NCBI RefSeq assembly: GCF_012940005.1
Contig: NZ_SPMX01000043.1
Span: forward strand, 1 to 62,725
Reading direction: 5' to 3'
Length of the DNA stretch: 62,725 nt
Source: Candidatus Accumulibacter contiguus
GTDB taxonomy: Bacteria; Pseudomonadota; Gammaproteobacteria; Burkholderiales; Rhodocyclaceae
Made by a program: the position numbers and the translations under genes. Numbering within the stretch: position 1 is the first letter of the stretch; each line of letters starts with the position of its first letter. Positions 1 to 62,725 of this stretch are shown in pieces. The notes below the pieces were generated by a model. That model worked only from the letters and a program-made list of their open reading frames with translations. It was not told where the DNA came from and did not search any database.

Positions 1-387
1 GCGGCGCCCGACACGCCACTTCGCGAGCTGGCACGCATGCAGGCACAGCGCCACTTCATCGAGCGCGCCTTCGAGAATGCGAAAGGTTGCTGTGGGATGG
101 CCGACTACCAGGTACGCAAGTGGCGGGCTTGGTACAACCACATGGCGCTCGTCTGCGTTGCACTACTCTTTCTCGTCAAGGAGCGGCGGCAACACTCACC
201 CTACGCCGAGTTACTGTCCTGTGCCGATGTCGTCGACATGCTCGTGGCGCAGCTCCCGGTGAAGATTCACGGTCGCGAAGACCTCGTGCGAATCATCGCC
301 GAGCGTCATGCACGGCGACAAAGCGCCCGCGACAGCGCCTACCGAAGGCAGCCGCCAGCACCCAAAAATGCCATTAGAATCTGTTAA
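1..387 (+). mobile_element. IS701-like transposase, C-terminal fragment (5' end outside window)
   Basis: The reading frame is open from base 1, so the gene starts upstream of the window. The visible part has the C-terminal DDE-transposase pattern HFIERAFENAKGCCGMADYQ followed by VRKWRAWYNHMALV, as in IS701-type transposases where the catalytic glutamate lies in the H-x-x-E-R segment. The last 30 residues are basic and low in complexity. The stop is at about 385-387, and a truncated dndD-like frame opens only a few bases later, so this element probably destroyed the 5' end of the neighbouring gene. The family call is from motif recognition only. Confidence 0.7.
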
Positions 388-404
388 TGTAGAATTACGA
401 ACCG

Positions 405-2270
405 TTGCGCCGTGCAGTCCAGCGTGCCCGAATGCCCACGGTCAACCAATACGTGCTCGGTGCAGGAGACGACTGGTGGGGCATCATGAACCGGCGAGCG
501 CGCAGAGACGGCCAAGCGCGCTGTGCCGTTCGACTGGTCTGGAGTGAGGACGGCGGCCGGGTCACCGCGGAAAGGGCCTGGCGCATCGAGAACGGGGCCT
601 GGAACGGCGAGGAGTCCCTGATCGTCGCGACCAGCGCCGAAACGTTCAAGGACGAAGAGGCGCAGGAGTTCCTCGATCGTCGCCTACCACGAGACTATCT
701 GTATTTTTTTCTTTTCGACGGTGAGCAGATTCAGGAATTGGCGGAGGCCAACCGCGACGTTCAGCAGCGACAGATGGAACGGCTTCTCGGGATTGGCGCG
801 ATCGATGCCCTTCGGGCCGCCCTGAATAACGCCATCGGGCGCTGGCAGCACAACGACCTTGAACCCCAGGCACGCGCGGACCTTGAGCGTATGGAGGGCG
901 AGGCTCGGGGCCTTGAAGCCGACCGCACAGCGTTGGACGTCAGTCGTGCGAATCTGGGGCACGAAATCGAGAACGACACGGACGCGCTGCGCCGCATCGT
1001 TCGTCGTATCGAGGGGCTGAGTGCCTTCGTTCATCGCCACGATGAGGTCCAACTCCGCGAGACTCGCGCACGAATTCAAGCGCAGCGGGCTGAGGCAATG
1101 GACCTTCTGTCGACCCGGCTTCCGCGGGATATCGTTCTGTTGGTCAATCCATCACTGGTAACGCGAGCCATGGAACGGCTGAACAAGGTGCTCGGCAGCG
1201 ATGCCAATGCCCGCGCCCGGGTTCTGGAGTCGCTGCTGGACATTTTGCCTGCACGCCTGTTCGACCAGCCCGACTTCCCTACTCCGGATATTCGCGACAG
1301 TCAGCGGGCATATTATCGCTATAAGCTGGTGAGCGTCCTGGAGCAGGAGGCGGACGCAGCCGGCGAAACCATGGACCCAGCCTTCGGTCCGGATCCCCAG
1401 GCAGCCAGTGCTGCTCGCGAACAACTCGCTCCATACACCGAAGCGAACGCGCTACGCTCGGTCCGTGCCGAGGAACTGCGGCGCCTGCAAGGGTTCGCCT
1501 CCGAGTTACGCCAACTGGAGGCAGACCTGCTCAACGTGGGGTCGCTATCAGACGAGGAGAGAACACGCTATGAACGTTTCGTCGCGGAGCGCGACGAACT
1601 TCAACGGAACCTGGACAGGAAAAAGGCGCAGGACAGGGATCTTGCGAGCCAGTCGGCCGGGCTAAAAGGAAAGCTCGACGAGGCCCGTAAACGCATAGAG
1701 CAGACCAGGACCAAGCTCGGTAACAACCGGGTCATAGAGGAAAAAATTGCTATCGCCCGTCGTCTCGGTAACCTCTTTGCCGACCTCAAAAGCAGCCGGA
1801 AGCAGGCGCAGCGGAAGCAGTTGGAGGCGGCCATCAACCAGCACTTTCGGATACTGATGACATCCCACCACCTGATCGATCGGGTGGAGGTGAACGAGGA
1901 CTTCGGATTGCATTACCTGGACGCTGAAGGCGATCATGTCGGCATGGGCACCTTGTCCGCCGGCATGAAACAACTCATGGCCACGGCTCTGCTATGGGCC
2001 TTGAGCGAGGTGTCCGGGAAGCAGTTTCCTTTGGTTGTCGACACTCCCCTGGCTCGCATCGACCTGGCTCATCAGGAGGCCATTCTGCGCTACTACTACC
2101 CCAATGCCGCAGCTCAGGTCATTGTGCTTCCCACGGATGCTGAGTTGGACGCGCGCAAGCTTCGACTCATCGCCCCGCACGTCTATCGTGCCTATCGCCT
2201 GACCAATCCGGACGGCGAGCATACGATCCCTGCGCCGGTGGAAGTGTCGGACCTGATCAGGGAGGGCTGA
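405..2270 (+). pseudogene. DndD-like SMC/ABC ATPase, N-terminally truncated
   Basis: The protein resembles DndD, the SMC-like ATPase of DNA phosphorothioation and related defence systems. The segment FFLFDGEQIQELAE lies at about residues 100-115 and is followed by long charged coiled coils (about 120-470). The C-terminal ABC half has the signature LSAGMKQ (about 517) and the Walker B/D-loop segment PLVVDTPLARID (about 543). The first 70-90 residues of the family, with the Walker A P-loop, are missing. The frame is open only from about base 393, directly after the transposase end, so the gene is probably inactive. The only starts are a TTG at 405 and an ATG at 486, neither at the family's natural start. 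The stop at 2270 is 3 bases before the next gene, so this was the first surviving member of an operon. DndB and DndC relatives are not in the window. Confidence 0.75.
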
Positions 2271-2273
2271 ACC

Positions 2274-3803
2274 ATGGCTGATCTGTACACCGACGCTCGG
2301 GATGAGCAGACCATTGAAGATGTCCTGCTACATGGACTCAGTACGCAGCGCGCCCCAAAGCTGCGCGTCCTGCGCATCGCCCTTGCTAGATCGTTGCAGA
2401 TACCTACGCCACCAGCGGAAGAACTCGATGGTGGCAGCATGGGCGGGAGCGAGTATGCCTTGACCCGAGTTACTGGCGCAGGGCTCCCAGCCGATGATGA
2501 AGGTCGCCAGGACTATGACTTGGCGGTACGCGCGATGCTCAGCGTCTACCACGGGGAGGATATGTTCCAGGGCGAAGAGTCGGAGCGACGCTATCGCCGC
2601 TACCTGCAACGCCACGTCCGCCGCGGCCTTCAGGAAATACGCACCACCTGGCGCCCCGGTCACGATTTTCACGGTTTTCTCTACCACGAGCTATTTGTCG
2701 GCCAAGCACCTCGCCCGGCGCGAGCGGAGTTGGGCCAGGAGATTCTTGCGGGACTGCGCGAGATTGGCGTTTCGGCCCAGATTCGCAGCGTGGAGGACGG
2801 GCCGCGCATTAGCCGCTACCGGATTTTCCTGGACGACGTGAATCATTACGACAAGGTCAAACGCGGCCTCGACAAGCTCGGTCTGCACCTGGGTCTGTCG
2901 ACCCGCCAGGGAATACTGCTTCAAGAAGACGAAGACCGTGAGCGGGAAGCTCGGGTGCTGGCCCTTGACGTTCCTCGCCCGCGGGAAACTTGGCACACGG
3001 TACCCGGTGCGCGTCTCCGGGATTGGGCGACACAGGCGAAGGACGTCCCAATACTTACGGTCTGGCCCGGGGTGGACGTGCTGGGGGAACCTGTATATTT
3101 CGACTTGGCAGCCTCGCCCCATCTTCTGGTTGGCGGGACTACCGGCAGTGGCAAAAGCGTGTGTCTGCACGCTCTGCTCTTGTCCCTCCTCTGGCGGCTG
3201 GAGCCGAAAGACCTTCAACTCACTCTGATCGATCCTAAGCGCGTGGAGCTCGCCCACTACGGTGCCTTCCCCCAAGTGACTAACGGACAGATTATTGAGG
3301 ACATTGGCGACGCACTGGAGACACTGGACGGACTGGTCGATGAGATGGAATGCCGCACCCTGTTGTTACGGCAGCACGGGGTAGCGAACCTGGCAGAAGG
3401 GCGTGAGCAGGGTCGGATCGACCTGCCCTACGTAGTGGTGGTCGTAGAAGAACTGGCGGATCTGCTCTTCCAGTCCCGTGAGGCAGAGGCACCTCTGGTG
3501 CGCCTGACGCAGAAGGCGCGGGCCGTGGGAATCCATCTGGTGCTCGCTACCCAGCGACCGGACTCCGACACCTTCAGCGGCCTGCTGCGCAGCAACGTGC
3601 CAGGACGCATCGCATTGTCAGTCCGCACCGGGGCGGAATCCAAGATCATTCTCGACGAGACCGGCGCCGAGAAGCTGCTCGGTGCAGGCGACATGCTGCT
3701 GCGACCCCAGGCCGGAGTCGCGACTCGCCGCGCCCATGGGGTGAGGGTTAGCAGCGATGATATCCGGCTATGTCTGCAAAACGTCCGCGGGAGAATCCAA
3801 TGA
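2274..3803 (+). CDS. DndE-like domain fused to an FtsK/HerA-type DNA translocase
   Basis: A 509-aa protein. Residues 1-130 resemble DndE: a basic RVLRIALARSL segment, a G-S-E-Y-A-L-T-R-V-T-G stretch and a helical tail. DndE is a small DNA-binding partner in phosphorothioation. The rest is an FtsK/SpoIIIE motor with Walker A GGTTGSGKSV (about 287), Walker B-like VVVVVEELADLL (about 385) and the sensor segment LVLATQRP. It lacks membrane segments and an FtsK gamma domain, so it is not the cell-division FtsK. It begins 3 bases after the DndD-like gene and its stop overlaps the next start by 4 bases (ATGA), so the set is translationally coupled. I infer a DNA-translocating component of a Dnd-related defence system; the fusion is unusual. 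Confidence 0.75.
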   Translation: MADLYTDARDEQTIEDVLLHGLSTQRAPKLRVLRIALARSLQIPTPPAEELDGGSMGGSEYALTRVTGAGLPADDEGRQDYDLAVRAMLSVYHGEDMFQGEESERRYRRYLQRHVRRGLQEIRTTWRPGHDFHGFLYHELFVGQAPRPARAELGQEILAGLREIGVSAQIRSVEDGPRISRYRIFLDDVNHYDKVKRGLDKLGLHLGLSTRQGILLQEDEDREREARVLALDVPRPRETWHTVPGARLRDWATQAKDVPILTVWPGVDVLGEPVYFDLAASPHLLVGGTTGSGKSVCLHALLLSLLWRLEPKDLQLTLIDPKRVELAHYGAFPQVTNGQIIEDIGDALETLDGLVDEMECRTLLLRQHGVANLAEGREQGRIDLPYVVVVVEELADLLFQSREAEAPLVRLTQKARAVGIHLVLATQRPDSDTFSGLLRSNVPGRIALSVRTGAESKIILDETGAEKLLGAGDMLLRPQAGVATRRAHGVRVSSDDIRLCLQNVRGRIQ

Positions 3804-4945
3804 GTGACATGACCGTGTATGAGTTCCAACCACTCTGGTTGACGCTGGACCAGGTCGGTCCCTTCCAGAGCACGCCCTACGAGATCGACTTCACCGACGA
3901 GCAGGACAAACCCTGCAATATTTTCCTCCTGATGTCGGAAAATGGGCGTGGCAAGACCACAGTGCTGGAGTGCATGGCTCTGCTGATGCGTCAACTCGGA
4001 GAGGAGGAGCCGCAGCGCTTCGGACAGGAGGATCTGGATCATGGTCGGGGCAGGGTCCAGCTTGATGTGCTGACCCGAATTTTCTGGCAGGGGCGTGATC
4101 ACCGTATCGTGTTGTCCCTATTGGCGGGTGCCATCGGCGATAAGACCTTCCTCAAAGTCTGGGACGACTCGAATCTCAGGCGTTATGGGGCAGAAGAGTG
4201 GCACCGGACCGGATTCCGCCAGCAGGCGCGCGGACGCTTGGTTGAGATCGACCGCTACAACGAGTTCGTTCAGGATCTTCGCCACACGTTGATCGACTCA
4301 AGCCGAATGGCTCCCGAGAGCTTCGCCAACTCCACCCTAAGCCTGCCCACGGCATTGCTCTTTCCGGCCTACCGGGACATCCCTCCTGTCCTTGATCTTG
4401 GCGAGCGTCCGATCATCCAGCCCGAACATTGGGCTTACCGCACGGCGCACGAGTTTGCTTCTCACGGAACCCACTGGACGGCGTCACTGGACAACCTTCT
4501 CGTCTGGCTGATGTGGTTGAACAATGGCAGCTACGAGAGTGCGGTGAAGACGGTGAACAACACGGTGTTCGGAAAGCCCTCGGACAAGTTCCTGGCGGCC
4601 GAGATTCGCCGCGTTCCGCCCGAGGCGGTCGTCCATAGCGGCGGACAAACCCACCGCCTGGATCGACTATCGAGTGGAGAAAAAAACCTCACGCAGCTCT
4701 TTCTCCGCATTGGTGCCACCAGTACCCGTAACACCTGGGTATTGGTGGACGAACTGGATGTCCACCTGCATGTTCGCTGGCAACACAAGGTGCTGAATCT
4801 GATGAAGATCCAGGTGCGCGAGCAGCCGGGTACCACGGTCATCGCCACAACGCATTCGATCGAGATTCTCGAGGCATTCCCCATCGACATTTGCGAGGAA
4901 GGCCTGGTCAAGGGCGGCTGGATCATCGAGCAGGACCTACGCTAG
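3800..4945 (+). CDS. AAA15/OLD-type ABC ATPase of the Dnd-like operon
   Basis: A 381-aa single-chain ABC-class ATPase. Visible motifs are Walker A SENGRGKTT (about 46-54), signature LSSGEKN (about 290), Walker B WVLVDELDVHLH (about 312) and the switch histidine in ATTHSIEIL. This is the architecture of AAA15/OLD-like ATPases that pair with TOPRIM nucleases in anti-phage modules. The start is the ATG overlapping the FtsK-type gene's stop; an earlier in-frame start at 3770 would overlap that gene by 34 bases and is less likely. The next gene, 17 bases downstream, encodes a TOPRIM-like protein, supporting a two-part ATPase/nuclease effector. The biochemical role is inferred. Confidence 0.75.
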   Translation: MSDMTVYEFQPLWLTLDQVGPFQSTPYEIDFTDEQDKPCNIFLLMSENGRGKTTVLECMALLMRQLGEEEPQRFGQEDLDHGRGRVQLDVLTRIFWQGRDHRIVLSLLAGAIGDKTFLKVWDDSNLRRYGAEEWHRTGFRQQARGRLVEIDRYNEFVQDLRHTLIDSSRMAPESFANSTLSLPTALLFPAYRDIPPVLDLGERPIIQPEHWAYRTAHEFASHGTHWTASLDNLLVWLMWLNNGSYESAVKTVNNTVFGKPSDKFLAAEIRRVPPEAVVHSGGQTHRLDRLSSGEKNLTQLFLRIGATSTRNTWVLVDELDVHLHVRWQHKVLNLMKIQVREQPGTTVIATTHSIEILEAFPIDICEEGLVKGGWIIEQDLR

Positions 4946-4962
4946 GCAGTTAAAGGAGGAAC

Positions 4963-5844
4963 ATGAGCGGATTCAAGAAGCTGAAGCAGACCGATAAACT
5001 CCGTCTCAAGCAGCGTGGCGGGGTTGTTGTCTTCCTGGAGTCGGGAGAAGACTTCGAGATCGTGCATAAGCGCTGGTTCTTCGATGAAGGGCAAGATATC
5101 TGGTTCCAACCGGCCGATGGTTATGAACCGGGAACTGGCGGGGGCGGTTGCAAGGCCGTCATTGGCTTGGTGGCCGAGGCCAGGGCCGACGGGATCAAGG
5201 CATTCGGCCTGGTTGATCGGGATGTGCTTCTCAGCGATCAGAATTGGCCCCTATGGTGGCAGGAGCAGGACGACCTTTTCCTGTCCGAGCGCCCATATGG
5301 TACCCACATTCGCGTTTTTCTGCGCTGGGAATTGGAGAATTACCTGCTCGATCCGGACGCTATGAGGATCGAGGCGAACGATTCGGCGTTGACATCGAGT
5401 CACACCGCCGAATCCGTATTGACCTCCTGTTTTGAGTGCGTCAATGAGTTGAAGGATCGGACTTCAGCAACCATCGCAGCGAAGGAAGCTAATCTCCCAT
5501 CACCTGAACCAGGCTTCGGATGCAATCCAGTGCGACATGGTTCCGATCTAACGACTGCTTTGCAAGACACTTTAAGCAAAAAAGGACATCCCAATGCTGC
5601 CAGGGCTATGAGCACGGCACGCCAGAAGATCGACGAGTTCGACTCACCAGAGGCTCCTCCCCGGAAGCGCTGGGAGCATCTGGTGCGAATGCTGGACGGC
5701 AAGGCTGCACTCAAGTACATCAGCCACAAGACCGGAATCAGGTTCGATGAGCGGCGCGCAGGGCTTGCCCGTCAAATGTACCAAAGGGGCACCATCCCCG
5801 CCGAGATACGCGGGTACATCGAGGATTTCAAGAGTGTCGCGTAG
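4963..5844 (+). CDS. DUF4435/TOPRIM-like putative nuclease partner
   Basis: A 293-aa protein. VVVFLESGEDFEIVHKRWFF near residue 22 gives the conserved TOPRIM-type glutamate, and KAFGLVDRDVLL near 80 gives the acidic D-x-D. A glycine-rich GGGGCKAVIGLV lies between them. This layout matches DUF4435/OLD-family TOPRIM proteins that act with an AAA15 ATPase. The rest is helical and I recognise no other domain. A strong Shine-Dalgarno (aaaggagg) sits 6 bases before the ATG, so it is well translated despite a 17-base gap from the ATPase gene. It is the last gene of the defence operon. Metal-dependent nuclease activity is inferred from the acidic motifs. Confidence 0.6.
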   Translation: MSGFKKLKQTDKLRLKQRGGVVVFLESGEDFEIVHKRWFFDEGQDIWFQPADGYEPGTGGGGCKAVIGLVAEARADGIKAFGLVDRDVLLSDQNWPLWWQEQDDLFLSERPYGTHIRVFLRWELENYLLDPDAMRIEANDSALTSSHTAESVLTSCFECVNELKDRTSATIAAKEANLPSPEPGFGCNPVRHGSDLTTALQDTLSKKGHPNAARAMSTARQKIDEFDSPEAPPRKRWEHLVRMLDGKAALKYISHKTGIRFDERRAGLARQMYQRGTIPAEIRGYIEDFKSVA

Positions 5845-5950
5845 CGCGGCATGGCGTGATGAACACAGCAGCCTGCCCTGCATGCAGTATTCACTGATCG
5901 CCACGAGACGATCTACATTTCCGATCGAAATTTCCGTGCGGCGCTGCCAA

Positions 5951-5994
5951 CGATCCATGTCGGCAATGAACGGACTAAACGCCGACATGGATCG
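5951..5994. terminator. Perfect 14-bp inverted repeat downstream of the defence operon
   Basis: The arms at 5951-5964 and 5981-5994 are perfect reverse complements separated by 16 bases. The repeat lies about 105 bases after the TOPRIM-like gene and could end its transcript, but it is followed by gttcatcattttgg rather than a clean U-run. It could equally be an element end or protein-binding site. Nothing else is recognised in 5845-6054. Confidence 0.4.
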
Positions 5995-6054
5995 GTTCAT
6001 CATTTTGGTGCGTCGCTCTATCGTCGCCATGAATCGTCCTACGGCAGGTGTGGA

Positions 6055-6119
6055 GAGGATAGGAAATCCAACGGCACCATCGACAGTATATGAGCCTTCA
6101 TCAAAGGGCGTGAATCTCG
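6055..6119. repeat. 65-bp interspersed repeat, copy A
   Basis: This stretch matches 14986-15050 at 60 of 65 positions in the same orientation. It lies just upstream of the orphan Sua5 C-terminal fragment. Read on the minus strand, both copies can encode the peptide MKAHILSMVPLDFLSS, so the repeat may be a scrap of coding sequence or a small non-autonomous element. No terminal inverted repeats or target duplications were seen. Confidence 0.75.
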
Positions 6120-6152
6120 GATTGGGTCCCAGGAACCCATGAAATCGGCATC

Positions 6153-6554
6153 ATGCCGCAGATCGTCACTCGTCCGCCGGACGCCGCTATGCCGCGGGTT
6201 CCCGGTTCGCTGGCCGCACACTACGCGCCGACGACACCGCTGCGCCTGCTGCCATCCGCGCGCCTTGTTGAGGTCATCGACCGTCTGCAGAGCACGGGTC
6301 GGCGCTGCGCCGTACTCTGTCACAGTCGGTTGCCCGCCACGCCGGCAGCACACGCCTGGCGCTGCTTGCCGGCCAACCCCCGCGCTTACGCCAGTGCGCT
6401 CTACGCCGCCTTGCGTGAACTGGATCAGGCCGACGCCGAGCTGATCATCGTCGAGGAGATTCCGGAAACGCCGGCCTGGGCGGCGGTCGCCGACCGGCTG
6501 CAGCGCGCGGCAGCCGGTGCCGGCCTGAGCACGGCTGCCGATACGCTCGGCTGA
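6153..6554 (+). pseudogene. Sua5/TsaC-type threonylcarbamoyl-AMP synthase, C-terminal domain fragment
   Basis: The 133-aa product carries the hallmark of the Sua5 C-terminal domain: RVPGSLAAHYAPTTPLRLL near the start and YASALYAALRELDQADAELI followed by VEEIPETPAWAAVADRLQRA towards the end. In full-length Sua5 (about 330 aa) this follows the catalytic YrdC domain, which makes the threonylcarbamoyl-adenylate used for tRNA t6A. No YrdC domain is present: upstream sequence loses homology within about 15 codons and runs into the 65-bp repeat. It is therefore a truncated remnant, and the annotated start is only the first in-frame ATG. The cell presumably has an intact copy elsewhere. Confidence 0.65.
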
Positions 6555-6802
6555 CCAGCCGCCGCCGTCGGTACAGCCCTGCGGTCTGACCGTTCATTTG
6601 CAGAAGGTCATGCTTGCGCAGGTTTCGTGAGCGGCCGGCTGGACTCTTTCTCGATGAGGACTCTTTGCCATGGTCACAATGCCGTCATCCACACACGGGA
6701 TGATCACAGCCGTCGGCTGCAAGCCGACCTCGCCCGTTGCTCTTACGCCAAGCCAGGGGAGTACGCCAGCGTGCGTCCCCAAGACCCAGGAGGATAGTTG
6801 AT

Positions 6803-8236
6803 ATGATGATCAGAAAGCGCTCTCTCGCCATCGCCCTGGTGATGGTCGGCCAGGTCCACGCTGCCGACCTCACCCTGTTCGACAACTTTACGCCCTTGAC
6901 CGGCAACCCGGCCGCCGGCAGCCTGCCGGAAACCGCGCCGTTCAGGCTGTCATCGCCAGACTTCAGCCAGGTCGTCCTGGCCAACCGCACCAACCAGAAC
7001 CGCTTGCTGCCGGGTTCGAACTCCGGTAGCTGGGACATGATTACGGCCAACGAGACCGGCGCCAACGCCGGCCGCTATCTGTTCATGCCCTTCGAGACCG
7101 GGTCCGCCGGTGTACAGCGGGTCGACCTGCGGGACAGCAATTACGACACCCGCACGGTGACCATCGTCGCTCCCGGGACGCAGGGCTTTGCCTCTGGCGA
7201 TGCTTCCCGGTGGACCCCCTGGGGCAGCTATCTGACGGCTGAGGAATCCTGGGGCTCCGGCAGCACCAAGGGCCGTCTGTTCGAAGTGACCAACCCGACC
7301 ACCGCTGGGGTCAATGGCGGCAATCTCGTCCAGCGCCGCATCATTCCACGCGTCTCGCATGAAGGCCTGGCTTTCGACAAGAACAACAACCTGTACTTCA
7401 TCGACGAGTTGAACGGGGGCTCCCTGTACAAGTACGTTTCCGCCAGGCCCGGTGCCACCAGTGGTGACGACTTCTTCGCCAAAGGCCAGACCTTCGTGCT
7501 GAAAGTCGGCGCGGGTGGCCAATCCGAGGGCAACAACGGCCCTGCCATTACTGGCAGTTCACGCTGGGTGGCGATCACCGACGCGAACGGTGCGGCGCTA
7601 GCCGGCATCTCCACGGTGCTTGCCGACGGTACCATTGACGGTCGCGCGACTGCCGATCATGCCGATGTCTTGGGCACCGGCTACAACCGACCAGAGGACC
7701 TGGAGATTCAGACGGTGTCCAGCGGCAAGCAGATCCTCTACTTCACCACCACCGACTCCGACAACGACGGCAACAGCGCCAATGGGCGCGGTCGCATCTA
7801 TTCGCTCGATCTGGCCTCGAACGAAGTCAGGCTGGCCGCCGATAGCAGTAGTCGCGACATGGCCACCGGCCTCGCGGTCGGCGCCACCTGGAGCAATCCG
7901 GACAATCTCGCCATCGATGCCAACGGCAACATCTACGGCATCGAGGACCAGGACGGAGGCAGAGCTGACATCTGGTTCCTGCAGGACGTCGACAGGGATG
8001 GCGTCGCGGAGTCGGTCGGCAAGTGGGCCTCGCTGAGCACCTCCGGCGCCGAGCCGACCGGGCTGTACTTCGACCCCTTCAACGCCAACGTGGCGTACGT
8101 GAACGTCCAGCACCCCAGCAGTGGCAACGACGTGCTGGTCCAGATCACTGCCGTTCCGGAGCCGGAGACTTACAGCATGGTGCTGGCGGGGCTGGGCCTG
8201 CTGGGTGCCACGGCACGACGCCGCAAGTGTGTCTGA
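6803..8236 (+). CDS. PhoX/DUF839-family secreted phosphatase-like protein with PEP-CTERM anchor
   Basis: A 477-aa exported protein. A Sec signal peptide (RKRSLAIALVMVGQVHAA) is followed by PhoX-like sequence: FSQVVLANRTNQNRLLPGS, WTPWGSYLTAEESWGSGS, and HEGLAFDKNNNLYFIDELNG near residue 190. The family is a six-bladed propeller phosphatase using Ca/Fe. The C-terminus, VPEPETYSMVLAGLGLLG then ARRRK, is a textbook PEP-CTERM sorting signal, which targets proteins to the cell envelope or exopolysaccharide via exosortase. The start at 6803 has an aggagg Shine-Dalgarno 9 bases upstream; earlier in-frame starts lack one. It stands alone. Phosphate-ester hydrolysis is inferred from the family; metal ligands were not traced. 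Confidence 0.8.
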   Translation: MMIRKRSLAIALVMVGQVHAADLTLFDNFTPLTGNPAAGSLPETAPFRLSSPDFSQVVLANRTNQNRLLPGSNSGSWDMITANETGANAGRYLFMPFETGSAGVQRVDLRDSNYDTRTVTIVAPGTQGFASGDASRWTPWGSYLTAEESWGSGSTKGRLFEVTNPTTAGVNGGNLVQRRIIPRVSHEGLAFDKNNNLYFIDELNGGSLYKYVSARPGATSGDDFFAKGQTFVLKVGAGGQSEGNNGPAITGSSRWVAITDANGAALAGISTVLADGTIDGRATADHADVLGTGYNRPEDLEIQTVSSGKQILYFTTTDSDNDGNSANGRGRIYSLDLASNEVRLAADSSSRDMATGLAVGATWSNPDNLAIDANGNIYGIEDQDGGRADIWFLQDVDRDGVAESVGKWASLSTSGAEPTGLYFDPFNANVAYVNVQHPSSGNDVLVQITAVPEPETYSMVLAGLGLLGATARRRKCV

Positions 8237-9123
8237 TCGACCTGCCGCAAGAAGAAGGACGGCCGCCGGGCGGTGGTCGTCCTCCCGACGGCAGGCACAC
8301 CAATTTCAACTTGCCGAGCAAAGCCGTTTGCCACTCTCCCTGGCCCTCCCGCGTGTCGCAAGTTGGCGTGCTGGAGACACTCTGGTCAATTCCCACCGCT
8401 GCTTGCCCCACCCTCGGTCGACGCGTGTCGATGGTTTGGGGAAGCCGCCCAGGCCAGTGAACGATCAGCATCATTTGCAGGCGCGGCTGGCCAAGGGCTT
8501 CGAGGCGGGAGCGCTGGCGCTCGACTTCCTTTCGGCGCAAGGTTTCCGGGTTGTCGCTTCTCAGTCGGGTCATGCCTGGCTCATTGTCCAATAAGAGATT
8601 GTCGGAAAACGTACCCTCGCTACAAAATGCAGAGGGTTCCGGTGGAGCAATGCGGCATTTCTGAGTTGCGGCCTGGATTCCATCGTTTTCGTTACGCAAG
8701 GTGTGATCAGGTGAGGCCCGGGCATCGCAACGGCTCCTCGGACCGCACCACTTCGATACCCCCCATGCACCGTGAAGGAGCTTGGTCATGGGCTCGGCGC
8801 CAGCAACGGCGGGGCTTGGTGGCAGGTCGCGGCAGCGGCTCGACATACCACCGGAGGCCGGTCAGAGGGCAACGACGGCTGGCGCCTGAGCCACATGCGG
8901 TGGCCCCGGAGCCGGCGAGGAGGTGGTGGCCCGGCTCGCCGATGCGGCGGCCATCCGCTCGAGCCCCCCGGCACGAGAATTGCTACCGAGGACCGTTGAC
9001 ACTCAAATGGTGGCCGGAGACACTGGCCAAGGAGCCAGTGGATTTCCAGTGCTTCTGTCTGCCGTGCCTGGACGTCGGCGGCAGCCACCGAAACGATTTC
9101 GACATTTTTCAAGGAGAAAACCA
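8237..9123. other. 887-bp gap without a supported gene
   Basis: Open frames exist on both strands, the longest from 8273 into the start of hppA, but none resembles a known family and their composition looks like out-of-frame GC-rich sequence. A weak sigma-70-like pair (TTGTCG at 8599-8604, TACAAA at 8621-8626, 16-bp spacer) could drive hppA with a long leader. I see no tRNA, repeat or IS end here. Confidence 0.4.
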
Positions 9124-11633
9124 ATGACCTTCAGTTACTCTGCGTTGGCGCCGCCCTGGCGCTCTCTGGCCCGTCGCCTGCTGCTGGCGTTCATTATTGC
9201 CATCGGCGTCGCTGCCTTGCCAGTCCTCGCGGCCACGGAGCACGTCTCCGAGGCCAATCTCGTTCTACCCGACCTTGGCGATGTCTCTCTGGTGACTTTC
9301 CTCGGTGGGATCTCCGGATGGACCCTGCTCTCCTGGGGACTGCTGGTTTCCCTCGGCGGCCTTGTCTTCGGCGCCGTCATCTACCTGCAGATTCAGCGCC
9401 TGCCGGTACATCGTTCGATGGCCGAAGTCAGTGAACTGATCTACGAAACCTGCAAGACCTACATGCTCACGCAGGGCAAGTTCCTGCTGATCCTGGAAGC
9501 GTTCACCGCGGTGATCATGATCGGCTACTTCTACTTCGTCCAGGAGCTTCCCGTCCCCGACGTGGCGATGATCCTGGCCTTCTCCCTGGTCGGCATCGCC
9601 GGCTCGTTCGGGGTGGCCTGGTTCGGCATCCGCATCAATACCCTGGCCAACAGCCGCACGGCCTTCGCCTCGCTGGCCGCCAAGCCTTATCCGGTCTACG
9701 CCATACCGATCAAGTCGGGAATCTCGATCGGCATGCTGTTGATCTCGACCGAACTGCTGATCATGCTCTGCATCATGCTGTTCGTGCCGGCGGCGCTGGC
9801 CGGCAAGTGCTTCATCGGCTTTGCCATCGGCGAATCGCTGGGCGCCGCGGCACTGCGCATCGCCGGTGGCATCTTCACGAAGATCGCCGACATCGGTTCC
9901 GATCTGATGAAGATCGAATTCGGCATCCAGGAGGACGATGCGCGCAACCCTGGGGTGATCGCCGACTGTGCCGGCGACAACGCCGGCGACTCGGTGGGCC
10001 CGACGGCTGACGGCTTCGAGACCTACGGTGTCACCGGCGTGGCGCTGATCAGCTTCATCATGCTGGCGGTACCCGAAGCCGCCGTCCAGGTGCAGTTACT
10101 GGTCTGGCTGTTTGTCATGCGGGTGATGATGATCGTCGCCTCGGGCATCTCGTATCTCGGCAATCAGATGGTCGCGCGGCGCCGCTACGGCGACAAGCAG
10201 CGCTTCAATTTCGAAGCGCCGCTGACCTCGCTGGTGTGGATCACGTCGGTCGTTTCCCTGGTCATCACCTTCATCGTCTCGTATCTGCTGATGGGGAACT
10301 TTGCCCTCGACGGGAAGGCATACGCCAACCTCTGGTGGCAACTTTCGCTGATCATCACCCTCGGCACGCTCGCCGGCGCGATCATTCCCGAGATCGTCAA
10401 AGTGTTCACGTCGACCAACTCGCGGCACGTACGCGAAGTGGTCACGGCGTCGGAGGCAGGCGGCGCCAGCCTCAACATCCTATCCGGTATCGTCGCCGGC
10501 TACTTCTCCGCGTTCTGGATCGGCGTCATCATCGTCGGGCTGATGTCCGGCGCGTATGTCGTGTCGCAGTTCGACCTGACGGCGGTGATCAATCCGGACG
10601 ACGCCAAGGCAGCAATGATGGCCGCGGTCTTCTCGTTCGGTCTGGTCGCTTCGGCTTCCTGGGGATGGGTCCGGTAACGATCGCGGTAGACAGCTACGGG
10701 CCGGTCACCGACAACGCGCAGTCGGTATACGAACTGTCGATGATCGAACAGATGCCCGGCATCCAGACGGAAGTCAAGAGGGACTTCGGTTTCGATCTCG
10801 ACTTTCGTTCCGCGAAGTTCCTGCTCGAAGAGAACGACGGCGCCGGCAATACCTTCAAGGCAACCGCCAAGCCGGTGCTGATCGGCACCGCGGTGGTCGG
10901 CGCGACGACCATGGTTTTTTCCATCGTCATGCTGCTCACCGCCGGCCTGACCGAGAACCTGGACAAGCTGTCGCTGCTGCACCCGCCCTTCCTGCTCGGA
11001 CTGATCGCCGGCGGGGCAACCATCTTCTGGTTCTCGGGCGCCAGCACGCAGGCCGTTTCGACGGGCGCCTACCGTGCGGTCGAGTTCATCAGCACACACA
11101 TCCGCCTCGATGAGGTGGTCAAGGCGTCGCAGAAAGACAGCAAGAAGGTCGTCGAGATCTGCACCATCTACGCGCAGAAAGGCATGTTCAACATCTTCAT
11201 GGCGGTGTTCTTCGGCACCCTGGCGTGCGCCTTCATCGAACCCTTCTTCTTCATCGGCTACCTGATTTCGCTAGCGATCATCGGTCTTTACCAGGCCGTT
11301 TTCATGGCCAACGCCGGTGGCGCATGGGATAATGCGAAGAAGATCGTGGAAACGGAAATGCACGCCAAGGGAACGGATCTGCACAATGCCTCGGTGGTTG
11401 GCGATACCGTCGGTGACCCGTTCAAGGACACCGCCTCGGTCGCCATGAACCCGATCATCAAGTTCACGACGCTGTTCGGCTTGCTGGCGGTCGAGATGGC
11501 GGTCGGACTGCAGGCGCAGGGCCAGCAGGTAATCGTCTATGCCCTGGCGGCGCTGTTCCTGGCCGTGAACCTGGTCTTCGTGTTCCGCAGCTTTTACGGG
11601 ATGCGAATCGTCGCCAAGAAGGAGAATGGATAG
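9124..11633 (+). CDS. hppA: Membrane-bound proton-pumping pyrophosphatase, broken by one frameshift
   Basis: This is a membrane pyrophosphatase that couples PPi hydrolysis to proton pumping. The first frame (9124-10677) has a leader, many membrane helices and the PPi-binding acidic block GVIADCAGDNAGDSVGPTAD. The second frame resumes at FGFLGMGPVTIAVDSYGPV and holds the later motifs NAGGAWDNAKKIVE and DTVGDPFKDT. One base is missing near 10648-10651; restoring it joins the frames into a protein of about 836 aa. The break could be a sequencing error or a real mutation. The segment GNTFKATAKP has Lys where potassium-dependent enzymes have Ala, so a K+-independent pump is predicted. The start has an aaggaga Shine-Dalgarno. 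It appears monocistronic. Confidence 0.9.
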
Positions 11634-11668
11634 CGTCAGGCAGGCCGCCGCATCCGCGCGCCGACGGC

Positions 11669-11694
11669 GCCCAGGGCGTTACAACGCCCTGGGC
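11669..11694 (+). terminator. 12-bp perfect hairpin after hppA
   Basis: The arms 11669-11680 and 11683-11694 are perfectly complementary with only 2 bases between them. The hairpin begins about 35 bases after the hppA stop. No U-run follows, so it may be a factor-assisted terminator or mRNA-stabilising stem rather than a classical intrinsic terminator. Confidence 0.5.
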
Positions 11695-11765
11695 ACGCGC
11701 GGCCGCAGCCGCGGCGAACATGACAAATGTCGAACCAAGTCGACTATTTCTAGGGAGATTCAACC

Positions 11766-12530
11766 ATGTCCATGCATCTTTACTTCTCGCTGATTCCCGA
11801 AGCACTGATCGCCTCCATGTTGCCGCCGGAGCGGTTCGGGCAATACTACGCGACGGGCCACAAGTTCAAGTCGAAAGGTCAGGCCCTGTTTTTCGAGATC
11901 GACCCGTCCTTCCGCCACGAGTACTTCGACATCGACGGGGCTTTTGCGCGTTGTGCGGCGAAGGCCGATGGCACGCCCAAGAACTCCGTTTACATCTCGA
12001 TGTATCGGGTGATGGAGCACCTGACGATGAATGCCATCGGCCAGCTTTACCTGACCACCGCGATGGGCGCGACGCTGGGTTTGAGCCGCGGCGACACGCT
12101 GCCGAAGCCCGAACCCGAACTGCACATGTACCAGGATCTGGCCCCCATCAACAGCCTGGTGGTCAGCATCCTTGACCCGGCAACCTACTACGCCGACGTG
12201 ACCACCAAGCCATCGAAGTTCTTCCGCTTCCCCGGGATGTGCTTTGTCGAACTCGGACTCGGCCCCCTGGCGCGCGATCCGGCGAACGGCCAGGAGGGTG
12301 ACCTGCCGTACTCCTTCCTGCAACACCTGCGCGAGGCCTTGCTGGAACTACGGCCCGTGTCGAAGCAGAACAAGCTCGTGCACCGCGTGCACTCGCTCGA
12401 ATTCCCGTATCGAATGGTCAAGAACGGCTTCTACCTGGGAATCGGCAGCGAACTCGTTTATTACCCGATGCTCTCGCAAGCCGTCTTGCGGAGGGATTAC
12501 AGCAACTGGTGGCGTTCGGCCAATCTCTAG
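11766..12530 (+). CDS. Conserved 254-aa protein of unknown function, copy 1
   Basis: I do not recognise this family. The product has no signal peptide or membrane span. Conserved-looking blocks include LIPEALIASMLPPERFGQYY near the N-terminus, MYQDLAPINSLVVSILDPA in the middle and LVHRVHSLEFPYRMVKNGFY near the C-terminus. A second copy of the same length lies at 33588-34352, roughly two thirds identical along the whole chain, so both copies are under selection as full-length proteins. It stands alone, preceded by the post-hppA hairpin and a 'tagggagattcaacc' leader before the ATG. The function cannot be named from sequence. Confidence 0.8.
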   Translation: MSMHLYFSLIPEALIASMLPPERFGQYYATGHKFKSKGQALFFEIDPSFRHEYFDIDGAFARCAAKADGTPKNSVYISMYRVMEHLTMNAIGQLYLTTAMGATLGLSRGDTLPKPEPELHMYQDLAPINSLVVSILDPATYYADVTTKPSKFFRFPGMCFVELGLGPLARDPANGQEGDLPYSFLQHLREALLELRPVSKQNKLVHRVHSLEFPYRMVKNGFYLGIGSELVYYPMLSQAVLRRDYSNWWRSANL

Positions 12531-12774
12531 CCGGGTGCGGCAGCTAGCACCAACCCAGATGCCGTCGTGGAGGGAAAGGCGGGCCGTTCTTTCGGGAACT
12601 TCCTGGCGCGCTGCCACGTCTGGATTGACGTGCTCATCGTTCACCAGAAGGGCATCTTCGGGGCACACCACTGCATCAGCCAATCCTTTTCCTGCAGCCG
12701 ACCTACTTTACTGAGGGGTGAGCCGTGCATGTCTGCTCGCCTGTGCACCTGTATGCCATTTTGGGGGAAGTCCC

Positions 12775-13719
12775 ATGAGCCCAAGCGATCGCGATTCACT
12801 CCCGGCACCCTCGCACGTTCCGCACTCCCTCCCGTCCAGCCCGTCGATCGAACGTATCGAGGCGCGCGTCGCCGACCTGGGTGGCGGCATGGTCGTCCGT
12901 CGCGCCTTGCCGACTCGGCAGCGCCGCATGGTCGGCGCCTGGTGCTTTCTCGACCATGCCGGCCCGCTCGGCTTTGCCCCTGGGCAGGGGATGCACGTCG
13001 GCGCCCACCCGCACACCGGCTTGCAGACCTTCACGTGGATGATCGAGGGCGAGGTTCTGCACCGCGACAGTCTGGGCAACGAGCAGGTCATCCGTCCCGG
13101 TCAGGTCAACCTGATGACGGCCGGGCGGGGCATCAGCCATAGCGAGGAGTCGCTGCCCGACGAGCGGCGACTGCATGCCGCGCAACTCTGGATCGCCTTG
13201 CCCTCCGGGGTCAGCGACTGCGATCCTGCGTTCGACCACTATCCGGACCTGCCACGCTGGAACGCGGGCGGCTGCGCCTTTACGCTGCTGGCGGGCGCCT
13301 ATGGCATACATGTGGCCCCTGCGCGACTCCACTCGCGTCTGGTCGGAATGGACGTGTGCAGTGCGCTGGGGGGCGCGGTCGACTTGTCGCTGAATCCGGG
13401 ATTCGAGTACGGCATCCTGCCTCTCGAAGGCGCGATACGGATCGGCGCCGAGCGCTTCGCAAGCGACGAGTTCGCGTATCTGGGCGACGGCGCGGGCACT
13501 GTCAGGCTGGAACTGACGGCAGGCAGCCGCATCCTTCTGCTCGGCGGTGCGCCCTTCGGCGAGCAAATCCTGGTGTGGTGGAACTTCGTCGGCTTCAGCA
13601 AGGAGGACATCGCCAGCGCGCAGCGCGACTGGGAGGCCGATGGCCCGCGCTTCGGCCGCGTCGCGGGCCATGCGGGAAGGCGCCTGGCCGCCCCGGCACT
13701 GCCCTGGCCCGGTTACTGA
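12775..13719 (+). CDS. Pirin-family cupin protein
   Basis: A 314-aa pirin-like bicupin. The N-terminal cupin has the pirin metal-binding pattern HVGAHPHTGLQTFTWMIEGE (about 80-100) and later NLMTAGRGISHSEES, supplying the His/His/His/Glu ligands. The C-terminal cupin has FEYGILPLEGAIRIGAE and LLLGGAPFGEQILVWWNFV. Pirins bind Fe or similar metals; some act as quercetinases or redox-responsive regulators, and the substrate here is unknown. The ATG at 12775 has a ggggaag Shine-Dalgarno; a GTG at 12718 would add 19 residues outside the family. It converges on the DedA-type gene with a 7-base tail overlap. Confidence 0.85.
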   Translation: MSPSDRDSLPAPSHVPHSLPSSPSIERIEARVADLGGGMVVRRALPTRQRRMVGAWCFLDHAGPLGFAPGQGMHVGAHPHTGLQTFTWMIEGEVLHRDSLGNEQVIRPGQVNLMTAGRGISHSEESLPDERRLHAAQLWIALPSGVSDCDPAFDHYPDLPRWNAGGCAFTLLAGAYGIHVAPARLHSRLVGMDVCSALGGAVDLSLNPGFEYGILPLEGAIRIGAERFASDEFAYLGDGAGTVRLELTAGSRILLLGGAPFGEQILVWWNFVGFSKEDIASAQRDWEADGPRFGRVAGHAGRRLAAPALPWPGY

Positions 13720-14648
13720 CGCGGCGGGTCGTTGCGGGTGGCTGCCAGCCAGGCGTCGTAGCCTCCCTGCAGCACCCTTACCGAGAGGTAGCCGTCGTCG
13801 AGCAGATGGCGTGCCGCGGCGATGGCTCCCGCGTCTTCCGGACAGGCGCACAGGGTGACGATGGGCCGGCTCCTGGGCCAGTCGCCCACCGCGTCGTCAA
13901 GACGGTCGTGCTCGGCCACCTTGGCGCCAGGCACAGCGTCCGTTTCGGCGATCATCGTGGCCCCTCGCAGGTCGAGGATCAGCGGCGGCTGTTGCGAGCG
14001 CAAGGCCTCGATCAGTTCGTCGGGGGTGATGTGCGGGACAGTGCTGGATCGTCTGAAGCGATACTTCTGCCACAGTTTCCATCCCAGCCAGGCGCCAATG
14101 AGTGGCAACACGACGGCAAGCGCCGTGCCGGTATGCCGGTCGAGCGCGCCGATGGCGGCCTGGACCTCGTCCTTGAGCAGCCAGCCGGCGCCGAGCGCCA
14201 GCCCTGCCCACAGGCAGGCGCCCGCGCCGGCGGCCATGAGAAAGCCCGGCAGGTGCATGCGCAGCGCGCCGGCGATGGGGGGCGCGACCGTCGAGAAGCC
14301 GGGAACGAACTTCGCGACGACGATCGATGAGAGCCCCCAGCGGATGAAGCGGGCCTCGGTCTGGCTGACGCAGGAAGCGGGGTTGATCGAGAGCTTGCAC
14401 AGCCCGGCCAGCGCTCGATAGCCGAAGACCCTGCCGGCCCGATACCAGAGCCAGTCGGCGATGACCGAGGCGACGATGGCGGCCGCCAGCACCTGGCCCA
14501 GATGCCCCGGGGTTGCCGCCAGGCTACCGGCCAGCAGCAGGGTCGGCACGGCCGGGACCGGCAACCCCAACTGTTGCAGCAGGACATTCACGAAGACGAC
14601 CGTGACGGCATCCTGCTGAACGGCCTGGATGATCTGGGAGAGTTCCAT
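13713..14648 (-). CDS. DedA-family membrane protein fused to a rhodanese domain
   Basis: A 311-aa fusion. Residues 1-200 are a DedA/VTT-type membrane domain with re-entrant segments, including VVFVNVLLQQLGLPVPAVPT, the F-x-R/G segment VVAKFVPGFSTVAPPIAGAL (about 115) and later helices. DedA proteins are linked to membrane lipid scrambling and envelope homeostasis. After about residue 215 comes a rhodanese fold: TPDELIEALRSQQPPLILDL and the active-site-like loop VTLCACPEDAGAIAAARHL with Cys in the catalytic position. Rhodaneses transfer sulfane sulfur; the domain probably faces the cytoplasm. It converges on the pirin gene. The ATG gives the usual DedA N-terminus. Confidence 0.85.
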   Translation of the reverse strand: MELSQIIQAVQQDAVTVVFVNVLLQQLGLPVPAVPTLLLAGSLAATPGHLGQVLAAAIVASVIADWLWYRAGRVFGYRALAGLCKLSINPASCVSQTEARFIRWGLSSIVVAKFVPGFSTVAPPIAGALRMHLPGFLMAAGAGACLWAGLALGAGWLLKDEVQAAIGALDRHTGTALAVVLPLIGAWLGWKLWQKYRFRRSSTVPHITPDELIEALRSQQPPLILDLRGATMIAETDAVPGAKVAEHDRLDDAVGDWPRSRPIVTLCACPEDAGAIAAARHLLDDGYLSVRVLQGGYDAWLAATRNDPPRQ

Positions 14649-14770
14649 CGTGATTGGTCAGACGCGGCGTCCGGCCCGGCCGCCAGGTGCGGCGGCGAGT
14701 CGCGAACGTCCATCTTCTTCGAGGTCCGGGGCGTGCTTCATGGTTGCATTTTCATCTGGTGGAGCCGGCC

Positions 14771-14990
14771 CTAGCGCTTGGCCAGCGACTGTACGGGATC
14801 GAGGCGCGCCGGCAGGACGCCGAAGACGCTGCCGGTCAGCAGCGCCGTTCCCAGCCCGGCGAGCACCGCCCAGTCGGGGGGAAGGCCGGATACGCCGGAT
14901 AGAGCTGGCGAAAGTTCGCCGCGCCGGCGTGGCCGAGCGCCTTGCGCAGGCCGATCTCCGCCGTGCGCTGGGCGACCGAGTCGAGGAGGA
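14771..14990 (-). pseudogene. FtsX/MacB-type ABC permease, decayed C-terminal remnant
   Basis: On the minus strand one frame reads LLDSVAQRTAEIGLRKALGH, the conserved post-helix motif of FtsX/MacB permeases. Another frame of the same strand ends WAVLAGLGTALLTGSVFGVL then ARLDPVQSLAKR and stop, the typical permease C-terminus. About 60 residues between these blocks are missing and a frameshift joins them, so this is a non-functional scrap. Its 5' side stops exactly at the 65-bp repeat. Such permeases normally act with an ATPase in efflux or lipoprotein handling. Confidence 0.65.
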
Positions 14991-15050
14991 TAGGAAATCC
15001 AGCGGTACCATCGAGAGTATATGAGCCTTCATCAAGGGGCGTCAATCTCG
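14986..15050. repeat. 65-bp interspersed repeat, copy B
   Basis: This matches copy A at 6055-6119 with five mismatches. It forms the boundary between the FtsX-permease scrap and the caspase-NACHT gene. As at copy A, it borders a truncated gene, which suggests a recombination or insertion boundary. Confidence 0.75.
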
Positions 15051-15089
15051 ACAAATTTCCTGCCCGCGGCTGCCAACCCAGGAGACGAC

Positions 15090-18000
15090 ATGAGCCACCG
15101 CTTCGAGAACGCCTGTGCGCTGCTGATCGCCGTGGACCAGAACAGGGAAGCCAGCGCCGCCCTGCCGGCCGTGGCCGCCGACGCGCGCGCCCTGCGCGAT
15201 GTCCTGGTGCATCCGGCGCGCTGCGGCTACGCGCCGGACAAGCTTCGCCTGCTGATCGGCGCCGAGAGCAGCCGGCAAGGGGTGTTCGACGCGCTCGACT
15301 GGCTGGCCGACGAACTGGCGGCGATTCCGGGCGGCGACTCGACGGCCATCCTCTACTTCAGCGGCCACGGCCACGTCGAGGGCGACGAACACTATCTGAT
15401 CCCCTACGACCTCAACCTGCGCCGAATGCGCAGCAGCGCGATCCGCGCGACCGACTTTGCCGACGCCGTCGCGCAACTGACGCCGCGCCGCCTGCTCGTC
15501 GTTCTCGATTGCTGTCACGCGGCCGGCATGGCGGTCAAGCAGGCGGCGCCGGCGCCATTCGCCAGCGCGGCGATTCCGCCGGCGCTCTTCCGGACCGAAG
15601 CCAAATCGCTGGCTGCCGGTCGCCTCGCCAGTGGCGCCGGGCGTGCCGTGCTCAGTTCGTGCCAGCCCGGCGAAAGCTCCTACCTGCGCGCCGACGGCCG
15701 CATGAGCATTTTCACCTTTCACCTGATCGAAGCGCTGACCGGACACGCGCAGCCGTCCGGCGGGGCACCCGAGGTCCTGGTTTCCGACCTGGCGAGCTAC
15801 CTTCAGCGCTCGGTCCGGCAAAGCGCGCGGGCGCAGCACGGCGCCGAGCAGAACCCCGTCCCGCAGTTGACCGGCAACTTCCCGGTCGCGCTGGTGCTCG
15901 GCGGCGACGGGCTCGGCAAGGGGCAGGCGGCGCCCGATCCCCTGGCGCCCCTGCCGCCAGCGGTTTCCTGGCGGGCCAGCGTCAGCGGTTCGGGCGCCAT
16001 TGCTCAGGCCGGCGGCATCGCCCTCGGCGAAGGTGCGACCCAGGTCGGCGGCGACTGCACCATCGTCAGCGGCACGCAGATCGTCCACAACTACTACCGC
16101 GCCGCCGCCGGCAGCGCCCCGAGCAAGGAAGACATCGCCCGGCAGGTCGCCGGCTACCTGCGCTGGCTGCAGGAGCGCACGCAGAGCATCGAGCTGCGCG
16201 GCATCGAACGAGCGGGCGGCGCGGCGGTTGTCGTGTTGCCGATCGAGACCGCCTACGTGCCGCTGCGCGCCCGCTCGCTGCCGCGTTTCGGCGACGCACC
16301 GCAGCGGATCGGCAAGCCGGGCAAGGCCGGACGCCAGCGCACGGTCGAGCTCGAGGATGGCGCTGCTGCCGACGAGCCTTCCGGCCGCGAAGCCGACATC
16401 GCCCTGAACGAGGTCCTCGGCCTCGGCCATCGTCTGGCCATCATCGGCGGACCCGGTTGCGGCAAGACGACGGTCTTGCTGCACATGGCCTGGGCGCTGG
16501 CCTCTGCGCTGCTCGAAGGGCAGCCCGAACTGGCGCGCTCGCGCCTCGGCCTGACGATGGCCGCCGACGAACTACCGCTGCCGATCCTCGTTCCGCTGGC
16601 CTCGTTCGCGCGCTACCGTCGTCACTTGCCGGCGGCGGCGGAAGCGCGCGAGAAGACCCTGGCGCATTTCATTTCCTGGCATCTGATCAGCAGGGAAGCC
16701 CCCTTCGACCTGCCGGCCGACTTCTTCGTGCGCCTGCTCAAAGAAGGACGAAACGTCCTGCTGCTGCTCGATGGACTCGACGAAGTGGCGAACGAGGGCG
16801 AGCGCGCCGAGGTCCGCCAGTCGGTGGAGAATCTCGTCGCCGGCCGCGACGCGATGCGCGTCGTCGTCACCTGCCGCACGATCGCCTACCGCAGTGGCAG
16901 CACGGCACTCGGGGCCGATTTTCGCGAGATCCGGGTGCAGGCGCTCGAGCACGCGCAGCACATCGCGCCGATGGTCCGTCAGGCCTACGCCTGCATCCAC
17001 CCGCAGGACCCCGTGCGCCGCCTCGAGCGCGCCGACGACCTGCTGACCGGAATCCGGCGGCTCGAAGCGGATCGCCGCCGGCGCCTGGGCGAGAACGCCG
17101 CCGCGCTGGTCGACAGCCCGCTGATGGTGCGCCTGCTGTTGATCGTCCACCTCAACAACCGCGCACTGCCCGAGCAGCGTGCCGACCTCTTCGACAAGGC
17201 GATCAACGCGCTGCTGCAGGTCGATTACGGGTACGACGAGAGCGACAAACGCGAACTGTCCGCCGACTGGACGCTGTACCGCGACATGGCGCAGCAGCTC
17301 GCTTTCCGGATGCACCAGCAGGGCGCCGACCAGGGGCGCGAGATCGAGGAGCCGGAGCTGCGCGCCATCCTGTGCGCCGAAGCCGAGTTTCGGCCGCGCC
17401 TCGACGATTTCGTCCGCCATGCGCGGCAACGCGGCAGCGTGCTCGAAGAGCGCGACGGCGCTTATCGCTTTCTGCATCTCGCCTTGCAGGAGTTCCTCGT
17501 CGCCCGCTACCTGAGCGAGGTCATCGGGCGCGACAGCCGCGAAGCGATGCTCTCCTTCCTCGCCGAACGACTCGAGGACCCCTGGTGGCGCGAGCCGATC
17601 CTGCTGCTTGCCGGCTATCAGGCAACGCACGCCGCCCGCTCGGCGCGCGAGTTCCTGCGCGCCCTGACCGCAAGCGGCAGCGTCGCCGACGCGCAGTTCT
17701 CGGCTGCCGAACTGGCCGCCACGGCGGCGATCGAGTGGCGGGAGAGCGGCGAGCCGCTGCGCGCCGAGTGCGCGGGCCGCATCGTCGGTCTGTTGGGCGA
17801 CGCCGACGCGTTGGCGACATCGCGACCGACGGTGCGCGCGCGTGCCGGCGACCGGCTGGCGCAGATCGGCGACTCGCGCTTCGACCCGCAGCGTTTCTAT
17901 CTGCCGGCCGACGAAATGCTGGGTTTTGTGCGCATTGCCGCCGACCCAGCGTTCATGATCGGCACGCGGCGGCAGGACGCGGCGCGCGTAGCCAAGATCA

Positions 18001-18704
18001 TCGGGAGGAAGGTTGACGACGACGAGATCAACGACACGCCAACACCGACCCCTGAGTTCTACATCGCGCGTTACCCGGTCACCGTCGCGCAGTTCCGGGC
18101 CTTCATCGAAGCCACAGGATTGGCGATCGGCAATGGTGACGCCCTCGCCGATGTGGACAGCCGACCGGTGCGCCGGGTGAGTTGGCACGAGGCGCTGGCC
18201 TGGTGCGACTGGCTCCACGAGATGCTCGAGACTATGCCGGAAGTCGAAGGTAGTCCGATCGCCAAGCTGGTGCGCGAGAACGGTTGGCAAGTTGCCTTGC
18301 CAAGCGAACTCGAGTGGGAGAAGGCGGCGCGAGGCAACTTGAGCGGAGCGGTGTTTCCCTGGGGAAACGATGTCGATCCGAATCTGGCGAACTACGCTGA
18401 TTCTCAGATCCACGATAGCTCAGTCGTCGGCTGCTTCACGGGCAATGCTTTCGGTCTCTTCGACATGGTCGGCAATGTCCGGGAATGGACCCGCAGCCTC
18501 TACCTGGACTATCCGTACGATCCTGCCGACCCGAAGCGTGAGAACCTGAACGCCGACGACGGTGCCGAACGGGTCGTGCGGGGCGGCGCGTGGTTCTTTC
18601 ATCGAGCCGGTGCCCGCTGCACCTCTCGCCACAGGCTTCGCCTTGGCGATCGATTTGTCAATCTCGGTTTTCGGGTGGTGTTGCGTTCCTCCCCTGTTTC
18701 TTGA
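15090..18704 (+). CDS. Caspase-NACHT-FGE/C-lectin protein, DGR target 1
   Basis: A 1204-aa immune-type sensor. The N-terminal caspase-like peptidase (about 1-270) has the catalytic His in YFSGHGH (H93) and Cys in LDCCHAAG (C142). A Gly/Ala repeat linker, SGSGAIAQAGG (about 299-325), follows. Then comes a NACHT NTPase with Walker A GGPGCGKTT (about 453) and Walker B LLLLDGLDEV (about 560). The C-terminal formylglycine-enzyme-like (C-type lectin fold) domain starts near 945 and ends in the variable repeat (about 1161-1201). The catalytic cysteines of true FGEs are absent, so this domain is a binding module. The ATG at 15090 has an aggag Shine-Dalgarno and matches the N-terminus of the paralogue at 23299; an in-frame ATG at 15021 adds 23 unrelated residues inside the repeat. 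Ligand-triggered NTPase oligomerisation activating the caspase is inferred. Confidence 0.9.
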   Translation: MSHRFENACALLIAVDQNREASAALPAVAADARALRDVLVHPARCGYAPDKLRLLIGAESSRQGVFDALDWLADELAAIPGGDSTAILYFSGHGHVEGDEHYLIPYDLNLRRMRSSAIRATDFADAVAQLTPRRLLVVLDCCHAAGMAVKQAAPAPFASAAIPPALFRTEAKSLAAGRLASGAGRAVLSSCQPGESSYLRADGRMSIFTFHLIEALTGHAQPSGGAPEVLVSDLASYLQRSVRQSARAQHGAEQNPVPQLTGNFPVALVLGGDGLGKGQAAPDPLAPLPPAVSWRASVSGSGAIAQAGGIALGEGATQVGGDCTIVSGTQIVHNYYRAAAGSAPSKEDIARQVAGYLRWLQERTQSIELRGIERAGGAAVVVLPIETAYVPLRARSLPRFGDAPQRIGKPGKAGRQRTVELEDGAAADEPSGREADIALNEVLGLGHRLAIIGGPGCGKTTVLLHMAWALASALLEGQPELARSRLGLTMAADELPLPILVPLASFARYRRHLPAAAEAREKTLAHFISWHLISREAPFDLPADFFVRLLKEGRNVLLLLDGLDEVANEGERAEVRQSVENLVAGRDAMRVVVTCRTIAYRSGSTALGADFREIRVQALEHAQHIAPMVRQAYACIHPQDPVRRLERADDLLTGIRRLEADRRRRLGENAAALVDSPLMVRLLLIVHLNNRALPEQRADLFDKAINALLQVDYGYDESDKRELSADWTLYRDMAQQLAFRMHQQGADQGREIEEPELRAILCAEAEFRPRLDDFVRHARQRGSVLEERDGAYRFLHLALQEFLVARYLSEVIGRDSREAMLSFLAERLEDPWWREPILLLAGYQATHAARSAREFLRALTASGSVADAQFSAAELAATAAIEWRESGEPLRAECAGRIVGLLGDADALATSRPTVRARAGDRLAQIGDSRFDPQRFYLPADEMLGFVRIAADPAFMIGTRRQDAARVAKIIGRKVDDDEINDTPTPTPEFYIARYPVTVAQFRAFIEATGLAIGNGDALADVDSRPVRRVSWHEALAWCDWLHEMLETMPEVEGSPIAKLVRENGWQVALPSELEWEKAARGNLSGAVFPWGNDVDPNLANYADSQIHDSSVVGCFTGNAFGLFDMVGNVREWTRSLYLDYPYDPADPKRENLNADDGAERVVRGGAWFFHRAGARCTSRHRLRLGDRFVNLGFRVVLRSSPVS
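18572..18693 (+). repeat. DGR variable repeat VR1
   Basis: This is the 3' end of target 1, aligned without gaps to the template repeat at 18862-18983. Over the 26 variable codons, 17 of about 25 differences fall on template adenines (24 adenines present). Examples are template AAC to TTC, AAT to CTT and GAC to GTC. The remaining eight differences are not at adenines, more than in VR2, so VR1 has drifted or was last copied from a slightly different template. The invariant 3' end (ggttttcgggtggtgttgcg) is the likely initiation-of-homing site; the template has A in place of the last-but-two G. Confidence 0.9.
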
Positions 18705-18763
18705 CTCCGTCCTCCGTTCCCTTTGGCCTCTGTCACTCCGGGATATCCGACTCTGGAGGGGGT

Positions 18764-18783
18764 GCGGGGGAAACTTCCCCCGC
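18764..18783 (+). promoter_or_regulatory. DGR target-site hairpin after VR1
   Basis: An 8-bp GC-rich stem closes an AACT tetraloop (or a 9-bp stem with a 2-base loop), about 70 bases after VR1. The identical 20-mer occurs after VR2 and not after the template. Bordetella-phage-type DGRs require a hairpin of the same geometry downstream of the VR for retrohoming, so this marks the gene as recipient rather than donor. Confidence 0.8.
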
Positions 18784-18861
18784 CGCGCGCAGCGCGGCAC
18801 GCGATTTTTTTTGCTATCCTTCGCCTGCCGGGTGGTGACACTCGGTCAGGCAGTCTGGAGA

Positions 18862-18983
18862 GGTCGTGCGGGGCGGCTCGTGGAACAATCATCGAGACAA
18901 CGCCCGCTGCGCCTACCGCAACAGGAATCACCCGGGCAATCGGAATGACAATAGCGGTTTTCGGGTGGTGTTACGTTCTTCCC
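18862..18983 (+). ncRNA. DGR template repeat (TR)
   Basis: This non-coding donor copy aligns base for base with VR1 and VR2. Its core is rich in AAC/AAT codon-like triplets, the usual design that lets adenine mutagenesis reach the most amino acids. It should be transcribed and reverse-transcribed with errors at A. Upstream, the sequence up to about 18861 has no homology to the targets. The flank to 19268 contains no gene I recognise. No hairpin like those after the VRs follows it, as expected for a donor. Confidence 0.9.
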
Positions 18984-19268
18984 ACGTTCGTCCGCCCCTT
19001 CTTCTGGTTCCGCCGCAGGGCGGGACGGCGCGCCGGCACCCCCGTGCCGGTCGTGCTCCGGAAATGCCGGTCGATTCGCGCGAGCGGCTTGGCCGGCCGA
19101 GGCGAAGGAAGAAGAACAGCGCCAGACCGGTCTGGTCCGCGCGCAGGCCGCAAGGCAGGGCGACAGCGGGGCAATCGCCCGCGCCGGGCGCATAGCGAAG
19201 CACGGGAACGGCCAGGCCGAAGCGCCCGCCGTTCCCGCCCCGGCTCCCGCCACCGGGATGGCATCGGG

Positions 19269-19445
19269 TCAGGAGAACTCCTCGGCCTCGCGACCCGAGA
19301 CACCGGGCCTGCCGGACGCCGTTTGCCGAATCCAGCCGCCGAGCAGCCGTCCGACCTGGGCGACGAGGCGGCTGACGTGCTCGTATTGGCCGCTGCTCAG
19401 CCAATCCCATTGCCGGGCCAGCCGCAAGTACAGTCGCAGCTTGTC
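19269..19445 (-). pseudogene. Avd-like DGR accessory protein, C-terminal fragment
   Basis: On the minus strand the last 58 codons read [20 protein letters not shown], then [20 protein letters not shown], the two C-terminal helices of the Avd/23S-IVP four-helix bundle that partners DGR reverse transcriptases. The upstream part of this open frame is only the complement of the reverse transcriptase. The first half of Avd (about 60 residues) is therefore missing. The fragment breaks off at 19443-19451, precisely where the RT homology begins on the other strand. Without its first two helices it is unlikely to fold. Confidence 0.7.
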
Positions 19446-20324
19446 TTCATTCACGAGCCGAAGCGCCGCAAGATCAGTGCCGCGCCGTTTCGCGACCGCG
19501 TCGTCCATCACGCCCTGTGCCAAGTGATCGAGCCGCTGTTCGAGGCGAGCTTCATCGCCGACAGCTACGCCAATCGCCGCGGCAAGGGAACGCACCGGGC
19601 GCTGGACCGGCTGCAGCACCATGCGGGACGTTATCGCTACGTGCTGCGCGCCGATGTCGTGCAGCATTTCCCGTCGCTCGACCACGATCTCCTGCGCGGC
19701 AAGCTGGCGCGCGTGGTCGACGATTCGGATCTGCTGTGGCTGGCCGGCCTCATCCTCGACAGCGGCGCCGGCGTGCTGACGGACGAGTACCGGCCGGTGT
19801 ACTTCCCCGGCGACGACCTGCTCGCCGCCTGCCGCCCACGCGGCCTGCCGATCGGCAATCTGACTTCGCAGTTCTGGTCGAACGTCTATCTCAACGACTT
19901 CGACTGGTTCGTGCAGCGCCAACTGGGCTGCGGCGCCTACCTGCGCTACGTCGACGACTTCGCGCTGTTCGGCGACGACCGGAAAACGCTGTGGCAATGG
20001 AAGGAGGCGCTGATCGCCCGCCTGGCACAGGAGCGGCTGACGATCCACGCCAGCGAGGCGCAGGTGCTGCCGACGCGCTGCGGCATCCCCTGGCTCGGCT
20101 TCGTCGTGTACCCGACGCATCGTCTGCTCAAGCGGCGCAACGCGGTCAACTTCACGCGCCGGCTGAGCGGCAATCTCGACGCATATCGCGCGGGGTCGAT
20201 CTCCTTCGCCGAACTCGACGCCAGCGTGCGCGGCTGGATCAATCACGTCCGCTACGCCGACACCTGGGGCTTGCGCAAGCATCTCTTCGCGGCGCATCCG
20301 ATCCCGGGACGCCGCGCCAAATAG
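19443..20324 (+). pseudogene. DGR reverse transcriptase, N-terminally truncated
   Basis: From codon 19443 onward the frame is clearly a DGR-type [22 protein letters not shown], then [13 protein letters not shown], then [14 protein letters not shown]. The first catalytic aspartate is in [13 protein letters not shown]. The DGR-specific form of motif 4 is [10 protein letters not shown], and the active site is [14 protein letters not shown]. The C-terminal thumb helices are intact. Compared with Bordetella phage bRT, about 60-65 N-terminal residues are missing. The open frame extends upstream to 18723 but runs through the TR and antisense Avd, and has no credible start or RT-like sequence there. 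The polymerase is probably inactive unless complemented in trans. Confidence 0.85.
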
Positions 20325-20337
20325 CCGCCCGGCGCGG

Positions 20338-20357
20338 CGGGGGAAGTTTCCCCCGCA
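20338..20357 (-). promoter_or_regulatory. DGR target-site hairpin after VR2
   Basis: On the minus strand this is the same 20-base hairpin as at 18764-18783: an 8-bp stem with an AACT loop, about 70 bases after VR2. The flanking sequence between VR and hairpin is also about 90% identical at the two sites, so the two recipient ends share a common origin. Confidence 0.8.
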
Positions 20358-20415
20358 CCCCCTCCAGAGTCGGAGTACCCGGAGTGACAGAGGCCGGAGG
20401 GAGCAGAGGACAGAG

Positions 20416-23187
20416 TCAAGGAACAGGGGGAGAACGCAACACCACCCGAAAACCGCCCGCGGCATCCCGAGTGCCCGGGACAAGCCTGAGACGGAAGGCG
20501 CAGCGGGCGCCGTCTCGAGGAAGGTTCCACGAGCCGCCCCGCACGACCCGGAAGACATCGTCCGAGGTATCACGGTCTTCACGTTTCAGATCCCTGGCAT
20601 CGTAGGGGTAGACGAAAGCGGGCTGCCGCCAATCGGTGCCCCACAGACTGCGCGTCCACTCCCAGACGTTGCCCGCCATGTCCAGGCAGCCGATAGGGCT
20701 GCGCCCGGCCTCGAAGCAGCCCGGCGTGCTGGTCGCACCGACGCTCATGTCGGCATTCACCCATTCGGGCTCCCAGTCGTCACCCCAGGGCCAGGCGCGC
20801 TGTGGTTGCGGGTTCTTCCGCCGTGCCGGGTCGGCAAGGGCAAGGCCCTGGCCAACCGTGGTGTACTGCGCACTGACGGGAAGCTCGACGCCGCCACGCG
20901 CCGCTTTCTCCCACTCGGCTTCCGACGGCAGGGCGACCGACCAGCCGGCCGGCAGCCGCTCGCGCCAGCGCTCGCCTAGCCAGGCACAGAAGGCCAGGGC
21001 GTCGTGCCAGCTCACCGTTGCCACCGGCCGGTTTGGCGGATCGCGCAAGGCCTGTGGATCGGGCGCTTCGCCGCCGGTGCTGGCGACGAACTGCGCGAAC
21101 TGCGCCACCGTGACCGGCGATTCGGCGATCCAGTAGTCGTAGTCCAGCGTTTCGTTGCGGTGCAGCGGCGCTTTGCTGTCTCCTTCGTCGCCCATCCAGA
21201 AAGCGCCGCGCGGCACGAAGGCGAAGCGCAGGTGGTCGACGTCGAGCAGTTCGTGCCGCGGGTCGCCGAGTGCGGCGAGCAGGTCGCCGGCCAGCGCGCG
21301 TTCGCGCGCCGGCAGACGGCGGCTGCGCAACAGCCGGCGCTGCCAGTCGCGCACGCGCCGGCGCTTGCTTTCGTGGCGCGGCTGCAGGTCGGGGTCGGCG
21401 GCCGACAGGCCGGTTTCGTGCAGCGCCTGGCCGGCGAGAAGCGCGCCCCACTGCGTTTCGCTGTCGGGTTCGGGCGCTTCGGGGTCCGAATCGACCCCCT
21501 CGCCGCACAGCGCCTCGACCAAATCCCAGATGGCACTCGGGGTGTTCCTGGCGCTCGCCGCGGCGAGCAGAAGAACCTCGCGCCAGCGGTCGGGGTCGGT
21601 TGTCGCCAGTCGGCTCAATTCGTCGGGGAACTTGAAGCGCGCCAGGTGGCAGGCGGCCAGATACTCCTGGAAGGAACGGTGCGGGAACTGGTACCAGCCC
21701 TCACCGTGCGCACTGAGCAGCCCGGCGCGGTCGCGCAGGTACTCCTCGAGGCGCATGAGCCGGGCGTCCGGCCGGTCGCGCGAGGCGGCACGCAGCGCCG
21801 CCGTCAGCGCGTCGGCGTGGATGTCGGCCGTGCCGGTCAGCGAGGGCTGCGCCAGGTGTACCTCGTAGGCCAGGCGGTCGATTTCGCGCCGAATGCTCTC
21901 GCGGCTGGCGCCCAGCCACTCGCCGAGGCAGGGTTCGTCCACCCGCTGGCCGCGGCGGTCGAAGCGCGGCTTGTGACGTTCCCACTCGTCGAGCAGCATA
22001 TCGACCGACTCGGCGTACAGCTTCTCGCGGCTTTCCGGCAGCGCGCCGCCGCCGCGCGTCTGCAGCCGCGCCATCAGGGTCAGCAGCAGCGGGCGGGCAG
22101 CGAGTTCGCTCAATTGCTTGCCCATGGTGGCGCGCTTGAGCCTCGCCGCGCCGTCGGCCGCCTGCGACGCGCTCAGGCGCGCCAGGTCGTTCGCCATGTG
22201 CGCGTACCAGGAGTCGATGAAGCGCTCGATCTGGCCGCGCGTGAAGGGCAGCAGTTCGCGTGCAGCGAATCCTTCGAGTTTCCAGTCCTGGCGCTGGTAG
22301 GCGTAGGTACGGCTAGTGACGAGGAAGCGGCACTTGCCGTACATCCCGGCGAAGGCCTGAACGGCCTGCTTGACCTGGGCGCGCCGGCTTTCGGCGTCGG
22401 GAACTTCGTCGAGTCCGTCGAGCAGGACCAGCCCGCCGCGGCCGAGCAGTTCGCGATGCAGGGGGTCGTCGTAGGGCCGCAGTTGCTCGGGCCACTGGCC
22501 GACGATGAAGCGCCACAGCGTGCCGGCGTCGACCACGGCGTCGGCCGGCAGGCTGGCGGCGAAATCGCGCAGCACGACGCACACCGGCAACAGGGCGCCG
22601 TGCGTCCAGCGTTGCCGCTGCGGCTTGAAGTCGGGTTCACGCGGAATCGGCTGGCGGAGAAGCTTCAGATTGGCGGTGGCCGAATGCTGCAGTTCGCCAG
22701 CCAGGCACAAGGCGACGAAGTTGAGGAAGGTCGTCTTGCCGCTCCCCGGTCCGCCCATCAGCACCAGCGAACGCTCGCGGTCGAGCGCTTCGAGCGCCGA
22801 CAGGCGTTCGCTCTGGCGCGGCTCGCCGTCGCCGGGCTGGCGGGCCGCGCCCGCGGCGGCCGGCAGGAAGCGGCTGTCGTCGCTTGCCGTGGTGAGCAGC
22901 GCAGTGTAGACCGCCGGCAGTTGCACCATCTTGTCGTCGCTGACGAAGAGCGGCAGCCGGTTGGCCTGCGTGACCAGCCAGCCCAGATAAGCCTGGCGCA
23001 GTTCGGCGGCGGCGGCGTCTGACGGCGCTACTTGGTAGAAATTGTTGTGGATGTCGCCTCGGACGAGTTGGCCACCCTTGCCCACAGCTGTGGCTCCGTT
23101 CCCTTGCGCGATGGCGCCGCCTCCGTCGACTGCGGCTTGCGCTCGACGGCGCGGCTTTTTCGCTGGGGGAAGGTGTTCGCTGTTCAT
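20416..23187 (-). CDS. NACHT-FGE/C-lectin protein, DGR target 2
   Basis: A 923-aa sensor related to target 1 but without a caspase. Residues 20-45 carry the shared linker GGGAIAQGNGATAVGKGG. The NACHT NTPase has Walker A MGGPGSGKTT (145-153) and Walker B LVLLDGLDEV (about 253-262), then helical repeats including FPHRSFQEYLAACHL. The C-terminal FGE/C-lectin domain (about 680-923) has VPRGAFWMGDEGDSKAPLHR, LPSEAEWEKAARGG and MAGNVWEWTRSLW, ending in VR2. True FGE cysteines are missing. It is convergent with target 1 across the DGR cassette and divergent from the caspase-CHAT gene (111-bp gap). Lacking an effector domain, it may signal by binding a partner that shares the linker, for example the caspase-CHAT protein. 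That pairing is inference. Confidence 0.9.
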   Translation of the reverse strand: MNSEHLPPAKKPRRRAQAAVDGGGAIAQGNGATAVGKGGQLVRGDIHNNFYQVAPSDAAAAELRQAYLGWLVTQANRLPLFVSDDKMVQLPAVYTALLTTASDDSRFLPAAAGAARQPGDGEPRQSERLSALEALDRERSLVLMGGPGSGKTTFLNFVALCLAGELQHSATANLKLLRQPIPREPDFKPQRQRWTHGALLPVCVVLRDFAASLPADAVVDAGTLWRFIVGQWPEQLRPYDDPLHRELLGRGGLVLLDGLDEVPDAESRRAQVKQAVQAFAGMYGKCRFLVTSRTYAYQRQDWKLEGFAARELLPFTRGQIERFIDSWYAHMANDLARLSASQAADGAARLKRATMGKQLSELAARPLLLTLMARLQTRGGGALPESREKLYAESVDMLLDEWERHKPRFDRRGQRVDEPCLGEWLGASRESIRREIDRLAYEVHLAQPSLTGTADIHADALTAALRAASRDRPDARLMRLEEYLRDRAGLLSAHGEGWYQFPHRSFQEYLAACHLARFKFPDELSRLATTDPDRWREVLLLAAASARNTPSAIWDLVEALCGEGVDSDPEAPEPDSETQWGALLAGQALHETGLSAADPDLQPRHESKRRRVRDWQRRLLRSRRLPARERALAGDLLAALGDPRHELLDVDHLRFAFVPRGAFWMGDEGDSKAPLHRNETLDYDYWIAESPVTVAQFAQFVASTGGEAPDPQALRDPPNRPVATVSWHDALAFCAWLGERWRERLPAGWSVALPSEAEWEKAARGGVELPVSAQYTTVGQGLALADPARRKNPQPQRAWPWGDDWEPEWVNADMSVGATSTPGCFEAGRSPIGCLDMAGNVWEWTRSLWGTDWRQPAFVYPYDARDLKREDRDTSDDVFRVVRGGSWNLPRDGARCAFRLRLVPGTRDAAGGFRVVLRSPPVP
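20428..20548 (-). repeat. DGR variable repeat VR2
   Basis: This is the 3' end of target 2 on the minus strand. Against the template it shows about 20 differences in the variable core, of which 17 are at template adenines and only three elsewhere. This is a cleaner adenine-specific signature than VR1, suggesting a more recent retrohoming event from this template. The framing GGTCGTGCGGGGCGGC and the ggttttcgggtggtgttgcg end are invariant. Confidence 0.9.
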
Positions 23188-23298
23188 CGCCGTGGTGCTC
23201 GCCGGATTATCGTTGGAGTAGGATACGAGGATGCCTGTCGGCGCGCGCGGCTGTCAATAGCGTAGGCCGGGGAACGACCGGATGCGGGGAGGAAAAAG

Positions 23299-26130
23299 AT
23301 GAGCCGTCGTTTCAAAAATGCCTACGCGCTGCTGATTGCCGTCGACCGGAACCGGGAAGCCGCGGCGGCGCTGCCCGCCGTCGCCGCCGACGCGCGCGCG
23401 CTGTACGACGTGCTGGTGCACCCGCAGCGCTGCGCCTACCGGCCCGACAAGGTCCGCCTGCTGACCGGCGCCGAGAGCAGCCGGCAAGGGGTGTTCGACG
23501 GGCTCGACTGGCTTGCCGAGTGCGTGGCCGCCGACGACGACGCGACGGCGATCGTCTATTTCAGCGGCCACGGCCACGAGCAGGACGGCGAGTATTTCCT
23601 GATTCCTTACGATCTCGACCTGAAACAGGTCGGCCAAAGCGCGGTGGCGGCCACCACCTTCGCGACCAGGATTGCCAAGCTGGCGCCGCGCCGCCTGCTG
23701 GTGCTGCTCGATTGTTGCCACGCCGGCGGGATGGCGGTCAAGGACACGCTGGCCGCCACGGCACTGCACAGCGCGGCGATTCCGCCGACGCTCTTCCCGC
23801 CCGCCGGGAAGTCGCTCGCGACGCCGCTCGCCCAGGGCGAGGGCCGCGCCGTGCTCAGTTCGTGCCGGCCGGGGCAGCTCTCGTATCTGCGCGCCGATGG
23901 CCGCATGAGCATCTTCACCTATCACCTGATCGAGGCGCTGAGTGGGCACGCGCGGCCGGCCGGCGGCGCAACCGAGGTGCTGGTTTCCGACCTGATCAGT
24001 CACCTCGAGCGCCGCGTGCCGGCCAGCGCCCGCGCCGACCATGGGGCCGAGCAAACGCCGTGGCCGGAGTTGCGCGGCAATTTTCCGGTGGCGCTGCTGC
24101 TCGGCGGAGAGGGACTCGCCACCGGACAGCGGCCGCCCGACCCGCTGGCGCTGCCGGCCTCCGGGTCTGTTTCCTATCGCGCCAAACTGCGCGGCAGCGG
24201 CGCCATCGCCCAGGGCGACGGAGCCACCGCGCTCGGCAAGGGCGCCATCCTCACCGGCGGCCAGCCGCGCCGCCGGGGCGACACGGAGACGATGCACCAG
24301 GCGCCGGCCACGGTGGACGACCCCGGCCCGGCGCGCGAGCAGTCGTCGTCCAGGAGATTCCGCGCCCTCTTTGCCGAGCGTGGTTTCGCTTTTCTCGACG
24401 ATGGCGACGGGCGCGATGTCTTTCGACTGCGCGGCGCGACCGGGCGGGCCGGCAAAGGCATCGCCGACGGGTCGCCCGACGAGGCGCCGCGGGAGAAGGC
24501 ACAGCCGAGCGCGGCGGCCGGCAAGCTGGGTTTCGTCCTAGAAGGTCCGGCGGCCAGGGGCCTGACGCTGCGCGCCGAAGGAATCGCCTTGCTGGTCTTC
24601 AAGCAGTTCGCGGCGGACGACGTGGCCGGGGCGATCGTCGAAGGCGAGAAACTCAAGCCGCTGCTGGCCGGCGAACAGACGCTGGCGATCAGCGTGACGC
24701 CCGAAGACGGGCTGGCGATCGACGGCCCGCATGCAGGCCAGGCACAGTTCAAGGATGGCCAGCTGCGGCAGGCGCAGCCCTTTGCCCTGCGGGCGCTGGC
24801 CGGCTCGGCCGGCGAATACGGCGTGCATGTCGAGTTCCACCACGCCGGCGCGCGGCTCTACGAGTTCCGCCTGCCGATCATCGTGCTGCCGCCCGGCAAG
24901 GCCTTGCCGGCGGTGGTTTCGCCGACGATCATCGACCTGGACGGATTGCGGGCGGTGCAGGACTGCGCCGAGGTCGGCAAGCCGCCGCTGCGTCGCTTGC
25001 GGCTGAAAGCCTGCTTTGAAAACAACCTCCTGTACCTCGACCTGGAGGACTACGTCGACGGAGAATTCAGCAACTCGGTCGGGGGTTTCACGTCATCGAT
25101 CGACCGCGCCCGGCTGGACGCGCTGCGCGCGCAACTCGCGACGACCCTGGATGCCAATCTCTACGAGACTTCCTCCGTGTGGTACGCCTTCGACGGCTCG
25201 GACACCACGGCGCCAGGCTGCCGGCGCGCGCTGACGAGCGTCGCCAGGCAGTTCGCACAGGCCGGTGGCGTGCTCTATCGGGCCCTGCGCGAGGATGCGA
25301 CATTTCGCAGCGTCCTCGACTACATCGAACGTCAGGCCGAACCGGGAACGCGGCTGACCATCGTCACCCGCGACGTATCGCTGCCGTGGGAATTGCTGTA
25401 CCCGCAGCGCTTCGACGCGGACGCGCCCGACGACTGGCCACTGCAGCCGGAGCTGTTCTGGGGCACGCGCTTCGCGCTCGAAACGCAATTCCTCGGCGAA
25501 GGCGACTACGCTTCGCTGCTGAAGGCCCGGCGGCAGGCGAAGGCCACAGCCAGCCTCAACCTCAACCCGACGATCACCGTCGACGCCGATCAGCCGCGCC
25601 AGGTGCACGACGCCCTGGCCGCCGCGTTGCGGGCGCAGGGCCCGACAGTCGAGGTCAACGCCGATTGCCGGAATATTCGCGATGTCGTTGTCCGGGCAAG
25701 AACCGACGCGACGCTGATCTATCTCTTCTGCCACGGCAGCCCGCCGTCCTCACCCGCGGCGCCGCGGCCGGAAACGCTCGAACTCGACCATGGCTGCTCG
25801 GTCTCGGTCGATCAGATCGACGAGCAACGCGTCTACCGGAATGCGCCGGTGATTTTTCTCAATGCCTGTAGTGCCGGCGCCTTCTCGCCCTTGTCCTTCA
25901 CCGGCTTCCTGCGCGCCTTCCGCCGGAAGAAGGCACTCGGCCTGATTGCCCCGAGTTTTCCGGTGCCGACCTGTTTCGCGGCCCGTTTCGGCGCCGATGT
26001 CGTCGACGCCTGCTTCCACAGCCCGGGCAGCAGTCTCGCCGCTCTGCTGCAAGGGTTCCGGCAGCAGCACATGCGGCGCGGCAATCCGCTGCCGCTGCTC
26101 TATGCCGTGCAGTGTCAGCTCGATCTGTAG
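23299..26130 (+). CDS. Caspase-CHAT dual-protease effector
   Basis: A 943-aa protein with two caspase-clan protease domains. The N-terminal caspase-like domain resembles that of target 1 closely (starts MSRRFKNAYALLIAVDRN) and has the His in YFSGHGHE (about 91) and Cys in LLDCCHAGG (about 139). Residues 298-320 hold the shared linker GSGAIAQGDGATALGKG. The C-terminal third is a CHAT domain with His in YLFCHGS (about 812) and Cys in LNACSAGAF (about 857). A middle region without recognised motifs separates them. CHAT and caspase proteases act as suicide effectors in several bacterial immune systems. It has no variable repeat. The start has a ggaggaaaaag Shine-Dalgarno. The metallophosphoesterase gene follows after 15 bases. 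Confidence 0.85.
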   Translation: MSRRFKNAYALLIAVDRNREAAAALPAVAADARALYDVLVHPQRCAYRPDKVRLLTGAESSRQGVFDGLDWLAECVAADDDATAIVYFSGHGHEQDGEYFLIPYDLDLKQVGQSAVAATTFATRIAKLAPRRLLVLLDCCHAGGMAVKDTLAATALHSAAIPPTLFPPAGKSLATPLAQGEGRAVLSSCRPGQLSYLRADGRMSIFTYHLIEALSGHARPAGGATEVLVSDLISHLERRVPASARADHGAEQTPWPELRGNFPVALLLGGEGLATGQRPPDPLALPASGSVSYRAKLRGSGAIAQGDGATALGKGAILTGGQPRRRGDTETMHQAPATVDDPGPAREQSSSRRFRALFAERGFAFLDDGDGRDVFRLRGATGRAGKGIADGSPDEAPREKAQPSAAAGKLGFVLEGPAARGLTLRAEGIALLVFKQFAADDVAGAIVEGEKLKPLLAGEQTLAISVTPEDGLAIDGPHAGQAQFKDGQLRQAQPFALRALAGSAGEYGVHVEFHHAGARLYEFRLPIIVLPPGKALPAVVSPTIIDLDGLRAVQDCAEVGKPPLRRLRLKACFENNLLYLDLEDYVDGEFSNSVGGFTSSIDRARLDALRAQLATTLDANLYETSSVWYAFDGSDTTAPGCRRALTSVARQFAQAGGVLYRALREDATFRSVLDYIERQAEPGTRLTIVTRDVSLPWELLYPQRFDADAPDDWPLQPELFWGTRFALETQFLGEGDYASLLKARRQAKATASLNLNPTITVDADQPRQVHDALAAALRAQGPTVEVNADCRNIRDVVVRARTDATLIYLFCHGSPPSSPAAPRPETLELDHGCSVSVDQIDEQRVYRNAPVIFLNACSAGAFSPLSFTGFLRAFRRKKALGLIAPSFPVPTCFAARFGADVVDACFHSPGSSLAALLQGFRQQHMRRGNPLPLLYAVQCQLDL

Positions 26131-26145
26131 GAAGGGAGCCATGCG

Positions 26146-27477
26146 ATGTCGGAAAGACGGCAAACGCTGATCGTCAGCGACCTCCATCTGGGCGGCGGCG
26201 CGGCCGATCCGGGCGACGACCACGTCTATCAGAACCGGCAGCTCGAACGCTTCGTCCGCCAGAGCCTGGCTTCGCCGGCCGGCCAGGAGGGGCAGATCGA
26301 ACTGTTCTTCAACGGCGATTTCCTGGAGTTCGCGCAGGTGAGGCAGGAGGCCTATCGCAGCCCGTCGACCGACTACTGGTGTTCGGAGCCGGAATCGCTG
26401 GAAAAGCTCGAGGCCATCCTCGCCGGGCACGACAACAGCTTTGCGGCGCTGCAGGCCTTTCAGGAAGCTGGCAACCGGGTCACCCTGGCGGCCGGCAACC
26501 ACGACGTCGACCTGTGCTGGCCGGCTGTGCGCAAGCGCCTGCGCGCGCGCATCGGCCCCGGCCTGCGTTTCGAAACCGGCGTCGATTGGGTCGAGCGCCA
26601 CGACGGCCGGCTGCACATCGGCCACGGCCACCTCGAGGACCCGGCCAACCGCTTCAAACACTGGTCGGCACCGATCCTGCAAGCGCCGGACGGAGCGCGA
26701 CTCGAAATGTGCCCCGGCACCTTGTTCATGGTCCGCTTCGTCAATGGTCTGGAAGCGCGCTACCCGTTTGCCGACAACCTGCACCCGGTGCAGAACCTGG
26801 CGACGGTGCTGCTGCGCGAGGATACCGGCGGCTTCGCCAGCGCCGGCTGGATGCTGCTGAAGTTCATCGCCCGCCATGCCAAGACGCTAGGCGCGTCAGA
26901 GGCTTCCGATGTCGGCCGGCGGCTGTTGGCGCGCCTGCGCGAGGACGACGATTTCGCGCAGCGTCTGGCGGCGGCGTGCCGGCTCCTGGGCGCAGAGCGA
27001 AGCCCGGAAAGCGTGCGCCGCGACGTGTCGGACGAGGATAGCCTGGCCGAATTGATGCGCCAACTGTTCGCCGTCGTGCCCCCGGACGACTGGCAGGCGC
27101 TGTTCGCGCTGCGGCCGGCGGCGGTGCTCGGCGCGGCGGGTTCGAAGACGCTGGGCACGATCGTCGGGGCACGCCACTTCGGCAGGAAGGCGCTGCGCGA
27201 TCTGGCGCAGCGCCGATTCGACGCCTGTCCCGCGGCGCAGGTGGTCGTCATGGGCCACACCCATCTGCCGGACGACCAGCCTTTCGACAACGGACGCTAC
27301 CTGAATCCCGGTAGCTGGACACGCTACCTCGACCTCGAAAAACATCCGCCGCTCAGGCTCGACGACCTGCGCGACGAATCCCGTTTCCCGTACGAGCTGA
27401 ACTACGTCGTCGTCGAAGCCACGGAGACGGACTCCAGACTGGTCGCCAGACGAGAGTGCTTCGAGAAGAGCGGCTGA
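26146..27477 (+). CDS. Calcineurin-like metallophosphoesterase
   Basis: A 443-aa cytoplasmic protein with the full two-metal phosphoesterase motif set: LIVSDLHLGG (D-x-H), FFNGDFLEF (G-D), AAGNHDVDLCW (G-N-H-D), a later GHGHLED, and VVMGHTHLPDD (G-H-x-H). A helical insertion of about 130 residues lies between the GNHD and GHTH motifs. The substrate is unknown: nucleic acid, nucleotide or phosphoprotein are all possible. It is 15 bases downstream of the caspase-CHAT gene, so they form an operon. A role in the same conflict module, for example as a second effector or a signal-degrading off-switch, is inference from position. It converges on tamB. Confidence 0.8.
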   Translation: MSERRQTLIVSDLHLGGGAADPGDDHVYQNRQLERFVRQSLASPAGQEGQIELFFNGDFLEFAQVRQEAYRSPSTDYWCSEPESLEKLEAILAGHDNSFAALQAFQEAGNRVTLAAGNHDVDLCWPAVRKRLRARIGPGLRFETGVDWVERHDGRLHIGHGHLEDPANRFKHWSAPILQAPDGARLEMCPGTLFMVRFVNGLEARYPFADNLHPVQNLATVLLREDTGGFASAGWMLLKFIARHAKTLGASEASDVGRRLLARLREDDDFAQRLAAACRLLGAERSPESVRRDVSDEDSLAELMRQLFAVVPPDDWQALFALRPAAVLGAAGSKTLGTIVGARHFGRKALRDLAQRRFDACPAAQVVVMGHTHLPDDQPFDNGRYLNPGSWTRYLDLEKHPPLRLDDLRDESRFPYELNYVVVEATETDSRLVARRECFEKSG

Positions 27478-27526
27478 ACGGAAGCGCTGCGCGGTCTTGC
27501 CACCTACACCACCAGACGCAAGTACG

Positions 27527-30500
27527 CTAGCGCCCGAACCGGTAATTCCAGAGCAGATCCAGTCCGGTCGTGGAACCGGCGTAGCCGACGAAAGAAAAAT
27601 TCCGGCTCAGGTTGACGGTCAGTTTGACAATGCTGCCAGCCGTGGCAAGCGATTGCTCGTAGCTGATCAGCATGTTCGACGACAAGCGCTTGCCGACGCT
27701 GACGATCTGTCCGGTGGTGGTATCGCTGGCGCCAAAGCCGGTGGTACTGGCAATCCGACTGGTCTGCCGCTGTCCCGATCCGTCGAGCTTGCCGCTGCTG
27801 ATGCCGAACTCGTCGATTCCCAGACCCCGCTGCACGGCCTTCAGCGGCCCGCCATCCTGACCGCCGAGAATGCTTTGCGCGGCGGCCAGCAACACCGACG
27901 TGTCCTGCCCGCGCTGTTGATCGGGGGCATGCCCAAGGACCAGCCAGGAAAGTTTTTCGGCATCCGGTACCTCGGGGTCGGAAACCAGCCGCACGACTGG
28001 CCGCCTGGCCGTTCCGGTCACCTCGACGCCGGCCTCGACCGGCAGGTTGCTGCGCATGGCGCGGATGTTGAGGCCGGGGTTGTCGATCAGGCCCTGGAAG
28101 TTGAGAATGCCGCGCTCGATGTCGAGCTTCTGGCCATAGGCATCGAAACGGCCATCCTCGGTACGGATCGAACCGGTGGCGCGCGGCAATCCGCTGCCCT
28201 CGGAGCGGACCTTCAGGGCGCCCACCAGACGGCTTTCAACGCCGGCGCCACGGAAGTGAAAGTGGCGGCCGAGGTCGGCATCGAGGTTCAGCGACAACAG
28301 CCGCGCCGGCACCGAAGCCTTCGCCTGGCCGGTACCCGGACGCTTGATCAGCACATCATCCGACAGTTGCGGCGTGCCGCTCCTGGCCTGCTCCCAGTAA
28401 GCGGCGTCGATCTGCAAGCGCCCGAGTACGTCGAGCATCCGCTCGCCGAGCTTCAGTTCCGCTTCTCCGGAGACGAGCACCCACTGGTCCGGGCGCTGCA
28501 GCACACCCAGACGTTCCGCGCGCAGCTGCAACACTCCATCCGAACGTCCGGTACGCAACTCGCCGCTGGCCTCGATGCGACCGGGTCCGGCGCGCAGGCT
28601 GCCGGCATTGATCCGGGAATCGAGCAGCAAGGTGCGCGGCAGCGGTTGCAGCTCACTCTCAAAGGATAGCTCCTTGAGCAGCAGGCGAAGCTCTGTGGCG
28701 GCCTCACTGCGCAATTGCAGCAGCAGCTTGCCGCGCTCCAGGCGCATCCCCTGGTCGAGTGCGCGCACGGCCAGGTCGTCGCCGCGCCATTCGCCGTTGA
28801 GGTGCGGCTGCGCCGGACTCCCGGTGAGCAGCAGACTGCCCGACAGACGACCACCGAGTTGCCAGCCGTCGCCAATCAGCGGGCCGGCCCAGGTCAGATC
28901 CGGGGCATTCAGCCGCAACTCCCCACGCCACGGCGCTTGCCGGTTGAGCAAGGCATCGGGCGAACTGGCGGCGCTGAAGTCGCCGGCAATTTCGCCAAGC
29001 CGATTGCCGCGCAGCTTGAGCTTGCCTTCAATACGACCGCCACTGGCCAGCAGGCTCAGCGTGCCCTCTTCGAGACCCAGCGGCAAGTTGCCGATCGTCA
29101 GATCGCCACGCTCTCGCCATAGCCGGATGCGCGTCGCCGGCAGGGTCGTTGGTGAGGCCTGTGGCGGGCTGCCGACGACATTGGCAACACCGATCTCCCA
29201 TTCGCCGTTGAGGCGCAGCGACTCGCCGTTGCCCTGCACGGCCAGCGCCTCGGACCATGCCGGGAACTCGGCCAGCACCGCGCCCACCGGCAAGTTGCGC
29301 AGCCTGCCGACGCTCTGCCAGTGCGGCTGCTGGTAATGCAGGCGATCGAGTTGCAAGGACCAGCCTGCGCCGATGAACTCGCCTGGGCCGGCACGGTAGC
29401 TGCCCCCGGCCAACTGCAGCGGCAGCGCGGCAGCCAGACGGAGGAAGGGCTTTTGCTTGTCGACCAGAGAAGAAAGCGTCAACTCGTTGAGCGTACCAGT
29501 CCAGGTCATGCCGACAGGCGGCGCGGCAAAACCACCGCCCAGCAACAGGCGCAATTCGCGTCGATGGCCTTGCGCCAGCAGGCTGAGCTGTGCGTGCAGG
29601 CGGTGCTGGCTGCGCACGCCCTCGGCGTCGATCGTCACGTCGCGCAAGGCGGTTTCCCCGTTCGGCAGGTCCAGTCCCGCCAGGCGCAGCGTGCCCGACA
29701 GTTGGCCCTGACTGCCTTCGCCGAGGCGTGCTGCGAGCGTCAGCCCGCGTAGCTGTCCGAAGCCCGGCAGCAGCAGACGCGCCGATTGCAGATCGGCGGA
29801 CACTACCGGTACCTGGATGTTGCCGCCCAGAACGAAGCGGCCGTTGAGCTCGCCAGCGACGCCCAGCGGGTCGAGCCGGGGTGCAGCCAGCAGCACGCTG
29901 AGCTGATCGCCGACGGCGCCGAAAGCGCCTTTCGCCGTCAGTCGGTTACCGGCTGCGGTCAGCTCGATATCGGCCTTGCGCAGGCGTTGCCCGACGAGAT
30001 CGATTTCACCCTTGCCGGCCAGTACTTCACCGCCGAGACGGCTGTTCTTCAATTGAAAGCGCAGCGCCAGCGCAAGCTGCGGACTGCTGCTGCCCTGCGC
30101 AGCGAGCTCGGCATTGAGGCGCGCCGCCGGTAGTCTGGCGAAACGGCTGGGGTCGAAATTCTGCAGCGCGCCCTGCAGGGCAAACTTGCCGCTCCCCAGC
30201 AGCGCCAACTTGCCGCTGGCGTCCAGGCGGGCGTCGCCAGCGAGCAGTCGTAGCGTCTCTACGGTGATTTCGTCGGGATGAATCGCCAGTTTGCTGTGGA
30301 TCGAGAAATGCGCATCTTGCAGCTCGGTTTCGAGTCGCTGGCTGTTCAAAGCCAGCGTGGCGCGCAGCGGGCCGGCGAGCTGCGTGCGGCGCAGGCTGCT
30401 GTACAGCGCACTCGCGTCCAGCGAAGTTACCGCCAGGCGCAGCGCGAGTTCGGCAGCACGCAGGCGGCCGCTGCCCTGCAGACGCCCGCCACCCGACAAA

Positions 30501-31582
30501 CGGACGTCGAGATTCGCCAGCTGCAACTCGTCGTTCTGGAGAGCGAGGTCGGTCTGCAGCGAGGCCACCGGCAGGCGCTGCTGGTCTACGGGTCCCGGAC
30601 GTCGATTGACCACCGTCAGTCGCCCGCCCAGACCGGCCAAGGCATCACCCAGCGGCTGCAGGTCGGCGCGCAGATCGAGCGCGGCCTGCAAAGCACCGTC
30701 GCTCCAGGCCGCCGGGTCGACGGCCGAAAGCTGGATCACTGCATCACGCAAGGGCTGTGACGAAAATGGGGTGATCCGGGCGGTGATTTCGCCGGCAAAG
30801 TGATCTCCCGCTTTGGCCTCGATTGCTCGCGCGCTGCCTTGCAGGACAAAGTCCTCGAGCCGACCCTCGGCAGCCAGATCGAAAGCGAGTGCTCGCCCGG
30901 CCGCATCGCCTTCGATGCCGGCTTTGGCGGTCAGTGCAAACGGTTTCTCGGCAGCCAGAGAGGCTTCGGCGACGACCTTCAGGCCGCCAAGACGCAGCCG
31001 CAAGTCGGGCAGGCGGTGCAGTAGGCCATCGCTCGACAGTTGCGCTTCAACCGCTTCCGCAATCGTCGCCGCCTTGCCGTCCGGGTGGGAATACTCGCCG
31101 ACTTCGATACGCCCGATGCTCAATTGCTCGACTTCAACCGCCAGCGGCAATGTCAGCCTGTCGGGCAGCCGCATGGCTTCGCTGCTGCTGACATTGGCTA
31201 CCCGCAGGCTTGTCACCTGGAGAAGACCCACCGCCAGGCGGCCGCGCAACAGCTCGGCCGGGTGCCAATCGACCTGCAGGTCCTGCACTTGGATATCCAG
31301 CTTCTCATCCCGCCAGCGCAGCGACTGCAGGGAAAGCGTCCCACGCAGCGTGCCTGCCGGTTCGGCCAGAGTGAGCTGGTCAGCGGCAAGCGTTTCGATC
31401 AGCCGGCAGAAGATGCGCAAGCCACTCTCGCTGCCGAGCAGCCAGGCGGCACCGGCCAGCAGCGCCAGCCAGGCCGACAGGGCGGCCAGCCAGCGCCAGG
31501 AGCGGCGTGACTTCGGCGTCGGCTGTTGCGGCGGCAAAGCCGGCGGCGAAGCGGGCGGTGGGGCAGTCGTTTCCTGGGACAT
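27527..31582 (-). CDS. tamB: TamB translocation and assembly module inner-membrane protein
   Basis: A 1351-aa protein with a single N-terminal membrane anchor (WRWLAALSAWLALLAGAAWL). A very long beta-rich periplasmic region (AsmA/TamB type) follows. The C-terminal DUF490-like domain contains GILNFQGLIDNPGLNIRAMR and ends SFVGYAGSTTGLDLLWNYRF. TamB bridges the inner membrane to TamA and is implicated in phospholipid transport and autotransporter assembly. Its start (ATG at 31582) is 4 bases after the tamA stop, so the two are co-transcribed and probably coupled; an upstream in-frame start would overlap tamA. Length is typical. It converges with the metallophosphoesterase gene. Confidence 0.9.
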   Translation of the reverse strand: MSQETTAPPPASPPALPPQQPTPKSRRSWRWLAALSAWLALLAGAAWLLGSESGLRIFCRLIETLAADQLTLAEPAGTLRGTLSLQSLRWRDEKLDIQVQDLQVDWHPAELLRGRLAVGLLQVTSLRVANVSSSEAMRLPDRLTLPLAVEVEQLSIGRIEVGEYSHPDGKAATIAEAVEAQLSSDGLLHRLPDLRLRLGGLKVVAEASLAAEKPFALTAKAGIEGDAAGRALAFDLAAEGRLEDFVLQGSARAIEAKAGDHFAGEITARITPFSSQPLRDAVIQLSAVDPAAWSDGALQAALDLRADLQPLGDALAGLGGRLTVVNRRPGPVDQQRLPVASLQTDLALQNDELQLANLDVRLSGGGRLQGSGRLRAAELALRLAVTSLDASALYSSLRRTQLAGPLRATLALNSQRLETELQDAHFSIHSKLAIHPDEITVETLRLLAGDARLDASGKLALLGSGKFALQGALQNFDPSRFARLPAARLNAELAAQGSSSPQLALALRFQLKNSRLGGEVLAGKGEIDLVGQRLRKADIELTAAGNRLTAKGAFGAVGDQLSVLLAAPRLDPLGVAGELNGRFVLGGNIQVPVVSADLQSARLLLPGFGQLRGLTLAARLGEGSQGQLSGTLRLAGLDLPNGETALRDVTIDAEGVRSQHRLHAQLSLLAQGHRRELRLLLGGGFAAPPVGMTWTGTLNELTLSSLVDKQKPFLRLAAALPLQLAGGSYRAGPGEFIGAGWSLQLDRLHYQQPHWQSVGRLRNLPVGAVLAEFPAWSEALAVQGNGESLRLNGEWEIGVANVVGSPPQASPTTLPATRIRLWRERGDLTIGNLPLGLEEGTLSLLASGGRIEGKLKLRGNRLGEIAGDFSAASSPDALLNRQAPWRGELRLNAPDLTWAGPLIGDGWQLGGRLSGSLLLTGSPAQPHLNGEWRGDDLAVRALDQGMRLERGKLLLQLRSEAATELRLLLKELSFESELQPLPRTLLLDSRINAGSLRAGPGRIEASGELRTGRSDGVLQLRAERLGVLQRPDQWVLVSGEAELKLGERMLDVLGRLQIDAAYWEQARSGTPQLSDDVLIKRPGTGQAKASVPARLLSLNLDADLGRHFHFRGAGVESRLVGALKVRSEGSGLPRATGSIRTEDGRFDAYGQKLDIERGILNFQGLIDNPGLNIRAMRSNLPVEAGVEVTGTARRPVVRLVSDPEVPDAEKLSWLVLGHAPDQQRGQDTSVLLAAAQSILGGQDGGPLKAVQRGLGIDEFGISSGKLDGSGQRQTSRIASTTGFGASDTTTGQIVSVGKRLSSNMLISYEQSLATAGSIVKLTVNLSRNFSFVGYAGSTTGLDLLWNYRFGR

Positions 31583-31586
31583 CTGT

Positions 31587-33290
31587 TCAAAAAGGAATTG
31601 CCAGCGAGAAATCCAGCCGCAGCTTGCCCTCGCGCTGGCCATAGGCGAGGTCTATGCCGAGCGGTCCGGCCGGACTTCGCCAGCGCGCACCGACGCCGTA
31701 ACCGACCGCGAGGTCGATGGCCTGGCGATCGTCGACTGCGTTGCCGGCATCGACAAAGACCGCCGCGCCCCAGGTCGGGTTGATCCAGTGCGTGTATTCG
31801 CCACTGATCGTCGCCAGGTAACGTCCGCCGACGGTCGCTTCGCCCTGTTTGACGCCAAGGCTCTGATAGGCGTAGCCACGTACCGAGTTGCTGCCACCGG
31901 CACGAAACAGGAAATCCTGCGGGATGCCCTGTGCGGACGGGGCGAAAGTGACCCCCAGCTCACCGCGAAAGAGCAGTGCGTCGCTGGCGCCAAGCGGAAT
32001 CCCCTGGCTGTAGCGCAGATAGGTCCGGAAAAAGTCCTGATCGGAAAGTAGTGCCTTGCTCCCTCCTCCCAACTGCAACTGCAGGGAGATGCCCTCGGCG
32101 GGATCGAGCGGATCCCTGGCATGCCGCCAGATCCAGCCGAGCTGTGCGGTCAGGGCACGCGCGGTAGTGGACGGCGAACCCTGTGGCGACTGTTGTTCCT
32201 CCTGCCAGTTGATTCCCAGACGCTGCTCGATGCTGCCGAACTGTTGCAGGCGCGTCGCCCCGATGGCGAAACGGCGGATGCCCAGGTTCTCGATGTCGGA
32301 GTGCTCGACTGCCGTGCCGACACCGTCGCGACGCTGTTCGTCATCCGGCGGAAAGAAAACGTCGGCGTAGGCCGTCTGACGCAATTGTTCGAAACGGACA
32401 CCGGTGTGCAACTCCCAGGCGCGGCCGAAAAGATCGCTGCTCCGGTAAGCGGCTTCGACACGGGCGCCGGTGTTGGTGCTGTAACCAGCACCAAAGCTGA
32501 GTTGGTACGGGGAGCGCTCGCGCAGTTGCACACGCACTGGTGCGCTTACCCAGCCATCCGCGGACGCTGCCGTGCTGTTGTCGTCATGTTCGAGCATGAC
32601 GCTGACCGACGAAAAGTAGGCGGTGCCCTGCAAGGCCACCTGCAAGGCCAGCAGCTTTTCCTCGCGGTAGGGTTCGCCGGGCTTGACGCTGCGATTGAAA
32701 CGTCCGACCAGATCTTCAGAATAGCGCTTGAGGCCGCTGATCTGCAGCTCGCCGAAGCGGTAGCGCGGACCGCTTGTGGCCACGACCGTCAGGTCGACCC
32801 GGCGCGCTTCGGGATCGACTTCGGCGCGGCTCTCCTGCAGGCGCGCAGCTGCGTAATCAACTGCCAGCAGCTCGGCCAGCAAAGCTTGCTTGGCCTCGTC
32901 CCAGTCGGCTTGCCGGAAGGGCTGGCCGGCGGGCAGTTTCCAGGCACGCAACAGCGACTCCCGTCGCTCGGGGTCGAGATCGCCGACGATTTCGATGTGT
33001 ACGCTGCCGATCCGCGAGCGCGGGCCGGGAAGCACCGCCAGCAGCAGTTCGTCGCCGTGCTGGCGCAGCACGACGTGCGGTGAAAAATAGCCTTCGGTCG
33101 CCAGCAGCTTTGCGACCTCGCGCTGCATCCGGCGCTCGAACGCCGCCTGAGCCGGGGCGTCGGCAACCTCGCCGAATTCCAGGTAGCGGCTCAACATTTC
33201 GCGCACTTCTTCGGGCGCCTGCAACTGTGGCACCGCAGCGGCGGCAGGCAGAGCGAGCAGCAAAGCGGCGAGGACAGGGGATTTGTGCAT
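31587..33290 (-). CDS. tamA: TamA/Omp85-family outer-membrane protein
   Basis: A 567-aa outer-membrane protein. It has a signal peptide (KSPVLAALLLALPAAAA) and three POTRA-like repeats: GDELLLAVLPGPRSRIGSVH at about 70-90, then VVATSGPRYRFGELQISGLK. A C-terminal Omp85 barrel follows with FRAGGSNSVRGYAYQSLG, the conserved R-G-Y loop motif, and a terminal SLAIPF with C-terminal Phe. TamA is the barrel partner of TamB. The ATG at 33290 was chosen because it begins the signal peptide; the frame stays open 54 codons upstream without family sequence. It is the first gene of the tamAB operon. Confidence 0.9.
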   Translation of the reverse strand: MHKSPVLAALLLALPAAAAVPQLQAPEEVREMLSRYLEFGEVADAPAQAAFERRMQREVAKLLATEGYFSPHVVLRQHGDELLLAVLPGPRSRIGSVHIEIVGDLDPERRESLLRAWKLPAGQPFRQADWDEAKQALLAELLAVDYAAARLQESRAEVDPEARRVDLTVVATSGPRYRFGELQISGLKRYSEDLVGRFNRSVKPGEPYREEKLLALQVALQGTAYFSSVSVMLEHDDNSTAASADGWVSAPVRVQLRERSPYQLSFGAGYSTNTGARVEAAYRSSDLFGRAWELHTGVRFEQLRQTAYADVFFPPDDEQRRDGVGTAVEHSDIENLGIRRFAIGATRLQQFGSIEQRLGINWQEEQQSPQGSPSTTARALTAQLGWIWRHARDPLDPAEGISLQLQLGGGSKALLSDQDFFRTYLRYSQGIPLGASDALLFRGELGVTFAPSAQGIPQDFLFRAGGSNSVRGYAYQSLGVKQGEATVGGRYLATISGEYTHWINPTWGAAVFVDAGNAVDDRQAIDLAVGYGVGARWRSPAGPLGIDLAYGQREGKLRLDFSLAIPF

Positions 33291-33455
33291 TCGGTTATCA
33301 GATGCCGATCCGGCAAGCGGCGAATTCTGGCTTTCGTCAGCGCGCCGGCAAGAATCGGCGACGCTGGCAGCCGGCCACAAGGACTTGCCGCAGGCAGTAT
33401 AGGATAAACCCTTAGGAAGCGTCGCGTGCCATCGACCGCGTGAGAATTCCAATAT

Positions 33456-33484
33456 TTGACCACTTGCCAGAAACGCGATACATT
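33456..33484 (+). promoter_or_regulatory. Sigma-70-type promoter for the 254-aa protein, copy 2
   Basis: TTGACC (33456-33461) and TACATT (33479-33484) are separated by 17 bp. The predicted transcript would have a leader of about 95 bases before the ATG at 33588, which has an agaaggag Shine-Dalgarno. It lies in the divergent gap between tamA and this gene. Confidence 0.55.
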
Positions 33485-33587
33485 CGCATCATCGGGGCGG
33501 TTTCGTTTGATTTTTAACTTATCTTTCCCCTCGTTGACTCGATCTGCAAACAAGCATGTCCAACCCTGAGAGAAGGAGTTTTCCCCC

Positions 33588-34352
33588 ATGTCCGTTCATC
33601 TTTACCTGTCGCTGATCCCCGAGGCCCTGATTGCCTCGATGCTTCCCCCGGAAGAATTTGGCCAGTATTACGCCACCGGGCACCAATACAAGTCCAAGGG
33701 CCAGGCAATGTTCTTTGAGGTCGACCCTAGCTTTCGGCATGAGTTTTTCGACATTGACGGCGCCATCGCTCGTTGCGTTCCGTCCCCCGACGGCAAGCCC
33801 AAGAACTCGGTCTACGTGTCTTCCTACCGGGTTCTCGAGCACATCCCGGTGAGTGCCATCGGCAAGCTCTATCTGAGTACTGCCTACGGCCAGACGCTGG
33901 GTTTGTCGCGCAAGGAAGCGATTCCTGTCGACCGGGCAGGCTTGCACTTGTATCAGGATCTGGCGCCAGTGAATAGTCTGATCGTCAGCACACTCGATCC
34001 TGCCGCCCACTATGCCAGCGTCACCGCCAAGCCCGCCAAGTTCATCCGTTTTCCTGCCTTGTGCTTTGTCGAACTCGCGCTGGGGCAGTTGGCATCTGAT
34101 CCTGAAAACGGCAGCGTGAACGATCTGCCGTACTCGTTCATCAACCATCTGCGTGAAGCGCTGATTGTTCTGAATCCGCAAACCAAGCAGAGCAAGCTGG
34201 TGCATCGGGTACACTCTCTGGAGTTCCCGTACCGCATGGTCAAGAATGGTTTCTATGTCGGTAATGGCCCGGATTTTGCGTATTACGCGATGCCATCGCA
34301 CGAGGTCATGCGCCAGGAACACAGCACCTGGTGGCGCCTGGCCAACATCTAG
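33588..34352 (+). CDS. Conserved 254-aa protein of unknown function, copy 2
   Basis: This is a full-length paralogue of the protein at 11766-12530, with the same length and near-identical blocks: LIPEALIASMLPPEEFGQYY, LYQDLAPVNSLIVSTLDPA and LVHRVHSLEFPYRMVKNGFY. No domain, signal peptide or membrane segment is recognised. It has its own promoter-like sequence and a clear Shine-Dalgarno (agaaggag) before the ATG. The two copies are in unrelated contexts (after hppA; between tamA and a glycosyltransferase), so they look like dispersed duplicates retained for different conditions. Function unknown. Confidence 0.8.
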   Translation: MSVHLYLSLIPEALIASMLPPEEFGQYYATGHQYKSKGQAMFFEVDPSFRHEFFDIDGAIARCVPSPDGKPKNSVYVSSYRVLEHIPVSAIGKLYLSTAYGQTLGLSRKEAIPVDRAGLHLYQDLAPVNSLIVSTLDPAAHYASVTAKPAKFIRFPALCFVELALGQLASDPENGSVNDLPYSFINHLREALIVLNPQTKQSKLVHRVHSLEFPYRMVKNGFYVGNGPDFAYYAMPSHEVMRQEHSTWWRLANI

Positions 34353-34429
34353 GAAGGAAGCCAGTCGAGCAGAGGGCAGACCTGCCGCCTGCCCTCCTCG
34401 TCAAACTCGATGGGTGAGTACGCGAAAGC

Positions 34430-35494
34430 TTGCATCTCGATGCAGATCGCGGAAAATTGCGGAGTCGCCACCGGCAAAGTTCGGCAGGCTTCCCAGCAGT
34501 GAGGTGGCAGATCTTGCCTGCAACAAATCCATCCGGCAGTGTCCAGGAACAACCGCTGCCGCTGCCTGAACAGGCTTCCGGCATCCTGACCCAGGCCGCT
34601 GAAACGCTGATCAGCGTCATCATTCCGACCTACAACTATGCGCACCTGCTACCGCGCGCGCTCGCTTCGGTGCTCTCGCAGATGGCCGCCGACGTCGAAC
34701 TGATCGTCGTCGATGATGGATCGACCGACGCGACCGCCGAAGTTCTGGCGGTTTACGCCGCTCGCCATCCGCAGTTGCGGCTGCTCGATCAGGCCAATGC
34801 GGGGGCAGCGGCGGCACGTAATCACGGGATTCGCAAGGCACGCGGGCGTTTTGCACTGCTCCTCGACGCGGACGACGAGTTGCTGCCGGGTGCGTTGGCG
34901 AATCTGCGCACGCTGCTGACAGAACATCCGGAGGCGGGAATGCTTCTCGGAGCGCAGGTTTCGGTCTACCCGGATGGTCGCGAGCGCCTGCGCCTGCCGA
35001 CGCCGGTGCCCGGCGCTTCGCCGCGGCAACTGGCGAGTCGCTACCTGCTTGAAAAGCGTGTGTCGATTTCGCATGGCTGTTCGCTGTTCCGCCGTGATCT
35101 GCTCCTGCAAAGACCCTATCCCGAGCATCTGCGCGGCGGTGAAGACGTCGCGGTTTTTGCGCACCTGTTGGTCAGCGCCCCGGTCGCCGTCACTCGTGCG
35201 CCGCTGGCGCGCATCCACAAACATGCCGACAGCTTGCGGCATAACCGCGACAATGAAGAAGCGCGTGCGCTCGCGATGGTCTGCGAAGTCTTTGCCGGCT
35301 TGCCCCCGGAATGTCATTCGCTGCGCCGACGCTACCAGGCGCAACGCTATCTGTCCTTGTTCCGCACCGCCCTGCTGGCTGGCGAATGCTCGACGGCCAG
35401 GCACTTTTATCGTTGCGCCTTTCGCTTGAGCCCCTGGCAGGCCTTGCGCGCTCGCCACTTGCGCAAGGCCATTCGCTTGCTGGCATGCTGGTAA
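34430..35494 (+). CDS. Family 2 glycosyltransferase
   Basis: A GT-A fold glycosyltransferase. The nucleotide-sugar site is visible in SVIIPTYNYAHLLPRALASV and LIVVDDGSTDATAEVL, and the metal-binding D-x-D equivalent is in ALLLDADDELLPGALANL. Downstream SISHGCSLFRRDLLLQ and RGGEDVAVFAHLLVS carry the acceptor-side motifs including the conserved E-D. The donor and acceptor are unknown. The start is uncertain: the open frame begins with TTG at 34430 and a GTG at about 34499 is an alternative; the domain itself starts about 60 residues in. The neighbouring membrane GT-C-like gene suggests a shared role in envelope or surface glycan assembly. Confidence 0.8.
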   Translation: MHLDADRGKLRSRHRQSSAGFPAVRWQILPATNPSGSVQEQPLPLPEQASGILTQAAETLISVIIPTYNYAHLLPRALASVLSQMAADVELIVVDDGSTDATAEVLAVYAARHPQLRLLDQANAGAAAARNHGIRKARGRFALLLDADDELLPGALANLRTLLTEHPEAGMLLGAQVSVYPDGRERLRLPTPVPGASPRQLASRYLLEKRVSISHGCSLFRRDLLLQRPYPEHLRGGEDVAVFAHLLVSAPVAVTRAPLARIHKHADSLRHNRDNEEARALAMVCEVFAGLPPECHSLRRRYQAQRYLSLFRTALLAGECSTARHFYRCAFRLSPWQALRARHLRKAIRLLACW

Positions 35495-35543
35495 GGGATT
35501 GGATCGATGCGTTAATGAAGTCGCGTACGCGACTCAGGAATCT

Positions 35544-35567
35544 CCCTCCCCCTCCGCCGGGGGAGGG
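35544..35567. repeat. 9-bp GC-only inverted repeat between glycosyltransferase genes
   Basis: The arms ccctccccc and gggggaggg are separated by tccgcc. The stem lies 50 bases after the GT2 stop and could act as a terminator or mRNA stem, but no U-run follows. Confidence 0.35.
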
Positions 35568-35650
35568 GTCGGGGGGGAGGAGGGAAACGGGTCAGTGACT
35601 TTCATGAGTGGGGGGCCTGCTATAGCCATGACCGATGGGAGAGTTTTTTG

Positions 35651-37102
35651 ATGGTTGATGTGCTTGCCGCGCTACGGCGGATTTCACCGGTACAGATCGC
35701 CTTTCTCGGCAGCTTGCTGCTTTCGCTGATCGCCATCGCCGGCACGTTGACCCTTGCCAAGGACGCTGCACGTTACCTGTACGTCAGCCAGCAGATTGTC
35801 GAGCAAGGCCCGCGAGTGGCGTTCGATCTGTTCAGCTGGCCCTGGTTTTCGCTGTTGCTGGCGGCAACACAGCGGCTTTCCGGCCTTCCGCTGGAACTTA
35901 CGGCCTACCTGTGGTGTGCTTTCCTGATGGCGGGAACCTGCGCCCTGCTGGTCGCGATCACGCAACGCTACGTGATCGACAGCGGTTATTGGGCTTGCCT
36001 GGTGGTGCTGTCGATTCCCGCCTTCAACCACCTGCGCTACGACATCATCCGGGAGTTCGGCTTCTGGTTTTTCTGCACCCTGGCGCTGTGGCTGATGCTG
36101 CGCTGGCTGGAACGTGCCGGCTGGCTGCGCGCGCTACTGCTGCAACTGGCCATTGCCGCTGCGGTGCTGTTTCGCATCGAGGCGGTTCTCCTGTTTCCGG
36201 TGCTGGCGTTGTGCCTGCTGGCCAATCTGAAGACACGCCAGGGCTGGCTGCGGCTGCTGCAGATCAATCTCCTGCCGCTGGCCGGAATCGCCGCCGCGGT
36301 GGTCTGGCTGCTTTCCGGGCATGCGCTCTCGCAGGAACGCGTCGACTACGTCCTGTCACTGGTGAATCCGCAGAATTTCCTGGCGCGCTTCAATCTGATG
36401 GCCAGCAAGTTTGCCGAAGTCGCGTTGGCGAAGTACTCCGCGGATGATGCCCGACGAATCGTCTTCTTTGGTTTGTTCTGCACCTTGATCAGCAAGTTTG
36501 TCGCGCTATGCGGGCCTTTCGCCCTGCCCCTGCTGTATCGTCCCGGCTGGTGTGGCGTCGCTGAGTACTGGCGAAAGTTCAGACCGATGGCCTGGGCCTG
36601 GCTGGTGTATTTTTGCCTGTTGCTGATTTTCTTCGTGCAGGAGCGTTTCATCAACTCACGTTACGTCAGCTTCCTGAATTTGCTGGCAGTCCCGTTGTTG
36701 ACCCTGTTCGTGGTTTCTTTTGCCAGGGACTTTCCAAGGCTTGCGAAAATCCTCGTCACCCTGTCCCTGTTGGTGATGTTGCAGAATGTCGTCTCGTTCA
36801 GCCCGAAGAAAACCCATTACCTCGAAGCGGGCGCCTGGTTGGCACAACACACTCGTCCTGCAGACGCAATATTTTATGAGGACTCGCGGCTCGCCTATTA
36901 CGCTGGCAGGGGTTACCCCTACATGCCGGTCGACCGCGAACAGGCGATGAGTGCCGAGCAGGCGCAGAATTTTCGCTATTTCGTACTCATCGCCAAGCCT
37001 GGCGACGCCGCACTGCAGATCTGGATGACGCAGCAACACAAGCAGGTGCTGAGTCGGTTCGCGAATCGCAAGGGCGATACTGTCCTGGTGATTGGCGATT
37101 GA
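35651..37102 (+). CDS. Multi-spanning membrane protein, GT-C glycosyltransferase-like
   Basis: A 484-aa protein with about ten hydrophobic helices. An early loop after the first helix holds KDAARYLYVSQQIVEQGPRV, and a DIIREF motif lies in the second periplasmic region, an arrangement seen in ArnT/PMT-like GT-C enzymes that use polyprenyl-linked sugars. The C-terminal soluble part has AGAWLAQHTRPADAIFYEDS, typical of these proteins. The substrate is unknown. The ATG at 35651 is preceded by gggagagtttttt. It is downstream of the GT2 gene in the same direction with a 150-bp gap, so they may be co-expressed. Confidence 0.65.
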   Translation: MVDVLAALRRISPVQIAFLGSLLLSLIAIAGTLTLAKDAARYLYVSQQIVEQGPRVAFDLFSWPWFSLLLAATQRLSGLPLELTAYLWCAFLMAGTCALLVAITQRYVIDSGYWACLVVLSIPAFNHLRYDIIREFGFWFFCTLALWLMLRWLERAGWLRALLLQLAIAAAVLFRIEAVLLFPVLALCLLANLKTRQGWLRLLQINLLPLAGIAAAVVWLLSGHALSQERVDYVLSLVNPQNFLARFNLMASKFAEVALAKYSADDARRIVFFGLFCTLISKFVALCGPFALPLLYRPGWCGVAEYWRKFRPMAWAWLVYFCLLLIFFVQERFINSRYVSFLNLLAVPLLTLFVVSFARDFPRLAKILVTLSLLVMLQNVVSFSPKKTHYLEAGAWLAQHTRPADAIFYEDSRLAYYAGRGYPYMPVDREQAMSAEQAQNFRYFVLIAKPGDAALQIWMTQQHKQVLSRFANRKGDTVLVIGD

Positions 37103-37155
37103 TGGCTGTCTGGCGGACGACGGTTTCTGAGAGTTTCTGAGAATCCGTCGCCCAC

Positions 37156-38280
37156 TCAGCGCTCACTGAGCGCTGCTTCCTCCTGCTGGGTCGGGTAGTC
37201 GATGTAGCCCCGCGCACCGCCCTTGTATATCGTCGACGAGTTCCAGGGTGCCAGCGGTGCGCCGACGCGCAAGCGCTCGACCAGATCAGGATTGGCGATG
37301 AAGTGCTTGCCGAAGGCGATCAGGTCGCCGTTGTCGTTGCGCAGCGCGGCTTGCGCGCGCGCGCGGTCAAAGCCACCGCAGAGAATCATGGTGCCGGAAT
37401 AGCAGGCGCGCAGATGCTGGAGAAGATCGCTTTGCGGATCGTGCATCCAGTTTCCCGACTGATCATAGACGTGCAGGTAGCTGATGCCCAACTGGTCCAG
37501 CTGACAGGCCAGATAGCCATAGGTGAACAATGGCGCCGGATCCGGTTGCATTTCATGCGCGGTCCCCAGCGGCGAGATACGTACCCCGACGCGCTCGCTA
37601 CCGACTGCTTCGGCGACTGCGGCGGCGGTTTCCAGGAGGAAGCGCCAACGCTTGTGGGTTGCGCCGCCATACGCGTCAGCACGATCGTTCAGATAAGGGC
37701 AGCGAAACTGATCGAACAGATAGCCGTTCGCGGCATGGATCTCGACGCCGTCGAAGCCCGCTGCCATGGCATTCCGCGCCGCGCCGGCGAAATCAAGGAC
37801 GATCTCCCTGACTTCCTCGGTGCGCAGCGCGCGCGGCGGATCGCAGGGCAGCAGCACCGGATCCTTGCCGCCAACGAGCACCGGCACCCGGTCGTTCTGC
37901 AGGCCGATCGTGCTCGGGCCAACGGGTGGCGAAGCGTCGGCGCGCAGACTGCAGTGACCGACGCGTCCGACATGCCAGAGCTGCAGGTAGATACGCCCGC
38001 CCTGGCGATGCACTGTCGTGGTGACTTGTCTCCAGCCGGCGATCTGGGCAGCGCTGTAAATCCCCGGTGTGCGGGCGCAACCGCGAGCCTGCGGCGAAAC
38101 CGGCGTCCCTTCGGCAATGATCAGGCCAGCCGAAGCGCGCTGCGCGTAGTACGTGGCAGTCATTGCGGACGCTGCAAGTTGTGAGTCGGTGGCGCGGTTG
38201 CGATTCATGGGCGCCATCACGACACGGTTCGGCAGCGCCAGGCCGCCGAGCGAATAGCGAGAGAACAGTTTCCTGGACAT
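37156..38280 (-). CDS. Old Yellow Enzyme-family FMN-dependent ene-reductase
   Basis: A 374-aa TIM-barrel flavoprotein. It starts RKLFSRYSLGGLALPNRVVM then APMNRNRA, the usual OYE N-terminus. The FMN/substrate pair H-x-x-N is in GVEIHAANGYLFDQFRCPYL, and the C-terminal phosphate-binding part is LIAFGKHFIANPDLVERL. OYEs reduce activated C=C bonds or nitrate esters with NAD(P)H; physiological roles are often electrophile detoxification. The ATG at 38280 has a perfect ggaggt Shine-Dalgarno, better than a start five codons upstream. It is monocistronic and converges with the GT-C-like gene. Confidence 0.88.
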   Translation of the reverse strand: MSRKLFSRYSLGGLALPNRVVMAPMNRNRATDSQLAASAMTATYYAQRASAGLIIAEGTPVSPQARGCARTPGIYSAAQIAGWRQVTTTVHRQGGRIYLQLWHVGRVGHCSLRADASPPVGPSTIGLQNDRVPVLVGGKDPVLLPCDPPRALRTEEVREIVLDFAGAARNAMAAGFDGVEIHAANGYLFDQFRCPYLNDRADAYGGATHKRWRFLLETAAAVAEAVGSERVGVRISPLGTAHEMQPDPAPLFTYGYLACQLDQLGISYLHVYDQSGNWMHDPQSDLLQHLRACYSGTMILCGGFDRARAQAALRNDNGDLIAFGKHFIANPDLVERLRVGAPLAPWNSSTIYKGGARGYIDYPTQQEEAALSER

Positions 38281-38487
38281 GGTTTTTACCTCCAATGGTG
38301 CCTCTGCACGGTACAGAGCAAGTTGCGTGCCAGCAGATCCGCCCAGCGCAAAGCGCGGGAGATTCCATAACGCACTGCGCAGGAATCATGCCTCCCCGAG
38401 GTTTCGGATTGGTGACTGTGGCGGGACACGGAAGGCGATGCTCGGAGAGCAAGGCACAGGCACCAGATCTACGACAATGATGGTGCT

Positions 38488-38922
38488 TCAGAAACCCCAG
38501 ATCTGGTTGGCACGCACAAAGCCTGCCGGCCCGTCGCGATGGCGCACCTTGACCCAGCCGCCGGGTGAGGTTTCGAGATACTCCAGAGAAACGTTCTTTT
38601 CCGCTTCGAAGACGAGCGCTGCGGCCTCGTCGGCGCTTTGCCGGATCTGGGCGCGCGCAACGGTGACGATCACCGAACGCCGCTTGACGAGAGACGCAGC
38701 CTCGATCCACGCCAGGCCGCCATCGGCATCGCGTACCTTCGACCATCCCTCGAGGTTGACCACCAACTCGACCGGCGTGCCCCGCTTGATGACGAACAGC
38801 TTGCTGCCTCTTTGCGACGGCGCATCGTAGAGCACCGTCGCCACGTTGACGGTGCGATACTCGATCGCCAGCGCAGGCACGGCCAGGCCTGCAGCCAGCA
38901 ACAGGCTCAACAGCCGCTTCAT
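38488..38922 (-). CDS. Exported SH3b-domain protein
   Basis: A 144-aa protein with a signal peptide (KRLLSLLLAAGLAVPALA). Two bacterial SH3 repeats follow: VATVLYDAPSQRGSKLFVIK then VELVVNLEGWSKVRDADGGL, and ARAQIRQSADEAAALVF then GGWVKVRHRDGPAGFVRANQ. SH3b domains bind peptidoglycan or partner proteins in the periplasm. It starts 10 bases after the secB stop, so it is the last gene of the rhodanese-grxC-secB cluster. The ATG at 38922 begins the signal peptide. The exact role is unknown. Confidence 0.8.
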   Translation of the reverse strand: MKRLLSLLLAAGLAVPALAIEYRTVNVATVLYDAPSQRGSKLFVIKRGTPVELVVNLEGWSKVRDADGGLAWIEAASLVKRRSVIVTVARAQIRQSADEAAALVFEAEKNVSLEYLETSPGGWVKVRHRDGPAGFVRANQIWGF

Positions 38923-38932
38923 CGACAGGCCC

Positions 38933-39409
38933 TTACTGGATCGTCGCGGCGCCCGATGCATCCTTCGCCGCTTCCTGCAGTCGAGACATGTACAGGGCCT
39001 CGAAATTGACCGGCTGCAACAGAACCGGCGGGAATCCGGCACGGATCACGGCATCGGAAACGACTTCGCGAGCGTAGGGGAAAAGAATGTTGGGACAGGC
39101 AATCGACAGCAAGGGCTCCATATTCTCGCTTGGAACGTTCTGGATACGGAAGATGCCAGCCTGACCGACCTCGACGAGAAAGACTGTTTTCTCTTCGATC
39201 TTGGAAGTCACGGTGGTCGTCAAGGTAACTTCGAAGACACCCTCGCCGATACCCTGGGCATTGGTCTGCAACTGAATGCTGACCTTGGGAGCCTCTCGCT
39301 CGAGAAAAATCTGCGGTGCATTGGGTACTTCAACCGACAAATCCTTGATGTAGAGTTTCTCGATCGCAAATACGGGGTTGTCCTGCGTGGGGATTTCTTG
39401 TTCGCTCAT
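38933..39409 (-). CDS. secB: SecB protein-export chaperone
   Basis: A 158-aa tetrameric chaperone that keeps preproteins unfolded and hands them to SecA. Family sequence runs through the chain: [20 protein letters not shown] near the N-terminus, [20 protein letters not shown] in the middle, then [20 protein letters not shown] and [16 protein letters not shown]. The ATG at 39409 gives the canonical MSEQEIP start; longer in-frame starts overlap the grxC end. It sits after grxC and before the SH3b gene, an order common in betaproteobacteria. Confidence 0.95.
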
Positions 39410-39473
39410 GGTAATTCTTTGACCTTTGCTGTGAAATGGTGGGTAAAGCTCGGGAAGTGGGTGAGAGTGGGTG

Positions 39474-39749
39474 TCAAACGCTTTCACCCGCAAGCAAGGG
39501 CATCAGTTTGCCCGCACGATCGAGCGCAAGAAGCTCGTCGGAACCACCGACATGCGTCTCGCCGATGTAGATCTGAGGAACGGTGCGCCTGGCAGTTCTT
39601 TCGAGCATCTCGGCACGGCGCGCGGGATCCAGATCGATACGCACTTTCTCGATGTCCACGACGCCACGGGCGCGCAACAGTTGCTCGGCGCGAACACAGA
39701 AGGGACAGACAGCAGTCGAGTACATCAGCACACGCGGCATGGCGGTCAT
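39474..39749 (-). CDS. grxC: Glutaredoxin 3
   Basis: A 91-aa thiol-disulfide oxidoreductase with the dithiol active site [15 protein letters not shown], the cis-Pro segment [20 protein letters not shown] and GSH-binding residues typical of GrxC. It uses glutathione to reduce protein disulfides in the cytoplasm. The first ATG overlaps the rhodanese stop by 4 bases (ATGA), showing coupling; a second in-frame ATG three codons on is the alternative. It is followed by secB. Confidence 0.93.
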
Positions 39750-40166
39750 CTGCGTGCGCCTTTCTTGAGCGGCAGACCGGCTTCGACCCAGGCTACCGTA
39801 CCACCGTCGAGCGTGTGCACCTTGGAGAAACCGAGCTTGGCCAGTGTCGAGCAGGCAGCGGACGAACGTGCGCCCGACTGGCAGACCAGGATCACCGGAG
39901 TGTCCTTGAACTGCTCCAGCTCGCCAACACGTTCCGCGAGCGATCCCGCAGGAATGTTGCGTGAATCGCAGAGGTGCCCGGAAACGTACTCATTGGGCTC
40001 GCGAATGTCGATCAGCTGCGCATTCTCGCGGTTGATCAGCAGTGTTGCCTGCGTCGGTGTGAGCGAATTGCCCCCCCCCCGGACGACGCACCGAGAGCCC
40101 CAGCAGCATCGCGCCACTCACCACGGCGACGGCTACCAGAAGAATGTTCTGTTGTATGAATTCCAA
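39746..40166 (-). CDS. Membrane-anchored rhodanese, frame broken at a C10/G10 tract
   Basis: The catalytic part is a single rhodanese domain: NAQLIDIREPNEYVSGHLC and the active-site loop VILVCQSGARSSAAC. The coding frame is interrupted by a run of ten C (40071-40080; G10 on the coding strand). With nine bases the frame continues upstream into EFIQQNILLVAVAVVSGAML, a single membrane anchor starting at a TTG (40166) with ggag upstream, the normal architecture of this family. The tract is either a consensus error or a phase-variable switch. The gene sits downstream of a persulfide-sensor-like ArsR regulator and upstream of grxC, fitting sulfane-sulfur handling. Confidence 0.8.
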
Positions 40167-40254
40167 TTGAAGCTCCAGAAACTGACACGGCTACGAACCC
40201 GGGCAACCCTCAAGACTCCGGCAAGACAAGCGTATGCCGGACGCAGGAGGTGCC

Positions 40255-40563
40255 CTAATCGCCGCAGAAAACCTCGCGCATCATGCCAATCAACTGCAGC
40301 GTGCGGGCGTCACCAACACGATAGTAGACCCGATTGGCGTCCTTGCGCGCGAGCAGAACGCCCTTTTCGCGAAGGATTGCAAGGTGCTGGGAAATATTGC
40401 TTTGCGAAGTGCCTACGGCCTCGACAATCTCTTGTACACAAGCATCCTGATCACCAATCACGCACAGAATCTTGAGGCGCAAGGGATGCGATATCGATTT
40501 CAGCGCACGTGCCGCCTGCTCGATATGTTCCTGCTTGTCGATGACACTGGTCCGGATAGGCAC
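40255..40563 (-). CDS. ArsR-family regulator, SqrR/BigR-like persulfide sensor candidate
   Basis: A 102-aa winged-helix repressor: AARALKSISHPLRLKILCVI (helix 1-2) and the DNA-recognition helix GTSQSNISQHLAILREKGVL. It lacks the ELCVCDL metal motif of ArsR. It has Cys34 and Cys100, 66 residues apart, the same spacing as the redox cysteine pair of SqrR/BigR; Cys42 is additional. Those regulators sense sulfane sulfur and control rhodanese-type genes. It is divergent from envC and about 90 bp upstream of the rhodanese gene on the same strand. A perfect palindrome 25 bases upstream of its start suggests autoregulation. The sensing role is inferred. Confidence 0.8.
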   Translation of the reverse strand: MPIRTSVIDKQEHIEQAARALKSISHPLRLKILCVIGDQDACVQEIVEAVGTSQSNISQHLAILREKGVLLARKDANRVYYRVGDARTLQLIGMMREVFCGD

Positions 40564-40587
40564 GATATGACCGAATCTCTGATTATC

Positions 40588-40606
40588 CTATAATCGCCGA
40601 TTATAG
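40588..40606. promoter_or_regulatory. Palindromic operator overlapping the arsR-type promoter
   Basis: CTATAATC-GCC-GATTATAG is a perfect 8-bp dyad with a 3-bp centre, 25 bases upstream of the regulator start. Each arm contains a TATAAT that can serve as the -10 box on its strand, so a bound repressor would block transcription in both directions. The size and symmetry suit an ArsR-family dimer. Confidence 0.7.
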
Positions 40607-40843
40607 AGCAATACTCTGACCGTGGGAGAAGCTCCCGCACCGTGACGAAAGTCACACCCCTGGACAGGTTCTCGCAAGCCGACCCAGGTTTCAGCAAGGC
40701 GTGTGTTACTCATCAACGAGAAACGACTCTTTTCCCTTCCGTACCGCCAGACGCGGCGGAACCAGGTCGACCATGGCCCGGCCAGTGCAAAGCGGCTCGA
40801 CAGCGCCCCCGACGCGGCGGCGGCCCTTGTCGATCGGATCGTG

Positions 40844-42274
40844 ATGCATCCGGATGATCTGCCGGCAGAGGTAGGTCGGAAGAGCTGGCGATGGCTGATC
40901 GACGTGCTGCTGCTTGCGGCGGCACTGCTGGCGGCCGGCAGCGCCGCCAGCGCAAGCCAGAACGCCATGGAAAAGGCAGCGGCCTCGCCGGGCCAAGTCG
41001 CCGAACGTCAGGACGACCTGAAATCTCTGCGTTCCCAGATCGATACGCTGCGCAAGGAAATCGCCAGCGCCGAAGGGTCGCGCAGAGATGCCATGGATCA
41101 GTTGCAGGATGCCGAGCGTGCCATCTCGTCCACCCAGCGTGGACTGCACGAGCTGACGACACAGATCGACAAGCTGAAGGTAAAGCTCAAGGATCTCGGC
41201 AGCCAGTCGCGCGAACTCGAACAGGAACTGAACGCACAACAGGCGCAACTGGAAAAGCTGCTCTACCGACAGTACCTGCGCGGCACCCCGGATCCGCTGC
41301 GACTGTTCCTCAACGGAGACGATCCCAATCAGCTGGCTCGCGATCTCCACTATCTCGAGGCGATTGGCCGGGCGCGGGGACAGATCCTGCGCGAAGTCGA
41401 GGCCACCCTGCAGCGCAAGCAGACGCTCGTCGCCGACACCCGCCAGCAGGCCGCACTATTATCCGCCAGCGAGGCCCGGCAGAAGGAAGAGCATGCCAAG
41501 CTGCTTGCCCAGCGCCAGCAGCGCCAGGCGATGCTCGACAGGCTATCGGATCAGATCATGGCGCAGCGGCGCGAGATCGGCAATCTGCAACGCGACGAAA
41601 AACGTCTGACCGAACTCGTTGATCGTCTATCGAAAATCATCGCCACCAGAGCAACCGAAGCGCGGGAGAGTCGCCGGGAGGCGCAACGGGCGGCGCCACG
41701 GGAAGCGCATCGACGTGAGGTGCCGCAGCCAGAAACATCCCAGGTGAAGCCCTTGCGAACACCGCCCGCCGACCGGGAGAAGCCGGAGCGCGTCATTGCG
41801 CCGCCCGCCGATGAAGATCCGGCAGGCAGTGCAGCGGCGCCGGATGCACGTGCAGAGAATCCACCGCCGGTCGCTGGCAAGCTTGCCAGAATGAAAGGGC
41901 AACTGCGCCTGCCGACTCACGGCTCGATCAGCAATCGCTTTGGTGCCCCGCGCCAGGAAGGCAGCACCTGGAAGGGTCTGTTCATCCTCGCCAGTACCGG
42001 CAGCGAGGTACGGAGCATCGCTGCCGGTCGGGTGGTTTTTGCCGAATGGATGCGCGGCTTCGGCAATCTGCTGATCGTTGACCATGGTGGCAGCTACCTG
42101 TCGATCTATGCCAACAACGATTCGCTGCGCAAACAGGTCGGCGACGAGGTGCATGCTGGCGAAGCAATCGCCACGGTGGGCAACAGCGGTGGGAATCCTG
42201 AATCCGGTTTATACTTTGAGCTTCGTCACCAAGGGAAACCGCTCGATCCGCTGGCTTGGGTTGGCCCGAAATGA
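40844..42274 (+). CDS. envC: Murein hydrolase activator EnvC-type peptidase
   Basis: A protein of about 476 aa. It has an N-terminal signal or membrane segment ([18 protein letters not shown]), two long coiled coils (about 45-310), a charged Pro-rich linker and a C-terminal LytM/M23 domain: GSISNRFGAPRQEGSTWKGL, GNLLIVDHGGSYLSIYANND and GLYFELRHQGKPLDPLAWV. The usual metal-ligand H-x-x-x-D is altered (WKGLFI where active enzymes have H-x-G-I-D), as in EnvC, which activates amidases rather than cutting. It is exported and acts in cell separation. The start is uncertain: 40844 ATG was chosen; the frame is open to 40703. ctpA follows 22 bases later. Confidence 0.88.
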   Translation: MHPDDLPAEVGRKSWRWLIDVLLLAAALLAAGSAASASQNAMEKAAASPGQVAERQDDLKSLRSQIDTLRKEIASAEGSRRDAMDQLQDAERAISSTQRGLHELTTQIDKLKVKLKDLGSQSRELEQELNAQQAQLEKLLYRQYLRGTPDPLRLFLNGDDPNQLARDLHYLEAIGRARGQILREVEATLQRKQTLVADTRQQAALLSASEARQKEEHAKLLAQRQQRQAMLDRLSDQIMAQRREIGNLQRDEKRLTELVDRLSKIIATRATEARESRREAQRAAPREAHRREVPQPETSQVKPLRTPPADREKPERVIAPPADEDPAGSAAAPDARAENPPPVAGKLARMKGQLRLPTHGSISNRFGAPRQEGSTWKGLFILASTGSEVRSIAAGRVVFAEWMRGFGNLLIVDHGGSYLSIYANNDSLRKQVGDEVHAGEAIATVGNSGGNPESGLYFELRHQGKPLDPLAWVGPK

Positions 42275-42296
42275 GGTGCACACAGGAGTGAGACAA

Positions 42297-43709
42297 ATGG
42301 GTAAGTTGAAACAGGCCGGACTGCTTTGCGCCGGGGTGGTTGGTGGCGTTCTGATCAGCCTGCAGTTTTCGGCGATCGCCGACAAGGAAACGCGCGCCAG
42401 TCTGCCTGTTGAGGAACTGCGCACCTTTGCCGAGGTGTTCAATGCCATCAAGACCGGCTACGTCGAGCCGGTCGACGACAAGAAGCTGATTACACATGCC
42501 ATCAGTGGCATGCTCTCCAACCTCGACCCGCACTCGAGTTACCTCGACGCCGATGCTTTCAAGGATCTGCAGGTCGGCACGCAAGGCGAGTTCGGCGGCA
42601 TCGGCATCGAAGTCGGCATGGAAGACGGACTGGTGAAGGTGGTTTCGCCGATCGAGGACACGCCTGCCTACCGTGCCGGAGTGAAACCCGGCGACATGAT
42701 TTTCAAGATCGACGACACGCTGGTCAAGGGACTGACCCTGAGCGAAGCAGTCAAGCGCATGCGCGGCAAGCCGAAGTCCCAGATCCGGTTGTCGATCATC
42801 CGCAAGGGCGAAGCCAAACCGCTGGACATCACGCTGATGCGCGAAGTGATCAAGGTGCAAAGTGTCAAGTCGAAACTCCTCGACGACGGCTATGCTTATC
42901 TGCGCATCACCTCTTTCCAGGAAAATACCGGCGCTGCGGTGGTCAGGCATCTGACCGAACTCTTCAAGCCTGGTCCGCTCAAGGGCCTGGTACTCGATCT
43001 GCGCAACGATCCAGGGGGTCTGCTCAACAGCGCCGTCGGCGTCTCGGCGGCCTTCCTGCCGTCGGACATCCTGGTTACCTCGACCGATGGACGCACCCCC
43101 GATGCCAAGCACCGCTTTTCCGCATCGCCCGCAGACTATCTGCGCGGCAGTCGTGATGATTACATGAAGGCGCTGCCGCCCGAGGCACGCAAGGTGCCGA
43201 TGGTGGTACTGGTCAATGGCGGCTCTGCTTCGGCGTCCGAAATCGTCGCCGGTGCGCTGCAGGACCACAAACGTGCGATCATCCTCGGCACCACGACCTT
43301 CGGCAAGGGCTCCGTGCAAACCGTCCTGCCATTGCCCGGGAACACCGCAATCAAACTGACGACCGCACGCTACTTCACACCGTCGGGCCGTTCGATCCAG
43401 GCCAAAGGCATCGTGCCGGACATCGTCGTCGAAGAGAATGCCAATGGCAGCTCGGCCGAGCGTTTGCGCGAAGCCAACCTTGATCACCACCTGGACAACA
43501 ACAAGGATCCCACCCCTGCGGTCAAGGAGGCTCCCGCCAAACCGCCCAGCAAGGCTGCGCCGGTCAAGCCGAAAAGCGGCGCGACGAAGGAAGAGCCGGA
43601 AGAGACCTCCGAGATCCCGAGCCGCGAAATCGCTTCGAAAAAGGATTACCAGTTGAACCAGGCGCTGAATCTTCTGAAGGGTATGCAGATCATGCAGAGC
43701 CAGCGCTAA
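42297..43709 (+). CDS. ctpA: S41 C-terminal processing peptidase
   Basis: A 470-aa periplasmic serine protease. It has an N-terminal anchor (AGLLCAGVVGGVLISLQF), a helical N-domain with MLSNLDPHSSYLDADAFKDL, a PDZ domain (GIGIEVGMEDGLVKVVSPIE), and an S41 core. The nucleophile Ser is in VNGGSASASEIVAGAL and the general-base Lys in GTTTFGKGSVQTVLPL. The tail after about 395 is Lys/Pro-rich and probably disordered. Ctp proteases trim or degrade envelope proteins, including murein hydrolases, which fits its coupling with envC just upstream. The ATG has an aggag Shine-Dalgarno. Confidence 0.93.
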   Translation: MGKLKQAGLLCAGVVGGVLISLQFSAIADKETRASLPVEELRTFAEVFNAIKTGYVEPVDDKKLITHAISGMLSNLDPHSSYLDADAFKDLQVGTQGEFGGIGIEVGMEDGLVKVVSPIEDTPAYRAGVKPGDMIFKIDDTLVKGLTLSEAVKRMRGKPKSQIRLSIIRKGEAKPLDITLMREVIKVQSVKSKLLDDGYAYLRITSFQENTGAAVVRHLTELFKPGPLKGLVLDLRNDPGGLLNSAVGVSAAFLPSDILVTSTDGRTPDAKHRFSASPADYLRGSRDDYMKALPPEARKVPMVVLVNGGSASASEIVAGALQDHKRAIILGTTTFGKGSVQTVLPLPGNTAIKLTTARYFTPSGRSIQAKGIVPDIVVEENANGSSAERLREANLDHHLDNNKDPTPAVKEAPAKPPSKAAPVKPKSGATKEEPEETSEIPSREIASKKDYQLNQALNLLKGMQIMQSQR

Positions 43710-43723
43710 ACTGGTCTTGCGGA

Positions 43724-44158
43724 GTGAAGAAAGTGAAACGACCCGAGGTGACAGCGCACAAGGCGGTTCCGATCCGCAAACAGAGGAACATCCTGTTTGC
43801 CAAGTTCCCGCCGGGCCAGGTACCTGAAGCCTGCGATTTCCTCGGCAGGCTTGAGGATCTGCAACTTGAACGGCGTGCGCAGCCGCGTGCTCTCGGCGTC
43901 GCCTACGATCTCCGCCGCCACTGCCTGCAGGAACTCGAAGGCACGCTCGAAGACCAGGGCTACCACCTCGACAACACGCTGATGAGCAAGATGATGCGGG
44001 CACTGATCTACTATGTCGAGGAAACGCAACTGCACAATCTCGAAGCCCCTGAACGGCCGCTCAAACGCTCGCAGTCGGAAGCCTACACGCACGCCTGGGA
44101 GCGCCATCTGCACGGCGACCACGACGACACCCCGCCGGAGTGGCGCGAATACAAGTAA
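43724..44158 (+). CDS. Small conserved hypothetical protein
   Basis: A 144-aa soluble, charged, mostly helical protein that I do not recognise. It begins with a GTG 14 bases after the ctpA stop; the next gene starts 10 bases after its end, so it is part of the envC-ctpA-E1 operon. Visible segments are FPPGQVPEACDFLGRLEDLQ, RALGVAYDLRRHCLQELEGT and a His/Asp-rich tail (HLHGDHDDTPPEW). No catalytic motif, signal peptide or membrane segment is seen. Its position is the only functional hint. Confidence 0.65.
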   Translation: MKKVKRPEVTAHKAVPIRKQRNILFAKFPPGQVPEACDFLGRLEDLQLERRAQPRALGVAYDLRRHCLQELEGTLEDQGYHLDNTLMSKMMRALIYYVEETQLHNLEAPERPLKRSQSEAYTHAWERHLHGDHDDTPPEWREYK

Positions 44159-44168
44159 GGCCCGGCCG

Positions 44169-44921
44169 ATGAACGACGGACAGTTGCTGCGCTACAGCCG
44201 ACACATCCTGCTGGAAGAAATCGGTGTCGAAGGGCAGCAACGGATACTCGAAGCGAAGGTGCTGATCGTCGGCGCCGGCGGCCTGGGCTCGCCGGCCGCA
44301 CTCTATCTCGCGGCTGCCGGCGTTGGACGAATCACCCTCGCCGACGGGGATACGGTGGACCTCACCAACCTGCAGCGCCAGATTCTCCACACGCAGGAGC
44401 GCATCGGCCAGCCGAAAGCCCTGTCCGGGCAGGCCGCACTACGTGGAGTCAATCCCGAGGTGGTGGTCGAAGCGATCACCACCCGCCTGGCTGGCGCAGC
44501 ACTGCAGGCCTTGATCGCCGATGCGGACGTGGTTCTCGATTGCTGCGACAACTTTGCCACCCGACACGCGGTTAACCGGGCCTGCGTCAGGCACCGTACG
44601 GCACTGGTTTCCGGCGCAGCGATCCGCTTTGCCGGACAGCTCGCGGTATTCGATAGCAGTCGCGATCACACTCCCTGTTACCACTGTCTGTTTCCCGAAG
44701 CCGATGCGGTCGAAGAGGAACGCTGCGCGGTGATGGGGGTATTCGCACCGCTCACCGGCATCATCGGCACGATGCAGGCAGCCGAAGCCCTCAAGCTGAT
44801 CACCGGATGCGGCGAGGTGGTGCTTGGCCGTCTCTGGTTACTCGATGGGCTGTCGATGGAATGGCGCAGCATCAAGTTCGGACGGGACCCGGAGTGTCCG
44901 GTATGCGCCGGGCTCAACTGA
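44169..44921 (+). CDS. MoeB/ThiF/HesA-type E1-like adenylyltransferase
   Basis: A 250-aa ubiquitin-activating-like enzyme. It has the ATP-binding GAGGLGSPAALYLAAAGVG (about 37-56), adenylation residues in DGDTVDLTNLQRQILH, and two Zn-binding Cys pairs, PCYHCLF and CPVCAGLN. The catalytic-loop region is PEADAVEEERCAVMGVFAPL. It adenylates the C-terminal Gly of a sulfur-carrier protein (MoaD, ThiS or similar) for molybdopterin or thiazole synthesis; which partner is used cannot be told here, as no carrier gene is nearby. It is the last gene of the envC operon. Its end overlaps the end of ribD by 8 bases on the opposite strand. Confidence 0.85.
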   Translation: MNDGQLLRYSRHILLEEIGVEGQQRILEAKVLIVGAGGLGSPAALYLAAAGVGRITLADGDTVDLTNLQRQILHTQERIGQPKALSGQAALRGVNPEVVVEAITTRLAGAALQALIADADVVLDCCDNFATRHAVNRACVRHRTALVSGAAIRFAGQLAVFDSSRDHTPCYHCLFPEADAVEEERCAVMGVFAPLTGIIGTMQAAEALKLITGCGEVVLGRLWLLDGLSMEWRSIKFGRDPECPVCAGLN

Positions 44922-46023
44922 AGCGGGCGAGCAGACGCAGGTCGGGACCCAGCGAACGGACGTCGCGAATCGCCAGCATGTGCCGGGCAGCCAGCGATTC
45001 CAGCGCCGGCAGGTCGAACATGCCGCGCGCCGCATCACCGATCAGACAGGGAGCGAGATAGAGCAGCAGTTCATCGACCAGAGCTGCGCGCAGCAGCGAA
45101 CCACTGAGTCCGAAACCGGCCTCGGCATGCACTTCGTTGATGCCACGCCGGGCGAGTTCGTTGAGCAGGGCCGGCAGATCCACCTGTCCAGCGGGCCCGG
45201 GCAGAAGCACGACTTCGGCGCCGCGCTGCCGCAGAGCAGCGATCCTGGCGCGGGCATCGACAGCGGCGGCGACCAGCACCGTGCCATCGTCGAGCACTCT
45301 GGCGTCGAGCGGCAGTTCGAGGCGGCTGTCTACGACCACCTTCAAGGGCTGACGCAATTCTCCGGACAGGTCTTCCACAGCACGCACATTGAGTTGCGGA
45401 TTATCGTGGCGAACCGTGCCGATGCCGGTCAGGATCGCACAGGCACGCGCTCGCCAGCGATGGCCATCCTGCCGTGCCGCCGGGCCGGTCAGCCACTGGC
45501 TGGCACCATTCTGCAGCGCCGTCTTGCCATCGAGGCTAGCCGCCAGCTTCAGCCGCAGCCATGGCCGGGAACGAGTCATGCGTGCGACGAAGCCGATATT
45601 GATTTCGTGCGCCTCGGCAGCCAGCAAGCCACACTCGGCCAGCAGTCCGGCCGCGCGCAGGCTGGCCAGCCCCTGCCCGGCGACCAGTGGATTGGGATCC
45701 TGCATCGCGGCGACCACCCTTGTCACCCCGGCGGCCAGCAGCGCTGCGGCGCAGGGAGGCGTTCGGCCATGGTGACTGCAGGGTTCGAGGGTGACATACA
45801 CGGTAGCCCCACGCGCTTTCTCGCCAGCGGCCTGCAAGGCGTGAACTTCGGCATGCTCCGCCCCGGCACGCACATGCCAGCCTTCACCGACGACCTGTCC
45901 GGCGTTGACGATGACACAGCCGACGCGCGGATTGGGCGTCGTGGTGTACAGGCCGCGCTCGGCAAGGCGAAGCGCAAGCGCCATGAATTGGTGATCCGCC
46001 GCGCTGAACGCCGGCGCCATCAA
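44914..46023 (-). CDS. ribD: Bifunctional pyrimidine deaminase/reductase of riboflavin synthesis
   Basis: A 369-aa RibD. The N-terminal deaminase has zinc ligands in HAEVHAL and [11 protein letters not shown], plus the [10 protein letters not shown] motif. The C-terminal reductase (about 150-369) has [20 protein letters not shown] and [12 protein letters not shown] for substrate and NADPH binding. It converts the GTP-cyclohydrolase product to the ribitylamino-uracil precursor. Its start overlaps the nrdR stop, and the order glyA-nrdR-ribD is common in betaproteobacteria, so the three form an operon. Two adjacent ATGs (46023 and 46020) are possible. Confidence 0.93.
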
Positions 46024-46502
46024 CGGCCGAGTGGCTGCGTAGGATGCGGCACTTCTGGGGAAACTTCGCGAATGACCTTGGAGAACTCGTCTACGTCCTC
46101 GAAATTCCGATACACCGAAGCGAAGCGGACGTAAGCCACCTTGTCGAGTTTCTTCAACTCGCGCATGACCATTTCACCCAGCTTCTCCGAAGCCAGTTCG
46201 CGCTCGCCCAGCGCCAGCAGTTTTTCCTCGATACGGGCAATCGCCGCCTCGACGGCCTCGACGCTGACCGGTCGCTTGCGCAGCGCCAGCCAGAGACTGG
46301 CGGCAAGTTTTTCGCGGTCGAAATCGACCCGCGAGCCGTTCTTCTTGATGACTTGCGGGAGGCGCAAGCCAGCCCGCTCATAAGTCGTGAAGCGCTTGTC
46401 GCAGGTCAGACAGCGTCGCCGCCGCCGCACGATGTCGCCGTCGTCGTTGATGCGGGTGTCGGCGACGGCGGTTTCGTCAGCGCCGCAGAACGGGCATTTC
46501 AT
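46020..46502 (-). CDS. nrdR: Ribonucleotide reductase regulator NrdR
   Basis: A 160-aa repressor of ribonucleotide reductase genes. It has an N-terminal zinc ribbon ([13 protein letters not shown], then [20 protein letters not shown]) and an ATP-cone domain ([20 protein letters not shown]) that senses dATP/ATP. The C-terminal helices end [20 protein letters not shown]. The ATG at 46502 gives the invariant MKCPFC start and overlaps the glyA stop by 4 bases. Confidence 0.95.
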
Positions 46503-47758
46503 CTCGCCGAGCCGCCATAGACCGGGAATTTCCGGCACAGCTTCGAGACATCGGCGCGCACTCGCGCCAGCACATCGGCGTCGGTGGGCGCATCGAGCAC
46601 ATCGGCGATCAGGTGGGCAACCTGCTCGGATTCGATCTCGGTGAAACCGCGCGTGGTCATCGCCGGCGAACCGAGGCGGATACCCGAAGTCACGAAGGGC
46701 TTCTGCGGATCGTTCGGGATGGCATTCTTGTTGACCGTCATGTGTGCGGCGCCGAGCAGCGCCTCGGCATCCTTGCCGGTAATGTTCTTGGCGCGCAGAT
46801 CGACCAGGAAGACGTGCGATTCGGTGCGACCCGAGACGATGCGCAGTCCCCGTTCATCTGCCAACACCCTTGACAGTACGCGGGCGTTGGCGACCACCTG
46901 CTCCTGGTAATCACGGAAAGCAGGCGTCAGGGCCTCCTTGAAGGCCACCGCCTTGGCCGCGATCACATGCATCAGGGGGCCGCCCTGCAGACCGGGGAAA
47001 ATCGCCGAATTGATCGCTTTTTCGTGCTCGGCCTTCATCAGGATGACGCCGCCGCGCGGGCCGCGCAGCGTCTTGTGCGTCGTCGAGGTAACGACATCAG
47101 CATAGGGTACCGGGTTGGGATAGCAACCGGCAGCGATCAGGCCTGCGTAGTGCGCCATGTCGACCATGAAAATCGCGCCGATTTCCTTGGCAACCTTGGC
47201 AAAACGCTCGAAGTCGATATGCAGCGAGTATGCCGACGCACCGGCGATCAGGATGCGCGGCTTGTGCTCGCGCGCCAGCGCTTCCATCTGCGCGTAGTCG
47301 ATCGCTTCGTTCCGGTCGAGACCATAGGCCACGACCCTGAACCACTTGCCGGACATATTGAGCGGCATGCCGTGTGTGAGATGGCCACCTTCGGCAAGAC
47401 TCATTCCCATGATGGTGTCGCCCGGTTTGGCAAAAGCCATCAGCACTGCCTGATTGGCCTGCGACCCGGAATTGGGCTGAACGTTGGCGGCTTCGGCAGC
47501 AAACAGTTTCTTGAGGCGGTCGATAGCCAGTTGCTCGGCGACGTCGACATGTTCACAGCCGCCGTAATAGCGCTTGCCGGGATAACCTTCGGCATACTTG
47601 TTGGTCAGTTGCGAACCCTGCGCGGCCATCACCGCGCGGCTCACATAGTTCTCGGAGGCGATCAGCTCGATATGCTCTTCCTGACGCCGATTTTCGTTCT
47701 CGATGACCTTCCAGATCTCGGGATCCACTTTCGCCAGGGTGTCTTTATCGGAAAACAT
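46499..47758 (-). CDS. glyA: Serine hydroxymethyltransferase
   Basis: A 419-aa PLP enzyme converting serine and tetrahydrofolate to glycine and methylene-THF. Conserved stretches are [39 protein letters not shown] and the PLP-lysine motif [15 protein letters not shown]. The C-terminal [18 protein letters not shown] is also typical. The ATG at 47758 matches the family N-terminus. It is first in the glyA-nrdR-ribD operon; the upstream 155 bp holds no gene. Confidence 0.96.
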
Positions 47759-47913
47759 GATGCGCCTCTCAAGCCTTGAAAAGGCCCGAATTGTAGCACG
47801 CGTGGCGGTTCCCGGATTTGGCAGCCGGGAAGCCCTCAATAAGCAGCAGGTTTTTGCCAGGCTGCTGGTTTACCAGCGGGAGCGGCATTACCGTTCAACC
47901 AGAGCATGCCTGC

Positions 47914-48945
47914 CTACGGCTGGCTCGCATTGACGGCAGCCGCCTCAGCGCAGGTTTCGCTGACCGGGGTGACGGTGACGGCAACGTCGAGTTCGTGCGC
48001 GTCACCACCGAGAATGACGCCGCGCAGCGGGGAGACGTCGGAAAAATCGCGCCCCCAGGCGAGCGTGATGTGCTGCGTGTCGGGCAACAGGTTGTTGGTC
48101 GGATCGAAGTCCACCCAGCGCCCGCCTTCGAGTCCCGGGCAATACACCGAAACCCAGGCGTGCGAAGCGTCGGCGCCGACCATGCGCGGCTTCCCTGGTG
48201 GCGGATGGGTGAGCAGGTAGCCGCTGACGTAACGCGCGGCGAGGCCCTGCGAACGCAGGCAGGACAGCATCAGGTGCGCGAAGTCCTGACAAACGCCACG
48301 CTTTTCGGCCAGCACCTCGAGAACCGGGGTAGCGACGGTCGTTGCCTCGGGGTCGAACTCGAACTCGTTGTAGATGCGGCTCATCAGCGCCTGCACCGCT
48401 TCCAGTACCGGCCGGCCAGGGGTGAAGCAGGGTCTGGCATAAGCGGCAAACTCGCGCTTGACGCGCACATAGGGCGATTCGAACTGGAAACAGCTGGCGT
48501 CGAGCAGGACGGGACGAGAACCGTAGGCAAGTGCGTCTCGCACCGTTTCCCACGCCGGCGAAGCGCGCAGGTAGCGGGGTGATGATGCTGGTTGCGGCGG
48601 CCTGGCTTCGCCAGCATTCGTGGTCGCGCCGCCCATCAGGACAGTGAGTGCGTCAACCGGCAAGTGCGGCAATACCTCGATGGTGCTCTCGGCGCGGACG
48701 CTGAGGCTGTCGTGCGGAAATTCGATCGTCAGCTCCCGCACCGGATTGCCGAAGCAATCATGGCGCTCACGCGCAGTGGTTACTTCCGGAGCCACGCTGA
48801 TCTGATGCGCCAGACAGCGCTGCCAGGCACATTCGCGCGGCGTCAGATGCAGGAGCTGGCGCGACAGCGACACCGGGCTGTCGTAGCTGTAGATCGTCTC
48901 GTGAACAATGTGATAGCGGGCGGCGCTCGGGTTCACGGCGATCAC
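47914..48945 (-). CDS. Transglutaminase-like cysteine peptidase of the ATP-grasp/alpha-E system
   Basis: A 343-aa protein. The N-terminal Bact_transglu_N domain (YHIVHETIYSYDSPVSLSRQ, LLHLTPRECAWQRC) is followed by a transglutaminase core. Its Cys is in AEKRGVCQDFAHLMLSCLRS, His in DASHAWVSVYCPG and Asp in WVDFDPTNN. These proteins are genomically tied to circularly permuted ATP-grasp/alpha-E ligases and are predicted to cleave or transfer the same amide bonds. The start is a GTG overlapping the ATP-grasp stop (GTGA), so translation is coupled. It is the last gene of the three-gene minus-strand locus. Confidence 0.82.
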   Translation of the reverse strand: MIAVNPSAARYHIVHETIYSYDSPVSLSRQLLHLTPRECAWQRCLAHQISVAPEVTTARERHDCFGNPVRELTIEFPHDSLSVRAESTIEVLPHLPVDALTVLMGGATTNAGEARPPQPASSPRYLRASPAWETVRDALAYGSRPVLLDASCFQFESPYVRVKREFAAYARPCFTPGRPVLEAVQALMSRIYNEFEFDPEATTVATPVLEVLAEKRGVCQDFAHLMLSCLRSQGLAARYVSGYLLTHPPPGKPRMVGADASHAWVSVYCPGLEGGRWVDFDPTNNLLPDTQHITLAWGRDFSDVSPLRGVILGGDAHELDVAVTVTPVSETCAEAAAVNASQP

Positions 48946-51503
48946 GAGGTGAGGGTGGGCCGACTGACGTCGCTGACATGACTGAAATAGCGCATCGCCA
49001 GGCGGTCCGAAAGCGTTGCCGCGGCGAGTGAAACCTCGCCGAGGATCGCTGCCAGCGCGAGGCAGGGATCGCAGGCACGACACTCGCTGAAGCTCTGCCC
49101 CTCGAAACGCCCGAGGTCGAAGCCTTGCAGGCGCGCCAGCTCTTGGCGCAGGGCCTGGTCACGCGGACCGCCGAGCAGGCGCGTCAGGTTGTCGAGGTAA
49201 CGGACGAGGATTTGCAATTGGAAGGCCACCGAATGCGGGTTGCCTTCGTCGAAGACGATCAGGTCGAGCGTCGGCAGGACCTGTGGCTGGGTCATGTAGC
49301 GCGAACGGTAGGTGATGATGCTGTCGGTCAGTTCGAGCAGCCATTCCAGGCTGCCGGCAGCACGTGTCGAGTCCAGGAGCAGGAACTGCGCGACGGTGTT
49401 GGCGAGGAAAACGAGTCTTTCGATCCGCCTGCCGATGATCAGAAAACGCCAGCCGTCGTCACGGGTCATGTTGTCCATCGCAAAACCGGCCAGCGAGGAG
49501 GAAACGAGCAGAACCTGGTCGAGGAAGGCGAGCACCTCGCTGAGCTCGGGTTGGCCGACTTCGGCCACGGTCTTGGCGTAGCGTTGCAACTGTTGTTGCA
49601 GACGATTGATCGCATGCCAGTTGTCGAGCGAGAAACGCTCGCGTACCTGCGTGGCGACCCACAGCAGGCGGCGAATGTCGCCCGCGAGGCCCTCGCCCGA
49701 TTCCTTGCCACAAACTGCGGCAAGCAGTTGCGCTTCGAGTGACAGCTCGGGCGCTGGCGGGCCGATCTTTGTAGGACTGCCCGTCTCGGCTTCGCTGACG
49801 GCCGGCAACAACTGCAGGGCACGGCAGAGGTCGAAAGCCGAGGTCAGTGCCGGCAGAATGTCGGCGCCGGTATCCACCAGACGTGACAGCGCGACGCGCA
49901 GGAGGCGCGAGGTCTTGTCGGTTCGTTCGGCGTAACGGCCGAACCAGTACAGGTTCTCGACCACTCGCGACGACAGGTTGCGACCGCCGCGCACCAGGTC
50001 GGCTTTGCCGACCGAGTGCTTGAGCAGGCTGAAGGTATTGACCGCCTGGTCGGTCAATACCCAGGTGTCCTTGCTCGAGCCGCCGCGCTGCATCGAGATG
50101 ACCCGCGCATTGGAAGCCGCAGAGACGCGCGTCAGGCCACCCGGCATCACCACGTAGCCGCTCGGGGTGGCGGCGACAAAGACGCGCAGGCCCACACCGC
50201 GCGGCAGCAGATGACGGTCATGGCGGGTACTCCAGGTCGGCGCCTCGGAAAAATTGACCAGTTCCTGGGCGACATAGGCCTGTGGCCGCGTCTTCAGGCG
50301 GGCGATCATTTCTTCGCGCGGGCTGCCGATCAGTTCGTTACCAAAGACCGGATCGAAACGCTGTGAGGGATACGAGCCCTTGATCACCAGTTTGTCGAGG
50401 TGCTCGATGGTGAACTCGAGCGCCGCCTGCTCGCCGCACCACCAGGTGGCTACGGAAGGCATTGCCAGCGGCTCACCGAGCAGCTTTTCGCAGGCGCCGG
50501 GCAGAAATCCCGGCAGTGCCGCGGATTCGAGCAGGCCGCTGCCAAGGGCATTGGCGACCAGCACCTTGCCGGCACGCACGGCCTGCAAGAGTCCCGGCAC
50601 GCCGAGTGCCGAATTGCCGCGCAGTTCGAGTGGATCGCAGTAGTCATCGTCAAGCCGGCGCAGAATCGCATGCACGCGGCGCAGGCCACTGAGCGTGCGC
50701 ATGTAGACGCAGTCACCGCGCACCGTCAGATCATGTCCCTCGACCAGCGGGAAACCGAGATAGCGCGCCAGATAGGCGTGTTCAAAGTAGGTTTCGTTGT
50801 AGGGCCCCGGGGTCAGGAGAACGATCAGCGGCGCCTCGCTGGCCGGCGCTGCCCAGTAGGCGAGACTGTCCTGGAGTTGGCGGAAGAAGGAAGCGAGATG
50901 CTGGACATGCAGGTCGCGGAACTGTTCGGGAAAGACGCGGCCAATGATGGTCCGGTTTTCGAGCGCGTAACCCGCACCCGAAGGCGCCTGCGTGCGGTCG
51001 GCGATTACCCACCAGCGGCCGTCAGGCGAACGTGCGAGGTCAACGGCGCAAAGATGCAGGTAGATATCACCAGCCGGTCTGACCCCCTGGCATGGCCAGA
51101 GAAAATTGTTGTGGCCAAAGACCAGTGCCGGCGGCAGGCTGCCGTTCTTCAGCAACTCCTGCGGACCATACAGATCCTTGAGCACGGCGTTGAGCAGGCG
51201 CGCGCGCTGCGTCACGGCGCTGGTCAGTTCCTGCCACTCGCCGGTTGACAGGATCAACGGCAAAGGATCGAGCTCCCATGGCCGATCGGCGCCCTTCAGG
51301 TCGGCATAGACATTATAGGTGACGCCATTTTCGAGAATGCGCCGGCGTACGTAATCGACCCGGTGGCGCATCTGCTCGGGTGTTGCCGCATCGAGGTGGG
51401 CAAGGAACGGTTGCCACGCCGGGCGAACACTACCGTCCTCGGCGAGCATTTCGTCGAAACGGTCGGTTTTCTTCTGGTAACTGGAAAGCAGGGATTGCGG
51501 CAT
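48942..51503 (-). CDS. Circularly permuted ATP-grasp ligase fused to alpha-E domain
   Basis: An 853-aa fusion. Residues 1-480 are a circularly permuted ATP-grasp type 2 domain: SGAGYALENRTIIGRVFPEQ, VLLTPGPYNETYFEHAYLAR, GDCVYMRTLSGLRRVHAILR, ELRGNSALGVPGLLQAVRAG and SMQRGGSSKDTWVLTD. The rest, from about 505 (LSSRVVENLYWFGRYAERTD), is an all-helical alpha-E domain. Such pairs are predicted to make amide or peptide bonds on an unknown substrate. In the second locus (59929-62304) the same domains are separate genes. The ATG at 51503 follows directly on a terminator T-tract, without an obvious Shine-Dalgarno. Confidence 0.85.
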   Translation of the reverse strand: MPQSLLSSYQKKTDRFDEMLAEDGSVRPAWQPFLAHLDAATPEQMRHRVDYVRRRILENGVTYNVYADLKGADRPWELDPLPLILSTGEWQELTSAVTQRARLLNAVLKDLYGPQELLKNGSLPPALVFGHNNFLWPCQGVRPAGDIYLHLCAVDLARSPDGRWWVIADRTQAPSGAGYALENRTIIGRVFPEQFRDLHVQHLASFFRQLQDSLAYWAAPASEAPLIVLLTPGPYNETYFEHAYLARYLGFPLVEGHDLTVRGDCVYMRTLSGLRRVHAILRRLDDDYCDPLELRGNSALGVPGLLQAVRAGKVLVANALGSGLLESAALPGFLPGACEKLLGEPLAMPSVATWWCGEQAALEFTIEHLDKLVIKGSYPSQRFDPVFGNELIGSPREEMIARLKTRPQAYVAQELVNFSEAPTWSTRHDRHLLPRGVGLRVFVAATPSGYVVMPGGLTRVSAASNARVISMQRGGSSKDTWVLTDQAVNTFSLLKHSVGKADLVRGGRNLSSRVVENLYWFGRYAERTDKTSRLLRVALSRLVDTGADILPALTSAFDLCRALQLLPAVSEAETGSPTKIGPPAPELSLEAQLLAAVCGKESGEGLAGDIRRLLWVATQVRERFSLDNWHAINRLQQQLQRYAKTVAEVGQPELSEVLAFLDQVLLVSSSLAGFAMDNMTRDDGWRFLIIGRRIERLVFLANTVAQFLLLDSTRAAGSLEWLLELTDSIITYRSRYMTQPQVLPTLDLIVFDEGNPHSVAFQLQILVRYLDNLTRLLGGPRDQALRQELARLQGFDLGRFEGQSFSECRACDPCLALAAILGEVSLAAATLSDRLAMRYFSHVSDVSRPTLTS

Positions 51504-51535
51504 GAAAAAAAGCGCAGGAGTGCTTGCTCCTGCGC
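51504..51535 (-). terminator. Intrinsic terminator between the DUF2126 and ATP-grasp genes
   Basis: On the minus strand a 9-bp stem (gcgcaggag / ctcctgcgc) with a 6-base loop is followed by seven U, ending one base before the ATG of the 853-aa gene. It begins 9 bases after the DUF2126 stop. It can limit read-through into the rest of the operon or, with the start codon just after the U-run, act as an attenuator. Confidence 0.8.
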
Positions 51536-51544
51536 CGAGTAGTT

Positions 51545-54500
51545 TCAGGATCGCCGCAAGTCTAACGTAAACGGGAAGCCGGTATTGATTGGTGCGGGCT
51601 GTATATCGATTTCACCAGGCGTGTGGCCAAATGGCGTGAAGCGCGCCAGACGGCGACCTTCCGCCTCGTTGGCGTTGACCGGGTAGCGGTCGGGGTTGCG
51701 TCCACCGGGGTGTTCGACGTGATACTGGCAACCCCCGAGCGAGCGCTTCATCCAGGTATCGACGAGGTCGAAAACCAGTGGCGCGTGCACACCAATCGTC
51801 GGATGCAGCGCCGATGGCGGATGCCAGGCCCGGTAACGCACGCCGGCCACAAACTCACCCGGCTTGCCGGTCGAGCGCATCGGCAAGGCGCGGCCGTTGC
51901 AGCCGATCACATAACGATCACTGGCCATGCCGGTCACCTTGAGCTGCACCCGTTCCAGCGAGGAGTCGACGTAGCGCACGGTGGCACCGACTGCCCCCTG
52001 CTCGCCCATCACATGCCAGGGTTCGAGGGCATGCCGCAGTTCCAGCTCGATGCCCAGCGCCGTGATGCGGCCGTGCAACGGAAAACGGAACTCGAAATGC
52101 GGCGCAAACCACGCGCTTTCAAGTGCATAACCGGCGCCGCGCAATTCACTGAGCACGTCTTCGAAATCCTGTTGCACGAAGTGCGGCAGCATGAAGCGGT
52201 CGTGCAGTTCGGTTCCCCAGCGCACCAGGCGCTCCGGCGCGTAGGGGGTACGCCAGAAGCGGGCGATCAGCGCCCGCAGCAGTAGCTGCTGGGCCAGCGA
52301 CATGCGCGCGTGCGGTGGCATTTCGAAAGCGCGCATTTCCAGCAGACCGAGGCGACCGGTGGGGCCATCGGGAGAGTACAGCTTGTCGATGCAGAACTCC
52401 GCGCGGTGCGTATTGCCCGTCGAGTCGATCAACAGATTGCGCAGCACGCGGTCGATGATCCAGGGGGCGATGCACTCCGCCCCTTCGGCAGTCGGTTGCG
52501 GGAACTGGCTGAAGGCGATCTCCAGTTCATAGACCGAATCGTTGCGCGCCTCGTCGACTCGCGGCGACTGACTGGTCGGGCCGATGAACAGGCCCGAGAA
52601 AAGATAGGACAGCGATGGGTGGTTATGCCAGTAACTGATCAGGCTGCGCAACAGGTCCGGGCGGCGCAGGAAAGGCGAGTCGAGGACGCTGGCACCACCG
52701 AAGACGAAGTGGTTGCCACCGCCGGTGCCGGTGTGGCGACCGTCGAGCATGAACTTTTCCGTACAGAGACGCGACAGATGCGCAGCTTCATAGAGATGTG
52801 TCGTCCTTTCGACGAGTTCATCCCAGTTTGCTGACGGCTGAATGTTGACTTCGATCACCCCGGGATCGGGCGTCACCCGGAAGTTGGTCAGGCGCGGATC
52901 CGACGGCGGCTCGTACCCTTCGACGATGACCGGTGTGGCCAGTGCCGCGGCCGTGGCCTCGACCGCGGTCACCAGTTCGAGGTAGTCATCGAGCGTCTCG
53001 GTCGGCGGCATGAAGATATACAACACGCCATTGCGTGCCTGCGTCGACAAGGAGGTGCGCGTGACCAATGCCGGCGACAGGCTTCCTGGCTCGCCAGCAT
53101 CCCCGGCAGCATGCGCCAGCGACTCGGCGGCACGGTCGAGCGCCTGCTCGGAAAAGTGTTCGCTGGTGACCGCGGCGGCTTCGGCGCTCAGGCTCTCACT
53201 GTGGCTGACCGCATAGCGTGCCTGCATATCTGCATGGTCGGGTAGCGGTGAAAAGCGTTGCGTAGGATCGGGAGAATGAATGTACGGATAGTCGGATTTG
53301 GCCACCCAGGGTTGCGAGTCCAGCGGCAGGCGGTAGCCGATTGGCGAATCGCCCGGCACCAGATAGCAACGACCCGCGCGCAGGAACCATGGCCCGCTTT
53401 GCCAGCCACCCTGCGGCCGGCGCTTGAGCGGCAGGACATAGCCGACCACCTTGTCGAGCCCCTGACGAAAAACCTTCGCCAGACGGTCGCGTTCAATCGG
53501 GTCGTCGAGGCGGGCATTGAAGGGATCGACGTTGACCGGCAGGCGATGTTCGCGCCAGAGGTAATAGTACACATCTTCGAAGGCCGGGAATACATGCTTC
53601 GGGTCGAGCGTTAGCAACTCGGCGAGTTTGATCAGGAAGCGCCCGGCAAGAACTTCGTCGGCACCGTAGTCGCGGGTTTCGTCGGCATACAGCGCCGGAT
53701 TGTTCCACACCGGCTGGCCATCACGCCGCCAGAAGCAGTTCAGCGACCAGCGCGGCAACTGTTCGCCAGGATACCATTTGCCTTGCCCGAAATGCTGCAA
53801 ACCCTGCGGCGCGTACCGCGCACGCAGGCGCTGAAAGATTTCCGCGGCGCGCAGGCGTTTGGTCGGCCCGAGCGCGTCGATGTTCCATTCGGCGCCGTCG
53901 TGGTCGTCAATCGAGACGAAAGTCGGTTCGCCGCCCATCGTCAGGCGCACGTCGGCACTGACCAGATCCGCGTCGATCTGATGGCCGAGCGCTTCGATCG
54001 CCGACCATTGTGCTTCGTCATAGGGCTTGGTGACCCTGGGCGCTTCCCAGACGCGCTCGATTTTCATGTGGTGCTCGAACTCGCATTCACAGGCCTCGGT
54101 GAAGCCCGTGATCGGTGCCGCCGAAGACGGTTGCGGCGAACACGCCAGCGGAATGTGCCCTTCCCCGGCGAACAGGCCCGAGGTCGGATCGAGGCCGATC
54201 CAGCCGGCGCCCGGCAGGTACACCTCGCACCAGGCGTGCAGGTCGGTGAAGTCATGGTCGGTTCCCGATGGACCATCCAGCGATTTGACGTCGGGCACCA
54301 GCTGAATCAGGTAACCCGAAACGAAGCGCGCCGCCAGGCCGAGATGGCGCAGCACCTGCACCAGTAACCAGGCGGAGTCACGGCAAGAGCCACGCGCCAG
54401 TTCGAGGGTTTCCTCGGGCGTCTGCACGCCGGGCTCGAGACGGATGACGTAACCCACTGCTCGCTGCACCTGCCGGTTCAGGTCGACCAGAAAATCGACG

Positions 54501-54922
54501 CTGGCGCGCGGCTCGGAGGGAACCGTCTCCAGGAAACTACGCAGCAGCGGCGTCAGCGGCAAACGGTGCAGATAGGGTTCGAGTTCTTCCTGTTGCCACG
54601 CTTCGTATTTGAAAGGAAAGGTCGTCGCATAGGGTTCAGGAAAGAAATCGAACGGATTGATCACCGACATGTTGACCACCAGATCGACTTCAACGCAAAA
54701 CTCGCGCGTCTTCTCCGGGAATACCAGGCGCGCCAGGTAATTCGCCTGCGGATCCTGCTGCCAGTTGATGAAATGCTGTGCGGGACTGACCTTCAGCGAG
54801 TAGCTGAGGACCGGGGTGCGCGAATGCGGTGCCGGGCGCAGCCGAACGACCTGCGGAGACAGATCGATCAGGCGGTCGTAGCGATAGTGTGTAAGATGAT
54901 TCAGGGCAACATGTATGGACAC
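51545..54922 (-). CDS. Large transglutaminase-DUF2126 protein
   Basis: A 1125-aa protein. The N-terminal Bact_transglu_N segment (HLTHYRYDRLIDLSPQVVRL) is followed by a transglutaminase core with Cys in LARGSCRDSAWLLVQVL (about 179), His in TDLHAWCEVYLPG and Asp in WIGLDPTSG. From about 325 a DUF2126 domain begins (ADVRLTMGGEPTFVS) and fills the rest, with blocks such as FMLDGRHTGTGGGNHFVFGG and SLSYLFSGLFIGPTSQSPRV. It belongs to the ATP-grasp/alpha-E amide-ligase neighbourhood; the reaction is not established. The start is a GTG with ggag six bases upstream, right after a sigma-54-like promoter. It is the first gene of the locus. Confidence 0.85.
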   Translation of the reverse strand: MSIHVALNHLTHYRYDRLIDLSPQVVRLRPAPHSRTPVLSYSLKVSPAQHFINWQQDPQANYLARLVFPEKTREFCVEVDLVVNMSVINPFDFFPEPYATTFPFKYEAWQQEELEPYLHRLPLTPLLRSFLETVPSEPRASVDFLVDLNRQVQRAVGYVIRLEPGVQTPEETLELARGSCRDSAWLLVQVLRHLGLAARFVSGYLIQLVPDVKSLDGPSGTDHDFTDLHAWCEVYLPGAGWIGLDPTSGLFAGEGHIPLACSPQPSSAAPITGFTEACECEFEHHMKIERVWEAPRVTKPYDEAQWSAIEALGHQIDADLVSADVRLTMGGEPTFVSIDDHDGAEWNIDALGPTKRLRAAEIFQRLRARYAPQGLQHFGQGKWYPGEQLPRWSLNCFWRRDGQPVWNNPALYADETRDYGADEVLAGRFLIKLAELLTLDPKHVFPAFEDVYYYLWREHRLPVNVDPFNARLDDPIERDRLAKVFRQGLDKVVGYVLPLKRRPQGGWQSGPWFLRAGRCYLVPGDSPIGYRLPLDSQPWVAKSDYPYIHSPDPTQRFSPLPDHADMQARYAVSHSESLSAEAAAVTSEHFSEQALDRAAESLAHAAGDAGEPGSLSPALVTRTSLSTQARNGVLYIFMPPTETLDDYLELVTAVEATAAALATPVIVEGYEPPSDPRLTNFRVTPDPGVIEVNIQPSANWDELVERTTHLYEAAHLSRLCTEKFMLDGRHTGTGGGNHFVFGGASVLDSPFLRRPDLLRSLISYWHNHPSLSYLFSGLFIGPTSQSPRVDEARNDSVYELEIAFSQFPQPTAEGAECIAPWIIDRVLRNLLIDSTGNTHRAEFCIDKLYSPDGPTGRLGLLEMRAFEMPPHARMSLAQQLLLRALIARFWRTPYAPERLVRWGTELHDRFMLPHFVQQDFEDVLSELRGAGYALESAWFAPHFEFRFPLHGRITALGIELELRHALEPWHVMGEQGAVGATVRYVDSSLERVQLKVTGMASDRYVIGCNGRALPMRSTGKPGEFVAGVRYRAWHPPSALHPTIGVHAPLVFDLVDTWMKRSLGGCQYHVEHPGGRNPDRYPVNANEAEGRRLARFTPFGHTPGEIDIQPAPINTGFPFTLDLRRS

Positions 54923-54954
54923 GGTCAGCTCCGGGACAAAAGATCAGAATTTAC

Positions 54955-54971
54955 AAGCAAGAATCGCACCA
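54955..54971 (-). promoter_or_regulatory. Sigma-54-type -24/-12 promoter for the DUF2126 gene
   Basis: Read on the minus strand, TGGTGCG-ATTC-TTGCTT has the invariant GG and GC exactly 12 bases apart, with a perfect -12 TTGCT. The GC lies about 35 bases before the GTG start, giving a short leader. It is in the 115-bp gap after glnD. Confidence 0.65.
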
Positions 54972-55037
54972 TTTATTGGCATCCTCCAGGCGCGCTACGG
55001 CGCAAGCTTGCGCGCAGTCGCGATGCCTCTGGCCAAC

Positions 55038-57638
55038 TCAGCCCTGCAGGTGCTGCAGCAAGTCGGTTTCCAATTTAACACGGCCGGCGCTTTCCTCGAG
55101 ATGTCCGCCGCTGATCAGGAAAGTATCCTCGACCCGCTCGCCAAGTGTGGCGATCTTGGCGGTGTGCAGATTGGCCCGATGTCTGGCCAGTTCGCTGGCA
55201 ATGACGAACAGCAGGCCGGGACGATCGGCGGCAACGACGGTGAGCACGAACAATTTGCCGGTTTCGTCGGCTTCGAGGCTGACCAGCGGCTGGATACTCA
55301 CCAGCGTTTGAATCGGGAAATGTTTCACCTGCCGCGAGATGCGTCCGTTGGCGGGGACGTCCAGTGGCGCCTGGTGAGCCAGCCGATCTCCGAGTTCGTG
55401 CTCGATATAACTGATCATCGCGCGGTCACTGTCGCGATCGGAAACGTCGAGCAGTATGAAAGTGTCGAGCGCGTAGCCATGCTGCGTGGTGTGGATCTTG
55501 GCGTCGACGATGCTGTAACCGGCGCGACTGAAGAAGCCAACCATACGCACGAAGAGGTCTGCCTGATCGTGCGTGTAGACCATCACTTCCAGCCCCTCGC
55601 CAAACGGATTCAGGCGGGCCACGACCACCGGTCGGTCGGCCTCGATACGTTCGTGCAGCGCGCGCGCGTGCCAGGCGATTTCCTCGGCCGATTGACGCAG
55701 AAAATACACCGTATCGAGTTGTTTCCACAGGCGCTCATGCGCAGCCTCGGGAAGCGCGAGATAGCGCATCAGACGCAATGCCTCCTGCTGACGCTGCGCG
55801 ATGACGCCCTGCGTCATCAGCGTTTCGTCACCCGAGAGCAGGAAGCGCCGGGTGGCCTGGAACAGTTGCTCGAGTAATTGTCCCTTCCAGGCATTCCAGA
55901 CCTTCGGACTGGTTCCGCGGATGTCGGCGACGGTCAACAGGTAGAGTGCGATCAAGTGCCGTTCGTCACCGACGATGCTGGCGAATTGGGCAACTACGCC
56001 AGGGTCGGAGATGTCCTGCTTCTGCGCGATCCTGGACATCAGCAGGTGCTGGCGAACCAGCCAGACAATGAGTTCGGTATCTTCTGCAGCCAGGCCGTGC
56101 TGTTCGCAGAATTCCCGCGCATCGACCGCGCCGAGTTCCGAGTGATCGCCGCCGCGCCCCTTGGCGATGTCGTGAAACAGAGCCGCAATGTAGAGGATCC
56201 AGGGATTGCCGAGGTCGCTGATCAGACGGCTGCAGAAAGGATACTCGTGCGCGAACTCCTCCATCGAGAAGCGGCGCAAGCGGCGCACGACCTGCAGGAT
56301 ATGCTGATCGACGGTGTAGACGTGGAACAGGTCATGCTGCATCTGCCCGACGATGCGTCCGAAACTGGGCAGATAGCGACCGAGGATGCCCAGTTGGTTC
56401 ATGCGCCGGAACTCCTGGACCAGATGGCGTTCCTGCTTGAAGATCTGCAGAAAAAGTGCACGGTTGTCCAGGTTGCTGCGGAAATCATCGTCGATCAGTT
56501 TGCGTGCTCGCCACAGGGCGCGCTGCGTGCGCGCGCTCATTCCCTTCAACTCGGCATGTTTCTGGAGCAGCAGAAAGGCTTCGAGGATGGCACCGGGGGT
56601 TTGCTTGAACACGTCCTCGTGCACCACGTCGAGAAACTCGTGCGCATTCTGGAAGCGTTCGTTGATCCTTTGCGGCGGCTCTTCCGGCGGGGGGAACAAA
56701 GCTGCGCCGATATTCTGCAGGACGATCGCATTGATCTGGGTCACCGTTTTGGCGGTCCGGTAGTATTTCTGCATCAGGCGCTCGCTGGAGCGAAGGTTGG
56801 CTGTGGCGGCGAACCCGAGCTGTTCGGCCAGGGCGGTCTGGTACTCGAAGAGCAGGCGATCTTCTCGGCGTCCGGCGTGCAGGTGCAAGTGAATGCGCAG
56901 GCGGCACAGAAAGGCCTCGCAGGCGCTGAGAAGCTCTTCCTCTTCTTCGGTGATGAAGCCGCGTTGTTCGAGGTCCTTCCAGCACTTGCCAAAGCCTGCT
57001 GCCTGTGCAATCCACAGGATGAGTTGCAGATCGCGCAACCCGCCTGGCCCTTCCTTGCAGTTCGCCTCGAGACTGTAAGGAGTGTCGCTGAAGCGCTGAT
57101 GCCGGTCCTCCTGCTGGATGCGCTTGCTCTGGAAGAAGGCCTGTGCGTCCAGACTGCCCCGGATGAGTGATGACAAGCCCTGAAACAGGCTGCCACTGCC
57201 AACCAACAGGCGAGCTTCGATCATCGCCGTCTGCACCGTGATGTCGCCGGCAGCTTCCTCCAGACACTGCTCGATGGTGCGCACGCTGTGGCCGGTTTCC
57301 AGCCCGACATCCCAGAATACGCAGATCAGTTGTTCGATCCGAGTGGTCAGCACGTCGTCCGCTTGCTCCGGCAGCAGGATCAGCAGATCGACATCGGAGG
57401 CCGGGTAAAGTTCGCCGCGTCCGTAGCCGCCCACCGCAATCAACGCCAGCGAAGCCGGCAATGCAAGATCGCTCCAGAGTTCGCACAGCACTTCGTCGAC
57501 CAGCTGGCAGCGTTCGTGCAGCAGGCGAGTGGCGTCGCCCCCGGCAAGGAATCGCTCGCGGATCAGCCGCTGCCCATCCCGCAGGCGGGTTTTCAGGCGC
57601 GAGATCAAGGCGCTGCGCGCCACCGTCTCTACTTTCAT
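55038..57638 (-). CDS. glnD: Bifunctional uridylyltransferase/uridylyl-removing PII regulator
   Basis: An 866-aa GlnD. The nucleotidyltransferase motif is [20 protein letters not shown] (about 73-92). It is followed by the helical linker, the HD hydrolase domain with [20 protein letters not shown], and two C-terminal ACT domains ([40 protein letters not shown]) that bind glutamine. It modifies PII in response to glutamine and so controls nitrogen metabolism. Length is normal. The ATG at 57638 overlaps the upstream small gene by 4 bases. A start 10 codons earlier is possible. Confidence 0.95.
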
Positions 57639-57952
57639 CGCGGCCGGCCCGATTGCAGAGGCCGGCAAGCACGCAGCAGTGGCAGCAGCCAGCGCCGCGT
57701 CAATATGGACCAGCGCTGCAGCCCACCCTGCATGAGCAGCCAGGGCCAGACAAGCAGGGGATACGCCTGCCAGCGTTCCTGTTCGAGCAGCGCCAGCAGG
57801 ATCTGCTGCGCCATACCCCAGTAGGATGAACTGTCGCGTTCCCCGGTCAGCAGCGCTGCCTCACGACAGGCGACCCGCCACAGTTCCTCGGCGCGGCTGT
57901 CGCTCACGCCGGCCCTGCCAGCCAGCCAGGGGAGAATCATTGGTGTCTTCAT
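57635..57952 (-). CDS. Small conserved hypothetical protein upstream of glnD
   Basis: A 105-aa protein rich in Trp, Leu and Arg: [40 protein letters not shown] and [18 protein letters not shown] do not recognise it; the hydrophobic stretch near residues 65-80 could be an amphipathic helix. Its stop overlaps the glnD start (ATGA), so it is translated together with glnD. The ATG at 57952 was preferred over one six codons upstream. No function can be named. Confidence 0.6.
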
Positions 57953-58378
57953 CTTTATCCGCCTTGTCAACGATGCCGGCAGGTGTCAGTCAAGAGACTG
58001 ACACAGCACGGCGAAGTACTTCCCGAGAGATCAGATGACGAGCTTCGGGCACACCTGGTAGCTCAAGCAAAATTCGTGCGCACCAGCATTCTGGCTGGTA
58101 TGCCTCTTGCTAGCCTCAGAGTAGCCGAGGCGTGATCGATTGAGGCTGCGCGCCGGCAGCAACGCATTCTGGGTGCCTGACAGGCGTAAACGATCAACGG
58201 GAGTTGCAGCGCAAGCAGCGGCGAGCACAGCGCCGGTGCGAAATTGACGAACGTGGCCCCAAGGCGGTGCGCCTTGCGCGGCAAGGCGAATCGGGACCGT
58301 GGGGGGCTGCCCAGGCCGTTCCGCCGGCCACATTGCACGGCAATTGATGCCATCGAAGAACTGATGAGGAGGAATACC
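57953..58378. other. 426-bp divergent gap between the glnD operon and the citrate synthase gene
   Basis: Open frames here are short or antisense extensions of gltA. I see no RNA gene, repeat or convincing promoter; a gaggagg Shine-Dalgarno for gltA is at about 58366-58372. Confidence 0.4.
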
Positions 58379-59668
58379 ATGATCACCGGACGTAATGCCA
58401 CGCTGAGCATTCACGGCGAGGCGCCTGTGCCTGTTGCAGTCCTGACGCCGACCCACGGTAACGATTGTCTCGACATTCGTACGCTGGGTGGCAGGAGCGG
58501 TCGCTTCGCCTACGATTCGGGTTTCGAGTCGACCGCCAGTTGCAAGTCGAAAATCACCTTCATCGATGGCGAGAAGGGCGAACTCCTCCATTACGGATAC
58601 CCGATCGAACAACTTGCCGAACAATGCGACTTTCTCGAAGTGGCTTATCTGCTGAAAAATGGCGAGCTGCCGAATGCCGCGCAGAAACAATGCTTCGAGT
58701 CCGCGATCCGCAAGCAGGCTTCGGTACATGAACAGATGGTCAAGTTCTATCAGGGCTTTCGTCGGGATGCCCGTCCGATGGCGGTGATGGTTGGAGTGGT
58801 CGGCGCCTTCTCGGCTTTCCATCATGACGCTGCCGACTTCTCCGACGCCGAGCGGCGCAAGCTCAGCTTCCTTCGCATTGTGGCCCGCATGCCGACGATT
58901 GTCGCCATGGCCTACAAGTACTCGATCGGCGAGCCATTCATGAGCCCGCGCCCCGATCTCAGCTACACCGCCAATTTCCTGTACATGATGTTCGGCACCC
59001 CGCGCGAAACGTACCGGCCGAATCCGCTCCTGGTGCGCGCGCTCGACAGGCTGTTCATCATGCATGCCGAGAATGGGCAGGATGCTGCAACCTCGACGGT
59101 ACGAATGGCCGGTTCCTCTGGCGCAAACCCGTTTGCCTGCGTTGCCGCGGCGATTGCCTGCCTGTCAGGCCCTGCACATGCAGGTGCCAGCGAGGCGTGC
59201 CTGGCGATGCTCGAAGCGATCGGCGATGTCGCACGGCTTGCTGAGTTCGTCGCCCGCGCCCGCAATGATCACGACAGTCTCCGGCGGATCGGCTTTGGCC
59301 ACCCTGTCTACACCAACTTCGACCCAAGGACCAGGCTACTGCGCGAAGTGTGCGATGCATTGGTACAGGAACTGGGGCTGGAGAATCAGCCTCTGTTCCA
59401 GGTGGCGAAAGCCCTGGAGAAAACTGCGCTCGAAGATCCGTATTTTGTCGAGAACAAACTCTACCCAAACGTGGACTTCTACTCGGCCATCGTACAGAAG
59501 GCCCTCGGTATACCGGCTTCGATGTTCGCCTGCATCTTCGCACTGGCCCGCACCGCGGGATGGATGGCGCAGTGGGAAGAAATGCTGGGCGATCCCGAAT
59601 ACAAGATCGCGCGTCCGCGTCAGCTCTACACTGGTGTAAACAGACGTAACCTGCCATCGCCAGCCTGA
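58379..59668 (+). CDS. gltA: Citrate synthase-family protein with an altered substrate motif
   Basis: A 429-aa type II (GltA-like) citrate synthase. Conserved blocks are FESTASCKSKITFIDGEKGE, FHHDAADFSD and YKYSIGEPFMSPRPDLSYTA. The catalytic residues are kept: His in LSGPAHAGAS, His in IGFGHPVYTNFDPR and Asp in YPNVDFYSAI. Two usually fixed positions differ: the H-A-D/E-H-E-Q-N motif reads HAENGQD, so the second His that contacts oxaloacetate is Asn, and the G-H-R-V-Y arginine is Pro. It may therefore be a specialised paralogue (2-methylcitrate or another acyl donor, or weakly active). A gaggagg Shine-Dalgarno supports the start. It is monocistronic. Confidence 0.85.
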   Translation: MITGRNATLSIHGEAPVPVAVLTPTHGNDCLDIRTLGGRSGRFAYDSGFESTASCKSKITFIDGEKGELLHYGYPIEQLAEQCDFLEVAYLLKNGELPNAAQKQCFESAIRKQASVHEQMVKFYQGFRRDARPMAVMVGVVGAFSAFHHDAADFSDAERRKLSFLRIVARMPTIVAMAYKYSIGEPFMSPRPDLSYTANFLYMMFGTPRETYRPNPLLVRALDRLFIMHAENGQDAATSTVRMAGSSGANPFACVAAAIACLSGPAHAGASEACLAMLEAIGDVARLAEFVARARNDHDSLRRIGFGHPVYTNFDPRTRLLREVCDALVQELGLENQPLFQVAKALEKTALEDPYFVENKLYPNVDFYSAIVQKALGIPASMFACIFALARTAGWMAQWEEMLGDPEYKIARPRQLYTGVNRRNLPSPA

Positions 59669-59878
59669 GCGACGCTGACGAGACTACAATGATCGATTCA
59701 GGCCTACGACGCGACATGGCTGTCGTCCTGATCCGGAAAGATCGAAGAATGCTGCCACGATCCGAATCGCATCGGCGATGCACCAAGCAAGTGCCTTCTC
59801 TGGTAGCGTCGCACCATTTGTTGGCATAGACACAGTCGTCGAGCTTGCGGGTGCTTGCTGTTGTGTGCTTTCAATTTG

Positions 59879-59896
59879 TTGGCACGATTTCTGCTT
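59879..59896 (+). promoter_or_regulatory. Sigma-54-type -24/-12 promoter for the second ATP-grasp locus
   Basis: TTGGCACG-ATTT-CTGCTT has GG (59881-59882) and GC (59893-59894) with the required 12-base spacing and a near-consensus -24 box. It lies about 35 bases before the ATG at 59929, the same arrangement as at the DUF2126 locus. Confidence 0.7.
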
Positions 59897-59928
59897 ACAC
59901 TTTAGGGACCTAACTGGTGGTGAGTATC

Positions 59929-61347
59929 ATGAGCGCAGATTTCTACAACGAGATGTACGATTCGACAGGCACGCTGCGGCCCCATTACCGGGTATTTGCA
60001 GAGTGGCTGGCAGCGATGCCGGTCGAGCGCCTGGAGCGCAAGCGAGTCGAGGCCGATACCGCATTTCATCGCGTCGGCATCACTTTTGCCGTCTACGGCG
60101 AGGAATCCGGGACCGAACGTCTGATTCCCTTCGACATCATCCCGCGCATCATCCCGGCGGCTGAATGGCAGTCGCTGCAGACTGGACTATGGCAGCGGGT
60201 ACAAGCACTAAATGCTTTCCTGCACGACATCTATCATGAGCAGGCGATCCTCAAGACCAACCGCATTCCGCCTGAGCAGGTACTGAACAACGCACAGTTT
60301 CGCCCCGAGATGATCGGCATCGACGTGCCGTCGGGCATTTACGCCCACATCGCCGGAGTCGATATCGTGCGTGCCGGGGCCGGCGAGTCCTATGTCCTCG
60401 AAGACAACCTGCGCGTGCCATCGGGCGTCTCGTACATGATCGAAGACCGCAAGATGATGATGCGGCTCTTTCCCGAGCTTTTTTCGCAGCAGATGATTGC
60501 CCCGGTCCAGCATTACCCGGACATGCTGCTGGAAAACCTGCGCTCGGTGGCGCCCAAAGGAGTGACCGATCCGACCGTCGTGTTGCTGACACCGGGAGCC
60601 TACAACAGCGCCTACTTCGAACATACCTTCCTGGCGCAGCAGATGGGCGTCGAACTCGTCGAAGGAAGAGACCTCTTCGTCAAAAACGAAACCGTGTTCA
60701 TGCGTACCACGCAGGGCCCGCAGCGGGTCGATGTCATCTACCGACGTCTCGATGATGACTTCCTGGATCCGCTGGTCTTCAACAAGGATTCGATGCTCGG
60801 CGTTCCGGGACTGCTTGCCGCCTACCGTGCCGGCCATGTCACGCTGGCCAATGCCATCGGCACGGGTGTCGCCGATGACAAGTCGATCTACCCTTACGTA
60901 CCGGAGATGATCCGCTTCTACCTCGGCGAGGAACCGAAGCTCAACAATGTCCCGACCTGGATGCTGCGCAAGCCGGATGACCTGAAATACGTGCTGGCGC
61001 ATCTGCCGGAACTGGTGGTCAAGGAAGTGCATGGCGCCGGCGGCTACGGCATGCTGGTCGGGCCGGCGTCGAGCAAATCCGAGATCGAAGAGTTCCGCGC
61101 CCGCATCGTTGCCTGTCCGGAGAAGTACATTGCGCAGCCCACGCTGGCCTTGTCCAACTGCCCGACTTTCGTCGAGGCTGGAATCGCTCCGCGTCACCTC
61201 GACCTGCGTCCCTTTGTTCTCTCGGGCAAGCGCGGTATCGGAATGGTGCCGGGCGGCCTGACCCGGGTGGCCTTGCGCGAAGGCTCGCTGGTGGTGAACT
61301 CCTCACAGGGTGGCGGAACCAAGGACACCTGGGTGCTCGAAAACTAG
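59929..61347 (+). CDS. Circularly permuted ATP-grasp type 2 ligase
   Basis: A 472-aa stand-alone version of the ligase half of the protein at 48942-51503. Shared motifs are YVLEDNLRVPSGVSYMIEDR, VVLLTPGAYNSAYFEHTFLA, RTTQGPQRVDVIYRRLDDDF, NKDSMLGVPGLLAAYRAGHV and NSSQGGGTKDTWVLEN. The domain is predicted to activate a carboxylate with ATP and form an amide on an unidentified peptide or metabolite. The alpha-E gene follows after 19 bases. A sigma-54-like promoter precedes it. The ATG at 59929 was preferred over a GTG four codons upstream. Confidence 0.85.
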   Translation: MSADFYNEMYDSTGTLRPHYRVFAEWLAAMPVERLERKRVEADTAFHRVGITFAVYGEESGTERLIPFDIIPRIIPAAEWQSLQTGLWQRVQALNAFLHDIYHEQAILKTNRIPPEQVLNNAQFRPEMIGIDVPSGIYAHIAGVDIVRAGAGESYVLEDNLRVPSGVSYMIEDRKMMMRLFPELFSQQMIAPVQHYPDMLLENLRSVAPKGVTDPTVVLLTPGAYNSAYFEHTFLAQQMGVELVEGRDLFVKNETVFMRTTQGPQRVDVIYRRLDDDFLDPLVFNKDSMLGVPGLLAAYRAGHVTLANAIGTGVADDKSIYPYVPEMIRFYLGEEPKLNNVPTWMLRKPDDLKYVLAHLPELVVKEVHGAGGYGMLVGPASSKSEIEEFRARIVACPEKYIAQPTLALSNCPTFVEAGIAPRHLDLRPFVLSGKRGIGMVPGGLTRVALREGSLVVNSSQGGGTKDTWVLEN

Positions 61348-61366
61348 AAATGCTGGGAGATCCGAA

Positions 61367-62304
61367 ATGTTGAGCCGTACAGCTGATCATCTTTACTGGA
61401 TGGCGCGTTATACCGAGCGTGCCGAGAACCTCGCGCGTCTGCTCGATGTCTCCTACCAGATGTCACTGGTACCCCAATCCGTTGCTTCGCGGAACGAAAA
61501 CTGGCGCGCCATACTCGCCCTGAACAGCCTGGAGACGGCTTTTGCGGAGACCTACCGCGAAGTCAACGTCGAGAACGTCCTGCGTTTCATGGTTTCGGAC
61601 CCGGCCAATCCTTCGTCGATCTTCAGTTGCCTGCGCGCCGCGCGCGAAAACGCGCACGCCGTTCGTGGCACCATGACTGCCGAGATGTGGGAGAGCGTCA
61701 ACGCGACCTGGATCGAACTTCGGCAGCAGAACTTCGAACATATTCTCGCGCGCGGCGTCAGTGAGTTCTTCGACTGGGTCAAGCTGCGTTCGGCAGTGAC
61801 GCGCGGCGTGACTTTCGGGACCATGCTCAAGGACGATGCACTGCACTTCATCCGCCTCGGCGGATTGCTTGAGCGGGGGGGACAACACCGCGCGAATTCT
61901 CGACATGCAATATCATATCCTGCGCCAGAATGACGACGAGGGGGCCAGCGATTTCTATCGCTGGGGGTGCGCTGCTACGCTCGCTGTCAGCGTTCCAGGT
62001 CTACCGCAAGGTTTACCGTGACGCCATCACGCCGGGGCGGGTGGCCGATTTGCTGATCCTTCGCGAGGATCTGCCGAGATCGCTGCATGCCTGCGCCGAC
62101 GGCATCGTTCGCATGCTGCAACTGATTGCCAACAACGCTTCGGCCGAGACCGCGCGCAAGGCCGGGGTGCTGCATGCCCGCCTGCATTTCGCGCGCATCG
62201 AAGATGTACTGGCCAGTGGACTGCACGAGTATCTGACCGATTTCATGGATCGCATCTTCGAACTTGGCGACGGCATCAGCCGCGACTTCCTGATACCGGG
62301 CTGA
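61367..62304 (+). CDS. Alpha-E domain protein, broken by two +1 shifts in G runs
   Basis: Three reading-frame pieces together make one alpha-E protein of about 311 aa. The first is MLSRTADHLYWMARYTERAE to DDALHFIRLGGLLERG. The middle piece, in another frame, is DNTARILDMQYHILRQNDDE. The last is ALLRSLSAFQVYRKVYRDAI to the end. The shifts fall in a seven-G run (about 61875-61881) and a five-G run (about 61964-61968); removing one G from each restores the frame. This is either two consensus errors or real decay. Alpha-E proteins partner circularly permuted ATP-grasp ligases; this one follows its ligase by 19 bases. Confidence 0.8.
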
Positions 62305-62424
62305 GTTCCCCCGGTTCGGTACGAACACCTTCCTGCCACAGGCACAGGGATCGGAGAGGCAAGGCGGGCGCTCACTCCCGTAATGATGGGTGCGAACGAA
62401 AGTGTTGGACGGGGAGTCTCGGTT

Positions 62425-62725
62425 TTAAGCCGCTCTGCGTAGAGGCTCCGCCCAGCGCTTTTCCCAATAGGTTTCCCACAGCTGGTTATGTCGCATGACA
62501 CGCAGGTTGATCATGGCTTGAGCCATGTCCGCACGCCACCAAGCCCCTGGGCGCTTGAGGCGGGCCTGCACGAGGTAGCGATGAGAACTCTCGACCTCGC
62601 CAGAGCCGACGGGCAGATTCAGCGCAAGTGCGCGGGGGTAGTCCAACTGGTCGAGTCGGTTGGAGAAATAGCGCCAGGCGACGCGCACCGGAGCCTGCGG
62701 GTCATCGACCGATGCAGGTTCGAGG
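62425..62725 (-). mobile_element. IS transposase, C-terminal fragment (continues beyond the window)
   Basis: The minus-strand frame is open to the window's last base. It reads LALNLPVGSGEVESSHRYLV then QARLKRPGAWWRADMAQAMI and NLRVMRHNQLWETYWEKRW, the C-terminal pattern G-S-G-x-V-E-S-x-x-R-x-x-x-x-R-x-K of ISKra4/ISLre2-like transposases. The catalytic glutamate is the E of VES. The family assignment is tentative. It lies 120 bases after the alpha-E gene, where a transglutaminase gene would be expected in such loci. Confidence 0.65.

Follow-up and report, generated by a model that had tools for sequence, protein, structure and literature searches.

DGRs have been linked to conflict systems (Kaur et al. 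2020, PMC7159879), and several described systems resemble the locus analysed here. In its available sections, the study of Dore et al. (2024, PMC10907252) describes DGRs with two CLec-STAND targets, degenerate loci, and activity in trans, and names Accumulibacter among organisms with several DGRs. DGR 3 and DGR 6 of Thiohalocapsa PB-PSB1 (clade 5D) have, like the locus in the window (the whole 62,725-nucleotide stretch of DNA that was analysed), two CLec targets with NACHT/nSTAND NTPases; some of them carry a peptidase or a TIR effector, and the genome has several DGRs as well as degenerate loci (PMC10907252). The likeness to clade 5D is one of description rather than of placement on the tree of that study, and loss in Thiohalocapsa was attributed to transposons and MITE-like arrays, whereas the window shows a blunt 504-bp deletion (PMC10907252). 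No discussion of a convergent layout with antisense avd was found in the available text of PMC10907252. Multi-VR DGRs and VRs opposite to the TR strand were reported by Schillinger et al. (2012, PMC3521204); their example from Pseudogulbenkiania sp. NH8B has, like the window, one TR with VRs on both strands, but it has four VRs with the opposite-strand ones farther off, whereas in the window the core is flanked by a single target on either side. Bordetella phage BPP-1 shares with the window the TR and VR, the adenine bias, the RT, and Avd, but has one target where the window has two and an antisense avd (PMC3240598, PMC12875486). BPP-1 and the window also share a downstream hairpin with a GC-rich 8-bp stem and a 4-nt loop; the phage-type hairpin lies 4–34 bp from the VR with a GRNA loop, whereas the hairpin in the window lies at 70 nt with an AACT loop (PMC3240598). 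Papers on cryo-EM of Avd with RT were sought in the literature and none was found.

The window is contig C78 of a 5.02 Mb genome of the genus Candidatus Accumulibacter in 167 contigs (98.7% complete). Judged by its sequence, the locus is a cellular DGR with the layout target1 > TR > <avd RT> <target2, and is composed as follows:

15021–18704, plus strand: target 1, caspase (Peptidase_C14)-NACHT-FGE-sulfatase, an open frame of 1227 aa (Pfam and translation)
18572–18693, plus strand: VR1, at the 3′ end of target 1 (gapless alignment to the TR)
18764–18783, plus strand: hairpin GCGGGGGA-AACT-TCCCCCGC, 70 nt behind VR1
18862–18983, plus strand: TR, the template repeat, with an IMH*-like end
18984–19268, plus strand: spacer behind the TR, intact (8-locus alignment, consensus fold of 7)
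19269–19445, minus strand: avd fragment, antisense to the RT (homology at 19317–19445, then a tail to the stop at 19269)
19444–19446, no strand: blunt deletion junction, 504 bp missing by comparison with G005
19446–20324, plus strand: RT fragment, N-terminal 60–78 residues missing, LPIGNLTSQ and YVDD retained
20337–20356, minus strand: second copy of the GCGGGGGA-AACT-TCCCCCGC hairpin, behind VR2
20427–20548, minus strand: VR2, at the 3′ end of target 2 (gapless alignment to the TR)
20416–23187, minus strand: target 2, NACHT-FGE-sulfatase, 923 aa (Pfam), with no recognised N-terminal effector
23299–26130, plus strand: neighbouring caspase gene (Peptidase_C14, Pfam), divergent from target 2

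Overall, this is a decayed DGR with two convergent immune-type targets, and its kind is already known: publications describe DGRs with several NACHT-FGE targets, targets on opposite strands, and degenerate loci. The reading we favour, and consider likely, is that of a two-target DGR with a 504-bp deletion that is inactive in cis, and whose VR2 was rewritten later than its VR1.

Alignment reproduced the gapless match of one TR to both VR1 and VR2, and between 18872 and 18960 the share of differences that fall at template adenines (17 of 25 for VR1, 17 of 20 for VR2) was identical to that of the original prediction. When substitutions were tabulated by template base over all 122 positions, they were concentrated at A and not spread evenly: VR1 was changed at 18/25 adenines and 9/97 other sites (Fisher p 8e-10), VR2 at 18/25 and 4/97 (Fisher p 2e-12). 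Replacement bases at the adenine sites were mixed (8 T, 5 C, and 5 G in VR1; 7 C, 6 G, and 5 T in VR2), and 23 of the 25 template adenines fall in the first or second codon position of the VR1 frame. Comparison with the orthologous repeats of another genome of the genus, G005, gave the same picture, with 17/23 adenine sites and 10/97 others differing in VR1, and 15/23 and 9/97 in VR2. At the IMH end, both VRs have CCCCTG, versus CCCACG at the TR. These counts support what had been proposed, namely adenine-directed diversification of the DGR type, acting from one template on two convergent NACHT-FGE proteins. Further copies of the TR repeat in the assembly (E ≤ 0.01) were limited to partial matches on C57 (98 bases, 73%) and C68 (26 bases), contigs that carry other DGRs, and a TR-derived pattern had no matches in viral contigs.

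Pfam confirmed that both targets combine NACHT and FGE-sulfatase domains and that one of them has a caspase domain; in both, the VR lies at the 3′ end of a gene with a C-type-lectin-like (FGE-sulfatase) domain. An AlphaFold model of the target 2 FGE domain (pLDDT 78.6, pTM 0.83) matched FGE enzymes and the Treponema DGR protein TvpA (2y3c) at modest TM-scores of about 0.5–0.6. By Pfam, target 1 (caspase-NACHT-FGE) fits an effector-NTPase-sensor order, and target 2 is NACHT-FGE with no recognised effector. The only PADLOC matches were the caspase of target 1 (E 4.8e-7) and PDC-S68 in target 2 (E 7.7e-4). The FGE domain would be the putative sensor of each protein, and both targets may bind ligands or act in immunity. 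Candidates for bacterial anticipatory immunity include the cellular DGRs that rewrite sensors of the NACHT type, the function of the targets being putative. A possible partner effector for target 2 is the caspase gene at 23299–26130. Six-frame translation of the window contains three copies of a GSGAIAQGxGATALGxGA-like motif: in target 1 (P0001, aa 325) between caspase and NACHT, in target 2 (P0002, aa 24) near the N-terminus, and in the neighbouring caspase protein (P0005, 23299–26130, aa 301) behind the caspase. The motif may connect a sensor that lacks an effector to a separate caspase through a homotypic link. At the DNA level, target 1 (15090–15948) and the neighbour (23299–24151) have paralogous caspase domains, with about 71–84% identity depending on the stretch.

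The further suggestion that the retroelement appears to diversify its targets now was not supported, since one deletion cuts both the RT and avd, and drift between the TR and the VRs is seen at non-adenine sites. The RT frame has 533 residues, the first ~240 of which are not RT. Homology begins at 19446, equivalent to residue 79 of the stop-to-stop RT frame on contig C132 of the same genome; if the likely Met of the G005 RT is taken as the start, the loss amounts to about 62 residues. The RT keeps its motifs and groups with RTs of DGR loci but lacks its N-terminal 60–78 residues. Avd is found in most, not all, DGRs; in the window it is a C-terminal antisense fragment only, of about 43 residues, which corresponds to residues 71–113 of the 114-aa Avd of C132 and to positions 64–106 of 107 in bAvd (PF22296), with a score of 29.2 bits that lies under the Pfam cut-off of 40. 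The RT and avd homologies begin at adjacent bases on opposite strands. The orthologous locus in G005 is 91.7% and 92.7% identical on either side of the break. There, 504 bp separate the two bases that are neighbours in the window, and the sequences flanking this segment are identical over at least 50 bases both to the left and to the right. The join in the window is blunt, no more than one base being shared. Relative to G005, this alignment indicates, a 504-bp deletion fuses the interior of avd to the interior of the RT, and the element is probably silent in cis as a result. Because the deletion cut both machinery genes, the targets are probably no longer rewritten from this locus. G005 is itself an imperfect reference because its RT at the orthologous locus carries a frameshift near the C-terminus.

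Two other explanations bear directly on this break. The deletion could be an artefact of assembly or belong to a minority variant, most cells having a whole cassette. The genome is indeed in 167 contigs, and Thiohalocapsa populations, in the available part of PMC10907252, contain intact alongside damaged variants. The junction, however, is blunt and shares no more than one base, so no repeat explains a collapse; other truncated loci exist, two of them (L090, L094) in the single-contig genome G005; and the drift between TR and VRs is a separate sign of inactivity. We regard this explanation as unlikely. Among the matches listed for 27 other genomes of the genus, all start or stop at the junction except C136 of G008, whose alignment crosses it because that contig has its own, different avd-RT fusion (L092). 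A 100-base junction probe found no continuous match among the roughly seven candidates scored for each of 120 other genomes of the family, and the junction sequence had no matches in viral contigs. Alternatively, the truncated RT could still work as a polymerase, translation beginning at a GTG or TTG codon in frame (19377, 19386) and Avd coming from another source. Such codons exist, and RVT_1 is almost whole (profile positions 8–203 of 205). Against this, seven of eight other RTs have about 60 more well-aligned residues at the front, the eighth (L088) being itself truncated; in-frame ATG is absent from 19200 to the start of RT homology; the Avd of the window is only a fragment; and inactivation of Avd in a reconstituted BPP-1 system cut repair to ~1e-9, according to the available part of PMC12875486. 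A working polymerase is accordingly very unlikely. The frame of the RT fragment is still open, with no clear decay seen. Its dN/dS against G005 was 0.315, a value drawn from only 25 changes, and values in four pairs without the window were 0.10–0.24.

Across the genus, the analysis covered 19 such loci (the window, L016, L017, and L079–L094), of which 10 have a whole or nearly whole RT and a whole avd (L016, L079–L084, L086, L087, L091) and nine have an incomplete RT, avd, or both (the window, L017, L085, L088, L089, L090, L092, L093, L094). The 5′ ends of RT and avd were lost together in four: the window, L088, L090, and L092. The locus on C132 (L016) shares with the window the order and orientations of VR1, TR, antisense avd, RT, and convergent VR2, but its core is whole, its targets are TIR-nSTAND1-FGE and TIR-FGE, and its RT is 66% identical. 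The same genome has a damaged locus on C130 (L017, 8037–10180) with a whole antisense avd and an RT present only from residue 233; no adenine-biased TR-VR pair was found there. It also has two DGRs of a different RT lineage (33–35% identity), L018 on C68 and L019 on C57, each with one TR between two same-strand VRs. L083 (G012:C9) and L091 (G004:C45), from different species, have identical TR and VRs, which suggests recent transfer or a mixed assembly.

Alignment showed the spacer behind the TR to be conserved across eight loci, one of them short, and it presumably belongs to the TR RNA. The consensus fold of seven loci has 79 pairs, eight of them with compensatory changes, and covariation makes a small contribution (−3.04 of −103.8 kcal/mol) in a calculation without a shuffle control. 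The window contains two exact copies of the 20-base hairpin pattern, each VR being followed by one of them, and the pattern is not among the two best hairpins behind the TR. In the window and L079–L085, the GCGGGGGA hairpin ranked in the top two downstream of 15 of 16 VRs and of 0 of 8 TRs; L016, L088, L092, and L094 have other hairpins instead. Fold z-scores were unremarkable (−0.42, −1.32), so the case for the hairpin is one of conservation and placement. It is a candidate for target recognition, or could belong to a terminator. As expected of a DGR, the IMH end and the downstream hairpin, whose function is putative, are present at the VRs and absent at the TR. The cis elements for homing therefore look intact in sequence, with the proteins missing.

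This retention makes diversification in trans conceivable: the RT and Avd of C132 would use the TR RNA of the window, the deletion having removed a redundant copy. C132 does carry a whole RT and avd; the window retains its TR, spacer, hairpins, and the ends of both VRs; and activity in trans was inferred for Thiohalocapsa in the available text of PMC10907252. The C132 and window RTs, however, are only ~66% identical and their TRs differ, and the TR-VR differences at non-adenine sites are ones that recent rewriting should, by its mechanism, erase. Supply in trans is thus improbable.

Each rewriting should reset the non-adenine bases of a VR to those of the template. In G005, TR, VR1, and VR2 are identical at all 97 non-adenine sites; in the window, the TR differs from VR1 at nine of these and from VR2 at four, and the two VRs differ from each other at 13. 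Set against the identical repeats of G005, these differences indicate that rewriting has probably lapsed in the window. The window total (13/194) exceeds that of loci counted whole (12/1336, p 2e-6; p = 8.6e-5 once the stale middle VR of G005 is included). The 1336 sites are from L016, L079 (two VRs), L080, L081, L082, L083, and L084, the last counted whole despite RT homology that extends only to residue 311, ~80 bases before the contig end. Excluded were L091 (repeats the same as L083), the G005 middle VR (10/104), L086 (1/70), the other DGR lineage (L018 and L019: 2/101, 1/101, 3/103, and 1/103), and the broken loci L085 (1/106, 1/106), L088 (4/112, 5/112), L094 (2/105, 5/105), L090 (15/102, poorly aligned), and L092 (27/110, 3/110). 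Other broken loci, taken without L090 and the 27/110 of L092, had 21/756 non-adenine differences versus 12/1336 in intact loci (p 0.0015), or 48/866 with the 27/110 included. L085 has a broken core yet clean repeats. In one survey, seen in part, non-adenine differences occurred in 44.6% of VRs, with an average of 1.47% (PMC6642488); the window, at 7.4% and 3.3% of 122 bases, lies above that average.

Individual sites give some order to these changes. At 18934 and 18954, the window TR and VR2 have a base in common that is absent from the window VR1 and from the TR, VR1, and VR2 of G005; the simplest reading is that the TR mutated in the line of the window and that VR2, but not VR1, would then have been rewritten. 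At 18898, 18940, and 18955, all three repeats of the window differ from the TR, VR1, and VR2 of G005. At two of these sites the middle VR of G005 carries the window base, so the changes there probably originated and spread in G005. That middle VR, of a third target in G005, differs at eight of the 97 non-adenine sites. The third target of L079 (G005) is an open frame of 1090 aa at 6476–9745, between the RT and the target 2 orthologue, and its VR (9616–9743; 10/104 non-adenine differences) is a stale target beside a nearly whole core. Because a VR can be stale beside such a core, the non-adenine drift of the window may predate the deletion. The reconstructed order of events under the favoured reading is as follows: in the intact state, RT together with Avd would have made cDNA from the RNA of TR and spacer, erring at adenines. 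This cDNA would then have replaced VR1 or VR2 by means of the IMH end and downstream hairpin, with altered residues in the FGE (C-type lectin-like) domains of two NACHT sensors as the outcome. In the most recent rewriting, VR2 would have been replaced later than VR1. The 504-bp deletion would account for the present inactivity in cis; the sensor genes would now stay open, with their variable ends frozen and slowly drifting. The number of TR-VR differences at non-adenine sites offers a rough clock for the last rewriting, and the loci form a natural series of cassettes: whole (C132, and G005 nearly so), broken and clean (L085), and broken and drifted (the window).

The convergent layout had been called less usual. 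This holds in part: the layout was found in nine of the best 80 of at least 508 RT-relative stretches in named genomes, all nine fall among 22 loci with antisense avd, and opposite-strand VRs have been known since 2012 (PMC3521204, seen in part). In these best 80 of at least 508, avd was antisense and upstream of the RT in 22, sense in 51, and otherwise in seven, with TR-VR pairs found in 19/22, 38/51, and 1/7, respectively. L137, whose avd, TR, and VR are opposite to the RT strand, belongs to neither avd class and is labelled ‘none’ in the tree. Same- and opposite-strand VRs on one TR occurred in 9/22 antisense and 0/51 sense loci of the same best 80 of at least 508 (p 5e-6, a statistic that ignores shared descent). 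Any opposite-strand TR-VR pair occurred in 10/22 and 1/51, again among the best 80 of at least 508; L122 (sense avd) has a single VR opposite to the TR strand, and in L105 an opposite-strand VR was found and a same-strand VR was not. An RT tree built from 87 rows placed the antisense loci in one clade (support 100/94) of 29 rows, comprising 27 antisense loci (five added from the window and G genomes) and two with no avd found. The clade spans Chloroflexota, Acidobacteriota, and Pseudomonadota. Because the antisense loci fall in one RT clade, the association of antisense avd with convergent targets is largely one of lineage.

No description of antisense avd with a convergent second target was found in a literature search whose matches were mostly off-topic, nor in the available parts of PMC10907252, PMC3521204, PMC10053308, PMC6642488, and PMC8144416. 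The layout may already be in print among the 122 cassette patterns of PMC6642488, which, in the part seen, counted 28.6% multi-VR DGRs. This recurrent convergent lineage deserves study of its own, and a single RT clade with antisense avd and convergent targets is a group suited to tests of retrohoming orientation. One could go further and propose that the convergent two-target cassette with antisense avd represents a separate DGR lineage, its geometry dictating two diversification speeds, and that loss of RT and Avd freezes a successful sensor pair. According to the available part of PMC12875486, the BPP-1 DGR tested in E. coli retrohomes preferentially to targets that run in the same direction as replication, so one convergent target would always be fast and the other slow. 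The later rewriting of VR2 in the window is in favour, as is the VR2 orthologue of G005, which would be co-directional with replication if the start lies at dnaA. Against it, VR1 and VR2 of G005 are equally clean and the co-directional middle VR is stale; the GC skew of the window (0.0015) is uninformative on replication direction. The proposal is, on balance, a long shot. At eight named loci from outside Accumulibacter that have a VR on the opposite strand (L097, L102, L103, L105, L107, L108, L119, and L152), a tested set of 14 target proteins, which leaves out the first targets of L102 (a frame whose end is unlike an FGE domain) and L119, had FGE in 14/14 and NACHT or nSTAND1 in 11/14, with TIR or EAD8 in some.
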